Shown piece after piece: positions 1 through 64,000 of a stretch of 64,000 nt of DNA. Both the position numbers and the translations under genes were made by a program. This DNA comes from Saccharibacillus kuerlensis DSM 22868 (GTDB taxonomy: Bacteria > Bacillota > Bacilli > Paenibacillales > Paenibacillaceae): NCBI RefSeq assembly GCF_000378145.1, contig NZ_KB899278.1, positions 248,001 to 312,000 of the forward strand, given 5' to 3'. Each line of letters opens with the position of its first letter. Position 1 is the first letter of the stretch. Below the pieces are notes generated by a model, which saw only the letters and a program-made list of their open reading frames with translations, was not told the DNA's origin and made no database searches.

Positions 1-1528
1 CGATCTCAGCGACCCGTTCGTTCATAATGCGGCGAAAAATGCCGTTGACGGCTTCCACGACTTCGATGCGGCTGCGGAAATTCCGTGCCAGATCGACGCG
101 AAGTCCACCCTGTGAGAAATCGCTGCCGTATGAACGGTATTTCTGCAGGAACAGCCCCGGCTCCGCCAAACGGAAGCGATAAATGCTCTGCTTGACGTCG
201 CCGACCATAAAGCGGTTGCCCGCTCCTTCGCGAGCGATCAGGGATACGATCTCCTCCTGTACGGAGTTGGTATCCTGATATTCGTCGAGCAGCACTTCGT
301 CGAAGCGTTCTCTATACTCCAGCGCCGCTTCAGAAGGTACAAGACGCCCAGGTGCCGAAGAAGGATCACGTAAAATTTGCAAGCAGTAATGCTCAAGGTC
401 GGAAAAGTCGACCATTCCCCTCGTTCTCTTCGCTTTCGCATAACGTTTTCCGAATTCAATGGTCAGCCCTGATAGCTCTTCCATCAATTCGGCGGACTCG
501 TGCAGTTCACCGAGGAAAGTTTCCGGAGGGCGGCCAAAATAAAACTCCCGAATATCCGTCAGCTCTTTTTTGGCCGCATCGCGCAGATCCTTCACCTGCT
601 GCTGAAGCTGCGGATCGCATTGATCTTTGCGGACCGACTTCAGTTTACCAAACGAGACCGACTCGAATTGTTGGTAAAGAGACTGCCACGGTTCGTGCTG
701 CGCCGCATATCGCAGGCGGCGCAGCATATCAAGTTCGCCCTGCAGCGTTTCCACATAAGGCGTCGGACCATCCGGTAGCGAAGCCGTTTCAAGAGCGCGC
801 AGCAGCAAGTTTTCTGTTCCAGCCAGCGCCATGCGCGCGTCGGCAAGCAGACTGCGTGCCCAGCTCGTCTCTCCCATCGATTCCGCATCGGCAACCCGGA
901 ATTCGGCCGCCGAATCCTGCAGCCACCGTTCGGGCCACGGATGGCTTCGCGCAAAGTCGTACAGACGCTGCACCAATGCAAAAGCCGGATCGTCGGAGCG
1001 TTCTCCTCCGAACCAGTCGATCAAGCGTCGAAACAGACGTCCGTCTTCTTCCAGCGCATACTTTTCCTCAAACAGTTCTTCCAGAATTTCTTGACGCATG
1101 ATCTCACTCTCATGCTCATTGGCAATCCGGAAAGCCGGATCAAGCGGAATACGCGTATAATGACGGCGGATCACTTCCAGACAAAACGAATGCAGGGTCG
1201 TAATGGATGCCTGCCCAAGCAGCGACAGCTGACGCCGCAGATGTTCGTCCTGCGGACGCTGCGCAAGTTCCTTGTTCAAAGCATCGCGAATCCGCTGCCG
1301 CATCTCCGAAGCTGCCGCTTTGGTAAAGGTGGCAATCAGCATCCGGTCGACACCGGTTCCGCCGGCGGGATCGGTTATTTTGCGGATAATCCGCTCAACG
1401 AGTACAGCCGTCTTGCCCGAACCGGCTGCGGCGGCGACCAGCATATTGCCTCCGGAAGCGGCGATTGCTTTCCATTGATCGTCGCTCCAATGGCTGCCCG
1501 CCGGTTTGTCGGCATAAGTCATTCCCAT
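1..1528 (-). CDS. addA: AddA helicase-nuclease subunit, N-terminal part (cut by window edge)
   Basis: Subunit A of the AddAB helicase-nuclease, the Firmicutes counterpart of RecBCD, which resects double-strand breaks for RecA-dependent repair. About 509 N-terminal residues are present; the C-terminal helicase and nuclease parts lie beyond base 1. The start ATG at 1528 directly follows the addB stop (TAA then ATG), with an AAGGAGG site inside the end of addB, so the two are translationally coupled. Visible superfamily 1 motifs: Q-motif-like SDDQWKAI near residue 15, Walker A AAGSGKT at about 34-40, motif Ia-like ATFTKAAASEM, a TLHSFC motif, Walker B LLDEYQD, and motif III-like VGDVKQSIYRFR. 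The assignment is firm because of these motifs and the coupling to addB. Confidence 0.96.
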   Translation of the reverse strand, partial: MGMTYADKPAGSHWSDDQWKAIAASGGNMLVAAAAGSGKTAVLVERIIRKITDPAGGTGVDRMLIATFTKAAASEMRQRIRDALNKELAQRPQDEHLRRQLSLLGQASITTLHSFCLEVIRRHYTRIPLDPAFRIANEHESEIMRQEILEELFEEKYALEEDGRLFRRLIDWFGGERSDDPAFALVQRLYDFARSHPWPERWLQDSAAEFRVADAESMGETSWARSLLADARMALAGTENLLLRALETASLPDGPTPYVETLQGELDMLRRLRYAAQHEPWQSLYQQFESVSFGKLKSVRKDQCDPQLQQQVKDLRDAAKKELTDIREFYFGRPPETFLGELHESAELMEELSGLTIEFGKRYAKAKRTRGMVDFSDLEHYCLQILRDPSSAPGRLVPSEAALEYRERFDEVLLDEYQDTNSVQEEIVSLIAREGAGNRFMVGDVKQSIYRFRLAEPGLFLQKYRSYGSDFSQGGLRVDLARNFRSRIEVVEAVNGIFRRIMNERVAEI

Positions 1529-4500
1529 TTATCTGCTCTCCTCCTTATCGTCATCTGCGTCCGCCTCTCTGAACATGTCCCAAATTTGGTCTTTTCCCGG
1601 CTTGTTCAGATGGTTGTAGCCGGAATTGTCCAGACTTTCGTCGAACTGACAGACCGAGTGGAACGGACAAAAGTCGCAAGCTTTCTCCTGCTGGATCCGA
1701 TATGGACGCGCTTCGGATTCGCCATCCGTAATCCGTCGTCCAATCTTTTCGATATTACGCCGTACGCCTTTGAGCAGCGATTCCCACTGCTGCGGATCAG
1801 CTACGGCCGAACTGCTGTAGAAGCCTCCGTCTTTTTTCACGGCAACCGGAATCACAGGTGATTGGCCGCTCGACAGCGAACGGTCCATTTTGAATACGAC
1901 GTCCGGATCGGCGAGTACAAGCCCTTTCATTTTGAAGCGCTTGAGCATCTCCTGCGCCGCAGCATCCCTCGTCATGCCGTTGGCGGAAGTCAGCAGCGGA
2001 TTCTGAACATGGAAGTACAGCGTACCCGCAGGCAGAGCCGGAGCTCCAATCCACTCTTCCGCATGTGTCAGCAGTACGTCCAGATACGTCAGCATCTGCA
2101 GCGACAGTCCATAGTACACTTCGTGCAGCTTCAAGTCTTTCCCGCTCGACTTGTAATCAATGACCCGCAGCAGCAGACCGTCTTCCCCTTCGGCTACGTC
2201 GACCCGGTCGATTCGGCCCACAATCTCCATCGTACAGCCGTTTCCAAGATCAAAACTCAGTGCCGGAATATCTTTGCCGGGACCGAAGTCGACTTCGATG
2301 CCGAGCGGTTCAAAATCGCCTCGCCGGGCTTGCTCGCCCAGTATAATCGATGCGCGTCCCACAATATCCATCAGCTTGCGCGAAATATAGCCGTAACGGC
2401 TTGTACTGAACAGGATTTCGCCCTGCAGTCTCGGCGCAATCTTGTCTACTGACTCTCTTGCCTGCGCCAGACATTCCTCGGTAGACAGAGAAGCCCAGCT
2501 GCGGTTCTCCAACCTTAGCCTTGTCGCAATATCGCTAAGCGCCGCGTGGAACAGCTGTCCGATATCCGGTGCATTCAGCTTATACAGCTGGCGCTCCTTC
2601 AGCTTCAATCCGTGCGAAGCAAAATGCGAGAACGCGCAGGCTGTGAATTTCTCCATGCGCGACACGCTTGAACGCAGGTTTCGCCCGTACAACTGTATGC
2701 TCGTTTCTTCCGTCAAGCGATCCGATTTGTTCGTGTACACAAGCGAAGCCAGCCGGCTGCGCAGCAGAGCGTCCCATTCCGGCTTTTCCTGATAGGCGCC
2801 GAGCACGTCCCACCACAGCGAATCCACTTCTCCTCCCGTTTTCCACAATCGAAGCTGCGCCAACAAATGCGGGAGCGTGGCTTCCGGCAGCGTAACGAAA
2901 CGGCTGTATTCGGCAGACACCATGCCGGGACCCGGCAGCCCTTTTTCCCGGCGTTCGCCGATAAACGGAAACGCCGCGCGCAGATCGAGCACAATCTCCG
3001 ACGGAAGCAGCGGCTTGTCCTCGTCGTCGCTGAGTGCATAACTCAGCCACAACTTGTGCGAAGCACTGGTCAACACATGGTAGATCAGCAGACGCTCATC
3101 CAGCATTCGCCGCTCCGAACCCGGCGACAATTCAAGCCCGCTCTCGGCCAGACGAATCCGCTCCGGTTCGCTCAGCAGTCCGCTCTGCCCGGGAGGCAGA
3201 GGAATAATGCCGTCATTAAGCCCCAATACAAAGGCATACTTGATATTCAGCGGCCGCGTACGTTCCAGATCGCCCAGCAGCACACGGTCCAGCGCCGGAG
3301 GAACAAGTCCCAGCGTCAGACCGGCAATTCCCGTTTCGAGCATCCCGGCAAATTCCTCGGCAGTCACTTCTTCCGAATCGATCAACTCGGCAATTTGATC
3401 CAGCAGATCGAGCAGCGCGCCCCAGATCTGCCGATGCACATCCGCAGCCTGAGGATCACCGGCTTCTGCCGCCTCGTGTGCCATACGGTCGAGCCGCTGC
3501 GGCACTTCCGCTGCTTCCAGCATCCGATACACGGCTTCGCACATTCCTCTGGCTGTTCCGGCTCGTTTTAAAGCCCGCTCAAATTCGGCCAGCGGAGCGA
3601 TAATCCGGGCACGGCAAGCTTCCAGTCGCGCCATCCTAGATACTGATTCTTGTCGATGCTGGCTCTCTTCGTCATCGAGCGACAGCTTTGGTGCTTCGCG
3701 CCATGGACGCCCATCCGTCCAACGCGTTCCGCGGATTCCGGACGCCAGCACGAAGTTTTCCAGTCGATCCATATCGTCACGGGTAATATCGCCATCTTCG
3801 GGAAGCAGCAGGTCGGTCTTCACACAGCGGAATACATCTTCATAACGCCAATGATACTGCACGACATCCAGAGCGGCTCGCACAAATTCCGCCAACGGAT
3901 GATGCAGTACGCCTTTGCGCCGGTCGGTAAATACGGGAATACCGTAATCTTCGAACACGGGTGCCAATACGGATTCGTAATCGTCCAGATTGCGCACGAA
4001 TATCGCCATATCGCGATAGCGGGCTCCCTTTTCCCGGGCCAGACGCAGCATTTCCCTCGCAGCGGCATCCGCTTCCGCACGGCGATTGTCTGCTGCATGC
4101 AGCGTAATGCCGGGTTCTCCGTCGACATTCAACCGTTCTGTTTCGCCAATTTCCTGTCCCGCACGCTTCTTCCCGCGAAGCTCCCTTTCGAGAATCCCCA
4201 GCAGAGGACTTGCCGCAAATCTCGGAAGCGGTCCTTGTTCTGGCAGATGTATTTCGACCTTTCGGTCCAACGCCTCAGCCAGCTTGATCAGCTTTCGATA
4301 GGTTGTAGCCGTCTGATGGAAAAGATCCAGATCCCCGGGCTGCTCGCCCCCATCGTAAGGACGATCAAGGGTCAGCGAACAGGCGACCGATTGTGCCGTA
4401 CCCAACAACCCTCCAATGACTTCAAATTCGCGCGGCGTAAATCCGTAAAATCCGTCGATCCAAATCTCCGCTCCGCGTACAAGAGAAGATTCTCCAAGCT

Positions 4501-5071
4501 GCTGCGTCAATCGAATCAGCGTATCTTCCGAATCGACATACAATTCTGACAAACGGCTTTCAAAATCCCGGTATACCGGCAGTGCATCTTCCAATTTCTC
4601 GCGAAGAAGCGGTGAATGTCCGGCCGAGACCAAATCTCTCATATGCTCCTCAAGCGTACCCGAATCAATCTTGTAGCGCTTCAGTTCCGTATACAAATCA
4701 TTCAGCTTGGCAATAAAACCGGGCTGTTCGCTCGATGCGCCAAACAAACGAAGATTGGATCTTTGTTCTCTGAGCAGACGATAAAGCAGCATACGCTTGC
4801 CTTCGTCACCGATCGCCGTCAGCGCCGAACCGCCTGTTTCCTGCATCACCCGATAAGCGAGCCGGTGAAAACTCAGCACCTGCGCTCTCAGGCTACCGCT
4901 TCCTCCATTTCCGGCAAACAGCTCGTACTCCGTTTGAAAAGTCGACTGCTCTGGTACGATCAGCAGCAGCGGCGGACCGAGCGGATCTTCTTTCATTTTA
5001 GTACGAATCTCGTCCATGATCCGGCTTGTTTTGCCGCTGCCGGAACGTCCGAGGCGAATTTGTAACGTCAT
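1529..5071 (-). CDS. addB: AddB helicase-nuclease subunit
   Basis: Subunit B of AddAB, 1180 residues, close to the roughly 1165 of Bacillus AddB. In the family it recognises Chi and carries a second nuclease domain stabilised by a 4Fe-4S cluster. A Walker A GRSGSGKT lies at residues 8-15. The C-terminal third carries the nuclease domain, with VIDYKSSG as the typical catalytic D...DYK segment. The cluster cysteines are one in KFTACAF and three in ACDFCPFHSVC near the C-terminus. The start ATG follows an AGGAGG. It is first gene of an addB-addA operon read leftwards. A GAAC-N4-GTTC motif lies just upstream of its promoter, so SOS control is possible but unproven here. Confidence 0.97.
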   Translation of the reverse strand: MTLQIRLGRSGSGKTSRIMDEIRTKMKEDPLGPPLLLIVPEQSTFQTEYELFAGNGGSGSLRAQVLSFHRLAYRVMQETGGSALTAIGDEGKRMLLYRLLREQRSNLRLFGASSEQPGFIAKLNDLYTELKRYKIDSGTLEEHMRDLVSAGHSPLLREKLEDALPVYRDFESRLSELYVDSEDTLIRLTQQLGESSLVRGAEIWIDGFYGFTPREFEVIGGLLGTAQSVACSLTLDRPYDGGEQPGDLDLFHQTATTYRKLIKLAEALDRKVEIHLPEQGPLPRFAASPLLGILERELRGKKRAGQEIGETERLNVDGEPGITLHAADNRRAEADAAAREMLRLAREKGARYRDMAIFVRNLDDYESVLAPVFEDYGIPVFTDRRKGVLHHPLAEFVRAALDVVQYHWRYEDVFRCVKTDLLLPEDGDITRDDMDRLENFVLASGIRGTRWTDGRPWREAPKLSLDDEESQHRQESVSRMARLEACRARIIAPLAEFERALKRAGTARGMCEAVYRMLEAAEVPQRLDRMAHEAAEAGDPQAADVHRQIWGALLDLLDQIAELIDSEEVTAEEFAGMLETGIAGLTLGLVPPALDRVLLGDLERTRPLNIKYAFVLGLNDGIIPLPPGQSGLLSEPERIRLAESGLELSPGSERRMLDERLLIYHVLTSASHKLWLSYALSDDEDKPLLPSEIVLDLRAAFPFIGERREKGLPGPGMVSAEYSRFVTLPEATLPHLLAQLRLWKTGGEVDSLWWDVLGAYQEKPEWDALLRSRLASLVYTNKSDRLTEETSIQLYGRNLRSSVSRMEKFTACAFSHFASHGLKLKERQLYKLNAPDIGQLFHAALSDIATRLRLENRSWASLSTEECLAQARESVDKIAPRLQGEILFSTSRYGYISRKLMDIVGRASIILGEQARRGDFEPLGIEVDFGPGKDIPALSFDLGNGCTMEIVGRIDRVDVAEGEDGLLLRVIDYKSSGKDLKLHEVYYGLSLQMLTYLDVLLTHAEEWIGAPALPAGTLYFHVQNPLLTSANGMTRDAAAQEMLKRFKMKGLVLADPDVVFKMDRSLSSGQSPVIPVAVKKDGGFYSSSAVADPQQWESLLKGVRRNIEKIGRRITDGESEARPYRIQQEKACDFCPFHSVCQFDESLDNSGYNHLNKPGKDQIWDMFREADADDDKEESR

Positions 5072-5112
5072 CGGCCCATGGCCTCCTTGTTTTAAAATTT
5101 TAGCAGTATTTC

Positions 5113-5162
5113 ATTATATACAGTATACCTGAACTCATCGAACAGAAAAAGAACATTTGTTC
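5113..5162 (-). promoter_or_regulatory. addB promoter region with LexA (SOS) box-like palindrome
   Basis: Reading leftwards, a TATAAT -10 box lies at 5118-5113, about 40 bases before the addB start; the -35 is weak. Just upstream, 5151-5162 reads GAACATTTGTTC, which fits the core of the Bacillus LexA site (CGAAC-N4-GTTCG) apart from the outermost bases. The eight fixed bases would be expected about once by chance in a window this size, so position at the promoter is the main support. Confidence 0.4.
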
Positions 5163-5419
5163 CCAATATGATAAAACCCAGCTTCGTTTAGCTTTTTCCA
5201 AGCTCTGTATAGAATATCTAGAGCCGCATAAAGCCCACAAAGATTGGAGGGACTACTCCTAAAACAACTTCTTCAAGCCATAATCAATCATTATCGCCTT
5301 TAATTACGTACCTGGCCCAAGATCTCGGTCCTACGAAAAACTTTTTCATAGTAAAAATGATTACGAACCAGAGATCAAAGTAGAAATAAATTTGTGTAAA
5401 ATTTCGCTAAGGAGTATAT

Positions 5420-5578
5420 GTGCTTTCTAAAAGTCGTTTAACTCAGTTCCTAACAATTTTATTGCTATTTTTCATTGACTTATTCTCTTTTTCTTATTCT
5501 TTTAATTTAAGCTTATTTTTTTATCCACTTACTATTAAGTACATTGGCAAACTCACATTTGCATTCTTTTATATTTAA
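5420..5578 (+). CDS. possible small hydrophobic peptide (52 aa)
   Basis: A GTG codon preceded by TAAGGAG at good spacing opens a 52-residue frame. The product has a basic N-terminus (LSKSR) followed by a strongly hydrophobic stretch rich in Leu, Ile and Phe, as in single-pass membrane peptides or type I toxin peptides. A hairpin with flanking A and T runs begins about 50 bases after the stop. Against it: AT-rich non-coding DNA often translates into such residues, the start is GTG and an overlapping ATG gives only seven codons. I do not recognise a family. It is the only gene-like item in this part of the island. Confidence 0.22.
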   Translation: MLSKSRLTQFLTILLLFFIDLFSFSYSFNLSLFFYPLTIKYIGKLTFAFFYI

Positions 5579-5626
5579 TACTAAAAGTTTATTTAATTTG
5601 AATTTATCAAAATTCCAGGAAACAGG

Positions 5627-5663
5627 AAAAGTCCTGCCTACAAACGAATAGGCTAGGACTTTT
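5627..5663. terminator. hairpin terminator, possibly bidirectional
   Basis: AAAAGTCCTGCCTA and TAGGCTAGGACTTTT pair around an 8-base loop with one bulge; A and T runs at both ends allow termination in either direction. It could end the small plus-strand frame or the transcript of the OLD gene. Confidence 0.55.
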
Positions 5664-6139
5664 AAAACCGATTAATTGCAAAGTGAAATATATTTCCTTG
5701 AAGGAATAGAAAAGTTCATGGTCGAATCCTGCCAGAATGAAGTTACCACGTCACCCTTACAAAGTTAATTCACCACAAGAGCTAAGCCTATTGTAGCATA
5801 AAGAATTAAAACTCTTGTGCAGCCAATAAGTAGGGATTCCGACTATATAAGGCAAACGATGATTGTTTAAAAGGAGCTATTGGTATTGAGTTTGAACGTA
5901 ATTGTAGAGCAAATCTTTTTTTCACCAAGCCATTAAGATGCAAAACAAGATCTCTTACTCACTTTGACTAATAATAAGTTCCGAAAATCCAGGTTGAAAG
6001 TTTATGTACCAATCGTCTCTACACTAACTGTGGTAATTTGAAGTAAGAATTCGTTAATTATAAGTACCTAGCATGCAACATTTATTTGATCGCTAACTAG
6101 TTCACTCAATTTAAAATTCATTAAAAATAAAATCAAATA

Positions 6140-7897
6140 TTATTCAGCTAATAAGAGAGTTTCATCCTTCATAAGCTTTTTGTTTTCTTCAGCTATACGT
6201 TTTTCTTTTTCTTCAGCTGCGTATTTCTTTAAAATCAGTTCCGAAAACAATTTGTCATATTCCTCTACTCTTTTTATTTCAACGAATCCAGTACTAAGTA
6301 GAGCTTGTTCTTCACGATTAATTATTTTTTTGAATAAGGTTTCTACTTTTTTATATGCTTCAACATACTCCTTTGATTCAACACCTTCGTTATAATTCTC
6401 GCGTAATATTTCGTGAATTACTTGTGTTTTTTTGGCATTAGAAATATCACCAATCCCCATAGCATTCTCAAAATTTGATATTGAACCAAAAATCCTTATA
6501 TTTTCATTAGACTTAAGAGCAAATATATTTTTGCAATTTGTTAATTGTGCTTTTAATGTGGTCGAAGAGTGCTTACTATGATTGTCTATATCGTGTAATA
6601 AATCATACTGAGAATTAAATTGATTAAGAACTTTCATCAAAGTGACAATTGTTGCTTTCCCTCTAGCACGTATTATATGAATATTATGATTATTTTCCTT
6701 AGCAAGATGCTTAAAGGCAATATATTCAGTATCACCCTCAACAATAATTACTTTGTTTGCAAAGAAAAATTCATTCACGTATGAATCAATATAATTTAAT
6801 ATTTTCATATTTATAATATCGTTTTCATCAAATTGATCATTTACAGATTGAAATAACTGAACCGCTTCTTTTTCACCAATACGAAAAACTTGTATAGATG
6901 TGTGTTTTTCGGACAAATCTATGAGTACTGGGGAATGAGTTGAAATCATTAGTGGCATTGTTCGACCTATTTTATATAGTGAGCGACTTAATGCTCTTAC
7001 AGCTTCGGGATGAAGAAATGCTTCTGGTTCATCTATTAATAGCAATTTGTTCTCATCGTCACCCATCAGCTTTTTTTCAATCATATTCTGAATTAAATAT
7101 ATTAAACTCATTCTTTGCAATCCTGTACCCTGATTTGATAAAGGCATTCCTATTTGCTTACTGCTACTTATAGAAACACTTGAACTGGTTGATTTGAGTA
7201 TATCTGACGCTGAAAAACCTACACTTTCCCCGCCGGTAACATCTAAGGATAAGTGTTCGTTCGAAAAAAGCATTTTTAGATTTTGCGAAACGTCTTTACT
7301 TACATTCTTAAGTATTGTGTCTGTGTTTTTCTTTATTTTCCTTAAAAAAGTCGGATAGGATTCCCTTAATTGAAGATATTCCTGAGCTAACAAGTGAAGT
7401 TCTTGTTCCTTTTCAGAATCGCCTTCAAATTTTTCGAGTTTTTGTAAGTCACCTTTTAATATCTCGGAATATATATTTTGAATCAGTGCATTGATATCAT
7501 CAGGCAACATAGATGGAGTTATGTAAAAAGGCTGATTGCTTAGAACTTTATCCAATTTCTCTTTCAATTCATGTCTTCCCTTAATTTCATTACCATTTTC
7601 ATCATAAAAAGCAGGCGCACATTCAGATTTATATTTTTTTATAAAAATATTTTTTTCATCGTCAGAACCAAACTCCGCCTTCAGAACTATTTCTCTATCT
7701 TTATCAGAAAAACAATCATTGGGAATAGTCTTTGCTTTAGTTTCTTTCTGAAAAAAACAATTAATCGACTCTAATATAGTAGACTTTCCTGTATTATTTC
7801 TTCCTGTCAAAATAATAATTGAATCATTGGAAAAATCTATTGTGAAAGTTTCTTTGAAAACCTTATAATTTGTTACACTAAAACTTAAAAGTCGCAT
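6140..7897 (-). CDS. OLD-family nuclease (ATPase + TOPRIM), probable phage defence
   Basis: A 585-residue ABC-type ATPase fused to a TOPRIM nuclease, the layout of overcoming-lysogenization-defect (OLD) proteins. Walker A GRNNTGKST lies at 32-40, a signature-like LSNQGTGLQRMS at about 253-264, Walker B LLLIDEPEA at 285-293 and the switch histidine in STHSP near 321. The TOPRIM part shows VIIVEGDTEY (about 383-392, catalytic Glu) and HDID (about 435-438, the DxD pair). Family members cut DNA in an ATP-regulated way; several are defence systems. No GajB-type UvrD helicase lies beside it, so Gabija is not supported and it reads as a solitary OLD. The gene is much more AT-rich than its neighbours, suggesting transfer. 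It runs in the same direction as addB-addA downstream. SD AAAGGGGG precedes the ATG. Confidence 0.85.
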   Translation of the reverse strand: MRLLSFSVTNYKVFKETFTIDFSNDSIIILTGRNNTGKSTILESINCFFQKETKAKTIPNDCFSDKDREIVLKAEFGSDDEKNIFIKKYKSECAPAFYDENGNEIKGRHELKEKLDKVLSNQPFYITPSMLPDDINALIQNIYSEILKGDLQKLEKFEGDSEKEQELHLLAQEYLQLRESYPTFLRKIKKNTDTILKNVSKDVSQNLKMLFSNEHLSLDVTGGESVGFSASDILKSTSSSVSISSSKQIGMPLSNQGTGLQRMSLIYLIQNMIEKKLMGDDENKLLLIDEPEAFLHPEAVRALSRSLYKIGRTMPLMISTHSPVLIDLSEKHTSIQVFRIGEKEAVQLFQSVNDQFDENDIINMKILNYIDSYVNEFFFANKVIIVEGDTEYIAFKHLAKENNHNIHIIRARGKATIVTLMKVLNQFNSQYDLLHDIDNHSKHSSTTLKAQLTNCKNIFALKSNENIRIFGSISNFENAMGIGDISNAKKTQVIHEILRENYNEGVESKEYVEAYKKVETLFKKIINREEQALLSTGFVEIKRVEEYDKLFSELILKKYAAEEKEKRIAEENKKLMKDETLLLAE

Positions 7898-8124
7898 CTC
7901 TTATATTCCCCCTTTAATTTAGTCAATAATACCATATATCATCCCTTTTATAATAGCGAACTAAAAAATGTAATATTTATCGGAATATTTTTCTTGAAAA
8001 CTACTACTCACTATGCCACTTTTCAGTTAAAGTTCAAGAATAGTTTTAAAAGTAGGTTCTCTCTAGATTTCCAATACATTATTTTTTATTTTAAATATTT
8101 GCTATGTCGATAGGTTATAAACAT

Positions 8125-8168
8125 ACAAAAAAGCTTCCTTTCCGGTTAAAAGCGAAAAGGAAGCTTTA
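8125..8168 (-). terminator. terminator of the RlmI-like methyltransferase gene
   Basis: AAAGCTTCCTTT at 8130-8141 pairs perfectly with AAAGGAAGCTTT at 8156-8167; read leftwards it ends in a T run, just after the stop at 8173. Confidence 0.85.
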
Positions 8169-8172
8169 AGAT

Positions 8173-9522
8173 TTAACGGCTGCGCACTTCAAAGATGGCA
8201 AATTTCAAGTAATGGCCTTCGTCTACGCCGAGAATCTGCGGATGATCTTTGCCTGCAGCTCTCCATTCGATCAGGCGAAGCGTTTTACCCGCATCGCGTG
8301 CCGCTTCTTGAATCGTTTCCAGGAACAGGTCTGGACGCATATGGTACGAGCAGCTCGCCGTAACCAGATATCCACCTTCGCTAACCAGCTTCATGCCGTG
8401 CAGGTTGATGTCCTTGTATCCGCGAACCGCACCTTTGACAGCCGAACGCGACTTGGCGAAAGCCGGCGGATCAAGAATAACAACGTCCCAGCTTCGGCCG
8501 CCGCCGGCCGGCATCGGCACGGACGTATCGACTTTGGACAAACCTTCCGCACGACGTTTGCGCTCTTCGAGTCCTTTGACGTTTTCTCTCAAATAATCGA
8601 AGGCATCGGCTACGACGAATTCAACGCGATCTTCAAATCCGTTCAAACGGACATTTTCCTGTGCGCTTTCAATCGCATGTGCCGAAATATCCAGGCAGGT
8701 TACTTTTTTCGCTCCGTATGCGCAGGCGTGCAGCGTAAAGCTTCCCGTATGCGAGAAGCACTCCAGTACCGTAGCGCCATCCCAATGCGGGAACTCGACG
8801 ACTTTGCCGTTCTTGTTAACAGGGCGGCGTTCGCCGTCAATATCCTGCAGGGCGATACCGCTGCGCTCGCCCCATCCTGTCATCAGCGGAGCGATCGAAG
8901 CGCGGTTTTCCCGCTGATCGAAGAAGTAACCGGTCTTCTGCCCCTGTTCGATATCCACTTTGACGAGCAGACCATTTTCCTCGACCGTAACGTGACGCGG
9001 ACACTCGCCGTACAATACTCCTGTTGTCTCTTCCAAACCTTCCAATGCACGAACCGATACATCGCTGCGTTCGTAAATTCCGGCCGGCTTCATGACTTCA
9101 ACAAGCGCGTCTACAATCTCGCTGCGGCGCCGGTCCATACCGAACGTCAAGATCTGAACGACCAGCACGTCCGCAAAACGATCGACGATCAGGCCCGGCA
9201 GAAAATCAGCTTCGCCATAAACAAGCCGGTACGCAGATCCGCTTACGAAGCGATTGCGATGGCGCAAACAATCGCTGAAGCGGGAAACGAAGAACTCTTT
9301 GTCCATGGCTTCGATTTTCCCGTGCGACAGCAGCCGAACCGTGATTTGCGAATTCACATTGTAATATCCCGTGCCAAGCGGCTTGCCGCGGTGATCGGTT
9401 ACTTCGACCAGATCTCCCGGAGCCGGATCGCCTTCTGTACCTGCAATCTCACTTTTATAAATCCACGGATGTCCTTCTTCCAGCCTCTTTTTACGGTTTT
9501 TGTCCAGTATAACCTTTGCCAC
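8173..9522 (-). CDS. class I SAM-dependent 23S rRNA methyltransferase, RlmI family
   Basis: A 449-residue RlmI/YwbD-type RNA methyltransferase, expected to methylate a cytosine C5 in 23S rRNA (position 1962 in E. coli RlmI). The N-terminus (about 1-75) is a PUA RNA-binding domain (HPWIYKSEI, GTGYYN). The Rossmann methyltransferase follows, with a SAM loop around ECFSHTGSFTLHA, the acidic VTCLDIS and a catalytic-type LDPPAF; a TASCSYHM segment near the C-terminus may hold the family cysteine. Two segments, around residues 215-240 and 320-345, look like lineage-specific insertions. The start is GTG after GAGGAGG. It has its own terminator and forms the right border of the AT-rich island. Family is certain; the exact target base is inferred. 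Confidence 0.9.
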   Translation of the reverse strand: MAKVILDKNRKKRLEEGHPWIYKSEIAGTEGDPAPGDLVEVTDHRGKPLGTGYYNVNSQITVRLLSHGKIEAMDKEFFVSRFSDCLRHRNRFVSGSAYRLVYGEADFLPGLIVDRFADVLVVQILTFGMDRRRSEIVDALVEVMKPAGIYERSDVSVRALEGLEETTGVLYGECPRHVTVEENGLLVKVDIEQGQKTGYFFDQRENRASIAPLMTGWGERSGIALQDIDGERRPVNKNGKVVEFPHWDGATVLECFSHTGSFTLHACAYGAKKVTCLDISAHAIESAQENVRLNGFEDRVEFVVADAFDYLRENVKGLEERKRRAEGLSKVDTSVPMPAGGGRSWDVVILDPPAFAKSRSAVKGAVRGYKDINLHGMKLVSEGGYLVTASCSYHMRPDLFLETIQEAARDAGKTLRLIEWRAAGKDHPQILGVDEGHYLKFAIFEVRSR

Positions 9523-9560
9523 TTTGTTTCCTCCTCAAAATTGCAGCCTACACCCGAAGC

Positions 9561-9992
9561 TTACAGCTTCAAACCAAGCATCTTCAGTGCCGTTCTTAAG
9601 ATCGGATGATTGTTTTCATAACCCGATCTTTTGTGCAGGACCAACGCTTCTTCCGGTGAAAACCATTCTACTCCCCGGATCTCCTCCTGCTGCGCTCGCA
9701 GTTCGCCGCCAAGCGCTTCGACCAAATAGTAACGGACTTCTTTGTCGACCAGTCCGTATTTCTCATTTTCATATTGATAGCGGATAATATCCACGAGCTG
9801 TACAATCCGGCCTTCAATGCCAGTCTCCTCGCGAATCTCACGCAGTGCCGCTTCCCGAGGCGTCTCGCCCGGCTCGCGCTTGCCTTTGGCCAGCGAGACT
9901 TTGCCATAACGGTCTTGGATCAGCTGGATTTTCAGCCGTCCTCCGTCTCTGCGGTAGACGACTCCGCCCGCCGATATTTCCATTCTGCTCAC
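9561..9992 (-). CDS. Nudix hydrolase
   Basis: Small hydrolase of nucleoside diphosphate-X compounds, about 143 residues. The full Nudix box is present (G-x5-E-x7-REIREETGI, about residues 42-64). Start choice: a GTG at 9992 sits six bases after AAGGGGAG, while the internal ATG at 9983 is too far from it; a longer frame to 10046 has no good site. The N-terminal EISAGGVVYRR and the C-terminal segment with EVRYYLVEA are of the diadenosine-polyphosphate/MutT-like kind, but the substrate cannot be read from sequence. It lies 38 bases upstream of the methyltransferase start and may be co-transcribed with it. Confidence 0.85.
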   Translation of the reverse strand: MSRMEISAGGVVYRRDGGRLKIQLIQDRYGKVSLAKGKREPGETPREAALREIREETGIEGRIVQLVDIIRYQYENEKYGLVDKEVRYYLVEALGGELRAQQEEIRGVEWFSPEEALVLHKRSGYENNHPILRTALKMLGLKL

Positions 9993-10033
9993 CGTTTTCT
10001 CCCCTTGTCCGTGCTTTACAATCCTGCAAGCAA

Positions 10034-10062
10034 AGGGACTCCGCACTTGCTGCGAAGTCCCT
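10034..10062 (-). terminator. hairpin after mtaB
   Basis: AGGGACTCCGCA and TGCGAAGTCCCT pair over 11 of 12 positions around a 5-base loop, 55 bases after the mtaB stop. The following T run is poor, so it may stabilise the 3' end or be a weak terminator. Confidence 0.4.
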
Positions 10063-10117
10063 CTTGCCCTATCTTACCTTGTTCGGCTCCAGGCCGATCT
10101 GCTGCTTGTGCTGTCGG

Positions 10118-11461
10118 TCAGGATACCGATGGTGCAAGCGCCTCGTCAAGTACGCGAAGCAGCTGGCCGCGACATCCGTCGGCGTTTCCTTCGGTGATCT
10201 TAACTCGGCAGAGCTTGCCCTGCAGTTCCTGCGAGCCTTCGAACACAACGGTCAAATAGTTGTCGCTGTGTCCGCCGACAAAGCCCTGCGGATAAGTCCC
10301 TTTTTCGTTCTTTTCAGGAATAACGTCTACAACTTGACCAACAAACTTCTGCGCATATTCCAGCTGCATCTGTTTGGACAGCTCGATCAATTCGTGTACA
10401 CGCGCATTTTTGATCTCTTCATCCACTTGATCTTCCATTCGCGCGGCCGGCGTGCCGGTCCGCTGGGAATAAGGGAATACATGCATTTCGGAGAAACCGA
10501 TCTGCTGCATAAATGCGTAGCCGTTTCGGTACATTTCGTCGGTCTCGCCCGGGAATCCAACGATAACATCGGTTGTAATCGCCACGTCCGGCATTGCCTG
10601 ACGGATACGCGCGATTTTTTCCGCGAACTCTTCGACGGTGTACTTGCGGCGCATTCTTTTCAGTACCGTATTATCACCCGCCTGCAGCGGAATATGGAAG
10701 TGACGGCACATTTTCGTCGAGCGGTTCAGCACTTCGAGCATCTTGTCGTCGATCTGACTGGCTTCGATCGAACTGATACGGATGCGTTCGAGCCCTTCAA
10801 CCTTATCCAGCTCTTCCATCAGATCGGACAAGCGGAAGTTCTCCAGATCATCGCCGTAACCGCCGGTATGAATGCCGGTCAGCACGATCTCCTTGTAACC
10901 GGATGCGACCAATTGACGAGCCTGACTGAGCACGCTCTGAGGCTCGCGGCTCCGCGACAGTCCGCGCGACCACGGAATGATGCAGAATGTGCAGAAGTTG
11001 TTGCAGCCCTCCTGAATTTTCAGAAACGCACGAGTATGTCCATTGAAGCTCGGCACGTCCAGTTCTTCGAACGTCCGTGTCTTCATGATATTGCGCACGG
11101 CATTGATCGGCTCTCGCTTGGCTCGAATTTCGTCTACAAGCGGCAGAATCTTCTCGCGATCCTGCGTACCGATCACCAGGTCAACGCCTGGAATTTCAAG
11201 GATTTCAGCCGCGGACGTCTGCGCGTAACAGCCCGTCACCGCGACGATAGCATCCGGATTGCGACGAACGGCGCGGCGGATAATCTGACGGCTTTTCTTA
11301 TCGCCGGTATTCGTTACCGTGCAGGTGTTGATGAGATAAACGTCGGCAGTCTGCTCGAATTCCACCTGTTCATAACCTTCATTTTTGAACAGCTGCCAGA
11401 TGGCTTCCGTATCGTAGAAATTGACTTTGCAGCCCAGCGTATAAAAAGCGACTGATGGCAT
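10118..11461 (-). CDS. mtaB: tRNA t6A37 methylthiotransferase MtaB
   Basis: Radical-SAM enzyme that adds a methylthio group to threonylcarbamoyladenosine at position 37 of ANN-decoding tRNAs. The 447-residue protein has the family order: N-terminal UPF0004 domain with cluster cysteines (TLGCKVN, NTCTVT, GCYAQ), radical-SAM CNNFCTFC in the middle, and a C-terminal TRAM RNA-binding domain. It starts two bases after the rsmE stop with GGGAGGAATTTAACA before the ATG, so it is cotranscribed with rsmE, matching the prmA-rsmE-mtaB order of Bacillus. Confidence 0.96.
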   Translation of the reverse strand: MPSVAFYTLGCKVNFYDTEAIWQLFKNEGYEQVEFEQTADVYLINTCTVTNTGDKKSRQIIRRAVRRNPDAIVAVTGCYAQTSAAEILEIPGVDLVIGTQDREKILPLVDEIRAKREPINAVRNIMKTRTFEELDVPSFNGHTRAFLKIQEGCNNFCTFCIIPWSRGLSRSREPQSVLSQARQLVASGYKEIVLTGIHTGGYGDDLENFRLSDLMEELDKVEGLERIRISSIEASQIDDKMLEVLNRSTKMCRHFHIPLQAGDNTVLKRMRRKYTVEEFAEKIARIRQAMPDVAITTDVIVGFPGETDEMYRNGYAFMQQIGFSEMHVFPYSQRTGTPAARMEDQVDEEIKNARVHELIELSKQMQLEYAQKFVGQVVDVIPEKNEKGTYPQGFVGGHSDNYLTVVFEGSQELQGKLCRVKITEGNADGCRGQLLRVLDEALAPSVS

Positions 11462-11463
11462 TG

Positions 11464-12225
11464 TTAAATTCCTCCCATTTCTCCGGACTCGTACAGGATG
11501 CAGGACAGAGCGGCCATGCCGGCCGTCTCCGCTCTCAGGATGCGTTTGCCGAGACCGGCAATCTTCGCGCCGGCGGCGGCGGCTTCATCCGCTTCCCGCT
11601 CGGCAAATCCGCCTTCGGGACCGACGACGAGCAGTACGTTCGCTTCGCCGTCCGGCCGTTGCTCTGCAAACGGGCGAACAATGTCCCGAAGCTGCAGTCC
11701 GTCTTCTTTTTCATAGCAAAACAGAACCAGGTCGTAACTGCCGAACGTCTTCAGCAGCTGCTTGTATGTCAGCGGTTGGCTCACCTGAGGAATACGGCTG
11801 CGATGACTCTGCTCCGCCGCTTCCTTGGCAATTTTGCTCCAGCGCTGCAGACGTTTCTCTTCTTTCTTGGCATCGTATTGGACAACTGTACGCTCCGACA
11901 AGAACGGAACGAAAGCATTGGCGCCAATCTCCGTGCACTTCTGAATAACCGTTTCCAGCTTGTCGCCCTTGGGCAGACTTTGAGCGATATCCACACGGAA
12001 GCGGGCTTCGCTCTTCTCCGCGATCTCTTCGACTGCCACCGCAATAACCTCGCCCGTCTCGACCGACTCCAGTTCAGCCAGCACAAGACGATCCGCTCCG
12101 TCGCAGACAATAATCTTGTCGCCGGGACGACCGCGCATAACACGCCCGATATGACGCGCATCCTCTCCGAGAATGCGGACTTTGTTTTCTTCGAACTGTT
12201 CTTTTTCCACAAAATATCTCTGCAT
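11464..12225 (-). CDS. rsmE: 16S rRNA (uracil1498-N3)-methyltransferase RsmE
   Basis: SPOUT-class enzyme that methylates N3 of U1498 in 16S rRNA. It has 253 residues, typical for the family. The N-terminal PUA-like part starts MQRYFVEK and includes HIGRVMR. The C-terminal SPOUT knot shows RSHRSRIPQV, LLVVGPEGGF (SAM-binding loop) and LGKRILRAETA. The ribosome binding site is weak. It precedes mtaB in the same operon and follows the site-2 protease gene by about 195 bases. Confidence 0.96.
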   Translation of the reverse strand: MQRYFVEKEQFEENKVRILGEDARHIGRVMRGRPGDKIIVCDGADRLVLAELESVETGEVIAVAVEEIAEKSEARFRVDIAQSLPKGDKLETVIQKCTEIGANAFVPFLSERTVVQYDAKKEEKRLQRWSKIAKEAAEQSHRSRIPQVSQPLTYKQLLKTFGSYDLVLFCYEKEDGLQLRDIVRPFAEQRPDGEANVLLVVGPEGGFAEREADEAAAAGAKIAGLGKRILRAETAGMAALSCILYESGEMGGI

Positions 12226-12421
12226 CTCTCATCCACTTCTCTTCCGTTTTTGACCAAATTCCATCATACACGGTTTGCTTCCCGCTGACCAGTGGAGACG
12301 GCGAAAAACCGGTTTTCCTGCAGCATGTTTTCCAGAAGCAAAAAACGGAAAACACGGCACGGGAGCAACCGGTTCTGAAAATCCGACCTATTCGCAATCA
12401 GCCAGACAACTAACTAGGCAA

Positions 12422-13093
12422 TCATCCGAAAATCATCTGGGCAATGCGCAGGAACGCATTTGTAATATCGCCGATCCAATCGTAGATCCGACCGATCGTA
12501 TTTTGTCTGAGCGGCGGAATAAACACGATAATCAGGAAAATGAAAATGGAATACGGTTCAATCGCCTGCATTTTTCTGCGCAGCGGAAGAGGAGCAAGAT
12601 CTTCCAAGATCCGATAGCCGTCCAGCGGCGGAAGCGGAATCAGATTGAAGAGGAACAGCAAAACGTTAAGCTGCACCAGCGTCGACAAGAAAATGTCCAA
12701 TGCCTCGACGCCCCGCGAATAATTGGCTTCGATAAACACGCCATTGCGGAGGCAAACATAATAAATCATGGCTCCGATAAAAGCGATTAACAAGTTGCTG
12801 AGCGGTCCGACCGCCGAGACAATAATACCCATCAACCGCGGACGGCTGAAATTTTCTCTAGTGACCGGTACAGGACGCGCCCATCCGAAACCGGCAAGCA
12901 GAATCAGCAGCATGCCCAGTACATCGATATGCCGAGCCGGATTCAGCGTTACGCGGCCCAGCAGCTTCGCTGTAGGATCACCGAATTTGTAGGCTGAGTA
13001 CGCATGCGCGAACTCATGCACAGTGAAGGCGATAATCAGCACTAATAGAACGAACGGCAGCTGTTCAAACGAGAAAGCGAGAAGATTCTCCAT
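12422..13093 (-). CDS. site-2 protease (M50) family membrane metalloprotease
   Basis: A 223-residue polytopic membrane protein of the M50 (YwhC-like) group. The zinc motif HEFAH lies at about 26-30 in the first membrane helix (AFTVHEFAHAY), and the third zinc ligand and second catalytic motif is NLIPLPPLDG near residue 160. Five to six hydrophobic segments are visible. Its start codon follows the prmA stop directly (stop at 13094), so it is coupled to prmA. Substrates of this subgroup are mostly unknown. It is inserted between prmA and rsmE, which are adjacent in Bacillus subtilis. Confidence 0.9.
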   Translation of the reverse strand: MENLLAFSFEQLPFVLLVLIIAFTVHEFAHAYSAYKFGDPTAKLLGRVTLNPARHIDVLGMLLILLAGFGWARPVPVTRENFSRPRLMGIIVSAVGPLSNLLIAFIGAMIYYVCLRNGVFIEANYSRGVEALDIFLSTLVQLNVLLFLFNLIPLPPLDGYRILEDLAPLPLRRKMQAIEPYSIFIFLIIVFIPPLRQNTIGRIYDWIGDITNAFLRIAQMIFG

Positions 13094-14071
13094 TTACAGC
13101 ACCTTCTCCGCAACGAATGCCAGCCAGTCCTCCTCGCGGTGCACGTGGCGAATCGTCAGGCCCGCAGCCGTGAGACCGTCATGCACAGCCTGTTCCTTGT
13201 CCTTGTAGATTCCCGACGCCAGATACAAACCGCCCGGACGCAGCGCTTCGTAAACGTCGTTTGTGAACAGGAGAATAACTTCGGCCAAAATGTTGGCGAC
13301 GACAATTTGTACCGGAAGCTCGACGCCGATCTCCGCTGAAGCTCCTTCACTGTCCGGACGCAGTACCGACAGCAGATCGCTTTCTTTTACGGTAATGTCA
13401 TCGGACAGGCCGTTCAATGCTACATTTTCACGTGCACTTATCACGGCTACAGGATCAAGATCCAACGCCAGTGCTCTTTTTGCACCCAGCTTAACCGCCC
13501 CAATGGACAAAATGCCCGAACCTGTGCCAACATCGATGACGTCTTCGCCGCCTTTGACAATGTTCTCAAGCGCCCGCAGACACAAAGCCGTCGTCGGATG
13601 GGTACCTGTGCCGAATGCCATTCCCGGATCAAGTTCAATAATGTGTTCGCCTTCGGATGCTTCATACTCCTCCCACACCGGCTTGATCGTCAGCGTATCG
13701 GATACTTTAAGCGGCTTGTAGTAGGCTTTCCAAGCGGTTGCCCACTCTTCTTCGTCTACGACTCTTGTTTCGTAAGTCGGGCTGCCCGTGTCGATATTGA
13801 ACGTAGCCAGCTCCACCGTACGGCTCTTCACTTCCTCAAGCACCGTTTCGATGTCCGTCTCTTGGGAGAAGTAACCTTTGATCTCCGCCCGGCCTTCCGG
13901 AATATCGTTCAACGGCTGATCGAACCACTCGCCGTATGGGCGTTCTCTCTTTTTATTTAAATTGCCCGATTCTTCGATCGAGACGCCGCCCGCTCCCGCT
14001 TCGTGCAGAAAGTTCGAGATCGCCTCCACCGCTTCCTCGGTCGTATGTATGGTCAATTCGTGCCACAACAT
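13094..14071 (-). CDS. prmA: ribosomal protein L11 methyltransferase PrmA
   Basis: Trimethylates lysines of ribosomal protein L11. The likely product is 325 residues from ATG 14071 (MLWHELTIHTTEEAVEA), preceded by GAGGAG at nine bases; an upstream ATG at 14140 would add 23 unlikely residues. The SAM motif DVGTGSGILSIGA and post-I acidic ALDLDPVAV are clear, with VVANILAEVI as motif IV. It is first gene of a prmA, protease, rsmE, mtaB series, the usual place after dnaJ, although here the MarR/exporter pair intervenes. Confidence 0.96.
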   Translation of the reverse strand: MLWHELTIHTTEEAVEAISNFLHEAGAGGVSIEESGNLNKKRERPYGEWFDQPLNDIPEGRAEIKGYFSQETDIETVLEEVKSRTVELATFNIDTGSPTYETRVVDEEEWATAWKAYYKPLKVSDTLTIKPVWEEYEASEGEHIIELDPGMAFGTGTHPTTALCLRALENIVKGGEDVIDVGTGSGILSIGAVKLGAKRALALDLDPVAVISARENVALNGLSDDITVKESDLLSVLRPDSEGASAEIGVELPVQIVVANILAEVILLFTNDVYEALRPGGLYLASGIYKDKEQAVHDGLTAAGLTIRHVHREEDWLAFVAEKVL

Positions 14072-14204
14072 GATTAATCGCTCCTCAATATTCAACTTTT
14101 GCGCTCGTTCCATTGTACTATAGACGAAGGTACAGCACAAAACCCTTAACTTTTCTGGAAAAGAGAAAGATTACCGCAAACTCAAATGATAAAAACGATG
14201 CAGC

Positions 14205-14237
14205 AAAAAGCCCGCTCTCTTTTAATGGAGAACGGGC
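14205..14237 (-). terminator. terminator of the MarR-exporter operon
   Basis: GCCCGCTCTC and GAGAACGGGC pair over an ATTAAAAG-type loop and, read leftwards, run into TTTTT. It lies about 60 bases after the exporter stop. Confidence 0.85.
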
Positions 14238-14300
14238 TTCTTATATAGCTTTGCGATTCACCGAGAGCCGCCGTTTTCGAGCCGGACTCTCTATCCACCA

Positions 14301-15833
14301 TTAGGCGTTAGCATTCGCATTTTCTGAAGCTGTTGTATGCACCTTTTTCTGGTTAGGCACTCCTTGACGCTCGACGATAACGTGTTTGATAAAGAAGGCC
14401 ATTACAAAAGCGGCTGCAGTCATCCAGGTGGCGACCACGAACGAATGATTGATGCCTTGTACCATCGCTTCATGTCTGACAGCGAGCATTTGAGCGGCAT
14501 TCTGCGGATCAGCTCCCATACTGACGACCAGCTGCGGTAAGACTTCGGCTACTTTATTGGACATAATCGATACGAGCAGTGCCGTGCCGAGCGCACCGGC
14601 GATTGTACGAAGCGTGTTCGACATCGCCGTACCGTGTCCGTTCAATCGTGCCGGAAGCTGATTCAGACCAGCTGTCTGGATTGGCATCATCATCAACGAC
14701 ATGCCGAACATACGAACCGTATAAACAGCGATCAAATGTCCATAAGTCGTAGTGACACTCAATTGACTGAATTGGTAGGTCGTAATAGTCATAATCGCAA
14801 GACCAGCTACCGCCAGCCAGCGTGCACCGATCTTATCGAAAATATAACCGGTAATCGGGGACATGATTCCCATTAAGATAGCACCCGGCAGCAGCATCAG
14901 ACCGGATTGGACCGGAGTAAAGCCCCGTACATTCTGCAGATACAATGGAAGCAGAATCATACCGGAGAACAGCGCCATCGTAGCAATGACGTTAATGACG
15001 GTTGTCAGCGAGAATACGTCATACTTGAATACTCGCATTTCCAAGATCGGCGTATCGCTTCTGAGCTGGCGGACGACAAACCACAGCAGCGCCGCAGCGC
15101 CGATCCCCAACGCCCACAGCACTTCGGCAGACTTCCAGCCTTGCGAACCCGCTTGGCTGAAACCGTACAAAATGCCGCCAAAACCGATGGTCGATAAGAT
15201 AACGGCCAGGATATCAAGCTTAGGCCGCGACGTTTCGGTTACGTTACGCATGAACAAAATGCCAAGAATGATCGAAACAACACCAAACGGCAGGATCAGA
15301 TAGAACAGGTAATGCCAATCATAATGCTGGACCATCCAGCCGGACAGCGTAGGTCCGATCGCCGGAGCGAAAATCATGGCCACGCCGACAAGTCCCATAG
15401 CGGAACCACGTTTCTCGATCGGGAAAATGGTCAAAATTGTAAAAGTCATCAGCGGCATTAAGATACCGGCACCCGATGCCTGTACCATACGACCAGCCAG
15501 CAGCAGACCGAACGTATCACTGAATGCGCAAAGAATTGTACCGGCCGTGAACAAACTCATAGCCGTGATAAACAGATTTCTGGATGTAAAGCGGGCCATC
15601 AGATAAGCCGTTACCGGAACCATGACGCCGTTGACGAGCATAAAGCCGGTACTCAGCCATTGAATAACAGTTGTGTCGACATTAAGGTCATTCGCCATCG
15701 TCGGCAGCGCCACATTGAGCAGCGTTTGATTCAGCAGCGCCACAAAAGCGCCTAGCAGCAGGGCAAGAAGGATCGGTCCCTTCTTAAGGGTTTGAACATC
15801 TTGTACAGCAGTTCTATTCATGGTGGTTTTCAT
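14301..15833 (-). CDS. DHA2-family multidrug efflux MFS transporter (EmrB/QacA type)
   Basis: A 510-residue major facilitator with about 14 membrane helices, the DHA2 layout of drug:proton antiporters. Visible family signatures include LLNVALPTMANDLN in helix 1, WLSTGFMLV in helix 2, the antiporter motif C region APAIGPTLSGW in helix 5 and long hydrophobic repeats through residue 490. It overlaps the upstream marR by 20 bases and shares its promoter, so it is most likely the efflux pump repressed by that MarR protein. The substrate is unknown. Confidence 0.92.
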   Translation of the reverse strand: MKTTMNRTAVQDVQTLKKGPILLALLLGAFVALLNQTLLNVALPTMANDLNVDTTVIQWLSTGFMLVNGVMVPVTAYLMARFTSRNLFITAMSLFTAGTILCAFSDTFGLLLAGRMVQASGAGILMPLMTFTILTIFPIEKRGSAMGLVGVAMIFAPAIGPTLSGWMVQHYDWHYLFYLILPFGVVSIILGILFMRNVTETSRPKLDILAVILSTIGFGGILYGFSQAGSQGWKSAEVLWALGIGAAALLWFVVRQLRSDTPILEMRVFKYDVFSLTTVINVIATMALFSGMILLPLYLQNVRGFTPVQSGLMLLPGAILMGIMSPITGYIFDKIGARWLAVAGLAIMTITTYQFSQLSVTTTYGHLIAVYTVRMFGMSLMMMPIQTAGLNQLPARLNGHGTAMSNTLRTIAGALGTALLVSIMSNKVAEVLPQLVVSMGADPQNAAQMLAVRHEAMVQGINHSFVVATWMTAAAFVMAFFIKHVIVERQGVPNQKKVHTTASENANANA

Positions 15834-16272
15834 CTCTCACTTCTTCTAATTTTTTGATGATTTTGCGATGCGCTTCAAGCATAATTCGCAGTTCTTCAGG
15901 ATCTAAATCCTTAATACCCGACAAATACTTCCGATAAGCAGAATTCGCTTCCTGCAGTACCTCTTCGCCCTTATGGGACAGTTTCAGTACAATCGCGCGC
16001 CTGTTATGATCCGGCCGTTCCCGAATGACCAATTCCGCTTTGACCAATCGGTCGATTACGCCGCTGACCGTACTGCTTCCCAGCCGCATATGCTCCGCAA
16101 GTTCTCCAAGCCCGATCTCAGGACGGTCTCGCAGCGTCTTCAGTGTCATCAGCTGAATGCCCGTCACACCGAATCGACACGATATTTCCGACATCATTTG
16201 AAAAAAGAGCTGTTTCACTTCCCGGAACGAATCAACGATCTCATGCAGTTCAATTTCTAGGTTCGTATCCAA
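15814..16272 (-). CDS. MarR-family transcriptional regulator
   Basis: A 152-residue winged-helix repressor of the MarR family. The DNA-binding core is visible as GLGELAEHMRLGSSTVSGVIDRL followed by the wing RERPDHNRRAIVLKLSHKG (residues about 55-105). It is the first gene of a two-gene operon with the DHA2 exporter (20-base overlap). A perfect 12-bp palindrome sits directly downstream of the -10 box of its promoter, the classic layout for autorepression relieved by a small ligand that the pump exports. Ligand identity is unknown. Confidence 0.93.
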   Translation of the reverse strand: MDTNLEIELHEIVDSFREVKQLFFQMMSEISCRFGVTGIQLMTLKTLRDRPEIGLGELAEHMRLGSSTVSGVIDRLVKAELVIRERPDHNRRAIVLKLSHKGEEVLQEANSAYRKYLSGIKDLDPEELRIMLEAHRKIIKKLEEVRDENHHE

Positions 16273-16334
16273 CGGTATCGCTGTCCTTTCTTACTACTTA
16301 AACGTTCTTCTGCGAAAAGTTTGTACAGAAACAT

Positions 16335-16376
16335 TTCGTATACGAATAATTATACTGCATATTTTTATAGTGTCAA
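16335..16376 (-). promoter_or_regulatory. marR promoter with overlapping operator palindrome
   Basis: Read leftwards: TTGACA at 16376-16371, a 16-base spacer, TATAAT at 16354-16349, then the perfect palindrome TTCGTATACGAA at 16346-16335, covering the expected start of transcription. Consensus promoter plus palindrome at +1 is the standard MarR operator arrangement. Confidence 0.75.
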
Positions 16377-16392
16377 GATGTACATATAAAAT

Positions 16393-16499
16393 GTGCAGGA
16401 TTTTCAGTTCTTCGCTCAGGTTGTTTTCCTTTCGGGACTCGGTTTGAGTCCGCGAGTAGAAGGAAAGCCAAAAGTCGCTCAGCTCTGAAAATCCTGCAC
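16393..16499. repeat. 107-bp long inverted repeat / hairpin element
   Basis: GTGCAGGATTTTCAG at 16393-16407 is perfectly inverted at 16485-16499. The inner sequence also pairs imperfectly (TTTTCCTT with AAGGAAA, GGACTC with GAGTCC around a GGTTT loop), so the whole element folds as one long hairpin. No target-site duplication or coding content is seen. Confidence 0.7.
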
Positions 16500-16588
16500 C
16501 CCAAGGGGGAGAGGCAGACGGCCTCTATAATCAGGCCGTCTGGAGGGGCGCCGAAGCTCCCTGCCTGCGGCAGCTTCGGCTGGGTATG

Positions 16589-16742
16589 GTAGGCAGCAGC
16601 TTCGCCGACTGCGAAAAGCGGAGGGCAGCGGCTTTGCCGGCTGCGAAAAGCGGAGGGCAGCGGCTTTGCCGGCTGCGAAAAGCGGAGGGCAGCGGCTTTG
16701 CCGGCTGCGAAAGGCAGAGGGCAGCGGCTTTGCCGGCTGCAA
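16589..16742. repeat. 32-bp tandem repeat (about 4.7 copies)
   Basis: Four copies of a 32-bp unit start at 16611, 16643, 16675 and 16707 (GCGAAAAGCGGAGGGCAGCG and on to GGCTTTGCCGGCT). The first three are identical apart from the edges, the fourth has two changes, and a diverged partial copy precedes them. Each unit can form a small hairpin (GCAGC-GGC, TTT loop, GCC-GGCTGC). The unit is not a multiple of three, so it is not a protein repeat. It lies between marR and dnaJ. Confidence 0.9.
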
Positions 16743-16795
16743 GTGAAAGGATTAAGCTTCGAAGCTGGACAGCTTTATAATTTGCTACACATCGC

Positions 16796-16826
16796 AAAAA
16801 GAGCCGTTCCTAGGAACGGCTCTTTT
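16796..16826 (-). terminator. terminator of the heat-shock operon
   Basis: GAGCCGTTCC and GGAACGGCTC form a perfect 10-bp stem flanked by A and T runs, about 60 bases after the dnaJ stop. Confidence 0.9.
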
Positions 16827-16886
16827 CTCAAATATATTAAGCTCTAATGATATTAATTTCTGATCTTGCAGTGACTCACTTAAAAA

Positions 16887-18014
16887 TCAGTCTCCGCGGA
16901 AAGCTCGCTTCATCCGGTCGAAGAAAGACTGTTCATGCTCATGCGTATGTTCGCCGCTAAGGCCGGCGAATTGACGCAGCAGTTCTTTCTGTTCGTCGGT
17001 GATCTTGCTCGGCGTTACGACTACGACTTTGACATGCTGGTCGCCTTGTCCAGTACCTCGCAGACGTGGTACGCCTTTGCCTCTCAGTCGGAAATAAGTA
17101 CCGGTCTGAGTGCCAGCCGGGATCTTCAGCTTCACTTTCTCGGTCAGCGTCGGAATCTCGATTTCGTCGCCAAGAGCTGCCTGAGCAAACGTCAACGGCA
17201 CTTCGCAGAAGATATCGTCGCCTTCGCGGTCGAAGAATTCATCCTGCTTCACGCGGATCACGATATACAGATCGCCCGAAGGACCGCCTCGCAGACCACC
17301 GTCTCCTTCACCAGTCATGCGCAGTTGAGCACCATCGTCTACACCCGCAGGAATACGAATGTGTACTTTACGCTGTTTCTTCACATGGCCGCTGCCGCTG
17401 CATGTCGAGCACTTGTCTTTGATGATCTTGCCGCTGCCTGCACAGTTCGAACAAGCTCTGCGGTTAACCATACGACCGAACGGAGTGTTCTGCACGACTT
17501 CTTCCTGACCGCTGCCGTGGCAGACCGAGCAGACTTCTGGTTGAGTGCCTGGCTTAGCGCCGCTGCCATGACAGGTATCGCAGCTCTCGGTACGCGGAAT
17601 GGTAATATCCATCTCTTTACCGAATACTGCTTCCTTGAATTCCAAAGTCATCGTGTACTGCAGATCATTGCCCCGCTGTGGCGCGTTCGGATTGCGTGTT
17701 CTGCCTCCACCGCCTCCGCCGAAGAACATATCGAAGATATCGCTGAAGCCTCCGGCACCGCCGAAGTCGCCTGCGCCTCCGAAACCTTGAGTCGGGTCCT
17801 GATGACCGTATTGATCGTAACGGGCCCGCTTCTGTCCGTCGCTCAGCACGTCGTAAGCTTCTTTGACTTCCTTGAACTTCGTTTCGGCATCATCCGCCTT
17901 GTTGACGTCGGGATGATATTTGCGCGCCAGCTTGCGGTAAGCCGACTTGATATCCTGATCGCTCGCGCCTTTCTCGATGCCGAGCACCTCGTAATAATCG
18001 CGCTTGTCCGCCAT
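16887..18014 (-). CDS. dnaJ: chaperone protein DnaJ
   Basis: Hsp40 co-chaperone that delivers clients to DnaK and triggers its ATPase. The 375-residue protein has the J domain with the HPD motif (YHPDVNK) at about 33-35, a Gly/Phe-rich linker (residues about 75-110), and a zinc-finger region with four CxxCxGxG repeats ([32 protein letters not shown]), then the C-terminal substrate domains. It is last gene of the hrcA-grpE-dnaK-dnaJ operon, about 190 bases after dnaK, a gap containing a strong hairpin. Confidence 0.98.
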
Positions 18015-18093
18015 TGCTGTACTCCAACTCCTTTACGCTAAATAATCGTTTGCCCGGACGAAAGGCGGTATGCCGTCCCTTCACCCAAGAAAA

Positions 18094-18132
18094 GGGGAAG
18101 TCCGGTCCGGGATGACCCGGCCTGACCTCCCC
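18094..18132 (-). other. intercistronic hairpin between dnaK and dnaJ
   Basis: GGGGAAGTCCGGTCCGGG pairs with CCCGGCCTGACCTCCCC around an ATGA loop with a couple of mismatches. No T run follows. A second small hairpin (TCCGCC/GGCGGA) lies at 18144-18159. Such structures often set the DnaK:DnaJ ratio by protecting or cutting the mRNA. Confidence 0.55.
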
Positions 18133-18202
18133 CAGCCGGCCCGTCCGCCGGAAGGCGGAATCGGGCACATTTTCTATTCATGTTAAACGCTGTGGGCAGC
18201 GA

Positions 18203-20044
18203 TTAGTTTTTCTTGTCTTCGTCCACAACTTCATAATCGGCATCCACGACGTTGTCACGATTAGCCGAAGATGCTCCGGCCTCCGGTTCTCCGCCTTCAG
18301 CACCTGCTGCGTTAGCCTGCTCGTACAGTTTCACGGACAGCTGCTGGATGATCTCTGTCAGTTCTTCCGTAGCCGATTTGATCTCGTCTACATTGTCGCT
18401 TTCCAGCGACTTCTGAACTTTTTCCTTCGCCGCATTTGCTTTTTCGATCTCGGAAGCGTCGACTTTGTCGCCCAGATCCTTGATTGTCTTATCGACTTGG
18501 TATACAAGCTGATCCGCATTGTTTTTCGTCTCAACCAGTTCTTTGCGCTTCTTGTCTTCTTCCGCGTGCAGCTCGGCATCTTTCATCATCTGTTCGACTT
18601 CAGCGTCGCTCAAGCCGCTCGAAGATGTGATGGTGATCTTCTGGCTCTTTCCTGTGCCTTTGTCGGTTGCCGATACGTTAACGATACCGTTCGCATCGAT
18701 ATCGAAAGTAACTTCGATTTGCGGTACGCCGCGTGGTGCAAGCGGGATATCTCCCAGTGTGAAGCGTCCCAGCGTTTTGTTGCCGGCAGCCATTTCGCGC
18801 TCGCCCTGCAGAACGTGAATCTCAACGCTAGGCTGATTGTCGGCATAAGTCGAGAAGACCTGCGATTTGCTGGTTGGAATTGTTGTATTGCGTTCGATCA
18901 TTTTTGTGAAGACTCCGCCCGCTGTTTCGATACCGAGGGACAGAGGGGTAACGTCCAGCAGGACTACGTCTTTGACTTCGCCCGTCAGGACACCCGCTTG
19001 AACGGCTGCTCCCAGTGCGACAACTTCGTCCGGGTTAACGCCTTTATGAGGATCTTTGCCAGTCAGCTTTTTGATTGCTTCTTGCACAGCCGGAATACGA
19101 GTCGAACCGCCGACCAAAACGACTTTGTCGATCTCGTTTGCCGACAGACCGGAGTCTTTCATCGCCTGGCGAGTCGGAGCAAGCGTACGCTCTACGAGTG
19201 CTGCGGAAATTTCTTCGAATTTGGCACGGGTCAGGTTGACTTCCAAGTGCTGAGGCACTCCGTCGACCATCGTGATGAACGGCAGCGAAATGGTTGTCGT
19301 CATAACACCCGACAATTCTTTTTTCGCTTTTTCGGCTGCGTCTTTCAGACGCTGTACAGCAGCTTTATCCTTGCTCAGGTCTACGCCCTGCTCTTTTTTG
19401 AATTCGGCTACCAGGTAGTCGATGATGACTTGGTCGAAGTCGTCACCGCCGAGGTGGTTGTCGCCGCTTGTTGCTTTAACTTCAAAGAAGCCGTCGCCCA
19501 GTTCAAGGATCGAGACGTCGAATGTACCGCCGCCAAGGTCATAAACGAGGATCGTTTGATCTTCCGATTTCTCCAGGCCGTAAGCCAGTGCCGCAGCCGT
19601 AGGCTCGTTGACGATACGCAGCACTTCGAGGCCCGCGATTTTGCCCGCATCCTTCGTCGCTTGACGCTGAGCGTCATTGAAGTATGCCGGAACGGTGATA
19701 ACCGCCTGCGTTACCGGTTGACCCAGGTAAGCTTCGGCATCGGATTTCAGCTTTTGTAGAATCATTGCCGAAATTTCTTGCGCTGTGTAGTCTTTGCCTT
19801 CGATCGTTTCTTTGTGATTCGTGCCCATGTGACGTTTGATCGAAGCGATCGTACGGTCCGGGTTCGTGATGGCTTGGCGTTTAGCCGTTTCGCCGACGAT
19901 ACGCTCGCCGTCTTTCTTGAAACCTACGACCGAAGGGGTCGTGCGCGCGCCTTCCGGGTTAGGAATAACGACGGCTTCGCCGCCCTCCATAACAGCCACG
20001 CAAGAGTTGGTCGTGCCAAGGTCGATACCGATTACTCTACTCAC
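18203..20044 (-). CDS. dnaK: chaperone protein DnaK (Hsp70)
   Basis: ATP-driven Hsp70 chaperone, 613 residues. The ATPase domain begins [13 protein letters not shown] and includes [30 protein letters not shown] and [13 protein letters not shown]; the linker [14 protein letters not shown] leads to the substrate-binding domain, and the C-terminus ends in an acidic tail ([13 protein letters not shown]). The start is GTG after AAGGAGG. It is the third gene of the HrcA-controlled operon. Confidence 0.99.
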
Positions 20045-20181
20045 AGTGAATATCCTCCTTAAAAGATACGGTTAATTTTAAAATAAAGTTAACTTGCGTT
20101 TGTCATACGTGCGTTCGTCCCTGCTTTATGGACTCTACGCTCTATCATAACGGTTTAGGGCGAGTTTTCAAACCCGCCGAT

Positions 20182-20778
20182 TTAACCGCTGACTTTCACC
20201 ATCGCCGGACGAAGCACTTTGTCTTTCAGCATGTAGCCCTTTTGAAGCTCTTCGACTACGATACCTTCTTCATGCTCGTCGCTCTCTACCTGCATAACCG
20301 CCTGGTGGAATTCCGGATTGAACGGCTGTCCAACCGTCTCCATTGCTGTCAGGCCTTCAGCCTGAAGAACGTTCTCAAATTGGCGATAAATCATCTCTAC
20401 GCCCTTAACAAACGATTCAGAACCCTCGACTTCCGGACGAGTATCCAGCGCACGTCCGAAGTTGTCGACGATCGGCAGCAGCTCGGAAATCAATTTGGAT
20501 GAAGCGTATTTCCCTAATTCTTCCTTTTCCCGAATGGTCCGCTTGCGGAAGTTATCGAAATCAGCCTGTGAACGGGCAAGACGCTGCATGTAGTCCTCAG
20601 ACTGCGCTGTCAGTGCGGCAACTCGTTCTTGAAGCTGTTCCGCACTTTCCTGAGAAACCTGCTCTGCGCCAACCTCAGCATTGATGTCCTGCTTCATTTC
20701 TTCGGCTGCTTGTGCATCCTGTTGTTCTTCCATAACTTCTGTTTCGTTTTCTGTCTGCATCGACTGCTCTTTACTCAA
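20182..20778 (-). CDS. grpE: nucleotide exchange factor GrpE
   Basis: Releases ADP from DnaK. The 198-residue protein has an acidic, low-complexity N-terminus, a long coiled coil (about 45-110, including YMQRLARSQADFDNFRKRT) and a C-terminal beta domain with the family motif GFNPEFHQAV-like PFNPEFHQAVMQV. The start appears to be TTG at 20778, ten bases after AAGGAGG; the next in-frame ATG (MQTENETE) lacks a site. Second gene of the operon. Confidence 0.97.
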   Translation of the reverse strand: MSKEQSMQTENETEVMEEQQDAQAAEEMKQDINAEVGAEQVSQESAEQLQERVAALTAQSEDYMQRLARSQADFDNFRKRTIREKEELGKYASSKLISELLPIVDNFGRALDTRPEVEGSESFVKGVEMIYRQFENVLQAEGLTAMETVGQPFNPEFHQAVMQVESDEHEEGIVVEELQKGYMLKDKVLRPAMVKVSG

Positions 20779-20939
20779 GATGCATTCACCTCCTTATATG
20801 GATCAAACGGGTACTTGAAGACCATCGGTCTCCTTAGTCTTTACCCGCTGAAAAAACACGGAACCTTGCGGCTTGAAGAAAAAGGATTGCTGTAGGAGTT
20901 GATCGACTGTTGTTCTTGATCAAAACACGTTAAACGGCA

Positions 20940-21968
20940 TCAAGCTCCGTAACGTCCCGCAAGTGCCCGACTCATTGCACGCGACAGCAGGTCGAGCGTT
21001 CCGATAACTTTAGCATATTCCATCCTTGTCGGACCAAGAATTCCGATTGTACCGAATGCTTCGCCTTCAAGCGAATAGGTAGCTGTAATCAGACTGCAGT
21101 TTGCAAACGCCTGATGTACATTCTCGCTGCCGATCCGTACTTGAATCCCTCTCTGCTCGGAGTTCAGCAAACGCATTAAAGTCGGTGTTTCCTCCAGCAG
21201 ATCGAGCACGGTCTTCAATTTACCGATGTCCTTGAATTCCGGCTGAATCAACATGTTGGTCGTTCCGCTCAGGAACACTTTCGGGTCTTTGCCTCTCGCT
21301 AGGGAGTCGTCGAGCAGCTTCATCAGTTCCTCATAATGCTCGGCGTGACGCTGAATTTCTTGTCCGATTTCCGAATAGAGCCGCGCCTTCAATCGATGCA
21401 TCGGCACACCTGCCAGTCTGGCGTTAAGCAGGTTGGCCATCTGCTCCATGTCGGATGCGGATACGCCCTGCGGAATCGAAACCGTCTTGTTCTCCACTTC
21501 GCCGGTGCTGGTAACGATAATCGCAACCGCCGTCGTCTCGTTCAACGGAAGCAGTTGAAAATGTCGCAGCGAAGTATTGAACTTCTCCGGTCCGAGCAGG
21601 ATCGACGTATAGTTGGTCATCGAAGCCAGGATCGTTCCGGCGTGCTGAATAACTTCTTCCACAGCGCTCAGCTTTTCGGCAGCGAGCTGCTTGAACAGCT
21701 TGAGGTCTTCCGCCTTCAATGGCTTGAGAGGCGCAAGATGATCGACATAATACCGGTATCCTTTATTGGAAGGAATGCGTCCCGCCGACGTATGCGGCTG
21801 TTCCAGAAATCCCAGCTCTTCCAAATCCGCCATTTCGTTGCGAATGGTTGCCGGGCTGAACGCCACATCGCCTCTCTTGGAGATGCTGCGGGATCCGACC
21901 GGTTCGGCACAACGGATGTAGTCGTCCACAATAGCGTTCAAAATCATGCTCTGACGTTCGCTTAACAC
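20940..21968 (-). CDS. hrcA: heat-inducible transcriptional repressor HrcA
   Basis: Represses the dnaK operon by binding CIRCE; activity depends on GroEL. The 342-residue protein starts with the winged-helix part (VDDYIRCAEPVGSRSI, FSPATIRNEMADLEELGFL, PHTSAGRIPSNKGYRYYVD) and continues into the GAF-like HrcA domain. The start is GTG after CAGGAGGGG. The CIRCE operator lies 50 bases upstream, so the operon is autoregulated. Confidence 0.98.
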   Translation of the reverse strand: MLSERQSMILNAIVDDYIRCAEPVGSRSISKRGDVAFSPATIRNEMADLEELGFLEQPHTSAGRIPSNKGYRYYVDHLAPLKPLKAEDLKLFKQLAAEKLSAVEEVIQHAGTILASMTNYTSILLGPEKFNTSLRHFQLLPLNETTAVAIIVTSTGEVENKTVSIPQGVSASDMEQMANLLNARLAGVPMHRLKARLYSEIGQEIQRHAEHYEELMKLLDDSLARGKDPKVFLSGTTNMLIQPEFKDIGKLKTVLDLLEETPTLMRLLNSEQRGIQVRIGSENVHQAFANCSLITATYSLEGEAFGTIGILGPTRMEYAKVIGTLDLLSRAMSRALAGRYGA

Positions 21969-22017
21969 GAGATCCCCTCCTGTCCGGATCGATATGAGCC
22001 AATCGGAATCTGTCCCG

Positions 22018-22044
22018 TTAGCACTCTATTCAAATGAGTGCTAA
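22018..22044 (-). promoter_or_regulatory. CIRCE operator of the hrcA-grpE-dnaK-dnaJ operon
   Basis: TTAGCACTC, nine bases, GAGTGCTAA: a perfect match to the CIRCE consensus, located between the promoter and the hrcA start. Confidence 0.98.
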
Positions 22045-22062
22045 ACTCTACTACAAAAATAC

Positions 22063-22095
22063 CAAACCGGACTCGACATTGTCAAGTTCGGTTTG
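22063..22095 (-). promoter_or_regulatory. hairpin that is both argA-like terminator and hrcA -35 region
   Basis: CAAACCGGACTCGACA and TGTCAAGTTCGGTTTG pair at 15 of 16 positions in RNA. Read leftwards it begins seven bases after the stop of the acetyltransferase gene and runs into GTATTTTTG, so it can act as that gene's terminator. The -35 box TTGACA (22085-22080) of the hrcA promoter lies inside it; the likely -10 is the TATTTT about 17-18 bases further on. Confidence 0.6.
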
Positions 22096-22102
22096 GCGCT
22101 GT

Positions 22103-22573
22103 TCAGCCGATGATTTTCAAGACCGCGATTTCATCGCAGCGGTCGCGTTTGGGACAATGTATGCAGTCGGTCCAGACTTTTTCCGGAAATACGTCCATAG
22201 GAACAACAGTAAAGCCGTTCTTCACGAAAAAAGAAACTTCGTAAGTCAAAGCTATAATCTTCGGTATTCCCTGCTCGATCGCAAGTTCAATCAAACGATC
22301 AACCAGCTTGGATCCGACCCCTTTCCCCTGATTGCCTTCCATAATGCCGAGCGAGCGAATCTCTACCAGATCCGGGCCCAGCAAACATAAGGAGCCGCAG
22401 CCGATCACCCTGCCATCTTCCTCCGCTACGACAAAATTGTCGATTTGGCGCCGTAGTACTTCTCTGGAACGCGGAAGCATAATTGCCCTGCGGGCATATT
22501 CTTCAATCATGAGATACAAAGGTTCAACATCTTCCAAAGTCGCTTGTCTGCATACAACGGTAACGGCGGGCAC
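22103..22573 (-). CDS. GNAT acetyltransferase, probable short-form N-acetylglutamate synthase (ArgA-like)
   Basis: A 156-residue GCN5-type acetyltransferase. The acetyl-CoA loop is seen in GNQGKGVGSKLVDRLIE, with the preceding EIRSLGI strand. The C-terminal VSFFVKNGFTVVPMDVFPEKVWTDC region followed by CIHCPKRDRCDEIAV is characteristic of short stand-alone N-acetylglutamate synthases (first step of arginine synthesis) and not of ordinary GNATs; the cysteine cluster is the key clue. Start: GTG at 22573, eight bases after GGGAGGTG; the longer frame to 22621 has no site. It is a single-gene unit with its own promoter; a degenerate ArgR-like operator overlaps it. Function in arginine synthesis is inferred. 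Confidence 0.8.
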   Translation of the reverse strand: MPAVTVVCRQATLEDVEPLYLMIEEYARRAIMLPRSREVLRRQIDNFVVAEEDGRVIGCGSLCLLGPDLVEIRSLGIMEGNQGKGVGSKLVDRLIELAIEQGIPKIIALTYEVSFFVKNGFTVVPMDVFPEKVWTDCIHCPKRDRCDEIAVLKIIG

Positions 22574-22643
22574 CGGCCGTTCACCTCCCTGTTCGTTATA
22601 TGACGCATATGCATCATTCACCGGATTAGTTTTCGATTGGATA

Positions 22644-22672
22644 AATATACATCAATACGCATACTTTTTCAA
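22644..22672 (-). promoter_or_regulatory. promoter of the ArgA-like gene, with possible ARG box
   Basis: TTGAAA at 22672-22667, a 17-base spacer and TATATT at 22649-22644, read leftwards. The spacer and -10 contain TATGCGTATTGATGTATA, which fits the 18-bp ArgR/AhrC consensus at most but not all fixed positions. Confidence 0.5.
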
Positions 22673-22828
22673 TACTTTTACACAGCGAAAATATAAAATT
22701 TTACAATCCGAAATAAAGCTTCTACTTCCCTGACTTTTACCCACTGGGTAGAATAATTAACAGCAGGATAGCAGGGTAAACATTTAATTCCAGCCGATTG
22801 AGCTCCGGGGAAATTACCGTAAACAGCA

Positions 22829-22854
22829 CAAAAAGACCAGCTCTCGCCGGTCTT
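22829..22854 (-). terminator. terminator downstream of hemW
   Basis: AAGACC-GGC, GAGA tetraloop, GCTGGTCTT followed by TTTTT when read leftwards, about 150 bases after the hemW stop. The rest of the 22574-22999 gap holds only the promoter above and AT-rich sequence with no frame I can support. Confidence 0.75.
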
Positions 22855-22999
22855 CATCAGTCCTTTTTTAATTAAACTTTATTCATTCCACTGTATTTAA
22901 CGGCTTTGTCAAATTCAAAGTATTTAACAGATCCGTTCAAATTCAAATCTATTCGTTTCAAATCAGTCCGTATCCGAAAAAACGATGCTGCTCAGATCC

Positions 23000-24187
23000 T
23001 TACGCTTCGACCGTCAAATATCCGATAAATTCGCCAAATACGTCGTTCCCGAACAAAATCCCTTTTTCGCTTAACTTATAGCCTTCCATATCGCTGCGGC
23101 GTTCGATCAGCCCCAAATTCATCATTTTTGTAAGCGGAGTCTCGAATATTTCTTCTACGGTTACGCCGAACTGTTCGCGAAAACGCCCGCTCTCCATACC
23201 GTCCAGCATACGCAGGCCGACCATCATGAAGTCTTCCATCGCTTCTTCACGCGGAACTTCGAACGCTTCAAGTCTTGGCAGCCCTTTCGCCGCCGCTTCA
23301 TTATATGGATTGACGCCTTTGATGTTAATATGACGCTGTCGTCCAACATATCCGTGTGCGCCTGCGCCGAAGCCGTAATAATCTTCGTTTTTCCAATAGG
23401 TGATATTGTGACGGCTTTCTTTGCCCGGTTTGGCGAAGTTGCTGATCTCATATTGTTTATAACCTGCGCCCCGCATCCGGTCCATCAGCAGCTTGTACAT
23501 CGCCAGTTCGTCGTCTTCGTTTGGAAGCGGCAGTTTGTTTTTGTTAAACAGTGTATGGAACAGCGTATTTTCTTCTACTTTAAGACTGTAAATAGAATAA
23601 TGCGGCAGATCGAGCTCCAGCGCCCGCGTAATACTTTCATCCAACATCTCGACGGTCTGATTCGGTAGACCGAACATCAGGTCGATCGACAGATTGTTCA
23701 AACCGGTCTTTCGTGCATTTTCGAGCGAGCGATATACGTCGTCCGTATTGTGAATGCGTCCAATCTCGCCCAGCAAGCTGTTCTGGAAAGCCTGTACACC
23801 GAAGCTGACCCGATTGACGCCGCCGTCTTTCATGACTTTCATTTTGTCGAGATCGGTCGTTCCAGGATTGGCTTCCATCGAAAATTCGATATCTGGGGAC
23901 CAATTCGGGAAATGTTTGCGTACAGATGCCAGGAAAAACTCCATCTCATCCGGCTTCAGAACGGTAGGCGTCCCTCCGCCGACGAAAATGGTCTTGATGA
24001 CGCCAGGTGGAGTAATGGCAACCGTCTGCTCCATTTCCCGATCCAGCGCACGCAGATAGTCCATTACCGGCTGATCTTTGAGTACATATGAGTTGAAATC
24101 ACAGTAAAAGCATTTATTCGTGCAAAACGGAATATGAATATAGACGGCTTCCGGCGCGGCCGGGGTCCGATTGAGTTCTGTAGTCAT
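23000..24187 (-). CDS. hemW: radical SAM heme chaperone HemW
   Basis: HemW-type protein (formerly called oxygen-independent coproporphyrinogen oxidase-like), which binds heme and a 4Fe-4S cluster and is thought to insert heme into target enzymes. It has 395 residues. The cluster motif CTNKCFYCDF lies at about 22-31, followed by VGGGTPTVL, SMEANPGT and GVQAFQ, and the C-terminal HemN domain. Start ATG at 24187 follows GGAGG. It keeps its Firmicutes position between lepA and hrcA. HemW lacks the extra cysteine of true HemN, as seen here. Confidence 0.95.
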   Translation of the reverse strand: MTTELNRTPAAPEAVYIHIPFCTNKCFYCDFNSYVLKDQPVMDYLRALDREMEQTVAITPPGVIKTIFVGGGTPTVLKPDEMEFFLASVRKHFPNWSPDIEFSMEANPGTTDLDKMKVMKDGGVNRVSFGVQAFQNSLLGEIGRIHNTDDVYRSLENARKTGLNNLSIDLMFGLPNQTVEMLDESITRALELDLPHYSIYSLKVEENTLFHTLFNKNKLPLPNEDDELAMYKLLMDRMRGAGYKQYEISNFAKPGKESRHNITYWKNEDYYGFGAGAHGYVGRQRHINIKGVNPYNEAAAKGLPRLEAFEVPREEAMEDFMMVGLRMLDGMESGRFREQFGVTVEEIFETPLTKMMNLGLIERRSDMEGYKLSEKGILFGNDVFGEFIGYLTVEA

Positions 24188-24239
24188 GGGTGAAGCCTCC
24201 TAATATAAGAGGCGCCGGGGACGCTTTGAGAGGCGCTGC

Positions 24240-24350
24240 GAGAGAAGGAGACTTCGATCGCCGCTAAAATCGGATTTTTATTATATGAAAGACTCAAAGG
24301 TTAAAATCCAATTTTAGATGCGAACGCTCCGCTTCTCCGTTTCCCTCCTC
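24240..24350. repeat. long imperfect inverted repeat upstream of hemW
   Basis: CTAAAATCGGATTTTTA at 24264-24280 pairs with TTAAAATCCAATTTTAG at 24301-24317 (15 of 17), and the flanks GAGAAGGAGACTTCGATCGC and GCGAACGCTCCGCTTCTC also pair imperfectly. The whole could fold as a hairpin of about 110 nt with a 20-nt loop. Confidence 0.6.
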
Positions 24351-24392
24351 CTTCCGCTAACCTAGGCGCGTAAAAGTGGGTGAAAAAGATGG

Positions 24393-24502
24393 CCTTGCTG
24401 CGCGGCGGTGAAAAGCGATTTAAAAGAAAACATCGGTTTGTCTAATTATGAAAAGGTCGTAAAACCGAGCTTTAGGCTGCTTTTCTACGGCGCGCGAGAA
24501 GG
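24393..24502. repeat. second long imperfect inverted repeat in the hemW-lepA gap
   Basis: CCTTGCTGCGCGGCGGTGAA (from 24393) pairs imperfectly with the segment ending CGCGCGAGAAGG at 24502; inner segments ATCGGTTT and AAACCGA pair as well. Overall a hairpin of about 110 nt with an AT-rich loop. Confidence 0.55.
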
Positions 24503-24551
24503 GCAATAGGTTATAGAAACAGATTCATCGCAAAAGACCCTAAATCTTCAA

Positions 24552-24582
24552 AAAGGAAAGCCGGAATCCGGCTTTCCTTTTC
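24552..24582. terminator. palindromic terminator-like hairpin
   Basis: AAAAGGAAAGCCGGA is followed almost directly by its complement TCCGGCTTTCCTTTT. A and T runs at both ends allow use in either direction, but no gene ends nearby, the closest stop being lepA at 25084. Confidence 0.6.
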
Positions 24583-24690
24583 GATAAATTCAACAAGAGC
24601 AAAAGCAAATATGATCGTTCTTCCCATATTCGTTACAATTTAGAGCAGAGCCTCAAACATGTTCTTCTGAACATATCCGTGTCTTCACAA

Positions 24691-24787
24691 ACAAGGTGTT
24701 ATCTCTAACGGGCACAACGTTCTATTCCAATGGAAACAAGCTTTTATCCCTAAAGAGAACAAGGTTTCAACTTCAAGGGGACAGGCC
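24691..24787. repeat. phased degenerate direct repeats, 22-23 bp
   Basis: The motif ACAA(G/C), followed by a similar T-rich then C/A/G-rich segment, begins at 24691, 24714, 24736 and 24759, with a trace at 24781. Spacings alternate 23, 22, 23, 22. The best units are ACAAGCTTTTATCCCTAAAG and ACAAGGTTTCAACTTCAAGG. No CRISPR-like spacer/repeat structure. Confidence 0.55.
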
Positions 24788-24815
24788 TATTATAAAGGCC
24801 GCATCCCCTTCTTTG
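24775..24815 (-). terminator. hairpin downstream of lepA
   Basis: AAGGGGA...GGCCT and AGGCC..TCCCCTT pair around a TTATAAT loop. Read leftwards it lies about 270 bases after the lepA stop; the T run is weak. Confidence 0.4.
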
Positions 24816-24858
24816 CTTTTACGCTTTTACGCTTCCCTACTCCCCCCAAAAGCCGGAA

Positions 24859-25090
24859 GAATAGGCTTGGAGGACCAGCCCGGCGTATGCGGACGTGCAC
24901 TCCGGGAAGGGAAAAGGGGACGAAGCGAAGAGCGGAGCGGCCGCATTCGGAAATCGGGAAATCCACCTTATCAAACTTTCAATCAAATTTCCCGATTCCA
25001 ACGGCGGCTGAGCTCGAACCCTTTTCGCCCCCGACCGAGGCACACTCCCCGCATACGAACCGCCGGCGTCTCCGAAAAGAAGCCTATTCG
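24859..25090. repeat. about 230-bp imperfect palindrome that includes the lepA stop codon
   Basis: The right arm, read leftwards from the lepA stop (GAATAGGCTT), matches the inverted left arm starting at 24859 along about 100 bases with small gaps. Shared blocks, in order: GAATAGGCTT, CCGGC, GTATGCGG, AAAAGGG, GCCGC and TCGGGAAAT. The loop is about 25 bases around 24965-24990. No protein is encoded in the left arm. Confidence 0.65.
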
Positions 25091-26898
25091 TCCAGCTTCA
25101 ATACCGCCATAAATGCTTCCTGCGGCACTTCGACGTTACCGACCTGCTTCATCCGCTTTTTGCCTTCTTTCTGCTTCTCAAGCAGCTTACGCTTACGCGA
25201 GATGTCGCCGCCGTAGCACTTGGCCAAGACGTTTTTACGCATCGCCTTAACGGTCTCCCGTGCAACAACTTTCGTTCCGATCGACGCCTGAATCGGCACT
25301 TCGAACATCTGCCGAGGAATCAATTCGCGAAGCTTCGCACAAATGATGCGACCACGCTGGTAACCACGGTCTCTGTGTACGATAAACGACAAGGCATCCA
25401 CCTGTTCACCGTTAAGCAGAATATCCATTTTAACCAGATTGGATTTGCGGTATCCGGATACTTCATAGTCGAACGAAGCGTAGCCTTTTGTACCGGATTT
25501 CAACTGATCGAAGAAATCGTAAACGATCTCGGACAGCGGAATCTGATATGTCAGCGTAACGCGGGTTGTATCCAGATATTCCATATTGACGAATTCGCCG
25601 CGTTTGTTCTGGCACAGCTCCATGACCGTTCCGACGAAATCGTTCGGGACGATAACAGCTGCCTTAACATAAGGCTCTTCGACATAATCGATCCGGCCTA
25701 CTTCCGGATAGTGCGACGGGTTGTCGATCGAAATGACCGATCCATCCGTCATACCGATCTTATAGACTACGCTCGGTGCAGTCGTGATCAGTGCGATATC
25801 GAATTCGCGTTCGATTCGCTCCTGAATAACGTCCATATGCAGCAGGCCGAGGAATCCGCAGCGGAAGCCGAAGCCCAGCGCGCTGGACGTTTCCGGCTCG
25901 AATGTCAGGGAAGCATCGTTTAACTGCAGTTTTTCGAGTGCTTCGCGCAGATCGTTATAATCCGAAGATTCGATCGGATAAAGCCCGCAGAATACCATCG
26001 GATTGATTTTCCGGTAACCCGGCATCGGTTCGGCTGTCGGATTTTTGGCATCGGTAATCGTGTCGCCGACTTGTGTATCACCAACGGACTTCATACCTGC
26101 GACTACAAAGCCTACGTCGCCTACGTTCAACTCGTCCACCATAGTCATACGCGGCATAAAAGCACCGACTTCGATAACATCGAACATTTTTCCCGTAGCC
26201 ATCATCTTGATCTTCGAGCCCGATCTGATCTTGCCGTCCAGTACACGGATATAGACGATAACGCCTTTATAAGGATCGTAATGGGAGTCGAAAATCAGAG
26301 CTTTGAGCGGTTCTTCCGGATCGCCGGTAGGCGCTGGTACTTTTTGAACGACCTGTTCCAAGATTTCCTTGATGCCGATACCTGCTTTGGCAGAAGCCAG
26401 AACGGCGTCGCTCGCATCCAGTCCAATCACGTCCTCGACTTCCTGCTTGACGCGGTCCGGCTCGGCGCTCGGCAGATCGATCTTGTTGATGACTGGCAAA
26501 ATTTCCAGATTGTTGTCGAGCGCCAGATACACATTCGCTAATGTCTGTGCTTCAATACCCTGCGCGGCGTCAACAACCAGCAGTGCGCCTTCGCATGCAG
26601 CCAGCGAACGCGAAACTTCATAAGTGAAGTCGACGTGTCCCGGAGTATCGATCAAGTTCAGCAGATATTCCTCACCGTCATCGGCTTTGTACGTCAACCG
26701 AACGGCCTGCAATTTGATTGTGATTCCCCGCTCGCGTTCGAGCTCCATCTGATCGAGTACCTGTTCCTGCATCTCGCGGGAAGTCAGAGCACCCGTATAT
26801 TCGAGAATCCGATCGGCAAGCGTCGACTTACCGTGGTCGATATGCGCTATAATGGAAAAGTTCCTTATTTTCTTCTGTCTTGCTGCAATGTCTGTCAT
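25084..26898 (-). CDS. lepA: elongation factor 4 (LepA) GTPase
   Basis: Ribosome-associated translational GTPase linked to initiation and back-translocation. 604 residues, standard length. G1 [13 protein letters not shown] at about 19-31, the switch I segment containing RERGITI, G3 DTPGHVDF, G4 NKIDLP and G5 ASAKAGIG are all present; the C-terminal family-specific domain includes [14 protein letters not shown] and ends [24 protein letters not shown]. Start ATG follows GGAGGTAAGGA. It has its own promoter; gpr and spoIIP, normally upstream, are missing. Confidence 0.98.
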
Positions 26899-26953
26899 TC
26901 CTTACCTCCGCCTCGATTTAACACTCGATTTTGCAAGCTTAATCAATTCACTC

Positions 26954-26982
26954 ATTATATCAGTTGGGGATAATCCCAGCAA
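26954..26982 (-). promoter_or_regulatory. lepA promoter
   Basis: Read leftwards: TTGCTG at 26982-26977, 17 bases, TATAAT at 26959-26954, about 55 bases before the lepA start. The rest of the lepA-rpsT gap holds only this and the rpsT promoter. Confidence 0.7.
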
Positions 26983-27139
26983 TCCCATCCAGCCTTGAAA
27001 CGACCTTCCTGGCTGTATATTTGTTTCTCTGTTTACCAATTCACTTACCGAATTTCGCCAACTAGTCTTGAATATGTTAGGTATAGCGATCATCAGCTGC
27101 AATTCTTCAAAAATTGAAACCGAAAATATTAAGGAATGG

Positions 27140-27168
27140 TTGCTTTTTTAGCCCTGTCATGATAAGAT
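27140..27168 (+). promoter_or_regulatory. rpsT promoter
   Basis: TTGCTT, 17 bases, TAAGAT, ending about 56 bases before the rpsT start. Confidence 0.65.
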
Positions 27169-27224
27169 ACTTTAAGTTGTGAAACTTTCGATGTTTCGTA
27201 TATGCTTTACAGGAGGTGAATGCA

Positions 27225-27500
27225 ATGCCTAATATCAAATCCGCCATTAAACGCGTAAAGACGAACGAAAAACGTCGTGCGCTTAACGCTTCGCAAAAAT
27301 CCGCACTTCGCAGTGCAGTGAAAACTGCTACGACAGCGCTGGAAAGCAACGATGTGGAAAATGCACAAGTTGCAGTAAAGAACGCTTCGCAGAAGCTGGA
27401 TAAAGCCGTAACTAAAGGCCTGATCCACAAAAACGCGGCAGCGCGCAAAAAATCCCGTCTCGCTAAAAAAGCGAACGCCCTGAAAGCTGAACAAGCTTAA
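27225..27500 (+). CDS. rpsT: 30S ribosomal protein S20
   Basis: Primary 16S rRNA-binding protein of the small subunit, 91 residues, very Lys/Arg/Ala-rich and all-helical ([32 protein letters not shown]). Start: ATG 27225, eight bases after AGGAGG; a GTG at 27216 overlaps the ribosome binding site and is rejected. It stands alone on the plus strand between lepA and holA, both of which read the other way, as in Bacillus. Confidence 0.98.
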
Positions 27501-27546
27501 GGAATCGTCATTTGCGATATGACAGTAACATATAATACTGCTTATG

Positions 27547-27580
27547 AAACCCCGGAATCCCACAGGATATCGGGGTTTTT
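27547..27580 (+). terminator. rpsT terminator
   Basis: AAACCCCG and CGGGGTTTTT pair, with an inner GAATCC/GGATAT helix, followed by a T run about 50 bases after the rpsT stop. Confidence 0.85.
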
Positions 27581-27706
27581 AAGTTACCCATTTTAAAATT
27601 TATCCGCATTTACATACGGGGCTGTCGATGATATTCGTCTTCCTAATAGATCGGCCGCCTTGACACAATTGCCCCGCGGCCGACTCTATCCGACTGTTCG
27701 CTGCTC

Positions 27707-28726
27707 TTACGCGCCAAGCTTCAGCAGGAACATCTCCAACCCGAACACCTTGTCGACCGCGCCTGTCTTGATCTCGTGATCGAGCTTGGCAATCGAAGCT
27801 AGAATTCGACGCAAACGCGCCGTCTCAAAACGGCGTGCCTGTTCCGACGCAATCTTGACTGCGTAAGGGTGCAGTCCAAGCTGCCCGGCGATCTGCTGCT
27901 GCGAGTAATTTTGACCGGACATCTCCTTAACCTGCAGCATAATCCGGAACTGCCGCGCGATTAACGAAACAATCTTGATCGGCTCCTCGCGCTGCTTCAA
28001 CAAATCATAGAAGATGTTAAGCGCCTGTTGAAGCTTTAAATTGGCAATATGTTCGATGAGCACGAACACACTCTGCTCCGTTCCGATTGCTACTAATTTT
28101 TCAACATCGTCAGCACTGACCGATCCTCCTGCCCCCGCAAATAGCGACAACTTCTCGATTTCTGCCGACAACGTCCCCAGCGACGTTCCCGCCCGTTTCA
28201 ACAGCATATCCGCCGCATCCTGAGAAAGGGTCACCGAACTTTTCCCAAACTGCTTGGTTACCCAACCCGACAGTTCTCCTTCACCCATCGGAGTAAAAGG
28301 AATAACTGAAGCCGAAGCTTTGAACGACTTAACCAACTTTTTGCGTTCATCCAGTTTCTCGGCATAAGCGAGAAAGACCAGTACACTGTAATCCGCCGGA
28401 TTACCCAAGTACTCCAGCAGCTTCTCTACCCGGTGCTCGACTTTTGTCGATTCTTTGCCTGCCATAAACAGCGTGCTGTCCCTCACTACAATGAGCTTTC
28501 GCTCCGCCAGGAACGGTGCCGTTTCCGCTTCTTCGACGACCAGTTCGATCGGGGTTTCCGCTAAATCGTAATGTGCAACCGCAAATGACTTTTGATCTTC
28601 GGGAATCAATTCGTTTTCCAGCATGGCAACGAATTCCTTCATCCTGTATTTTTCAGTCCCGTAGCAGAGATACAGCGGCGAAATATCTCCCGCCTTTACC
28701 TGCTTGACTGCCGTTTTCAAATCCAT
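27707..28726 (-). CDS. holA: DNA polymerase III subunit delta
   Basis: Delta subunit of the clamp loader, which opens the beta clamp (339 residues, normal length; YqeN in Bacillus subtilis). The N-terminus MDLKTAVKQVKAGDISPLYLCYG is typical, followed by the divergent AAA-like domains; GTSLGTLSAEIEKLSLFAG and LRRILASIAKLDHEIKTG near the C-terminus are family hallmarks. Conserved position beside rpsT and comEC. Confidence 0.95.
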   Translation of the reverse strand: MDLKTAVKQVKAGDISPLYLCYGTEKYRMKEFVAMLENELIPEDQKSFAVAHYDLAETPIELVVEEAETAPFLAERKLIVVRDSTLFMAGKESTKVEHRVEKLLEYLGNPADYSVLVFLAYAEKLDERKKLVKSFKASASVIPFTPMGEGELSGWVTKQFGKSSVTLSQDAADMLLKRAGTSLGTLSAEIEKLSLFAGAGGSVSADDVEKLVAIGTEQSVFVLIEHIANLKLQQALNIFYDLLKQREEPIKIVSLIARQFRIMLQVKEMSGQNYSQQQIAGQLGLHPYAVKIASEQARRFETARLRRILASIAKLDHEIKTGAVDKVFGLEMFLLKLGA

Positions 28727-28864
28727 GATCCCTCATACCTCTTTCCGTTCTACCGGCCGCAGCTTTCCCGAATCCGGCCTATTGAATCGAGCAGCCTGTT
28801 CCGCTGTCTCATCTGCGTATCATCGCTGTTACCATTGTACCGAAAAATATCGAAAAAGGCACAC

Positions 28865-28930
28865 AAAAAGACTGCCCGGTATTCCGTTCCTTCGTCCTTG
28901 CGGCGAATTCCGGAACGGTTCCGGCCAGTC
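28865..28930 (-). terminator. terminator of the sigma/anti-sigma operon
   Basis: GACTGgCCGG...CCGTTCC pairs with GGAACGG...CCGGgCAGTC and is followed by TTTTTG when read leftwards, about 30 bases after the anti-sigma stop. The remaining gap to holA holds nothing else I can support. Confidence 0.75.
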
Positions 28931-28960
28931 TATCGGAGAATCTCTCCATTATGCATCCTT

Positions 28961-30397
28961 TTATTTTCCGTTTGGCTTCAGTGCGGCTTCTTCAATCTTC
29001 CACGTTTCCCGTGAAGTCGTTCCATCCGCTTTGATCAGGTCGTACGTAAAGGTTTTTCCGTCCGCAGACCATACGCCTCCGGCAACATCCCCTTCTACCT
29101 TGCGGCTGCCCAGTTCCGACGAACGATCACTTTTGAGCAGCTTCAATACATTGCGGGAATAAGTGACTGTCAAGGTTCCGTCCGGCGAATTCCATTCCGG
29201 AGCGGCAATAGCGAGACTGGAAATATTGTTCTCTGCCGCTTCATTTTCGTCCACCCTGTTTTCACTCTCTTTATCGGCTGCAGGGACATCTTCCTTGCTT
29301 TCCGGCACATTCTCTTCAACCGAAGAAATGCTCGCATTCTCTTTGGACTGCTGCTCTTCGCCAGTCGTTTCCTTGGCAGAGCTTCCATCCTGTGCAGGCG
29401 TCTCAGCTTTAGGCTTAGAGTCGCTTGGAACCTGCTTTTTTTCTGTCACACCCGACTCCGCTTTATCTACGGTTCCCGAATTATTCGCACTGGGCTCATT
29501 GGCCGCTTCTTTATCTTTTGCCGAGCCTGCAGGCGATTCGCTGCTTGGGCTGTTTGAGTTATTCAAGTTATTTGAGTTATTCGAATTCTCTTCCGCACCG
29601 CCCGTCGTTCCTTCGTTGGAAGCTCTGTTCGAAGGCTGTTCTGAAGGAACTGGAGTACCTTCGGAAGGCTGCGAATCGGGAGAAGGAACTGCCGAAGCTG
29701 CGGATTCGGTTGGATTTGATTCACCTTCATTGTCCGCTTGAGCACTTTCTTCATCCGCCGGCGGCAAATCGCCATCCGGAGTTTCTAGATCCGGAACAGG
29801 CGCTTCGACAGTAGGAGCAGGCTGAGTTTCGGGACGAATCGGCTCTGCTTCCATGCTCGGATCAGTGATTTCCGAAGCGACGCTGTCTTTGGCAGACTCG
29901 CTGCCTGACGGAACAAGCGTATCGTCCGTTGCTCCCGAAACTGCGGTGGTCGACGACATTTCCGCAGTAGGCATTTGCTTCGGTTCATAAGTAGCAACAA
30001 AAATACTCAATACCGCAACCGCTGCGGTCGTGCCGGCTACCGCTCGACCCAAAGTTGACCGCCAAAATTCGGACGCTCGACGACGCTTAAGCGTTTCTTC
30101 ACCGAACATGCGTCTGCTTTCCATTTCCGACAGCTTTTCCGGTTTTGCTTCCGGCAATTCGGGTTGCATCATAGGATCGAGTTCATCCAGACGCGGCAGG
30201 ATCGAATCGACCAGGCTGATTGGCGGCATGACGTCAGGCATCGACTCCAATTTATTCGACAATCTCTTAAGGAATTCGAAATCTTCTCTCGCTTCCGGAG
30301 AGTCGCCGAGATGACGGAATAATGCTTCCGTTTCTTCTTCGCTGAGGTCATGGTCCAGGTAACGGTTCATATATTCCAGCGCTTCTTCGCGTTTCAT
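28961..30397 (-). CDS. membrane anti-sigma factor-like protein with long disordered exterior
   Basis: A 478-residue protein with a cytoplasmic N-terminal domain of about 105 residues (MKREEALEYMNRYLDHDLSE, the opening usual for ECF anti-sigma factors), one membrane helix at about 118-137, a long Ser/Glu/Asn/Pro-rich region (about 140-390, including a short SNN-type repeat) and a small C-terminal domain of about 85 residues. The usual zinc HxxxCxxC of ZAS domains is absent. It starts immediately after the sigma gene stop (TAG then ATG), so it is coupled to it. Inference: it holds the sigma factor at the membrane and senses envelope stress; the ligand and the C-terminal domain are not recognised. 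Confidence 0.8.
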   Translation of the reverse strand: MKREEALEYMNRYLDHDLSEEETEALFRHLGDSPEAREDFEFLKRLSNKLESMPDVMPPISLVDSILPRLDELDPMMQPELPEAKPEKLSEMESRRMFGEETLKRRRASEFWRSTLGRAVAGTTAAVAVLSIFVATYEPKQMPTAEMSSTTAVSGATDDTLVPSGSESAKDSVASEITDPSMEAEPIRPETQPAPTVEAPVPDLETPDGDLPPADEESAQADNEGESNPTESAASAVPSPDSQPSEGTPVPSEQPSNRASNEGTTGGAEENSNNSNNLNNSNSPSSESPAGSAKDKEAANEPSANNSGTVDKAESGVTEKKQVPSDSKPKAETPAQDGSSAKETTGEEQQSKENASISSVEENVPESKEDVPAADKESENRVDENEAAENNISSLAIAAPEWNSPDGTLTVTYSRNVLKLLKSDRSSELGSRKVEGDVAGGVWSADGKTFTYDLIKADGTTSRETWKIEEAALKPNGK

Positions 30398-30943
30398 CTA
30401 CAGCGCACCTCCTTTCTGATAATCTTGCAGCAGCTGCTGAAGCTGGCTCCTGGCTCTAAACAAATACGATTTGACGGTGTTCAAGGGCAGATCGAGGCAT
30501 CCGGAAATTTCGTTGTATGACATATCCTGCACATATCGAAGAATAACGACCGTCCGGTGATGCTCTGGCAGCAGATTGATCGCCCGATCAATGTCTTCAC
30601 GGGTATATGCACGCATAACTTCGCCTTCGACACTGTCGTGACCCTCAAAAACCATTTCATGCTCTTCGATTGACACCGTTGGTTTGACACGTCTGAATTT
30701 GTCTATACAAATATTAGTTACGATACGCTGCACCCAGGTCTTGAACTGCGCTTTCTCTTCATAAGAACCGATTTTTGTATAAATACGAATCAGTGCTTCC
30801 TGAGCTGCGTCCATCGCATCCTGTTCATTATTCAACGTATAGTAAGCCGTCTTGTAAACGGCCGGTTCGATCTCTCGCAATAGGGTGATAAGAGCATCGC
30901 GATCGCCCGATTGAGCGGCTCTGATGAGTTCCTGCTCGACCAC
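30398..30943 (-). CDS. ECF-type RNA polymerase sigma factor (SigW/SigM-like)
   Basis: A 181-residue group 4 sigma factor with only regions 2 and 4. Region 2 includes NNEQDAMDAAQEALIRIYTKIGSY and FKTWVQRIVTNICIDKFRR; region 4 includes INLLPEHHRTVVILRYVQDMSYNEIS and LPLNTVKSYLFRAR. The start is GTG after GAGGGGGA. The downstream gene is its likely anti-sigma factor. An ECF-like promoter lies upstream, so autoregulation is likely. Regulon unknown; the position between comEC and holA differs from Bacillus subtilis. Confidence 0.93.
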   Translation of the reverse strand: MVEQELIRAAQSGDRDALITLLREIEPAVYKTAYYTLNNEQDAMDAAQEALIRIYTKIGSYEEKAQFKTWVQRIVTNICIDKFRRVKPTVSIEEHEMVFEGHDSVEGEVMRAYTREDIDRAINLLPEHHRTVVILRYVQDMSYNEISGCLDLPLNTVKSYLFRARSQLQQLLQDYQKGGAL

Positions 30944-30972
30944 TAAGGGTCCCCCTCTCTTGCACCTTTTCA

Positions 30973-30999
30973 GACGAAAGTTCTTTCTGAAAGGTTGCG
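30973..30999 (-). promoter_or_regulatory. possible ECF-type autoregulatory promoter
   Basis: Read leftwards: CGCAAC, 17 bases, CGTC, 30 bases before the sigma start. It resembles the AAC...CGT elements of Bacillus extracytoplasmic sigma promoters. Confidence 0.4.
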
Positions 31000-31260
31000 T
31001 TCTTTTTCTATTTTTTAAAAAAAAGTTGTTCCCAATTGTTTTGAAATTCCCCTATGGGTATGGAAACCGAAGAGCACCGCTTTTCTCGGCTTTCTACATA
31101 TCTCCAATCAGTCTACCAGAAACGCATTTACCCGTCATCACACGGTTTTGCTCTTTAATAAAAGCTTTATGAAAGCTAACTGCAATCGAAGTGTTCGGAA
31201 AGTTTCTGTCACACCACAAACCCTTCCACCCTATTCTGTAAACCGTATACAGATCCGAAC

Positions 31261-31297
31261 AAAAATCCGCCGCTTCCGAAGAGCCGGAAACGACGGA
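31261..31297 (-). terminator. comEC terminator
   Basis: TCCGTCGTTTCCGG and CGGAAGCGGCGGA pair with G-T wobbles around CTCTT and run into TTTTT when read leftwards, 80 bases after the comEC stop. The rest of 30944-31377 holds the ECF promoter candidate and no supported gene. Confidence 0.8.
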
Positions 31298-31377
31298 ACA
31301 TTCAGGTATATGCGTATACAAAAAGAATGCAGGCTGATCCGTTAATAAGGCAGACGAAGAAACCCATCGAGATTTTT

Positions 31378-34278
31378 TCATTCCGCAGCGATATCATTCT
31401 TTCCTTTGCCAAGCTTTGTTCTGGTCTGCAGCGCTTGGCCCAATGGAACTTCAACCTGAATTTCTCCATCAAGATCGGTACGGTGGATAACCGATCCAAT
31501 GTCGTTCAGCCGTTCGATCACCGTATCGCTGGGATGTCCGTAAGTATTGTTTGCGCCGACTGAAATCAGGGAAAGTGCGGGTGACCAGCGGCGAATCCAG
31601 CTTTCGGACGAGGAACCTTTGCTTCCATGGTGCCCGACCTTGAGCACTTCGACCCTGCCTCTTTCGCCGCGCTCATCCAGACGGGAAAGAATGTCCTGTT
31701 CCGCACTCTCTCCTATATCTCCGGTAAACAGGAAGGAATGCCCGTTCATCTCCATTCGGAACACAACCGAATATTCATTCTGCTCCTTCAATTGAGGCAG
31801 AAGACCGGCAAACGTTCCTGACGGATTCAAAAATTCCAATATTGTCCGTTCGTCGGGATTCCAAAGGTCTCCGTCGCGAGGCGCATATACTTCTGCCCCG
31901 AATTTCAACGCCGAAGCTAACAGCCGATCCAAATCTTCTCCGCCGCTGCGTGTACCGTTCATAATCAAGCGGTCCGTCGGAATTTCATCCAGCACCGCAA
32001 GCAGACCGCCGTAATGATCACGATCTCCGTGCGTCAAGATCACGGCATCCAAACGCTGTACGCCTCGTTTTTTCAGCAAAGGCACTACCACATCCCGGCC
32101 GACTTCATAAGGATCAAGACGTCGGCGCCATTCTTCTCCCGGACGTTCGAATCTCACCGTCCCTCCCCCGTCAACAAGCAGATTGCGACCCTCCGGCGTC
32201 GTAATCAGAATAGAATCCCCTTGCCCGACATCCAGCATCTGTACAAGGCCTGCGGAGCTGGGGCGGGGTTGATAGGCGGCGGTAAGCAGGCCGCCCAGAA
32301 CAATGAAGGCCGCGGCGGCATACAGCGGCCTTAACCGATTACGGCGGCTGTCCGGCAGACCGCCGTAACGCACAGCGTGCGTCCTCGGCGGAGCAGCGCC
32401 CGAAGGCGCTCCGCCGAGAGAAGCCGCGGCATGCGATGCTGCCGCGGCGAAGGCCGCGAAGCGGCCGGGGCGGGCCCCTGCTCTGGGCCCGCCGGCGTGC
32501 GCGCGCATCCGGGGCACGCGCGTATGCGATCCGAGCGGCACCGTGTCGCCGCCGAGACCAAGCGCGGCGGCGGAGCCGGGCGACGCCACCTGCCCTTGAA
32601 CGTCCGCCTCGGCGAAGGCGGACGGATCAGGCCGGCGCGCGCGGAGCAGCGCGGCGAGCAGAAATATGCCGCTGAACAAGGCGGCCTCATACAGCATGAT
32701 CCAGCCGGGCGACGGCGACGCCCAGATTGTGCGTGCCCAGCGGATGGAGCCTCCGCCATCCGCGCACCAGAATACGGCGGCGTTGATCAGCCGCACCGGG
32801 TAAGCCGTCCACTCGGCGCCCTGCATCCAAAAGGTGCTTAGAAGCAGCGATACGGCACCGCAAGGGATCGACACCAGACTGATCAGCGGTACAAGCAGCA
32901 AATTGGCGGCCAGCCCGAGCAGCGGATACTGATTGAAGTAATAAATGCCGAGCGGAAAAGAGACAAGATCCGCAACGAGCGAAATCGCCGCTGCAGCCGC
33001 AATCGTCTTGGGCAAAAAGAACAAAATCCGCTGCATGGGGCGGACTAGGAGAATAATACCTGCTGTAACGACGAACGACAGTTGGAAGCTGATTGCAGTC
33101 AAATAAGACGGTTCCCACAGCAGCATGAGCAGCGCGGCCAAGCATAAAATATGCAGCCCATCCTTTAGCCACCCGCGCCTTGCCGCATACAGCCCGATCA
33201 TGCTCATCAGCCCGGCACGAACAGCGGACGGCGACGCTCCGGTCAGCAGTACATACGGCGGAATAGCGCATAGCGCCGCAATTAACGACGATTCCTTGGT
33301 AACGCCAGTCCGGCGAAGCAGTAGAAGCACGGCTCCCACATACAGCCCTACGTGCATACCGGAAATGGCCAGTACATGCGTCATTCCAAGTCTCACGAAG
33401 TTTTGGTAGGTGTCAGGGTCCAGACCATCCCTCAGCCCTAACAGCAGTCCCTGCATGTAACCGGCTCCTACGCCGGGATACAGCTCCGATAATTTGTCCG
33501 CAAGAAATTCGCGCAAGTCATCCCGATGCCGCAGCAGCAGAAATTTGTCTTCTGCGTGATCGGCCGTCTCCACACTGGACGCGCCTCCGGCTTTTGCTAT
33601 CCAATAAATTCGCTTCTCCCGCAAATAGCTGCGGTAATCAAAAGCACCGAAATTGCGAGCTTCCGCCGGAAGCTCCAGATCGGCCGAAACGATCAGTCGG
33701 TCGCCTCTTTTCCATGAAGTGGCGACATCCTGTTCTTCCTCGGCTGCCAGTTTAACACGCACAATGATCTTTTCCGATCGCCGCAGCGTAATGGACTCAT
33801 TATTATCATGATTTCCCGGTATATCAGTCCGACTTGTTCCGTCGGCTCCGACTGCTGCACTCCGTAAATTTTCTTCGTCTGCTTCAGTCTTTTGTGAGCT
33901 TTGAGTCCCCATCCGATCGAACACCCGCTCAAGATCCATTTCGAACATCGCCAGATCGCCATCGATTTTCGCGGGACCCGCCATCTTGCCTTCCAGACGA
34001 ACACCAGGGTAGCCGCCTTCTTCCTGCACGCCGAGCACTTCCGGCAGTATGGACAAGCTGCGGATATCACGGAACGTGCCGTAACCGGCTGCCAGCCACA
34101 GCGCCAAACCAAAGATCAACAGCCTTTTTAACGGCAGCTGTGCGAACGCCGCTGCAGCAAACCATATAAACGTTAAACCGGCCAGTACAGCGGTTAACTG
34201 CAGGCCGCCGTACAAATGAGCCGCAGCCGTTCCTGCCAGCCAGCAGACCGTAAATACAACCAAAGGTCGTCGATTCAT
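31378..34278 (-). CDS. comEC: DNA internalization competence protein ComEC/Rec2
   Basis: Membrane channel for single-stranded DNA uptake in transformation, 966 residues against about 780 in Bacillus. Order: N-terminal DUF4131 part with membrane helices and an OB-like exterior domain (about 100-230), the competence domain with many helices (LRDGLDPDTYQNF, GMTHVLAISGMHVGLYVG, GASPSAVRAGLMS), then a C-terminal metallo-beta-lactamase domain (LDVGQGDSILI, LTHGDRDHYGG, GDIGESAEQDIL, VLKVGHHGSKGSS). A very GC-rich Ala/Gly/Arg/Pro linker of about 100 residues (roughly 543-646) lies between the last helices and the nuclease-like domain and explains the extra length. It follows comEA by ten bases. Confidence 0.96.
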   Translation of the reverse strand: MNRRPLVVFTVCWLAGTAAAHLYGGLQLTAVLAGLTFIWFAAAAFAQLPLKRLLIFGLALWLAAGYGTFRDIRSLSILPEVLGVQEEGGYPGVRLEGKMAGPAKIDGDLAMFEMDLERVFDRMGTQSSQKTEADEENLRSAAVGADGTSRTDIPGNHDNNESITLRRSEKIIVRVKLAAEEEQDVATSWKRGDRLIVSADLELPAEARNFGAFDYRSYLREKRIYWIAKAGGASSVETADHAEDKFLLLRHRDDLREFLADKLSELYPGVGAGYMQGLLLGLRDGLDPDTYQNFVRLGMTHVLAISGMHVGLYVGAVLLLLRRTGVTKESSLIAALCAIPPYVLLTGASPSAVRAGLMSMIGLYAARRGWLKDGLHILCLAALLMLLWEPSYLTAISFQLSFVVTAGIILLVRPMQRILFFLPKTIAAAAAISLVADLVSFPLGIYYFNQYPLLGLAANLLLVPLISLVSIPCGAVSLLLSTFWMQGAEWTAYPVRLINAAVFWCADGGGSIRWARTIWASPSPGWIMLYEAALFSGIFLLAALLRARRPDPSAFAEADVQGQVASPGSAAALGLGGDTVPLGSHTRVPRMRAHAGGPRAGARPGRFAAFAAAASHAAASLGGAPSGAAPPRTHAVRYGGLPDSRRNRLRPLYAAAAFIVLGGLLTAAYQPRPSSAGLVQMLDVGQGDSILITTPEGRNLLVDGGGTVRFERPGEEWRRRLDPYEVGRDVVVPLLKKRGVQRLDAVILTHGDRDHYGGLLAVLDEIPTDRLIMNGTRSGGEDLDRLLASALKFGAEVYAPRDGDLWNPDERTILEFLNPSGTFAGLLPQLKEQNEYSVVFRMEMNGHSFLFTGDIGESAEQDILSRLDERGERGRVEVLKVGHHGSKGSSSESWIRRWSPALSLISVGANNTYGHPSDTVIERLNDIGSVIHRTDLDGEIQVEVPLGQALQTRTKLGKGKNDIAAE

Positions 34279-34288
34279 GTCTTCTCTC

Positions 34289-34978
34289 CTACAGGGCCAG
34301 ATCCGGCAGCATCTTCTCCAACATTTTGGGGCCGATGCCTTTCACTTTAACGATCTCGGTTACGTCGCGAAAAGAACCGTTCTGCGTGCGGTAATCGACG
34401 ATAGCCTGTGCCTTTTTCTCGCCGATTCCCGGAAGATCCATCAACTGCTGAATATTGGCGGAATTGATATGGATTTTGCCGTCATCGACCGTTCTCGTAT
34501 TTTGGGCTGTCGTATTTTGGGCTGCTGCTTCCACGCCTTCGACCGGTTGATAAATGTCGCCTTTCGCATTCGCAGCCGTTACCGCAGCAGCTGTATTCGG
34601 ACCCGGAGCAGTCGGGCTTGCCGCTTGAGCCTCGCTGCCAGGCGGCTCTTTGATGGTCCCGCTTTTTACTGCGTCGTTTTTTTGATTAACCTGTTCTTTT
34701 TTGAGAGCAGCCTCATCTATCTTTTGAGTGACCCCATCCTTTTGTCCAGCTTCTGCGCCGGATTTACCGTCTGCATAGTCTGCCGCTCCATCCTTCTGCG
34801 AAGCCTCTGCAGCTTCAACCTCTTCATCCGTTCCTTCCTGAATGGCCAGTGCATGCTCAATCCGCTCATTCAGCGATTCCCAAGGAAGCCCTTCTGCTTC
34901 TTCACCTCCTGCGATTACAAGCACACCCGCTCCCAGTACGGCCGACATGCAGGCCGCCCATAACCATTCCTTTTTCAT
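34289..34978 (-). CDS. comEA: competence DNA-binding protein ComEA
   Basis: Membrane-anchored DNA receptor for transformation. From ATG 34978 (after GGGAGG at nine bases) it has 229 residues: an N-terminal anchor helix (WLWAACMSAVLGAGVLVIAG), a long Ala/Glu/Lys-rich linker (about 30-150) and the C-terminal double helix-hairpin-helix domain (NSANIQQLMDLPGIGEKKA; VKGIGPKMLEKML). A longer in-frame start near 35122-35134 with an AGGAG could add about 50 polar residues before the anchor. It is followed by comEC. A structured leader with terminator precedes it. Confidence 0.93.
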   Translation of the reverse strand: MKKEWLWAACMSAVLGAGVLVIAGGEEAEGLPWESLNERIEHALAIQEGTDEEVEAAEASQKDGAADYADGKSGAEAGQKDGVTQKIDEAALKKEQVNQKNDAVKSGTIKEPPGSEAQAASPTAPGPNTAAAVTAANAKGDIYQPVEGVEAAAQNTTAQNTRTVDDGKIHINSANIQQLMDLPGIGEKKAQAIVDYRTQNGSFRDVTEIVKVKGIGPKMLEKMLPDLAL

Positions 34979-35157
34979 GTTCTCTGCCTCCCGAATGAAA
35001 TTCAATTTCCTAAATTCCGCGTTCGGTTCCGGCGGCGCTTCGTCGGGGCGCTCCTTGTGCGGGCGGGGAACAGCGTTGTCAATCTCTTTTCTCCGCGTGA
35101 GCTCTGCCTTGTCTGCATTCATCGGCCGTCGCAACTCCTGAGCGCTGCGCGAAAAGC

Positions 35158-35370
35158 CAAAAAGCCTCTCGTCCCTAGCGTATAAATCGCTAGGGACGAG
35201 AGGCAGTGCTTCCCGTGTATTCCCCTAGTTGACGGCTTTGCGTGCTTCGCATGCCGTCGACTGGTTCATCCGATAACGGAGATGATCCGCTGCCTATTCG
35301 GCAGAACACTGCAATAATATGGAACCCATTCAACTGCATTTATTATAGAAAAAGAGCGGCTTCAAGTCAA
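35158..35370 (-). promoter_or_regulatory. T-box-derived leader with terminator upstream of comEA
   Basis: Read leftwards: a consensus promoter (TTGACT 35370-35365, 17 bases, TATAAT 35347-35342), three small hairpins (for example CTGCC-GAATA-GGCAG at 35304-35290 and GACGGC...GCCGTC at 35258-35231), then CTAGGGGAATACACGGGAAG, then a perfect 17-bp terminator stem (35164-35180 with 35188-35204) and TTTTT. The block from CACGGGAAGC through the terminator is nearly the same as in the leuS T-box (39037 to 38983). The T-box core AGGGTGGTACCACG is altered to AGGGGAATACACG, losing the UGG that pairs with the tRNA end, while CTAGGG can still pair with CCCTAG of the terminator as an antiterminator. Stem I with a specifier loop is missing. 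Confidence 0.65.
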
Positions 35371-35552
35371 CGACCAAGCTTTTTCTGCGCAGCTGTGCCT
35401 TAGGGCTCTCATCCAAAATTTTCATTTAAACCTTCAAAATTTTCACCTGAACCTTCTGCCCGCTGAAACTTCTCATCCTCAGCTGTATTCATCAGATTCA
35501 ACGTTTTAGAGACGCAGCTTTAGAGCTGTATCTTATCTGTCAAAAATCGATT

Positions 35553-36068
35553 TTAAGATATCGGCATTGAAACCGGAGTAGGCGGCTGATAATGTTCCAT
35601 GCGACGGAATACAATCCCTTTTTGCTCCATCATCCCATGCACTTTGCCGCTGTCTTTTGGGTAGGCCCGGCAGTAGACTACTTCCGTAATGCCGCTGTTA
35701 GCCAGCATGTTGGCACAGGTCCAGCACGGCTCGTCAGTAACATATACCGTCGAGCCTTCGCGATCGGCACGGTCGGTAAACAGCAGCAGATTTTGCTCTG
35801 CATGGATTGTGCGTACGCATCTTTGCTTTTTAACAACCTTCTCTTCGCCGCCGCTGTGAACCAACTCGTATTCTTCGGCGATCATGCAGCCTGCTTCCGA
35901 GCAGTCCGGCACACCCATCGGCGCGCCGTTATACGCTGTACCGAGCAGCTTCTTGCCCTGCACGAGCACAGCGCCGACCTGACGTCTCGGACACTGTGAA
36001 CGCGTCGACACCATAAAGGCGATATCCATAAAATACGTATCCCAATCCTTGCGCGGACTGCTTCCCAT
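35553..36068 (-). CDS. comEB: dCMP deaminase family protein ComEB
   Basis: Zinc-dependent deoxycytidylate deaminase of the ComEB type, making dUMP for dTTP synthesis; encoded with competence genes but not needed for DNA uptake. Zinc motif TIHAEQN and PCWTCANM are present, as is the N-terminal CPRRQVGAVLV and the substrate-loop GTAYNGAPMG. About 171 residues from ATG 36068, seven bases after GGGGGG; an upstream ATG at 36089 overlaps that site. A segment with VHSGGEEKVVKKQR (about 80-93) is longer than in Bacillus. Gene order here is comEB-comEA-comEC instead of comEA-comEB-comEC. Confidence 0.93.
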   Translation of the reverse strand: MGSSPRKDWDTYFMDIAFMVSTRSQCPRRQVGAVLVQGKKLLGTAYNGAPMGVPDCSEAGCMIAEEYELVHSGGEEKVVKKQRCVRTIHAEQNLLLFTDRADREGSTVYVTDEPCWTCANMLANSGITEVVYCRAYPKDSGKVHGMMEQKGIVFRRMEHYQPPTPVSMPIS

Positions 36069-36218
36069 TGAGATCCCCCCGTTTTTCATCTGTCAGCCGG
36101 CCTGCCCGAATGAAGCGGAGACCACCGCCCTCTTATTCTATCGCAAATATATGCAGCGTTTACGGCGTATACACTAATAATCGACTTCATACTTGACGTT
36201 CAACATTTTCACACACCA

Positions 36219-36250
36219 AACGGGAGACGGACAAAGTTCGCCGCATCTCC
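36219..36250 (-). terminator. hairpin downstream of leuS
   Basis: CGGGAGA...GGCGAAC and TCCGTCTCCCG pair across a short loop, 55 bases after the leuS stop. The T run is weak (TTTGG). Confidence 0.5.
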
Positions 36251-36305
36251 CGCTGTGTACATCTTTTGAACAAGGATTCTGTCCAAATCCGATGTGATTA
36301 ACGCA

Positions 36306-38762
<2,457 letters not shown>

Positions 38763-38979
38763 CGTCATCTGTCCCTTCGCTGCTGGATCTCCCTCTGTAC
38801 CAGGCCGTGTACGCAAACTCACTGAAGTGCATCTTTACCTGCCTTTTCGTCCTCTACAGCGTCACTCCCCCTCGACGTGCCCCGGCACGCCTTCGGAAAA
38901 GTTCCTTGTATAGATCGAAAATTCAGTCAAATCTGCTCCCTTCGGAGTCTGCATACACGGCCTAAAAGCGGAGCTGAAA

Positions 38980-39320
38980 TCAAAAAGCCCCTCGCCCCCG
39001 GCGTCATTAACGCCAGGGACGAGAGGCATTGCTTCCCGTGGTACCACCCTGATTAGCGGACAAAATGATTCTGCCGCTCACTCAAACATCCGATATCGGG
39101 GATGAGCCGATGCGGCTGAACGCGTGCCTGCCGTGATCCGGGGCCGCCGTCTGTCCGCATATCTCCGAGGCGAGTTCGTACAGGGTCCGCTACCGGCTTC
39201 CACCAACCGCCGGCTCTCTTGAAAACGTCCGCCTGCCTACTAATCCTCATCATCGACGAGCAAATCTTTAGTTGCGCTTGCAATGCCCCTATTATATAGA
39301 AAACAAAAGCGAAAAGTCAA
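38980..39320 (-). promoter_or_regulatory. leucine T-box leader of leuS with its promoter
   Basis: Read leftwards: promoter TTGACT (39320-39315), 18 bases, TATAAT (39296-39291); stem I with TTAGTAGGC (loop E AGTA) and GAACTCGCC, whose CTC at 39174-39172 is a leucine specifier codon; stem III around CCGATATCGG; the T-box AGGGTGGTACCACG at 39050-39037; and a GC-rich terminator (38983-39028) with TTTTT. Uncharged tRNA-Leu would stabilise the antiterminator and allow leuS transcription. Confidence 0.93.
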
Positions 39321-39460
39321 TGACTCGGCGCCTTGCGGCCTTGAGCTGTGGTATACTGATAGGCGCTCCCTGCCGCGGAGGATGTCCGAATATTTTTTGC
39401 CTGCTGCGGCGGAAGCCGGACAGGGCGTAAGCCCTTTTTATTCACAAGGAGGAATTCCCT

Positions 39461-40537
39461 ATGTTTACCCCTGAACAGGTCAAACCTTTTATCACACATG
39501 CCGATCCGCTCGTCAGCAACGCGGCGATCCGGTTCTTGGCTGAGACGTATAAGTACCCGCAGGATATCTCCGCTCTGGTGCTGGAGAAGCTTGTGGCTGC
39601 ACCGAAAAAAGAAGATATTTATCTGCACCGTGCTGCTTCTTTTCCTCAGACTAAAATTACCGTTCAAGCGATGCTTCACCTGCTCAAAGCCAATATGGTG
39701 AGCGGCAATGCCCGAATCTTCCTGTCCCGCATGCTGCTGGGCAGCAGTCCGGAACTGCTGAAACCGGTGCTGGAGCAAATTCGGGCACTTGACGAGGATT
39801 GGTACGACGAGGCGGCTGAACGCGTACGCATTTCGGAACTGGATGACCAATCGGTACGCCAACTTTTTAATGAAGAAACGCAAAAAAACAGCGGGCTGGA
39901 TTACGGAGACATCGATTACGATAAGCTGGATCTGCTATTGAGCGAACTGATCGAACGTGAAATGCTGCAGCCGCGTGAGACGATAGACGAGCTGCAGGAG
40001 CAGTATACGAAAGATCCGGAATCCGTAAGCACGGTATATCTGATCCAGGCGGCCGGCAAGCTGAAGATTTCGTACGCGCTTCCTCTATTCTACGACGCGC
40101 TTAAGTCTGACAACGATCTTGTTGCCGAACAGGCTGCAGACGCGCTCGTGCGTGTAGGCAGTGAGGAAGTTGTCGAAAAGCTGGTGCAGATGTACGCCGA
40201 GGAAAAAGAGGGCTTCCTGCTGCTGAGTATCGTCGATATCTTATCGCGCATCCTGCTGCCTTCCGCCGAAGAAGCGCTGATCGCTCTGCTCGAAAAAGAA
40301 GATCATTTCACCCGCATTGCGAAGCTCGCCGACGGTCTCTGCCGTCTTGGCTCGGAGCAGGCGCTGCCGGTTGTGCAGGAACTGGTGAAGATCGGCTATG
40401 ACAAAGACTACGTAGAGCTGAAGGAATCCATTTACTCCTGCTGTGTCATGATGAGCCGATTCCTGCCAGAACTCGACGAATGGCGCCGCGAGATCGCAGC
40501 CGAGGATGAAGAACGGGCGAAGAAGCTGCAGGGATAA
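39461..40537 (+). CDS. HEAT-repeat domain protein
   Basis: A 358-residue soluble, acidic, all-helical protein. Repeated Leu/Ala-rich helical pairs are visible throughout, clearest around 195-330 (SALPLFYDALKSDNDLVAEQAADALVRVG and LLLSIVDILSRILLPSAEEALIALL), matching HEAT/armadillo-type solenoids that serve as protein-binding scaffolds. No enzymatic motif, signal peptide or membrane helix is seen. Start ATG 39461 follows AAGGAGGAATTCCCT. It is a single-gene unit, divergent from leuS, with a strong terminator after it. Partner and role are unknown. Confidence 0.8.
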   Translation: MFTPEQVKPFITHADPLVSNAAIRFLAETYKYPQDISALVLEKLVAAPKKEDIYLHRAASFPQTKITVQAMLHLLKANMVSGNARIFLSRMLLGSSPELLKPVLEQIRALDEDWYDEAAERVRISELDDQSVRQLFNEETQKNSGLDYGDIDYDKLDLLLSELIEREMLQPRETIDELQEQYTKDPESVSTVYLIQAAGKLKISYALPLFYDALKSDNDLVAEQAADALVRVGSEEVVEKLVQMYAEEKEGFLLLSIVDILSRILLPSAEEALIALLEKEDHFTRIAKLADGLCRLGSEQALPVVQELVKIGYDKDYVELKESIYSCCVMMSRFLPELDEWRREIAAEDEERAKKLQG

Positions 40538-40598
40538 GAGAAAAGACTGATCCCTTCCGGACAGATCTTTTTGATTTCGATGTACCAACATAACAACA

Positions 40599-40633
40599 AA
40601 AGAGAGCGGACCCGAGGTCCGCTCTCTTTTTTA
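40599..40633. terminator. bidirectional terminator between HEAT gene and ABC operon
   Basis: AGAGAGCGGACC and GGTCCGCTCTCT form a perfect 12-bp stem with a CGA loop, A and T runs on both sides; it lies between convergent genes and touches the permease stop codon. Confidence 0.92.
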
Positions 40634-41350
40634 TTCTCCGGGATAGTCGAGTCTCCTTCGATGAAGCACTCGAAGCAGAATCCCCGCCGATAAAACGCCA
40701 TAACCAAGAGCCGCTCCGATCGGCAGCCACTTGGCTCCTGTCCCTATATCTCCGTAGAATATCATGGCATGCAGCGCAAGCTGAAGCGGCGGCAAAATGT
40801 GGGTCAGCCACTCCCATCCACCTGGCAGTGCTTCTCCGATCCCGCGTGCTCCAAATGCCAAAGCGATCCAGGTAAAGAGTCCAAGCATCGCATAGAACCG
40901 GGACTCGAACAGTTTGACCGTGAACCATCCGGCAAGCGACACACCGAGACCGGCAAGAGATACGTGATACAGCAGTCCCATCAATAGTTCTTCAAGCATC
41001 GGGAAACGTTCGAATCGACCAAGCAGCGTCGGGTACAGCACAGCGAGGAGTCCCAATACCGAAGCAAAGATCCACGCATACAGCAGCTTGGCTCCGCTTA
41101 AGCGGACCAGACTGCGGGCATGCATCATCGTCGCCATCTCCTGATTGCCCGCCTCGACATCGATCATCAGACTGCCAATCGCTGCCGCGACGACGAACAG
41201 CATTGAAGCGGTAAAAGCATAGCTTTCCATGATCGGATTGGGTCCCGAGCTGTAGATCAACGCCAAAATAGCAGCAAAAATCACCGTAGGTGCTCCGAAA
41301 CGGTAGGAACGTATGAAGCAGCGGTGCAGGTACTCTAACATCGCCTTCAT
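40631..41350 (-). CDS. ABC transporter permease (ABC-2-like)
   Basis: A 239-residue membrane protein with about six hydrophobic helices (first around 18-36, FGAPTVIFAAILALIYS) and no catalytic motif. Start ATG 41350 overlaps the stop of the ATPase gene (ATGA) and follows GGAGGGCGC, so the two form one exporter. The N-terminal cytoplasmic helix MLEYLHRCFIRSYRF is usual for ABC-2 permeases. Substrate unknown. Confidence 0.85.
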   Translation of the reverse strand: MKAMLEYLHRCFIRSYRFGAPTVIFAAILALIYSSGPNPIMESYAFTASMLFVVAAAIGSLMIDVEAGNQEMATMMHARSLVRLSGAKLLYAWIFASVLGLLAVLYPTLLGRFERFPMLEELLMGLLYHVSLAGLGVSLAGWFTVKLFESRFYAMLGLFTWIALAFGARGIGEALPGGWEWLTHILPPLQLALHAMIFYGDIGTGAKWLPIGAALGYGVLSAGILLRVLHRRRLDYPGE

Positions 41351-42342
41351 CGAGCGCCCTCCTTCCGCTTCAGCGACAGCAAGGTACCGTCCGCCGCCCA
41401 AAACTCATGCATGAAGTCTCGGCAGACGTCTGCAGAGATCCTGCAGCGCAGTGCATTGCCGGCCACGCTCCATTCGGTGTTCGGAAACGCGTTGGCAAGC
41501 CGCTGCCTGGTCTCTTCCGGCAGAAGGCCATCCAGCTCGTAAAAAACCGACACCGACGAAGCTTCTCCATTTGCAGCCGCTTCCTCCAGAGTAAGACGGC
41601 CTTCCCGAATTCGGTAGGTCTTACTCACTGCTTCCCAAGATGCCAACGGATCATGCAGAGCGGTCACGACCGCGGTCCCTTTCACCCGAAGCCCGTGCAG
41701 CAGCGTCAGCAGTTTCTCGGAAGAATCGGTATCAAGTCCGGAAAACGGCTCGTCGAGCAGCAGCAGATCAGGCTCGCACAAGCAGGCCTGCATCAGATTG
41801 ACCTTCTGCAGCATCCCTTTCGAATAATGAATCAGCATCGACGAGCTGCCTGCCGGCAGATCAAGCAGAGTATGCAGCTCTTTAATCCGCAGATGCAAAT
41901 CATCATTCGGCATACCGGCGATCTTCCCCATGTGGGTCAGATATTCTTCCGACGTCAGACGCAGCTTTGGCAGACGATCCGGGGCAAACCCGATCCTCAA
42001 ATTGCGCTCTCCCCAAACGACACGCCCCTTACTCGTCGGGATGATCCCTGCCGTCAGTTTGAGCAGCGTACTTTTGCCCGAACCGTTACCGCCGCGAAGA
42101 ATCATGCTTTCTCCCCGGTGGAGCGTCAGCGAAATGTCAGCCAGTACTTGGCGAGATCCGTAACTCCGATCGACATTTTCAAGTGTCAGCAGCGGAGAAG
42201 CGGAGCCTATACTGTCACCCTCAGCCTGCCAATCGGACATCTCTTTTTTTTTCGTGTATGTACTTGCTTCTATCACCGTCTGTTTCGGTGGACCGGACAC
42301 CGCGAATGCGGCCCATGGTCTAATATTCAGCATCCTTCTCAT
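41347..42342 (-). CDS. ABC transporter ATP-binding protein
   Basis: ATPase subunit of the exporter. Walker A RGGNGSGKST, a signature segment written YSKGMLQKVN, Walker B LLLLDEPFSGLD and the H-loop ALHDPLA are clear. Before the ATPase is an unusual N-terminal stretch of about 55 residues (including TVIEASTYTKKKEMSDW), and after it about 75 residues of a regulatory-type domain. The start is uncertain: ATG 42342 has AGGAGG only three bases away, ATG 42333 is slightly too far, and the open frame reaches 42384. It overlaps the permease gene by four bases. Confidence 0.9.
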   Translation of the reverse strand: MRRMLNIRPWAAFAVSGPPKQTVIEASTYTKKKEMSDWQAEGDSIGSASPLLTLENVDRSYGSRQVLADISLTLHRGESMILRGGNGSGKSTLLKLTAGIIPTSKGRVVWGERNLRIGFAPDRLPKLRLTSEEYLTHMGKIAGMPNDDLHLRIKELHTLLDLPAGSSSMLIHYSKGMLQKVNLMQACLCEPDLLLLDEPFSGLDTDSSEKLLTLLHGLRVKGTAVVTALHDPLASWEAVSKTYRIREGRLTLEEAAANGEASSVSVFYELDGLLPEETRQRLANAFPNTEWSVAGNALRCRISADVCRDFMHEFWAADGTLLSLKRKEGAR

Positions 42343-42480
42343 CTCCTCCTTTCCCATCTTAAGGGAATAGAGGTTGTTTTTCAAAATTGAGAAGTTTTTA
42401 AAATAATCGGAGTTCAGTATACAGCGAACAATCAGGCCGGATCGGATCGGTTATTTTCTTTTCGATTACTTTCCTTTCAA

Positions 42481-43260
42481 TTATTTTCCTTTTCGATATC
42501 CGAGTGGCGTCATTCCCGCAAACTGCTTGAACTGCCGCATAAAGTGCGTCTCATTTTCATATCCGCACAATCCGCCGACCTCTCCGACAGACAGCCCTGT
42601 ACTGCTCAGCAAGTATTTCGCATATTCGATCCGTCCACGGATCATATCGGTCACGACGGAACATCCAAAGAGCTCCTTATACAAATGCTGAAAATATGAT
42701 TTGCTTAGGCTTGCCCGCGCAGCCAGTTCTTCCACTCGCAACCTGACATCCGGCGATCCATACAACTCCCCTCGCAGTCGATACAGAACTTCCGCGTAAC
42801 GTTCCGCTCTTGTCGATACCGCCTCCCGCGCAAGAGCATTGCTCAGTTTCGTAAACAAACTTTGCAGTTCCAGATCAACAATACGGTCGTGATGCGGACC
42901 TTGTTCCCGTTCCGCGTTCTGCAGCTCAAGCACATGGCGGGGAACAATAAAAGGATCGGCCGCCGCGACTATACGATTCATCGGAAAATCGAGCTGCTTG
43001 AGCAGTTCGCCGAGCCCTTCTCCTTCGCAGTGAAACCAATCGTTTACAAACGGTCTCTCCAAGTCCCGATAAGCATGCGGCATATCCGGAGAAAACAGAA
43101 TATACGAGTTGGACTCCGCCTGCTCGGAACGGCCGTTTATCATCACTTCCGCTCTTGAACGAAAAAACACAAAAGCATAATTTCCCGCACCGTTCTGGCG
43201 TTCGATCGTGATTCCTTCTCGATGTGTAAAACGGCATCCGCAGTTAATCAGCCGAATCAT
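42481..43260 (-). CDS. AraC-family transcriptional regulator
   Basis: A 259-residue regulator: N-terminal cupin-like sensor (about 1-130, with the typical YILFSPDMPHAYRDLE segment) and a C-terminal AraC DNA-binding domain with two helix-turn-helix units (LAARASLSKSYFQHLYKELFG and VGGLCGYENETHFMRQFKQFAGMTP, about 165-255). Start ATG follows GGGGGGATTGAG. It is divergent from the GH43 gene, so it probably controls it in response to a sugar. The 42343-42480 gap has no gene. Confidence 0.93.
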   Translation of the reverse strand: MIRLINCGCRFTHREGITIERQNGAGNYAFVFFRSRAEVMINGRSEQAESNSYILFSPDMPHAYRDLERPFVNDWFHCEGEGLGELLKQLDFPMNRIVAAADPFIVPRHVLELQNAEREQGPHHDRIVDLELQSLFTKLSNALAREAVSTRAERYAEVLYRLRGELYGSPDVRLRVEELAARASLSKSYFQHLYKELFGCSVVTDMIRGRIEYAKYLLSSTGLSVGEVGGLCGYENETHFMRQFKQFAGMTPLGYRKGK

Positions 43261-43400
43261 CTCAATCCCCCCAGCTGCCGATCGAGCACGATTCGTCAGT
43301 TTTTAGCCATTATAATTCATTGCTTCGCGTTCCGGCAAACGGCTATACTTTGAACGTGAATTTCCATCTTTCAGTAGAGTTGAAGTCAGTGGAATTGAAG

Positions 43401-44408
43401 ATGGAAGTGGATTCCTTGGAAGGGGCTGAATTTAAATTGGAAGCTTATCTTTTTGTACATTTCAAAGAAAAAAAGACGCCGGACGGCGAGCAGGTCTACT
43501 TCGCGCTCAGCAGGGACGGCTTTAACTGGGAAACGGTAAACGGTGGTCAGCCGGTGCTGGAGAGCATACTCGGAGAAAAAGGGGTTCGCGACCATACCAT
43601 TGTCCGGACAGACGAAGGCAAGTTTTATATTCTCGCTACTGACCTCAGCCTGGCGAATTCTTTCGAAGGCAAATATAAAGGCGACTGGGCCAATATCGGA
43701 ACCGGCGGCAGCAAATGCTTGTCGCTCTGGGAGTCGGAAGATCTGATAAACTGGTCGGCTCAGCGGCTGGTTGAACTGGGCGATGAAAACTTTGGCTGCC
43801 TATGGGCCCCAGATATCATCCGCGATCCTAAGGAAGGCGATTATGTTGTCCATTGGTCATCCTCCCACGCTTTCAACAATTACGGCCCAAAAGCCATCTA
43901 TTATTCGCGCACCCGGGATTTTCAGACATTTACGGAGCCGAAGCTGCTGTGCCAAAAATCCGACAGCGGGATTATCGACTCCGCAATCTACGAGGAAGAC
44001 GGCTTCTTCTATCGATTCCTCAAAAGCGAAGCCAATCCCGAAACGCTCATTTTGGAAAAAGGGGCCTCGATCACCGGTGAAGATTATACAAGGGTTCCCG
44101 TATTTGATGAGGAAATGGCCAAGCTGCAGCAGGGAGTATACGAAGCGCCTACCGCTTTTCGGTTGAAAAATGGCAAATGGTGCTTAATGCTTGATTTTTA
44201 TGGTGTAGAAGGCGAAGGTCAGGGATACGTACCGTTTATCGCCGATACGTTGGCGGACGGGCGCTTTATTCGATCCGACGAAAGCTTCAGCTTTCCGTAC
44301 GGCTTCAAACACGGAACGATACTCGGGATAACGGACGAGGAGTATCAACGAATCAAGACGCATTATGAAAGTGTCAAGTCTGCGGGTAAATCGGATGAAA
44401 CGGACTGA
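43401..44408 (+). CDS. glycoside hydrolase family 43-like protein
   Basis: About 335 residues of a five-bladed beta-propeller arabinanase/xylosidase fold. Hallmarks are YLFVHFKEKKTPDGEQVYFALSRDG near the N-terminus, RDHTIVRTDEGKFYILATD, WAPDIIRDPKEGDYVVHWSS (blade 2) and IIDSAIYEEDGFFYRFLK. No signal peptide, so it acts in the cytoplasm. Start is uncertain: ATG 43401 has only a weak site, a TTG at 43437 follows GGAAGGGG, and the frame is open back to 43320. It is divergent from the AraC gene. Substrate (alpha-L-arabinofuranoside or beta-xyloside) cannot be told from sequence. Confidence 0.82.
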   Translation: MEVDSLEGAEFKLEAYLFVHFKEKKTPDGEQVYFALSRDGFNWETVNGGQPVLESILGEKGVRDHTIVRTDEGKFYILATDLSLANSFEGKYKGDWANIGTGGSKCLSLWESEDLINWSAQRLVELGDENFGCLWAPDIIRDPKEGDYVVHWSSSHAFNNYGPKAIYYSRTRDFQTFTEPKLLCQKSDSGIIDSAIYEEDGFFYRFLKSEANPETLILEKGASITGEDYTRVPVFDEEMAKLQQGVYEAPTAFRLKNGKWCLMLDFYGVEGEGQGYVPFIADTLADGRFIRSDESFSFPYGFKHGTILGITDEEYQRIKTHYESVKSAGKSDETD

Positions 44409-44482
44409 ATGAACTGAACGGCGAATAAGTTTGGTCCGATTCACAGCGATATTTTTCAGAAAAAATACGTGAAATTCATGGA

Positions 44483-44514
44483 GCCGGGTCCCGCATTTCG
44501 AGCCCGGTTTTTTC
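44483..44514 (+). terminator. terminator after the GH43-like gene
   Basis: GCCGGG and CCCGGT pair and are followed by TTTTTT, about 75 bases after the stop. Confidence 0.7.
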
Positions 44515-44528
44515 TTATAATAGGGATA

Positions 44529-44557
44529 TTGACAGCAATTTAGCTGGGGCGTATAAT
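44529..44557 (+). promoter_or_regulatory. tRNA-Pro promoter
   Basis: A perfect consensus promoter: TTGACA, 17 bases, TATAAT, 25 bases before the tRNA. Confidence 0.9.
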
Positions 44558-44582
44558 CTCATTTTGTAAGAAATCACTTTTT

Positions 44583-44656
44583 CGAGACGTAGCTCAGCTT
44601 GGTAGAGCGCTTGCTTCGGGAGTAAGAGGCCGCAGGTTCGAATCCTGTCGTCTCGA
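44583..44656 (+). tRNA. tRNA-Pro (CGG)
   Basis: Full cloverleaf: acceptor CGAGACG/CGTCTCG, D arm GCTC-AGCTTGGTA-GAGC, anticodon stem CTTGC/GTAAG with loop TTCGGGA (anticodon CGG, proline codon CCG), T arm GCAGG-TTCGAAT-CCTGT, discriminator A. CCA is not encoded. Stands alone with its own promoter and terminator. Confidence 0.97.
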
Positions 44657-44686
44657 TTGGATATTGGATTTGAAAATGGTTACACC

Positions 44687-44721
44687 TAAAAGCCGCACCC
44701 TTTTTGGGAATGCGGCTTTTT
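44687..44721 (+). terminator. tRNA-Pro terminator
   Basis: AAAAGCCGCACCC and GGGAATGCGGCTTTT pair around TTTTT, with a final T run. Confidence 0.9.
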
Positions 44722-44834
44722 TGTATACTGTATTGTCTTTACTGTATTATCTTACTGCTATCGTCTTTACTGCTGCAGACGCCAAAGGGAAGACTCCCGC
44801 TGAAGCAAGCAGCCTTCCCTTCGGAATTGAAAAC

Positions 44835-46862
44835 TTAAACTTTAAACCGTCCAACTGCCTGCTGCAGTTCTTCCGCCATTGAACTCAGCGATGTGGAGGA
44901 CGAAGTGATCTCCTGCATAGCTGCAAGTGTTTCCTCGGCAGCAGCTGCAATGGTCTGAGTCGCAGAGGAAGCTTCATCAGCAACGCTGGAAATGCCGTCA
45001 ATCGCACTCAGCATCGTTTCGGTGCCCTGCGAGATCGCCTGCGAACGGTCGAACACATCCTGAATCTGCTGACTGACCTGCAGAACCGAGCCGCGGATTT
45101 CTTCGAAAATAGTCTGCGTTTGCGTGATAACCCCTATGCCGTCGCCGACTTCGCGTGTAGCCGAATCGACAGACTTGACGACTCCACCGATATCCTGCTG
45201 AATAGCGGCAATCAGACCTTCGATCTGCTTGGTCGACTGTGAAGACTGTTCGGCAAGCTTCCGCACTTCATCCGCCACGACTGCAAATCCGCGCCCCTGA
45301 TCGCCTGCACGCGCCGCTTCAATAGCGGCATTAAGAGCCAATAGATTGGTCTGACTGGAAATTTCCTGAATAACTCCAACGATATTTCCGATTTCTTTGG
45401 ATCGGTGGCCCAGTCCCTGTACAACCTGAGACAAGGAAGTTACCGTATCGGAGATCGAATTCATCTGATCGATCGCCGTAATGACCGAACGCTCTCCTTC
45501 TTCCGATTTGGCAGAAGTGTCGGCCACCGTTGCATAAACGGCTTGAGCACTGGTTACAATGTCTTGAACCCCTGAAGCCATGTTTTGGCCTGCATCATTC
45601 GACACTTTCGCCTGCTGGATCTGAGCATCCGCACCTTCGGCCATATCCTGGGCATACCCTGCAATTTGTTCGGTAGCACGCGCCGTCTGTTCCGAACTTG
45701 CCGCAAGCTCTTCCGATGAAGCGGCCACTTGGTTCGTTGTGTCTGTGACCCTTGTAATCACTTCGCCAAGCGAATCTACCATGGCGTTAAAGCTTGTTCC
45801 CAGCTGGCCCAGCTCGTCTTTTCCTGTATACTCGACTCTCTGTGTCAAATCTCCGGCTCCGATTACAGCTGTCGTTTTATTCAATGCACGCATTGGCACT
45901 AAAATCGAACGAATAATAACGAAAGCAATGACGGCTCCTCCCAGAAGAGCAATCCCGATAACAATCAATGTGGTTACAAGAATACTCGAAGCGGCTTCTC
46001 CGAATTCTGCTGTATACAGCGTGCCGGCGATTTTCCAGCCGGTTCTTTCGTTCGTTGTGAACACCAGCTGCTTATCTGCGCCTTCATAATCATATTGGAA
46101 TTGTCCTGCAGGCTCTGTGTATACCCGGTTATAGTAGTAAACATCCGGAGCCTTGCTGCCAATTTCACTTGTCGGATGATAAATGTAGTTCTTGTCTTGA
46201 TCCAAAATGTAGACGTAGCCTTTTTCTCCGATCTTGACTCCTTCGGCCATCTCTTCTACTTGGTTTAATGTCACGTCGACTGCGGCAACTCCGCGTCCAT
46301 CGCTCGTAGCCCGTGCGAAAGTCACGACCAGATTGCCGGAAGTGCTCGATACGTATGCTGGACTTACAATCACTTTCCCTTCCGATTGCATCGCCTCCAT
46401 ATACCAGGGACGGGTCCGTGCATCAAAATCACTTGTGTTCAACATGTCGGAAGGCGCGTTGAGATATAATCCGCTTTCCGTTCCGATATAAGCAAGTTCA
46501 ACTTCAGGGTGAACGGCTTTGTACAATTCCAGTTCATTCGAGACTTGAGCGCTTACCCCCAGATTTTGACCTTCTTGTGCAGTGACCGAAGCTAACGTGA
46601 CCGACTCGGCCAACAATTCAACTTCCTGCTGTTTGGCCTGGACAAATTGATCGATCGCTGTATTCAACAGGTGAACGCTGCTGTCTGCCTTTTGTACAAT
46701 TTGATCCTCCACCGTGTCTGCGGCTTCATCGTAAGCGATGAAGCCAATCAGCAGGCTGGGTATGATCAGCAGTACTGCAAAAGACGCGATTAGTCGAAAC
46801 CTGATCGATGTTCCGCGAAGCGAAATCCGCCTGCCTCCTGCACTTTTCTTATTCTTTTTCAC
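44835..46862 (-). CDS. methyl-accepting chemotaxis protein (dCache sensor)
   Basis: A 675-residue chemoreceptor: membrane helix at about 23-45, a large outside dCache sensor (about 50-285, with [26 protein letters not shown] and [15 protein letters not shown]), second membrane helix (about 295-318), HAMP domain ([21 protein letters not shown]) and a C-terminal signalling coiled coil with the conserved hairpin [51 protein letters not shown]. Start is GTG. It reports to CheA/CheW encoded elsewhere. A GGGAAG/CTTCCC hairpin (about 44779-44823) follows its stop. The ligand is unknown; dCache often binds amino acids or organic acids. Confidence 0.95.
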
Positions 46863-47015
46863 CGTTCAGTCCCCCTGCTTGATAGATAGATTAGCAGCTG
46901 CCGTCAGCTGTAAGCTTTTGCTCGCTGTAAACCAGTGCATACCTATATCGGTCAAAAAAAGCGCAAATTTAATAGTCAAAACTCTCATCTTTAAGTTCAT
47001 TTTCACGAAAACGAT

Positions 47016-47041
47016 TAAAAAGACAGGCTTTTCGCCTGCCT
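47016..47041 (-). terminator. terminator of the PP2C/HD-GYP operon
   Basis: AGACAGGC and GCCTGCCT pair around a GAAA-type loop and run into TTTTT when read leftwards, ten bases after the HD-GYP stop. Confidence 0.85.
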
Positions 47042-47051
47042 TTTATACTTA

Positions 47052-49193
47052 TCAATCCTTTGCACTTTCCAGAATTCCGCTTCCCGACGTTCCACCAAAT
47101 TTCCGCAGATCGTGTACGTCTTTGAATTCCAGCAGAAGCCTTGTCCCATTCGGATTCGTATATAAGAAAACACGGTCCGCCGAAGCATACATAACACCAA
47201 ATCCGCGGCCAAGGGAGCGTTTGCTGCTGTATCCAGAAGCGACAAACGTTTTGGGAAGATCATGCAGAGCAATACCCGATCCTTCGTCACGAACCAGAAC
47301 CTGCAGCGCCTTTTCGTGTGCGAATACCGTTACCTCACCGCCTGTCGCATGTTTGAGCAGATTGGTCGCTGCCTCGGATACCGCAAGTTTAATCCGCATC
47401 ATGCGCTTGGGATCATCCTTTGCCGTAAAGCCGGCTGCCAAGTCACGACTGCGCCCAACATCCGAGCGGCCGATAATTGACAAGCTGTCAAGGCGCTCGC
47501 CGAGACGATCCAGCAGTTCATTTTCCTTCAGGCAAAGAGAAACTTTCCCTTCCGAAAGCGCTGACATAATTTCGCGATAAGAATTCATCGTTTCTCCATG
47601 CAGCTTTTCCCGATAAGCGATAGCCGGTGTAATATCCGTCAGCGCAATACGAACTTCCCCGTTTTCCGGATAAAAGTGAGCCTCGTACGTCCGATCCTCG
47701 AAGTGCAGCAGCTCGTAAAAAGAATTCTGCTCATTTTCCGATCGCCGAGCCAGCCGGACAATTGAAGCTTCAAGCTCCGACTGTTCCAGCCCGTACAGAA
47801 GACCATCCGACGCAAGCTTCAGCATCGTGCTCGCTCCCACGTAAGAACCTTGATTTTCGGCATAGCTCATAGTCTGTACAGCTGTGTTTTTTGACTTTTC
47901 CGGCACCGGTTCGGCTGTGGAGACAAACCCATGCTGCCCGATTCGGTCACGAAGTCCCTGTACGACATGAAGATCAATCAAAGCGGCCAGCGAAGGATCA
48001 ACCTCGCGACCAGACAATTTGCGCACGGACACGCATACCGATTCATTGTCGCTGTTTTGTCTAATCAGATGATCAAGTCGGCTGGATAAAGACAAAATAC
48101 GGGATTCGTAAGGAATCTGTTTCTCTTTGAAACCTTCGGGGAAACCTTTTCCGTCCCATCGCTCGTGATGATGACGCACCCAGTGTGCTGCGCGAGCATC
48201 TTCGGTAATTGTACGAATGATTTCGGCTCCCTTTTCACTATGAGAGCGATATTCGTCTTCTTCGGAGATTGACAATGCGCCGCGTTTGTTAAACAGATAT
48301 GCTGGAAGCGCCGACTTGCCGATATCATGCTGAATCGCAACCTGGACCAGTACCCGTTTTTTTTCACGCGGGTAAGCCAGTCGATCCAGCAAATAATCGG
48401 CAATGATTCCTGTGCGCATCCCGTGTCCTTCCAAATCCGGAGACAATCGTGACTCGAACAGCAGACTGAATCGTTCGAACGTACGCTGCCAACCTGCAAC
48501 TTCCCTGACATAAACATTGGAGAAATAAACGATGAAGATCAAAAATAATCCTGTATATCCGACTTCGTAAAAAGTGTCTTTCTGCAGCAGGCTGTCCAAA
48601 AGGTGCGGAATGACCACAATACACAGAATGACCAGCACGATTGATTCGCGCAATCTTCCACGAATACCGAGAAGCACGGCTCTGCCCGACAATACTTTTC
48701 GAATACCGCCATCAAGCGGAAGCTTTACCGCTTTGAACGCGAACGCCGCGGCTGCTGCCTGCGTGTACAGCGAAGCTCCCGGCAGAGCCGCTTCCAGTCC
48801 GATTAGGGCAAGCGTCGAAGCACAGATGCTGAACGTATAGATACCGATCCGAAGCAGCCAGCGAACAGGATCATAAGTTTGGGTACGAAAACCGCACTGC
48901 CGGGCTTCATTTGCCAGAGAACTGATAAAGATACCTAACAATGCGGTATAGAGACCAAAACCGATCAGCAGTGCTAGGAAACCGATCAGACTGGCCCCCA
49001 GTTCATCCCCGCTGATCAATCGGACCGGAAACAGATCCAGCAGCAGCGTCAGCAGAAGGATGGGCAGTACATATGTCCATGATACTTGTCCGCCCCCGAC
49101 TGCGAGAAGAGCTCCGTAGAGAAGGCCGATCAGCGTCAAGAACGAATACGAAGCTTTTTTATTGTTCTGTGCCAAATTCAATGAGGTATTCAA
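47052..49193 (-). CDS. membrane HD-GYP protein with C-terminal switch-kinase (RsbT/RsbW-like) ATPase domain
   Basis: A 713-residue fusion. Residues about 18-225 form roughly eight membrane helices. An HD-GYP phosphodiesterase-type domain follows (about 250-420): HDIGK at 289-293 and HHERWDGKGFP at 341-351 supply the metal ligands expected for cyclic-di-GMP hydrolysis, with GFP in place of GYP. About 470-540 looks like a PAS domain (YEAHFYPENGEVRIALTDITP). The end (about 595-690) is a GHKL ATPase of the anti-sigma/switch-kinase kind: N box SEAATNLLKHA, DEGSG and GRGFG. Start TTG with AAGGA. It follows a REC-PP2C gene by 54 bases. Inference: links cyclic-di-GMP turnover to a partner-switching (RsbT/U/V-type) cascade. 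Confidence 0.85.
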   Translation of the reverse strand: MNTSLNLAQNNKKASYSFLTLIGLLYGALLAVGGGQVSWTYVLPILLLTLLLDLFPVRLISGDELGASLIGFLALLIGFGLYTALLGIFISSLANEARQCGFRTQTYDPVRWLLRIGIYTFSICASTLALIGLEAALPGASLYTQAAAAAFAFKAVKLPLDGGIRKVLSGRAVLLGIRGRLRESIVLVILCIVVIPHLLDSLLQKDTFYEVGYTGLFLIFIVYFSNVYVREVAGWQRTFERFSLLFESRLSPDLEGHGMRTGIIADYLLDRLAYPREKKRVLVQVAIQHDIGKSALPAYLFNKRGALSISEEDEYRSHSEKGAEIIRTITEDARAAHWVRHHHERWDGKGFPEGFKEKQIPYESRILSLSSRLDHLIRQNSDNESVCVSVRKLSGREVDPSLAALIDLHVVQGLRDRIGQHGFVSTAEPVPEKSKNTAVQTMSYAENQGSYVGASTMLKLASDGLLYGLEQSELEASIVRLARRSENEQNSFYELLHFEDRTYEAHFYPENGEVRIALTDITPAIAYREKLHGETMNSYREIMSALSEGKVSLCLKENELLDRLGERLDSLSIIGRSDVGRSRDLAAGFTAKDDPKRMMRIKLAVSEAATNLLKHATGGEVTVFAHEKALQVLVRDEGSGIALHDLPKTFVASGYSSKRSLGRGFGVMYASADRVFLYTNPNGTRLLLEFKDVHDLRKFGGTSGSGILESAKD

Positions 49194-49247
49194 GCTGATT
49201 CGTTCCTTTCGCTGGGGATGTCCGGGGGTCCGGCTTTGTGATGCGCG

Positions 49248-50378
49248 TCAATTTAATTGAATGGACACAATGCAAACGTCATCATCTTTGTCCTTGCCAA
49301 GCAGGGCCAACTTTTCGGTGAATCGCTCGTTGGGCAAATAGCGGATGCGGGAAGCATAGGTTTCCAGTTCCCGTATGCCGGCTCGGATGGACTCTCTAGG
49401 CGTTTCGACCAATCCGTCGGTGTACAGCAGTATTTTACCGGGGTTCTCATAACGGTAAATCCCGCTTTTTCCCTCAATATTTTTCCGAATGCCTAACGGC
49501 ACCCCCGTGCTTTCCAAATAATGTGCTTTCTGATCCGATGGGAAAAAAAGTCCTGGCGGATGACCTGCGTTGAAGTACCGGATTTCGCGCGCTTCCTGGT
49601 CGATGACCAAATAAATGGCCGTCAAGTAAATGGATCTCTGACTTCCGCCGAACAGGCTGCATACCTGTTTGTTCAGCTCCTGACACACTTCGGACGGTTC
49701 CGAGATTTGCTTGACGATTCCCGCAAGCAGCGAACGGATCGACATACTGATCAGCGCCGAAGATAAACCGTGCCCCGCCACATCAATCAGCATAACGCCG
49801 CAGCGCCGCTCGTCAATTCGCGTCCAATAAAACATATCGCCCGAAACTTCATCCGACTGGATGTATTGGGCATGAATTTCAATTCCTGATTCGACGAACG
49901 GTGCCGGCAGCACCGTTTTTTGCACACGTTTTGCCAACTGTAGTTCTTTAACAAGGCCGCTTTCCCGGCTTTTGCGAATATCGGTCTCTTTCTTAAGACG
50001 GATTGCCGACTGTACACGTGCAAGAAGCTCGTAGTCCGGCGCACCCTTCTCAATAAAGTCCATCCCGCCCACTCCAAAAGCTTCTTTAAAATGTCTGCGG
50101 TCACCCGTAAGAAAAATAATAGGCAGTTCCGCATAAAGCGAACATGCTTTGATTCGGCGGCAGGCTTCAATTCCGTCGATATCAGGCATAACAATATCCA
50201 ACAATATTAGGTCAAAAGCGGCGGCTTTCCTTGGGAGGCTCTCTCCGCTTATACCGAGACGTTCCAACGCTTCCTCCGCGGAGGAAGCCGTCTCAATCTC
50301 CGAGTAACCGGCCTCAGTCAGCACCTGACTGAAATAAGCGCGGTTCATCATCGAGTCATCGACGATCAATATGCTCAT
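49248..50378 (-). CDS. response regulator with PP2C-type (SpoIIE/RsbU) phosphatase output
   Basis: A 376-residue two-domain protein: N-terminal receiver (ILIVDDS, phospho-Asp in LILLDIVMPDIDG, IIFLTGD, IEKGAPDYELL; about 1-125), a short coiled linker, and a C-terminal PPM/SpoIIE serine phosphatase (VSGDMFYWTRID, GVMLIDVAGHGLSSALISM, FNAGHPPGLFF, LLYTDGLVETPRE). Such proteins dephosphorylate STAS-domain anti-anti-sigma factors. Start ATG 50378 follows GGAGGAG; the frame upstream is rejected. No histidine kinase and no STAS protein is encoded beside it; the neighbouring HD-GYP protein carries a matching switch-kinase domain. Confidence 0.93.
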   Translation of the reverse strand: MSILIVDDSMMNRAYFSQVLTEAGYSEIETASSAEEALERLGISGESLPRKAAAFDLILLDIVMPDIDGIEACRRIKACSLYAELPIIFLTGDRRHFKEAFGVGGMDFIEKGAPDYELLARVQSAIRLKKETDIRKSRESGLVKELQLAKRVQKTVLPAPFVESGIEIHAQYIQSDEVSGDMFYWTRIDERRCGVMLIDVAGHGLSSALISMSIRSLLAGIVKQISEPSEVCQELNKQVCSLFGGSQRSIYLTAIYLVIDQEAREIRYFNAGHPPGLFFPSDQKAHYLESTGVPLGIRKNIEGKSGIYRYENPGKILLYTDGLVETPRESIRAGIRELETYASRIRYLPNERFTEKLALLGKDKDDDVCIVSIQLN

Positions 50379-50487
50379 AGCTTTTCTCCTCCGGCGCAAA
50401 AATCGTAATAGGGCGCCTGTCTGGGATTAAAAGAAGTAAAATTGGGTTACCTATATCATCGACGGGAAGGGCCCAATTGTTGAGACG

Positions 50488-50533
50488 ACAAAAAGACTCT
50501 GCCCGGGCTTTTTTCTCCCAAAGACAAAGTCTT
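50488..50533 (-). terminator. terminator of the chromate-type transporter operon
   Basis: AAGACTTTGTC and GGCAGAGTCTT pair with wobbles, with an inner TTTGGG/CCCGGG helix, and run into TTTTTG when read leftwards. It starts directly at the stop of the second transporter gene. Confidence 0.75.
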
Positions 50534-51070
50534 CTAAAATAAGATAATTCCTGCTGCCGCCGAAAGCAGTATAACAGCAAAAGGATGAAGCTTGTACCGG
50601 ACAATGGCAATCAAGCAGCCTACGCCGATTAGCAGCATTCCCGCCGTCTGCCAGCTCCATAATGAATGCAAGGTCTGCTCGCCGAATCCGAAATGGATAC
50701 CTGCATACAGAATAAGTGCCGCGACGACCGGGCGCAGGCCGTAAAATACAGCTTTCACCGCTCCGTTGTCATGCAGTCTAACGAAAAAAGCCGCCAGTAC
50801 GACAACAAGCAGCAGCGACGGAAGCACCATGCCCGCAGTTGCTGCAGCAGCTCCAGCCAGTCCAGCCTGATTGTAGCCGATCAGCGTAGCACTGTTGGTC
50901 GCAATCGATCCGGGTGCCATCCCGGCAAGCGAACCGATCTCTCTAAAATCCGCTGCGTCCAGCCAACCCCGACTCATCGTCTCCCGTTGAATCAGGCTCA
51001 TAACGGCGTACCCTCCGCCGAATGCCATACAGCCCACTTTAAAAAAAAGGATGAACAGCTCCCCCAACAT
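50534..51070 (-). CDS. chromate transporter family protein, second half-size subunit (YwrB/YwrA-like)
   Basis: A 178-residue membrane protein of the CHR family. Typical motifs: FFKVGCMAFGGGYAVMSLIQRE, WLDAADFREIGSLAGMAPGSIATNSATLIGYNQAGLAGA, then four to five hydrophobic helices. Half-size CHR proteins work as pairs of opposite membrane topology, and the partner gene lies 16 bases upstream. Start ATG 51070 follows GAGAGGAAGCGT. Family members export chromate or have other anion roles; the substrate is not proven by sequence. Confidence 0.9.
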   Translation of the reverse strand: MLGELFILFFKVGCMAFGGGYAVMSLIQRETMSRGWLDAADFREIGSLAGMAPGSIATNSATLIGYNQAGLAGAAAATAGMVLPSLLLVVVLAAFFVRLHDNGAVKAVFYGLRPVVAALILYAGIHFGFGEQTLHSLWSWQTAGMLLIGVGCLIAIVRYKLHPFAVILLSAAAGIILF

Positions 51071-51086
51071 ACGCTTCCTCTCTTTC

Positions 51087-51728
51087 TTAGATGTAGTATT
51101 CGGGCAGCATCGCCTGTTCGTTCTGGGATTTGTGTTCGGGTTCCGTTCTTGGCTCCATCCCACGCATCCGCCGGATTCCCGATACCGTAAACCCCAGTAT
51201 CGGTCCGGCCGCGATCAACCAGAGCGAATGAATATCTGTCAGCAGCAGCAAACCGAGCGACACCGCTGCAATTCCGAAGCTGACGGCATCAAACAGTGAA
51301 GTACGAGCCATTTTCCATGCCGCCAGCATAATCAGTGCCGTAACTGCCGCATGCACCCCTTTAAGAGCGGCTTCCACTTTGGGCTGATCTCGAAAAAAAG
51401 AAAAAGTTAAACTCAGCAGCAGTACGATAGCCAGCGTAGGCAGCGTAATTCCAATCACTGCGATGGCTGCACCTGCCAAACCTCCCAATCTATATCCGAC
51501 GAAAGCCGCCGAATTTACAGCGACACCCCCCGGCGCCGAACCGGCCACCGACACCATGTCTCTCATTTCGTCCCGATGCATCCACTCCCGCCGCTCCACA
51601 ATTTCTTTCTCAATCGTCGCAATCATTGCGTAGCCTCCGCCAAAGGTTGAGGGACCAATCTTGAGAAACGCTGCAAAAATCTGCGGGAGCATCCGCAATT
51701 CTGCCCTTCTTTCGGCCGCCAGCTTCAT
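51087..51728 (-). CDS. chromate transporter family protein, first half-size subunit
   Basis: A 213-residue CHR-family membrane protein, partner of the next gene. It shows FLKIGPSTFGGGYAMIATIEKEIVERREW, MVSVAGSAPGGVAVNSAAFVGYRLGGLAGAA and further helices, with a polar C-terminal tail of about 30 residues (EPRTEPEHKSQNEQ). Start ATG 51728 follows GGAGG at seven bases; upstream frame to 51800 is rejected. First gene of the pair. The 51729-52011 gap is AT-rich and holds divergent promoters towards the ROK gene but no gene. Confidence 0.9.
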   Translation of the reverse strand: MKLAAERRAELRMLPQIFAAFLKIGPSTFGGGYAMIATIEKEIVERREWMHRDEMRDMVSVAGSAPGGVAVNSAAFVGYRLGGLAGAAIAVIGITLPTLAIVLLLSLTFSFFRDQPKVEAALKGVHAAVTALIMLAAWKMARTSLFDAVSFGIAAVSLGLLLLTDIHSLWLIAAGPILGFTVSGIRRMRGMEPRTEPEHKSQNEQAMLPEYYI

Positions 51729-52011
51729 ATGCGTGCCTCCTTTTGTTCCGAAACTCTCTATATTAATCCGCACAACGCAGTCTTTTATAGTATAGCACAT
51801 TCTCTCAATTTGATTTTAAGTAAGGCAATAAATAATCAAAAAAGCTAAAAAATGAAGAAAATCGCTTTATAATAAGCTAAGTATGTACAACTATTTTTCA
51901 AAAAGAAATAAAGTTGATTATTCCTATGTTTTAACTATAGAAATGAATGCCTTGCTCCTTTATACTGATTAATAACCAACCAAAAAACTCGGAAATGGAG
52001 AGATACGACTG

Positions 52012-53199
52012 ATGATCGCCCGTTCTCAAACTTCGATTCGCAAAGATGTGTACAGGCGGATTCTCGAATTAGGCACCGTGTCCAAAGCTGAGTTGATGCA
52101 AGAATTTACGCTGACGAGCAGCAGCATGACCCGGCTGCTCGATGACCTGAATGCTCAAGAAATCATTCGGGTATCGGGACTCGGCAGCTCAACCGGCGGT
52201 CGCAAACCGATCTTGTTTCAAACCAATCCTACATATCGCTACCTGCTCGGCCTCGAGATCTCGCGTATTTATTCTACGTTGGGACTGTACGACATGCAGT
52301 TGAATATGCTGGCCTCGGTTCGCTGGAAGATGGATCCGGGCATGACTCCAGAACGTCTTGTCGATCGCGTTGGACAAGAAGTGGAGACATTTCTAAATGA
52401 ACATGGGCTTCAGCGGGATAAACTTCTGGGGATTGGAGTCGGTGCGGTCGGACCTCTTGACCGGGAGCGGGGGCTAATTCAAAAGCCGGAATTTTTCCCT
52501 GCGTCCGGTTGGGACGAGGTGCCGATCTGTGAACTGTTGGAACGCCGTCTCGGTGTAACGGCCCGCTTGGATAACGGCTCCAATGCCGCGCTGCTCGGCG
52601 AACACTGGGCACTGCGCGGCCGAAGTGCCAGGCATCTGCTGTACATCCATGCGGGTATCGGACTGCGGGCAGCCATGATGTCTGAAGGGCGGCTGATCCG
52701 CGGCGCAGCGGATGCCGAAGGCGCTGTCGGCCAGATGATTATCGCGACCGACGGCCCTCGATTCGAAGGACGGGGCAACCACGGGGCCTGGGAAGCTTTT
52801 GTCTCCGTACGTACGCTTGAACATCGAGTGCGTACCCAAATCAAGATCGGCCGGCCAAGCATGCTTGGAGGTCGGCATCCGGATGATATTCGATTTGCCG
52901 ACCTGATTGAAGCATTGGAAGCGGACGACGCACTCGTTAAGGAACAGTTTACGGAAGCGGCCGCTTATCTAGGAATCGGGATCGCCAATCTGATCAATGT
53001 GATGCATCCGGATATTGTCGTGCTCGGCGGACCGCTGATCGAAGCGCATCCCCTTGTCTATGAAACTGCCGTTGCCACCGCATTGAAAAATACCGCCAGC
53101 GGACGCGAATACAGCCCCGCCTTCTCCCTGGCGGAGCTGAAAGAAAATGCCGTAGCGGCAGGAGCAGCCTTGATGCTGCTTCAAGAATGGGAGGTCTGA
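52012..53199 (+). CDS. ROK-family transcriptional regulator (XylR/NagC-like)
   Basis: A 395-residue regulator: N-terminal winged helix (about 8-70, AELMQEFTLTSSSMTRLLDDL, GGRKPILF) followed by a ROK sugar-kinase-like domain (GVGAVGPLDRERG, ARLDNGSNAALLGEHW, HAGIGLRAAMMSEGRLIRGA). The zinc motif CxCGxxGCxE of ROK proteins is replaced by GRGNHGAWEAF, so the zinc site is lost. Start ATG follows GGAGAG. It stands alone, convergent with an AraC gene and 1.2 kb from the GH127 genes; control of sugar genes is likely but the target is not shown. Confidence 0.93.
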   Translation: MIARSQTSIRKDVYRRILELGTVSKAELMQEFTLTSSSMTRLLDDLNAQEIIRVSGLGSSTGGRKPILFQTNPTYRYLLGLEISRIYSTLGLYDMQLNMLASVRWKMDPGMTPERLVDRVGQEVETFLNEHGLQRDKLLGIGVGAVGPLDRERGLIQKPEFFPASGWDEVPICELLERRLGVTARLDNGSNAALLGEHWALRGRSARHLLYIHAGIGLRAAMMSEGRLIRGAADAEGAVGQMIIATDGPRFEGRGNHGAWEAFVSVRTLEHRVRTQIKIGRPSMLGGRHPDDIRFADLIEALEADDALVKEQFTEAAAYLGIGIANLINVMHPDIVVLGGPLIEAHPLVYETAVATALKNTASGREYSPAFSLAELKENAVAAGAALMLLQEWEV

Positions 53200-53240
53200 G
53201 TAGGAACAGGTCTCGGGACTGCCACCAGCGTTCTGCGGCT

Positions 53241-54116
53241 TCAACGCGTATGCCGCTGCCTGAAGCGCAGCGGAGATATGCCGAAACGCTCCGCAAAGCG
53301 GCGCGAAAAATACGGAGCTGTCTCAAACCCGACTTTCTCCGCCACTGCGGCAACGGAAGACTCCGTGCGAAGCAGCAAAAGCCGGGCCTGTTCCAGTCTG
53401 CATTCCTCTAAATACTCCATCGGTGTCAGTCCATTGACCCTCTTCATGCATCGGGTCAAATAGTTGTAATGGAAATGCAGAGCCTCTGATAATGATGCCG
53501 CAGTCAGCGGCTCTGCATAATGAGCACGAATATAGCTTTCCGTTCGCTCGGCGACACTTTCCGCAGGACTGCCTGCCGGCTCGCGTCGGCGCAGGTCCAG
53601 CGAACGCAGCAGCTCTTCGAACAGCCTCTGGCGTTCCCATACCGCACCGGACAGGCTCCGTTCGATCAGACGAAGAAGCCTCTCCCCTTCTCCGCTCCCT
53701 CCCGGGGCTCCGGGGAGCGTACCGAACTGGGGCAGACGAATGGTATAAGGCGGTGTACCAAAACGGGCCGCATGATGATCCCGGTCCGCAAATGCGGGTT
53801 CCGTTCCACCAGCCACTCCCCATTCTCCCAATTCACGAAAATGAACCCATACAAAGCTTGTCTCTTCCTCGCATGGACGAATCGAATAGTGATAGCGGTC
53901 CGGAAGCAGCAGAAGTGTACGGCCCGCCTTCACCTCCCACTCCAAATCTTCTTCTCCGATATAAAGCGTCCCCCTCTCTACCAGAATCAAGTCGAATACG
54001 CCCATATTCCGGCGGTTCGGATGCTCGTCTCCCGGCGAATAAATGCTTCTGCCGCAGTCCATAAAATACGGAAAAGGCGGCGCGGCAAAATAAATGACAG
54101 GTTCATTGCTCTGCAT
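53241..54116 (-). CDS. AraC-family transcriptional regulator of the GH127/GH146 operon
   Basis: A 291-residue regulator with an N-terminal AraC sugar-binding cupin (about 20-110: GVFDLILVERGTLYIGEEDLEWEVKAGRTLLLLP, with RYHYSIRP) and C-terminal double helix-turn-helix (LSEALHFHYNYLTRCMKRVNGLTPMEYLEECRLEQAR and VAEKVGFETAPYFSRRFAERFGISP). Start ATG follows GAAGGAGTGAACAAGC. It is divergent from the arabinofuranosidase genes across a 260-base gap with an AT-rich promoter (TATAAT near 54285, no clear -35), as expected for an activator-dependent promoter. Confidence 0.93.
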   Translation of the reverse strand: MQSNEPVIYFAAPPFPYFMDCGRSIYSPGDEHPNRRNMGVFDLILVERGTLYIGEEDLEWEVKAGRTLLLLPDRYHYSIRPCEEETSFVWVHFRELGEWGVAGGTEPAFADRDHHAARFGTPPYTIRLPQFGTLPGAPGGSGEGERLLRLIERSLSGAVWERQRLFEELLRSLDLRRREPAGSPAESVAERTESYIRAHYAEPLTAASLSEALHFHYNYLTRCMKRVNGLTPMEYLEECRLEQARLLLLRTESSVAAVAEKVGFETAPYFSRRFAERFGISPLRFRQRHTR

Positions 54117-54376
54117 GCTTGTTCACTCCTTCAAGACCCTTACTTTCTTGGCAGTCGTTTGTGTTCTCCCGGAGAAGCGCAATCCTTTCATATATCTGCA
54201 CACAAAATAGAAAGCGTATTTGCTCAGTGTGAAATCGGACAAGAAATTGGGGCATTTTATCAATCGTTCCCTTTTATTTTAAGGAATATAATAGAATTGT
54301 ACCAGGCTTAAATCTCACATTTTATCAAGCATACCGGAACTGTGCAAATCCACTACCGTGAAGGGACAGAAGCCGA

Positions 54377-56356
54377 ATGAATCCGATATCCAATCATGCC
54401 GCCTCACCTACAGACACTGCTGTAACCGACCCGTTCTGGTCCCGTTATATCGAGCTGGTCCAAACTACGGTTATTCCCTATCAATACGAAGCAATTCACG
54501 ATCGGGCACCCGGCGCGGAACCAAGCGGCGCCGTTCAGAACTTCCGAATCGCCGCCGGTCTGGCGGAAGGCGAATTTGTCGGCTGGGTATTCCAAGACAG
54601 CGATCTGGCCAAGTGGCTGGAAGCCGTCGGATATTCGCTGCAGCTTCGCCGCGATCCCGATCTTGAACGACGAGCGGACGAGTTAATCGACTTGATCGGT
54701 GCCGCTCAGCAGCCGGACGGCTATCTGAATACGTACTTCACCATCAAAGAACCGGGCAAACGCTGGACCAACTTGACTGATTGTCACGAACTCTACTGCG
54801 CCGGGCATATGATTGAGGCAGCTGTCGCTTACTATGAAGCGACAGGCAAGGATAAATTGCTGCAGATCATGAAGCGAATGATCGTACATATCGAAACGGT
54901 CTTCGGACCCGAAGAAGGTAAGCTTCGCGGCTATGACGGACATCAGGAGATTGAATTGGCACTGGTTAAACTTCATAATCTAACCGGTGAAGAAAGCTAC
55001 CTGAAGCTTGCGGCTTTCTTCATTAATGAACGCGGTCAAGAACCGAATTTTCTGCAGGCCGAATGGGAACGGCGGGGCCGAAAAGGTCATTTCAATCCGC
55101 TTCCGCAGAGCCGTCTTGATCTCTCCTACTTCCAGGCGCACAAGCCAGTGCGTCAACAGACGGAAGCGGTCGGTCATGCTGTACGCGCCGTCTATATGTA
55201 CACCGCAATGGCCGATCTGGCCCGTCTTACCGGAGACGTCGAACTGAAAGATGCCTGCCGCAGACTGTGGCACAATGTTACCCGCACCCAAATGTACGTA
55301 ACGGGCGGTATCGGCTCGACCCATCATGGCGAAGCGTTTACGTTCGATTACGATCTGCCGAACGATACGGTCTATGCAGAGACCTGTGCCTCAATCGGCC
55401 TGATCTTCTTCGCTCAGCGCATGCTTCTGCTCGAACCGAATTCCGAGTACGCCGATGTGATGGAACGGGCGCTGTATAACAACGTTCTGGGCTCAATGGC
55501 TCAGGACGGCAAGCATTACTTTTACGTCAATCCGCTGGAGGTCTGGCCTCAGGCCAGTACCCATAATCCGGGACGCCATCACGTCAAATCCGAGCGCCAA
55601 GCCTGGTTCGGCTGTGCCTGCTGCCCGCCAAATGTCGCGCGGCTGCTAACATCACTAAACCGCTACATATATACGCAGCGCGGCGACACGCTGTATGCCA
55701 ACCTGTATATTGGAAGTGAAGCCGCTGTCCAGCTGGGCGAACACGCCGTTACGGTCAAACAGCGAGCGGAACTTCCTTGGAGCGGCTCGGTCTCTTTTGA
55801 AATCGGCAGCAGTCACGAAGTTCAATTCGCTCTTGCTCTGCGGCTGCCGGGATGGTGTACGGAGATGACCGTGTCGGTCAACGGCGAAGCGGTGGCCTTT
55901 GGCCGGGAAGACCTGCAGAACGGGTATTTGCTCCTTCGCCGCTTGTGGCAAAACGGCGATATTGTCAAAGCCCACCTGAAGATCGAGACCCGGCTTGTTT
56001 ACGCCGATCCTCGAGTGCGTGCCGATGTGCATAAAGCAGCAGTCCAACGCGGACCGTTGGTCTACTGTGTGGAAAGCGCCGATAACGGCGAAAATATCGC
56101 CGCTCTGCGATTGGGACAAAGCGACTTGTTCAATGAATATCCAGCCAAAAATCTGCCGGACGGCACAATCGCTGTCGAGACGGAAGCTTTTCGCAGCATA
56201 ACGAATCAAGTCGACGACGGCAAATCTGCTGGCGAACTCTACCGGAGTGCTCCTCCGGCCTCACAACCGGTTCGTCTTACTGCAGTGCCTTACTACTTAT
56301 GGGGCAACCGCGGCCAAGGAGAAATGGCCGTCTGGCTGACGACTTCCGGTAAATAA
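54377..56356 (+). CDS. GH127 beta-L-arabinofuranosidase
   Basis: A 659-residue DUF1680/GH127 enzyme expected to release L-arabinose from beta-L-arabinofuranosyl ends (as in hydroxyproline-linked oligoarabinosides and extensins). The catalytic zinc centre is intact: Glu335 and Cys337 in AETCASIG and Cys415-Cys416 in FGCACCPPN line up with E338, C340, C417 and C418 of Bifidobacterium HypBA1, where C417 is the nucleophile. Other hallmarks: WVFQDSDLAKWLEAV, DGYLNTYFTIK, ELYCAGHMIEAAVAYYEATG, YVTGGIGSTHHGEAFT. No signal peptide, so cytoplasmic. First gene of a two-gene operon with the GH146 gene. Confidence 0.93.
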   Translation: MNPISNHAASPTDTAVTDPFWSRYIELVQTTVIPYQYEAIHDRAPGAEPSGAVQNFRIAAGLAEGEFVGWVFQDSDLAKWLEAVGYSLQLRRDPDLERRADELIDLIGAAQQPDGYLNTYFTIKEPGKRWTNLTDCHELYCAGHMIEAAVAYYEATGKDKLLQIMKRMIVHIETVFGPEEGKLRGYDGHQEIELALVKLHNLTGEESYLKLAAFFINERGQEPNFLQAEWERRGRKGHFNPLPQSRLDLSYFQAHKPVRQQTEAVGHAVRAVYMYTAMADLARLTGDVELKDACRRLWHNVTRTQMYVTGGIGSTHHGEAFTFDYDLPNDTVYAETCASIGLIFFAQRMLLLEPNSEYADVMERALYNNVLGSMAQDGKHYFYVNPLEVWPQASTHNPGRHHVKSERQAWFGCACCPPNVARLLTSLNRYIYTQRGDTLYANLYIGSEAAVQLGEHAVTVKQRAELPWSGSVSFEIGSSHEVQFALALRLPGWCTEMTVSVNGEAVAFGREDLQNGYLLLRRLWQNGDIVKAHLKIETRLVYADPRVRADVHKAAVQRGPLVYCVESADNGENIAALRLGQSDLFNEYPAKNLPDGTIAVETEAFRSITNQVDDGKSAGELYRSAPPASQPVRLTAVPYYLWGNRGQGEMAVWLTTSGK

Positions 56357-56393
56357 CCAATATTCTATTCCTCTCGAAGAACGGAGACCTGAT

Positions 56394-58976
56394 ATGACTA
56401 CCGAATATTCCGAACTGACAGTGCTGCTGCGCGATTATCCCTTAAATCGAGTACGTATTGACGATCCTTATCTGCAGAATGCTTTTGCCAATGAGATTCG
56501 TTATTTGAAAAGCTATGAAGTCGACCGCCTGCTGGCAGGATTCCGTGAAACACGCGGACTTGATCCGCTCACCGATAAATATCCGGGCTGGGAAAATACC
56601 GAGATTCGCGGCCATACGCTCGGCCATTATCTTAAGGCGCTGGCTCAGGCCTATGCCGTATCCCGCGACTCCGAACTGCTGCAGCGTCTTCACGCGCTGA
56701 TCGACGGACTTGCGGAGTGCCAGTTTGACAGCGGCTACCTGTCGGCTTTCCCGGAAGAACTGTTTGATCGGGTAGAACGCAGACAGCCGGCATGGGTACC
56801 CTGGTATACAATGCACAAGATCGTTGCCGGCCTCACTGCCGCTTTTGAAAATGCCGGAAGCCAGAAAGCGCTGGAAATCGTGTCCAAGCTGGGAGATTGG
56901 ATCGCTGCTCGTACTTCGGCCTGGTCGCCGGCAGTACAAAGTGACGTCCTCTCTGTCGAATACGGCGGAATGAACGACTGCCTTTACGATCTGTACAAGC
57001 TTACCGGAAATCCTGCACATCTCGACGCGGCGCACAGCTTCGACGAGCTGACGTTGTTCGAACCTGTTCGCGAAGGTCAGGATATTTTGAAAGGCAAACA
57101 TGCCAATACGACCATCCCGAAATTTCTTGGCGCTCTGAATCGTTACCGTACGCTGGGCGACAGCGAGCGCTTCTATCTTGAGGCGGCCGAAAGCTTTTGG
57201 ACTATGGTCGTGGAGCACCACAGCTATGTGACGGGCGGTAACAGCGAATGGGAACATTTCGGAGAGCCGGACAAGCTGGACCGCGAACGATCCAACTTTA
57301 CTGCGGAAACTTGCAATACGTACAATATGCTTAAGCTGACACGCGAATTGTTCAAGCTGAGTGGAGATCCCAAGTACGCAGACTTTTATGAAAACACGTT
57401 CCTGAATGCCATCTTGTCATCCCAGCATCCGCATACCGGGATGACCATGTACTTCCAGCCGATGGCGACCGGATATTTCAAAGTGTACAGCTCGCCGTTC
57501 GATCATTTCTGGTGCTGTACAGGAACCGGCATGGAAAGCTTCACCAAGCTGAACGACAGCCTCTATTTCTATGGCGAAGACGACATTCTCGTCCATCAAT
57601 ACATTTCTTCGGAATTGGATGCCGAAGAATTCGGCCTGAAGCTGACCCAGCGCTCCGCCCTGCCGGAATCCGATACGTCCCTCTTCACCGTATCGCTGAG
57701 TCAGCCGCAGTCCCGGGCGGTGTCGCTTCGCTTCCGTCTGCCGGAGTGGCTGGCCGGCGAAGCGGAGATGACGTTGAACGGCAGTCCTGCCGTCTTTGAA
57801 CAGCAAAACGGCTGCGCCGTAATCCGGCGTGTCTGGAACGAAGCCGACAAAATCGAACTTCGTCTTCCGATGACGCTGCGCGCCGTCGGTCTGCCCGACG
57901 CGCCGCACGCTGTTGCGTTCAAATACGGTCCCGTTGTACTCAGTGCCGGACTCGGCCAAGAAGATATGACCGAATCCGCCACCGGCGTTGCGGTCAGCGT
58001 TCCGACAAGAAGCATGCTCATCAAAGACTTCATTACCGTAAGCGGCAGCCCCGGCCAATGGCTGGAATCGTTCGCTTCGCGCTGGGAGAAGCGCGGCGAA
58101 GCGTTGGAATTCGTTCTCAAGGGTACCGACGAAGACGAACGGCTTGTATTTACGCCGCATTATAAGCGGCACGGCGAGCGCTACGGCATTTACTGGCGGA
58201 TCGTCCAAACGGATTCTCCAGAGCTGCAGCAGCATATTCTGGAAGCCAAACGGAAGAGCCGTGTGGAAGATGCAACTGTAGACAGCCTGCCGGTCGGCAA
58301 TGACCAGTATGAACTTGAGCATAATATCCGCGGCGAGCAGACATTCGTCGACGTCTGGGACGGCAGTACAACACGCCGAGCTGAGAACGGCGGATGGTTC
58401 GGCTATACGCTGAAGGTTCGCCCCAACGAGGAACATGTCCTGGACGTGACTTTCTTCTCGGGGCATCGCGGAGACCGGCCGATTACAATCGAGGCTGGCG
58501 GGGCGGTAATTGCCGACGGCATCCCGCCGTCCAATACTCCGCGCGGTTTCCATTCGCACCGCTACACGCTGCCTGCGCAGTTGATCGGTGAACGGGAATC
58601 GCTTGACGTTACGTTCAAAGTAACCGGCGAGGAAACAGGTATTTTCGAGATTCTGCGGATCATGACTCCATTCGATACCGATTCGGCACTGTGTCAGTTG
58701 GAATTCGATACCGGTACATTGGATAAGCCGTTTGATCCGTCGAACCTGCATTATAAACTGTCCGTGCCTGAGGATACCGACAACGTCTCCTTCCTTGCCG
58801 TCCCGGCGAAGAAAAACGGACTTGTGTATGCGGATGGAATACTCATTGAGGATTCGACGCGCCGGACCGTTCAGCTTGAAGGTGAGAACCTAACTCTTCA
58901 TTTGACTTCGACCGCCGAGGATCACGAAACAACGCGTGATTACATCATCGAAATCGTACGCGAGCGGCGCAGCTGA
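56394..58976 (+). CDS. GH146-like beta-L-arabinofuranosidase with C-terminal cadherin-like domain
   Basis: An 860-residue DUF1680-fold enzyme of the GH146 type. The zinc-cysteine site is present: Glu305 and Cys307 in TAETCNTYNML and Cys374-Cys375 in FWCCTGTGME. Other marks: PGWENTEIRGHTLGHYLKALAQAY, GYLSAFPEELFDR, WVPWYTMHKIVAGL, YVTGGNSEWEHF. After about residue 560 come the family's beta domains (DUF4986-type) and, from about 770, a cadherin-like beta-sandwich (LEFDTGTLDKPFDPSNLHYKLSVP ... TRDYIIEIV). No signal peptide is seen, though cadherin-like domains are mostly found outside cells. Starts 37 bases after the GH127 stop; substrate by analogy is a beta-arabinofuranosidic linkage such as in rhamnogalacturonan II or arabinans. 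Confidence 0.9.
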   Translation: MTTEYSELTVLLRDYPLNRVRIDDPYLQNAFANEIRYLKSYEVDRLLAGFRETRGLDPLTDKYPGWENTEIRGHTLGHYLKALAQAYAVSRDSELLQRLHALIDGLAECQFDSGYLSAFPEELFDRVERRQPAWVPWYTMHKIVAGLTAAFENAGSQKALEIVSKLGDWIAARTSAWSPAVQSDVLSVEYGGMNDCLYDLYKLTGNPAHLDAAHSFDELTLFEPVREGQDILKGKHANTTIPKFLGALNRYRTLGDSERFYLEAAESFWTMVVEHHSYVTGGNSEWEHFGEPDKLDRERSNFTAETCNTYNMLKLTRELFKLSGDPKYADFYENTFLNAILSSQHPHTGMTMYFQPMATGYFKVYSSPFDHFWCCTGTGMESFTKLNDSLYFYGEDDILVHQYISSELDAEEFGLKLTQRSALPESDTSLFTVSLSQPQSRAVSLRFRLPEWLAGEAEMTLNGSPAVFEQQNGCAVIRRVWNEADKIELRLPMTLRAVGLPDAPHAVAFKYGPVVLSAGLGQEDMTESATGVAVSVPTRSMLIKDFITVSGSPGQWLESFASRWEKRGEALEFVLKGTDEDERLVFTPHYKRHGERYGIYWRIVQTDSPELQQHILEAKRKSRVEDATVDSLPVGNDQYELEHNIRGEQTFVDVWDGSTTRRAENGGWFGYTLKVRPNEEHVLDVTFFSGHRGDRPITIEAGGAVIADGIPPSNTPRGFHSHRYTLPAQLIGERESLDVTFKVTGEETGIFEILRIMTPFDTDSALCQLEFDTGTLDKPFDPSNLHYKLSVPEDTDNVSFLAVPAKKNGLVYADGILIEDSTRRTVQLEGENLTLHLTSTAEDHETTRDYIIEIVRERRS

Positions 58977-59036
58977 TTCAGAGCGGTATAGTCTTTACGG
59001 CCCTGCACATTCCCGCTGCTCCTATTGCAGTTACAC

Positions 59037-59077
59037 AAAAAAGATCTTCCCATTATATAAATGGGAAGATCTTTTTT
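59037..59077. terminator. bidirectional terminator between convergent arabinofuranoside operons
   Basis: AAAAAAGATCTTCCCAT and ATGGGAAGATCTTTTTT pair perfectly around a short loop. Confidence 0.95.
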
Positions 59078-59138
59078 CGTAAACCCGTTCTCGGCTTCTT
59101 TATCAATCTTTTGTTGATTCTTTATCGACTTTTGTCGA

Positions 59139-60119
59139 TTAGCCCTGCTGCATCACTGGCGTATCCGCTGCCGGAACCCCGAAGTCCGGCGTTCCGTCCT
59201 CTTTCCATCCGAAAGCCATGACTCGCGTATGCCGATTAGGATCGTACAGCGGATCTCCCACAATCTCTTTGTAACTGCGGGCATGATAGACCAGTATATC
59301 CTCTCCGTCTTCCCCTACCGTGAAACTGTTGTGTCCCGGACCATATTGGCCGTTCTCCTCGCTCGTCTGGAATACGGGTTCCGGCAGCTTAGTCCATGAA
59401 GCCGGGTCCAGCAGGTCGGCGTCTTCGTCAGCAGTCAGCAGTCCCATACAGTAGTTGTGATCGGTAGCACTGGCCGAGAATGTCATCCAAATCCGGCCTC
59501 CGCGCTTCAATACTGCCGGGCCTTCATTGACAAGAAAACCAATTTTCTCCCAATCGTATTCCGGAGTTGAGATCATGACCTGCGGTCCTTTTAACGTCCA
59601 ACCGTTTGCCATTTCCGACAAGTACAGATTGGAGTTGCCCGGAATTTCAGGATCTTTTTGCGCCCAGACATAGTAGCGCTTCCCCTGATGTTCGAACGAA
59701 GTGGCGTCCAGCGCGAACGATTCCCAAGCCGTTTTCATCTGTCCTTTTTCCGTCCATTGTCCTTCGAGCGGATTGGCCGACTCGTTCTCCAATACATACA
59801 TCCGGTGATCGAACAGTCCTTCATTGGTCTCCGTCGTATGCGCTGCGGCGAAATAAATATACCATTTGCCGTCTATCAGATGCAGCTCCGGTGCCCAGAT
59901 GTTCGCACTCATAAGTCCGGACTCGCGCTTACGCCAGACTACGACCGGTTCCGCATCCCTTAGTCCTTCCAGCGTCATCGACCGCCGCAGCTCAATTCGG
60001 TCATATTCCGGTACGGAAGCGGTAAAGTAATAAAACCCGTCGTCATGCTTGTAAATGAAAGGATCGGCCCTCTGCTCGATCAGGGGATTGGCATATGTTT
60101 TCAAAACGTCCATCGTCAT
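59139..60119 (-). CDS. glycoside hydrolase family 43 protein
   Basis: A 326-residue GH43 enzyme. The three catalytic acids of the family are visible: Asp in NPLIEQRADPFIYKH (base, residue about 19), Asp in FALDATSF (about 138, pKa modulator) and Glu in FLVNEGPAVL (about 199, acid). WAPELHLIDGKWYIYFAA and GPGHNSFTVGEDGEDILVYHAR are typical. Most likely an alpha-L-arabinofuranosidase, cytoplasmic (no signal peptide). It is last in the ABC importer operon, 33 bases after the second permease. Start ATG 60119 or 60113, both after AAGGAG. Confidence 0.9.
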   Translation of the reverse strand: MTMDVLKTYANPLIEQRADPFIYKHDDGFYYFTASVPEYDRIELRRSMTLEGLRDAEPVVVWRKRESGLMSANIWAPELHLIDGKWYIYFAAAHTTETNEGLFDHRMYVLENESANPLEGQWTEKGQMKTAWESFALDATSFEHQGKRYYVWAQKDPEIPGNSNLYLSEMANGWTLKGPQVMISTPEYDWEKIGFLVNEGPAVLKRGGRIWMTFSASATDHNYCMGLLTADEDADLLDPASWTKLPEPVFQTSEENGQYGPGHNSFTVGEDGEDILVYHARSYKEIVGDPLYDPNRHTRVMAFGWKEDGTPDFGVPAADTPVMQQG

Positions 60120-60152
60120 CGCTCTCCTTGCCCGATATGGAGTAAGTACATT

Positions 60153-61034
60153 TCAACCTTTTACGGCACCAGCGGTCATTCCGTCGATAAAGTACCGCTG
60201 GAAAGCCACAAACAACAAAAAGATCGGAATAATCGAGAAAAACGAACCGACAATAAGCAGATCATAATTGTTCCCGTACGGTGTCAGCAGCGTCTTCAGA
60301 CCGATTGGCAGCGTGTATTTGCGCTCGTCGCTGAGCACCATAAACGGCCATAGGAAATTGTTCCAGCTGTTCATACCGTTCAGAATCGCCATTGCTGCAA
60401 AAGACGGTTTCATAATCGGCAGAATCAAGCGCAGGTAAATGCCGTATTCGCTTGCACCGTCGACACGCCCTGCCGCAATGATTTCCTTCGGAATACCGCT
60501 GAGATACTGCCGGAAGAAGAAGATTGTCGCAGCACTCGCAATGCCGGGCAGAACGATCGCGGAATACGTATTCATCAGCTTCAAGTTGAAAATCAGCGTG
60601 TACAGAGGCAGCAGCAGAATTTCGAAAGGCACCATCATGATCAGCAGCACGCAGATAAATAAGAAGTTTTTCCCTTTGAATTCGTAAGCGGAGAAGCCAT
60701 AAGCGACCGTCGCACTAACAATCAACGTCAGCGCTACCTGGACAACCGTTAGCAGCAGCGAATTGAAAAACCAAATGAAATAGGAGTGGTCTCCCGTGAA
60801 CAGATAGGCATAGTTGTTCAAACTCATGACCGATAGATCAAACTTCAGATTCAACCCGTATCGGATCAGCTCTTCCCCCGGCTTGAAGGAGGCGACCGCA
60901 ATCGCATAAAATGGAATAAGAATCAGTGCGCACAACAGCGTAAAGAAAATGAACAGTACGATTTTGAGCGGAAGATCCTTTTTCATCCCGATCGTCGAGC
61001 GTTCGTTCATTTTCAGCGTCGCTTCTTTTTTCAT
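60153..61034 (-). CDS. carbohydrate ABC transporter permease (MalG type)
   Basis: A 293-residue permease with six membrane helices. The coupling loop EAA motif appears as EIIAAGRVDGASEYGIYLRLILPIMKPSFAAMAI (about 190-225). The C-terminus ends DGMTAGAVKG, typical of MalG-like subunits. Start ATG after GGAGG. It overlaps closely with the upstream MalF-type gene (TGACATG). The ATPase is not encoded here and is probably a shared MsmK-type protein. Confidence 0.95.
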   Translation of the reverse strand: MKKEATLKMNERSTIGMKKDLPLKIVLFIFFTLLCALILIPFYAIAVASFKPGEELIRYGLNLKFDLSVMSLNNYAYLFTGDHSYFIWFFNSLLLTVVQVALTLIVSATVAYGFSAYEFKGKNFLFICVLLIMMVPFEILLLPLYTLIFNLKLMNTYSAIVLPGIASAATIFFFRQYLSGIPKEIIAAGRVDGASEYGIYLRLILPIMKPSFAAMAILNGMNSWNNFLWPFMVLSDERKYTLPIGLKTLLTPYGNNYDLLIVGSFFSIIPIFLLFVAFQRYFIDGMTAGAVKG

Positions 61035-61035
61035 G

Positions 61036-61929
61036 TCAATCCTCCTTCTTGAACAGGCCGGAGAAGGCGAGCTGGATCATATTGATCGTCATCGCCAGCA
61101 CGAGCAGTATAATGCCGACAGCAGCTGCATAACCGAGATTGCTCTTCTCGATGCCTTGACGGTACAAGTAACCGACAATCGTCAGACCGATGTTTTTTGG
61201 AGAGTTATTGCCGTTCCACAGCATCAAACTTTCGATAAACATGGCGAGACCGGCGTAGATACTGATCGTCAGCACATAGATTGTCGTTGGCTTCAGCAGC
61301 GGCATTGTAATCATGCGGAATTTCTGCCAGGACGATGCTCCGTCGATCGAAGCCGCTTCATAGTAGTCGTCCGGAATGCTCTTCAATCCCGAGAGGAAAT
61401 ACAGCATGTTAACGCCAAGCCAGCGCCAGGTAGCCAGTGCAAGCAGCGCAATAAAGCCCGTAACTTGTCCCTTCAGGAATTTGACCGGTTCAATACCGAA
61501 CCAGCCCAAGAAGCTGTTAATGAGCGAGCCTTCCATCTCTCCGAACATCAAACGAAAAATGGTACCCGCTACAACGACCGAAGTCAGTGCCGGGAAGAAC
61601 AGCGAAGATTTGAAAAATTCGCGGCCCCACATAAACTTATTGTTGATCAGCACCGCCAGCAGCATCGGCAGTGGGATCAGAATAAGCAGGGTGCACAGCA
61701 TGTATACAGCACTGTTCATGACCGCTTTCAGGAAAATGGTATCGCCCAAAAGTTTCTTATAGTTGTCTAGTCCGATCCACTGCGCTTCCTGTCCCAGCGA
61801 AATTTTCTGAAAACTCATACTGACGGAACTGCCGAGCGGATATACCCAAAAAATTAAAAAGACGAGTACGAACGGCAGGACGAAGACGTAAGGGGCGACC
61901 TTTTGTGAATAAAGAAATCTTTTTATCAT
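61036..61929 (-). CDS. carbohydrate ABC transporter permease (MalF type)
   Basis: A 297-residue permease with six membrane helices: first at about 12-33 (VAPYVFVLPFVLVFLIFWVYPL), EAA motif YYEAASIDGASSWQKFRMITMPLLKPT (about 190-215), C-terminus LAFSGLFKKED. Partner of the MalG-type protein. Starts after a GAAGGTG, about 100 bases after the binding-protein gene, across a strong intercistronic hairpin. Confidence 0.95.
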   Translation of the reverse strand: MIKRFLYSQKVAPYVFVLPFVLVFLIFWVYPLGSSVSMSFQKISLGQEAQWIGLDNYKKLLGDTIFLKAVMNSAVYMLCTLLILIPLPMLLAVLINNKFMWGREFFKSSLFFPALTSVVVAGTIFRLMFGEMEGSLINSFLGWFGIEPVKFLKGQVTGFIALLALATWRWLGVNMLYFLSGLKSIPDDYYEAASIDGASSWQKFRMITMPLLKPTTIYVLTISIYAGLAMFIESLMLWNGNNSPKNIGLTIVGYLYRQGIEKSNLGYAAAVGIILLVLAMTINMIQLAFSGLFKKED

Positions 61930-61951
61930 CGCTTTGCACCTTCTTTTAAAC

Positions 61952-62004
61952 GGTCTCCCGCACGGCCGTCAGCGCCTTAAGGGCTGTACGGCAGGCGGGA
62001 GACC
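61952..62004 (-). other. intercistronic hairpin between binding-protein and permease genes
   Basis: GGTCTCCCGC pairs with GCGGGAGACC, with inner GCCGT/ACGGC and CTTAAGG segments. No T run follows. Such stems usually raise binding-protein mRNA over permease mRNA. Confidence 0.7.
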
Positions 62005-62028
62005 CGTCAGAATGAAAAACGTTTGAGT

Positions 62029-63363
62029 TTATTGAAGCTCCTGCTCAATTTGTGCCTGTGCGTCGTCAAGTGCCTGCTGAATATCTTTTCCGTCTTCGAA
62101 GATTTCGTTCAATGTGACCGTACAGAGCACGTTATTGATTGTCGGCGAAGCTGGAACCGATTTGACGTATTTGATTTCGTCGCGAATTTCGTTCAGTACG
62201 TCAAACGGATTGTTTTTGAAGTATTTCACGAACTCGTTCTCCGGATTGTGCGTAATTTCTTTCATTTCCCATACTTTCATGTTGACCGGATCGAAACCGA
62301 GCGTGTTCCAGATCTCAATATTGGCTTCTTCCGACAGTTTGGCAAAAGCAAGGAAGTCTTTGGCCAGCTGAACATCTTTGGCTGTCTTGGTCACAACTGT
62401 TCCCGTTCCGCCTCCTCCGACCGAACGAGGCATGCCTTTTTCGATAACCGGAAGCGGTGCGATTGCAATCTTTCCGGCAAGGTCTGGCATATAGTTTGTA
62501 TAACGGGACATCATCCAAAGAGGCATGAATGCGGTTGCATAATTACCGGAGTTGTATTCGCCGTAAGCTTCTTCCGTATCCGGCTGTCCGCCTGCGATTG
62601 TAGCAATTACATTGCTGTCCTGCAGATCTTTAAGTACCTGCAGCGCTTTGACCATTTCGGGCGAGTTGATCTGCGGATTGCCATCGGCGTCGGTGAAGTC
62701 CGAACCCTGCTGAGACAAGAGCATCGACTCCTGCCATGCGGCGCTCGTATCGGCGGTGCCCATGTATTTGCCTGTTTTCTCATAAACCAGCTCGCCCGCT
62801 TTTTTGAAGTCGTCCCAAGTTTCGATCTTTGTATAATCTACACCGGCCTCTTCAAGAATTTCCGTGTTATAGAAAGCGACAGAAGCGCCTACGTGTGTTG
62901 GAATGCCGTAATTTTGTCCGTCTTTGCTGTAGATGTCGATGCGGGATTCAACGATTGTATCGCGGTAAGGATCGATCACGTCACCAAGCGGTTCAAGCTG
63001 AGGAGTGCCTTTGAGGAAGTCCGGGAATTTGCCGAGTTCGATATCGGCGATATCGGGTGCACCCGTTCCCGTTTGCAGAGCGATCGAGAGTTTGTTATGC
63101 ATATCGTCGTACGGCATAACCGTAACGTTCAGCTTGATTTGTCTGTCGGTGTTTTCCGCATTCCATTTTTCAAGCATTTTCTCGAAATGTTTCCCGTGCA
63201 GTTCGACGAAAGTCCAATAGGACAGCTCGGTAGCATTTTCACCCGCACCGGCGTCGATTACCGTCTTTTCTCCTCCGGATGCATTAGTAGGCGAATTTCC
63301 GCATCCTGCAAGCACTAGCAGCAGTGAACACAGCATCAAGAGAATGAATCCTTTTTTCATCAT
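62029..63363 (-). CDS. extracellular sugar-binding lipoprotein of the ABC importer
   Basis: A 444-residue solute-binding protein of the carbohydrate family 1. The signal peptide MMKKGFILLMLCSLLLVLAG ends in a lipobox with Cys21 (VLAGC), so it is lipid-anchored outside the membrane. The mature part shows typical binding-protein features (LSYWTFVELHGKHFEKMLEKWN, TGTGAPDIADIELG, YGIPTHVGASVAFYNTEILEEAG, DFLAFAKLSEEANIEIWNTLGFDPVN). Start ATG 63363 follows GGGAGGGTC; the frame to 63486 is upstream noise. First gene of the importer/GH43 operon. A cre site lies upstream, suggesting glucose repression. Ligand inferred to be an arabino-oligosaccharide from the neighbours. Confidence 0.94.
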   Translation of the reverse strand: MMKKGFILLMLCSLLLVLAGCGNSPTNASGGEKTVIDAGAGENATELSYWTFVELHGKHFEKMLEKWNAENTDRQIKLNVTVMPYDDMHNKLSIALQTGTGAPDIADIELGKFPDFLKGTPQLEPLGDVIDPYRDTIVESRIDIYSKDGQNYGIPTHVGASVAFYNTEILEEAGVDYTKIETWDDFKKAGELVYEKTGKYMGTADTSAAWQESMLLSQQGSDFTDADGNPQINSPEMVKALQVLKDLQDSNVIATIAGGQPDTEEAYGEYNSGNYATAFMPLWMMSRYTNYMPDLAGKIAIAPLPVIEKGMPRSVGGGGTGTVVTKTAKDVQLAKDFLAFAKLSEEANIEIWNTLGFDPVNMKVWEMKEITHNPENEFVKYFKNNPFDVLNEIRDEIKYVKSVPASPTINNVLCTVTLNEIFEDGKDIQQALDDAQAQIEQELQ

Positions 63364-63588
63364 TTTTGACCCTCCCGAATATGTTTTTTCGATTTCCCTT
63401 ACGGGCTGCCCGGTCGGACTTGTTTTCGTCTGCTGTGAAGTATGTAGAGGATGTCGAGTCAGCAGCATATGCAGTCCCATAACCATTGCTTTGCTTCCTG
63501 CCAGTTCGCGTTTTTGTCCTCAGTTTTTAAAATTTTCGCTCCCTTCTTTTGTTTCAGTATAGGCTGAAATAATTTATGTTATACTAAA

Positions 63589-63602
63589 TGTATACGCTTA
63601 CA
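63589..63602 (-). promoter_or_regulatory. cre site (CcpA operator) upstream of the importer operon
   Basis: Read leftwards: TGTAAGCGTATACA, a full match to the WTGNAARCGNWWNCA type of cre, about 230 bases before the binding-protein start. The remainder of the 63364-63899 gap holds divergent promoter sequence only. Confidence 0.65.
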
Positions 63603-63856
63603 GGAATAAAATAGCATACCTCCTCAAACGTTGTAAACAGGAAAGTTTAAACCTTTTTAGGTTTATTTAAAGCTTATTTGCACTTTAAGATCAAATTGTG
63701 CTCTTTGAGGTGAGATTTTTCCGTTTCTCTTTATTTGAGTTAAATTTAAATAAAAACTAAGCTTTTCTCGCACTTTCTTTCCAAAACCTGTTATTTCCTG
63801 TTGTTTGTCGTTGAAATTTCTTTTTATCCGCCTTTCCGTTTATAATAAGTTAAAAT

Positions 63857-63872
63857 ACTAAAACGTTTCAGT
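63857..63872 (+). promoter_or_regulatory. operator-like palindrome at the promoter of the regulator gene
   Basis: ACTAAAACGTTTCAGT, an imperfect palindrome with the central AAACGTTT of LacI/CcpA-family sites. It lies just after a TATAAT at 63841-63846 and 28 bases before the regulator start. Confidence 0.45.
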
Positions 63873-63899
63873 AAATCCCTCGGAAAGAGAGGAACACTT

Positions 63900-64000
63900 A
63901 TGATTTACATCAAAGATTTGAGAAGCGGTATCGATATTTTTAAAGCGCTCAGCTCGGAAATTCGTCTTCAAATCTTGGAACTGCTGGCGAACAACGAAGA
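63900..64000 (+). CDS. winged-helix (ArsR-like) transcriptional regulator, N-terminal fragment
   Basis: Only the first 33 residues are in the window (MIYIKDLRSGIDIFKALSSE, then IRLQILELLANNE). The KALSSEIRLQILELL helix is the opening of ArsR-type winged-helix domains; this longer N-terminal lead is common in Paenibacillus sugar-locus regulators. Start ATG 63900 follows AGAGGAACACTT. It is divergent from the importer operon and probably regulates it. Confidence 0.75.
   Translation, partial: MIYIKDLRSGIDIFKALSSEIRLQILELLANNE

Follow-up and report, generated by a model that had tools for sequence, protein, structure and literature searches.

A putative T-box-derived leader, apparently without tRNA sensing, before the comEA-comEC genes of Saccharibacillus

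The window analyzed here, a stretch of 64,000 nucleotides from Saccharibacillus kuerlensis DSM 22868, carries a leader before comEA and comEC that is probably a duplicate of the leuS T-box, now serving as a tRNA-independent transcription attenuator for these DNA-uptake genes. The antiterminator and terminator letters of the leader are nearly identical to those of the leuS T-box 3.8 kb away, reading CTAGGG-GAATACA-CGGGAAGCACTGCCTCTCGTCCCTAG against CAGGG-TGGTACCA-CGGGAAGCAATGCCTCTCGTCCCTG in the alignment of the window, and the leader also keeps the IIA/B element and stem III, which upholds the origin from the leuS T-box that an earlier note on this DNA had proposed. Comparison of sequences establishes the homology, the loss of the tRNA-reading parts, the covariation of both folds, selection on the element and its position before comEA; attenuation itself we infer, with either something other than the tRNA 3' end tipping the balance or a fixed low read-through being sufficient.

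Architecture of the leader and its T-box modules

The leader measures about 175 nt, counted from a predicted transcription start, and the 201-nt stretch that contains it folds far better than shuffled versions (z -8.07, with 0 of 200 shuffles as good). Its parts are collected in Table 1. The consensus promoter and the 17-bp terminator before comEA that had been read earlier were both confirmed. Across the orthologous leaders, the -10 box TATAAT is found in eight of nine and the -35 box TTGACT in seven of nine, the G012 leader having no clear sigma-A promoter and the G003 leader a -10 box only. Upstream of the leader promoter, the window also holds two copies of GAAAATTTTG whose starts are 21 bases apart (35414-35444, minus strand); this repeat was not seen in the 140 bases upstream of each of the other eight leaders.

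Table 1. Positions in the window of the leader, its parts, the neighboring genes and the leuS T-box.
Feature	Position	Strand	Remarks
Sigma-A-type promoter, TTGACT-17 nt-TATAAT	35342..35370	(-)	Matches the consensus at 11 of 12 letters
IIA/B pseudoknot-like element CGGATCATCTCCGTTATCGGATGA (T-box F-box region)	35266..35289	(-)	All 8 pairs the same in 8 distinct sequences; 21 of 24 positions fixed across 9 leaders
Stem III hairpin	35231..35258	(-)	Changes on both sides in all 6 basal pairs
Stem III tip, GCG-AAGCA-CGC	35240..35250	(-)	Same letters in 9 of 9 leaders; AAGNA loops also tip stem III of many Paenibacillales leuS T-boxes
Antiterminator, helices A1 (CTAGGG:CCCTAG) and A2	35190..35228	(-)	
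Bulge GAATACA at the place of T-box UGGNACC, without UGGN	35216..35222	(-)	UGGN absent in 9 of 9 leaders, read by eye
Intrinsic terminator, 17 bp (35204..35164), then T5 run	35159..35204	(-)	
comEA (HHH_3)	34289..34978	(-)	Start 34978 chosen by homology
comEC (Competence PF03772)	31378..34278	(-)	10 bases after comEA
comEB (dCMP deaminase fold)	35553..36089	(-)	Upstream of the leader
Canonical leuS T-box, likely parent	39012..39262	(-)	Rfam 98.1 bits
leuS promoter, TTGACT-18-TATAAT	39291..39320	(-)	
leuS	36306..38822	(-)	

Against the Rfam T-box model RF00230, which has a gathering cut-off of 93 bits, the comEA leader scores 18.4 bits and falls below the cut-off, while the leuS T-box lies above it; 17 of the 19 T-boxes in the window's genome also fall below, at 30.5-90.4 bits. 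Rfam families gave only this weak T-box match and others far below their cut-offs in the leader, and in 20 comEA loci of relatives none reached its gathering threshold. The covariance search suggested in the earlier note thus returned a weak match only, yet alignment shows IIA/B, stem III, the antiterminator and the terminator all kept.

The missing parts are those by which a T-box reads tRNA. Stem I with its specifier codon is absent, the distance from the -10 box to IIA/B being only about 12-25 nt in five of the nine species, and also absent is the stem II S-turn, which would not fit between promoter and IIA/B in these five compact leaders. The UGGN that pairs with the tRNA NCCA end is absent from the antiterminator bulge in all nine leaders, confirming the previously noted change of TGGTACC to GAATAC; the CUGGGG of the G011 and G013 leaders is paired within helix A1 and is not a bulge UGGN. 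The description of the leader as one from which stem I had gone was correct but incomplete, as it missed IIA/B and the stem III hairpin; IIA/B and the tip of this hairpin are the most conserved parts.

Among the retained modules, the eight pairs of IIA/B are kept in all leaders, but as they are invariant they have no covariation support. The flanking purines of stem III (RRRNG ... AA in T-boxes) are only partly kept. The antiterminator formed by A1 and A2 competes with the terminator, as in a T-box, and the leader has the sequence hallmarks of an attenuator in general, namely two mutually exclusive folds, both under selection, before a gene.

Covariation and constraint in the two copies

Covariation was evaluated on eight distinct sequences of one genus, in which inherited changes count more than once, using an alignment made from sequence alone and the structure of the window's own copy. 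In the antiterminator fold, 96.8% of the cells are paired and nine pairs have changed on both sides, and in the terminator fold 98.0% are paired and 12 pairs have changed on both sides; none of 500 shuffles reached either value for either fold. Slid controls gave 36-51% paired cells with at most two both-side pairs for the antiterminator, and at most 47% with at most three for the terminator. The number of further pair types was no better than in shuffles, 320 of 500 (antiterminator) and 383 of 500 (terminator) reaching the leader value. Across the leaders the A1 strand reads CTAGGG, CTGGGG or CCGGGG against the partners CCCTAG, CCCCGG and CCCTGG, and because the CTAGGG strand lies outside the terminator, its matched changes support the antiterminator on their own. 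The matched changes in the antiterminator helix thus stand as the earlier note had them, but CTAGGG:CCCTAG is not special to the comEA leader: it occurs in the leuS T-box of four of the nine leader-bearing genomes, CTAGGG precedes TGG in 20 of 20 leuS T-boxes fetched from other genera, and it is the leuS T-boxes of the window and of four more of the nine that have departed from it.

Constraint is swapped between the two copies. The leuS T-boxes of all nine leader-bearing genomes have GGGTGGTACCACGGGAAGCA and GCCTCTCGTCCCT without any change, but their stem III tips differ, and three of them have no tip left. In the comEA leader, by contrast, the bulge of about 5-9 nt is drifting and unalignable, while the 11-nt tip GCGAAGCACGC and IIA/B are frozen; for comparison, of the 162 four-fold sites of leuS only 40 do not vary among these nine genomes. 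Mean pairwise identity is 0.74 for the comEA leader against 0.81 for the leuS T-box half, so that the leader is the less conserved overall and the point is where constraint lies, not its amount. The conservation of the tip and IIA/B could serve folding alone.

This swapped constraint is not the pattern of decay. That the leader is a decaying or neutral remnant of a duplicated T-box, as the earlier note had allowed, might be suggested by its 18.4 bits in Rfam, its lost UGGN and stems I and II, and its identity below that of the leuS copy. Decay is nevertheless unlikely because the antiterminator, terminator and stem III keep compensatory changes, and such a remnant appears highly improbable for an element kept in nine species whose tip and IIA/B are more frozen than in the working leuS T-box. 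The leader is instead attenuator-like in form before comEA-comEC and conserved with covariation in nine species, the lack of which in relatives would have refuted the earlier note.

The predicted energies of the antiterminator range from -11.9 to -19.5 kcal/mol for the eight distinct comEA leaders, against -14.4 to -14.6 kcal/mol for the six leuS copies folded. A stabilized, always-on antiterminator was rejected on this resemblance; as the antiterminator has roughly the stability of its tRNA-free leuS counterpart, the default state is expected to be off.

Distribution, gene order and an older element after comEB

The leader sequence pattern matches seven contigs in a public genome collection, all from Saccharibacillus, and no viral contig. 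A search with the leader as DNA places it before comEA in nine of 16 Saccharibacillus genomes, the other seven matching only at the leuS T-box; it lies between comEB and comEA in eight of the nine, and in G013 other DNA precedes it. A covariance model built from the nine leaders was run with strict filters over 295 genomes of the family, with matches listed to about 74 bits: the nine score at least 112.7 bits, the next best locus 105.8 bits, and the 21 loci ranked below the nine are leuS T-boxes that retain UGGUACC. Within the genome of the window, leuS comes second to the leader among full-length matches, at 89.7 bits.

A scan with the leader model R1 of 34 comEA loci from leader-free genomes, including eight loci from seven Saccharibacillus genomes, found no comparable element before comEA. 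Of its seven matches, the two strongest (24.4 and 17.7 bits) fall on terminators downstream of comEB, two more, scoring 13.1 and 11.2 bits, fall on the end of leuS (L127, L131), and the remaining three reach at most 8.3 bits; an ancestral T-box before comEA in relatives was therefore rejected. That no canonical T-box was found before comEA in relatives (these 34 loci and the 20 searched with Rfam) favors the earlier note. Five leader-free genomes of the genus (L058, L059, L060, L063, L069) have a different conserved stretch before comEA, CTCCTATGCGATGGGAG, followed by a second stem-loop and not T-box-like.

In a leuS tree, a weakly supported branch puts G014, which is leader-free and has the ancestral gene order, inside the group of nine; a topology in which the nine are monophyletic is compatible with the data (p-AU 0.263), and the most economical explanation is that the leader was gained once. 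Beyond the two hexamers, the promoters of leader and leuS are more alike than shuffles in three of the six genomes compared (equalled there by 3, 4 and 44 out of 5000 shuffles; by 343, 842 and 1521 in the others). Duplication of promoter and leader together is thus likely, though not proved.

The relatives read have the order leuS-comEA-comEB-comEC, and eight of the nine leader-bearing species the order leuS-comEB-leader-comEA-comEC. In leader-free genomes, a hairpin-terminator of the GG-AAGAA-CC type follows comEB in 28 of 28 readable stretches (L055, L058-L060, L063, L065, L116-L127, L129-L131, L134, L135, L137-L141), from 32 loci surveyed, two of them without comEB and two with too little of it. 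The 3' strand of this hairpin doubles as the 5' strand of the terminator. With the inner two pairs (GG:CC) fixed by the search, the third pair is standard in 25 of 28, against 63% with flanks swapped between genomes, and the fourth in 28 of 28 (G-C 21, A-T 7), against 81%; the hairpin is thus modestly supported, and its stem shows some compensatory changes.

The gap from comEA to comEC is about 17 bases or less in each of the nine leader species, so the older element is not between them. A stricter hairpin pattern was found at the com locus in none of the eight leader-bearing genomes searched, and it also missed six of 14 others. The T-box-derived leader occupies the place of the older element in eight of the nine and appears to replace it. 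Like the leader, the post-comEB element of other Paenibacillaceae is an antiterminator-like hairpin overlapping a terminator before an uptake gene, here comEC; unlike the leader, it has no IIA/B or stem III and consists of a short hairpin with an AAGAA-type loop, and no sequence relation to the leuS T-box was seen. The likeness of this loop to the T-box tip may be chance, because such loops are also able to base-pair with the U-rich stretch that ends their own terminator.

The same AAGAA pattern was observed upstream of recA (L325, L329, L332, L336, L342, L343, L348; in the window's genome at G000:C1:37583-37625, minus strand), with recA identified by a Pfam RecA match to the start that L332 and L336 share, and by eye for the others, and upstream of a TerD-domain gene (L339). 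In 22 genomes there are 52 matches against two for the reversed pattern, a control that ignores terminator symmetry, and 29 of 30 loci have a standard pair next to the fixed GG:CC. These loci may be a competence or DNA-repair set, or may only share a common terminator shape.

Possible inputs and comparison with known systems

The tip of stem III appears to be older than the leader. An AAGNA pentaloop with at least three closing pairs is present in 16 of 20 leuS T-boxes from nine other genera of the family, and in 33 of the 57 read from 60 genomes at order level; of the remainder, seven have a two-pair AAGNA, two a GAGNA loop and 15 neither, so that by the loose count the tip is present in 42 of 57. 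In L177 it is letter-identical to that of the comEA leader. Within the genus, the strict tip is found in none of nine leuS T-boxes of leader-bearing genomes (two of nine by the loose rule) against seven of seven of leader-free ones; since all these counts come from related genomes, they are not independent events. Outside the order, 17 leuS T-boxes gave no strict tip and three loose ones (of 21 loci, four showed no T-box to the pattern used). For genes other than leuS, neither form was found in 15 T-boxes of the window's genome (three of 18 loci unread) or in 19 of G039 and G033 (nine of 28 unread). On this evidence, namely AAGNA loops in many Paenibacillales leuS T-boxes, the tip is ancestral, and the inherited parts look as if divided between the leuS T-box and the comEA leader. 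A strict tie of the tip to leuS-comEA linkage was rejected, as several of the 15 tip-less cases have comEA 3-4 kb from leuS.

The pentaloop is thus found in many Paenibacillales leuS T-boxes (L142-L191, L247-L272) and in none of the other T-boxes read, a distribution that suggests an unrecognized contact site on leuS T-boxes. More speculatively, the tip would be a second input site, and Saccharibacillus would have split the inputs, the leuS T-box keeping tRNA sensing and losing the tip and the comEA leader doing the opposite; we regard this as doubtful. A trans-acting factor that reads the tip hairpins might also read the AAGAA hairpins before comEC and recA, and, if true, DNA uptake would be controlled by a new route.

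In the mechanism that we favor, the leuS T-box leader would have been duplicated, perhaps with its promoter, and would then have shed stem I, stem II and the UGGN bulge. Transcription would begin a short way upstream of IIA/B, and the nascent RNA would first fold IIA/B, stem III and the antiterminator. Should the antiterminator not be held, its 3' strand would refold into the terminator and comEA-comEC would be off, with read-through turning them on. The frozen IIA/B and stem III tip would receive an input, be it a protein, an RNA or a small molecule, in place of the tRNA 3' end. The distance from terminator to comEA ATG is 35-47 nt in three of the eight species measured (35-179 nt overall), which leaves little room for another promoter, so that there comEA transcription probably crosses the terminator.

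A less probable but serious alternative is an attenuator with a fixed set-point, in which no input is received, read-through is constantly low, the genes are shielded from upstream transcription, and IIA/B and stem III merely aid folding. The strong terminator, an antiterminator of leuS-like stability and the fact that no ligand or partner was found agree with it, but an 11-nt invariant loop and a compensated antiterminator strand would be superfluous for a fixed terminator. The frozen tip and IIA/B thus point to a non-tRNA input over fixed read-through, short of proof, as sequence does not by itself separate a regulated attenuator from a fixed partial terminator.

Continued response to tRNA seems unlikely, whether to tRNA-Leu or to a different one, and whether binding is by the stem III tip or by IIA/B. 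The discriminator architecture is inherited and the tip is typical of leuS T-boxes in Paenibacillales, but specifier, stem I, stem II and UGGN are all lacking, and eight tRNA-Leu genes of the window's genome, out of 12 class II tRNA genes retrieved, contain no more than 5 nt of exact complement to the tip, G-U pairs not counted. Pairing of the tip with tRNA-Leu was rejected on this ground. Similarly, there is little to favor a short terminated transcript acting in trans as a small RNA: its own promoter in most species, compact structure, frozen loop and strong terminator would suit such a role, but the leader lies directly before comEA on the same strand in nine of nine, and its antiterminator strand, needless for a trans-acting RNA, is under selection.

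The leader offers a natural example of a T-box that seems to have given up both contacts with tRNA but has remained under selection. It shows which T-box modules carry constraint without tRNA, namely IIA/B and the stem III tip, whose role is directly testable. Together with the post-comEB element, it suggests that DNA-uptake genes in Paenibacillaceae often stand behind RNA attenuator-like elements, one of which has been exchanged for another. Among the matches listed in a literature search that left subscription journals mostly outside its coverage, there was no report of a comEA T-box or of a T-box without stem I. In the portions available to us, PMC4695836 treats tRNA-independent read-through only as a background to subtract, and PMC5171806 names comEA and T-boxes in unrelated places.

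Compared with a T-box riboswitch of the leuS type (RF00230), the leader shares IIA/B, stem III, A1 and A2 with a bulge, and a competing terminator, but it has no stem I, specifier, stem II or UGGN in any of the nine species and it precedes DNA-uptake genes. T-boxes with missing or repeated modules are known, and the accessible parts of two sources describe short-stem-I, partial and tandem kinds (PMC7583486, PMC7778990). The short-stem-I forms still bind tRNA, unlike the comEA leader, which lacks both tRNA base-pairing sites; partial tandem T-boxes are said there to act in unknown ways. The parts of TBDB (PMC7778990) and of Wels et al. 2008 (PMC2494555) covered here describe no T-box without tRNA sensing. 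The duplication routes of Wels et al. 2008, as far as that portion goes, resemble the history proposed here in that a leader is duplicated and inserted before another gene; their four routes, however, keep or change amino-acid specificity and none loses tRNA sensing, as the comEA leader appears to have done.
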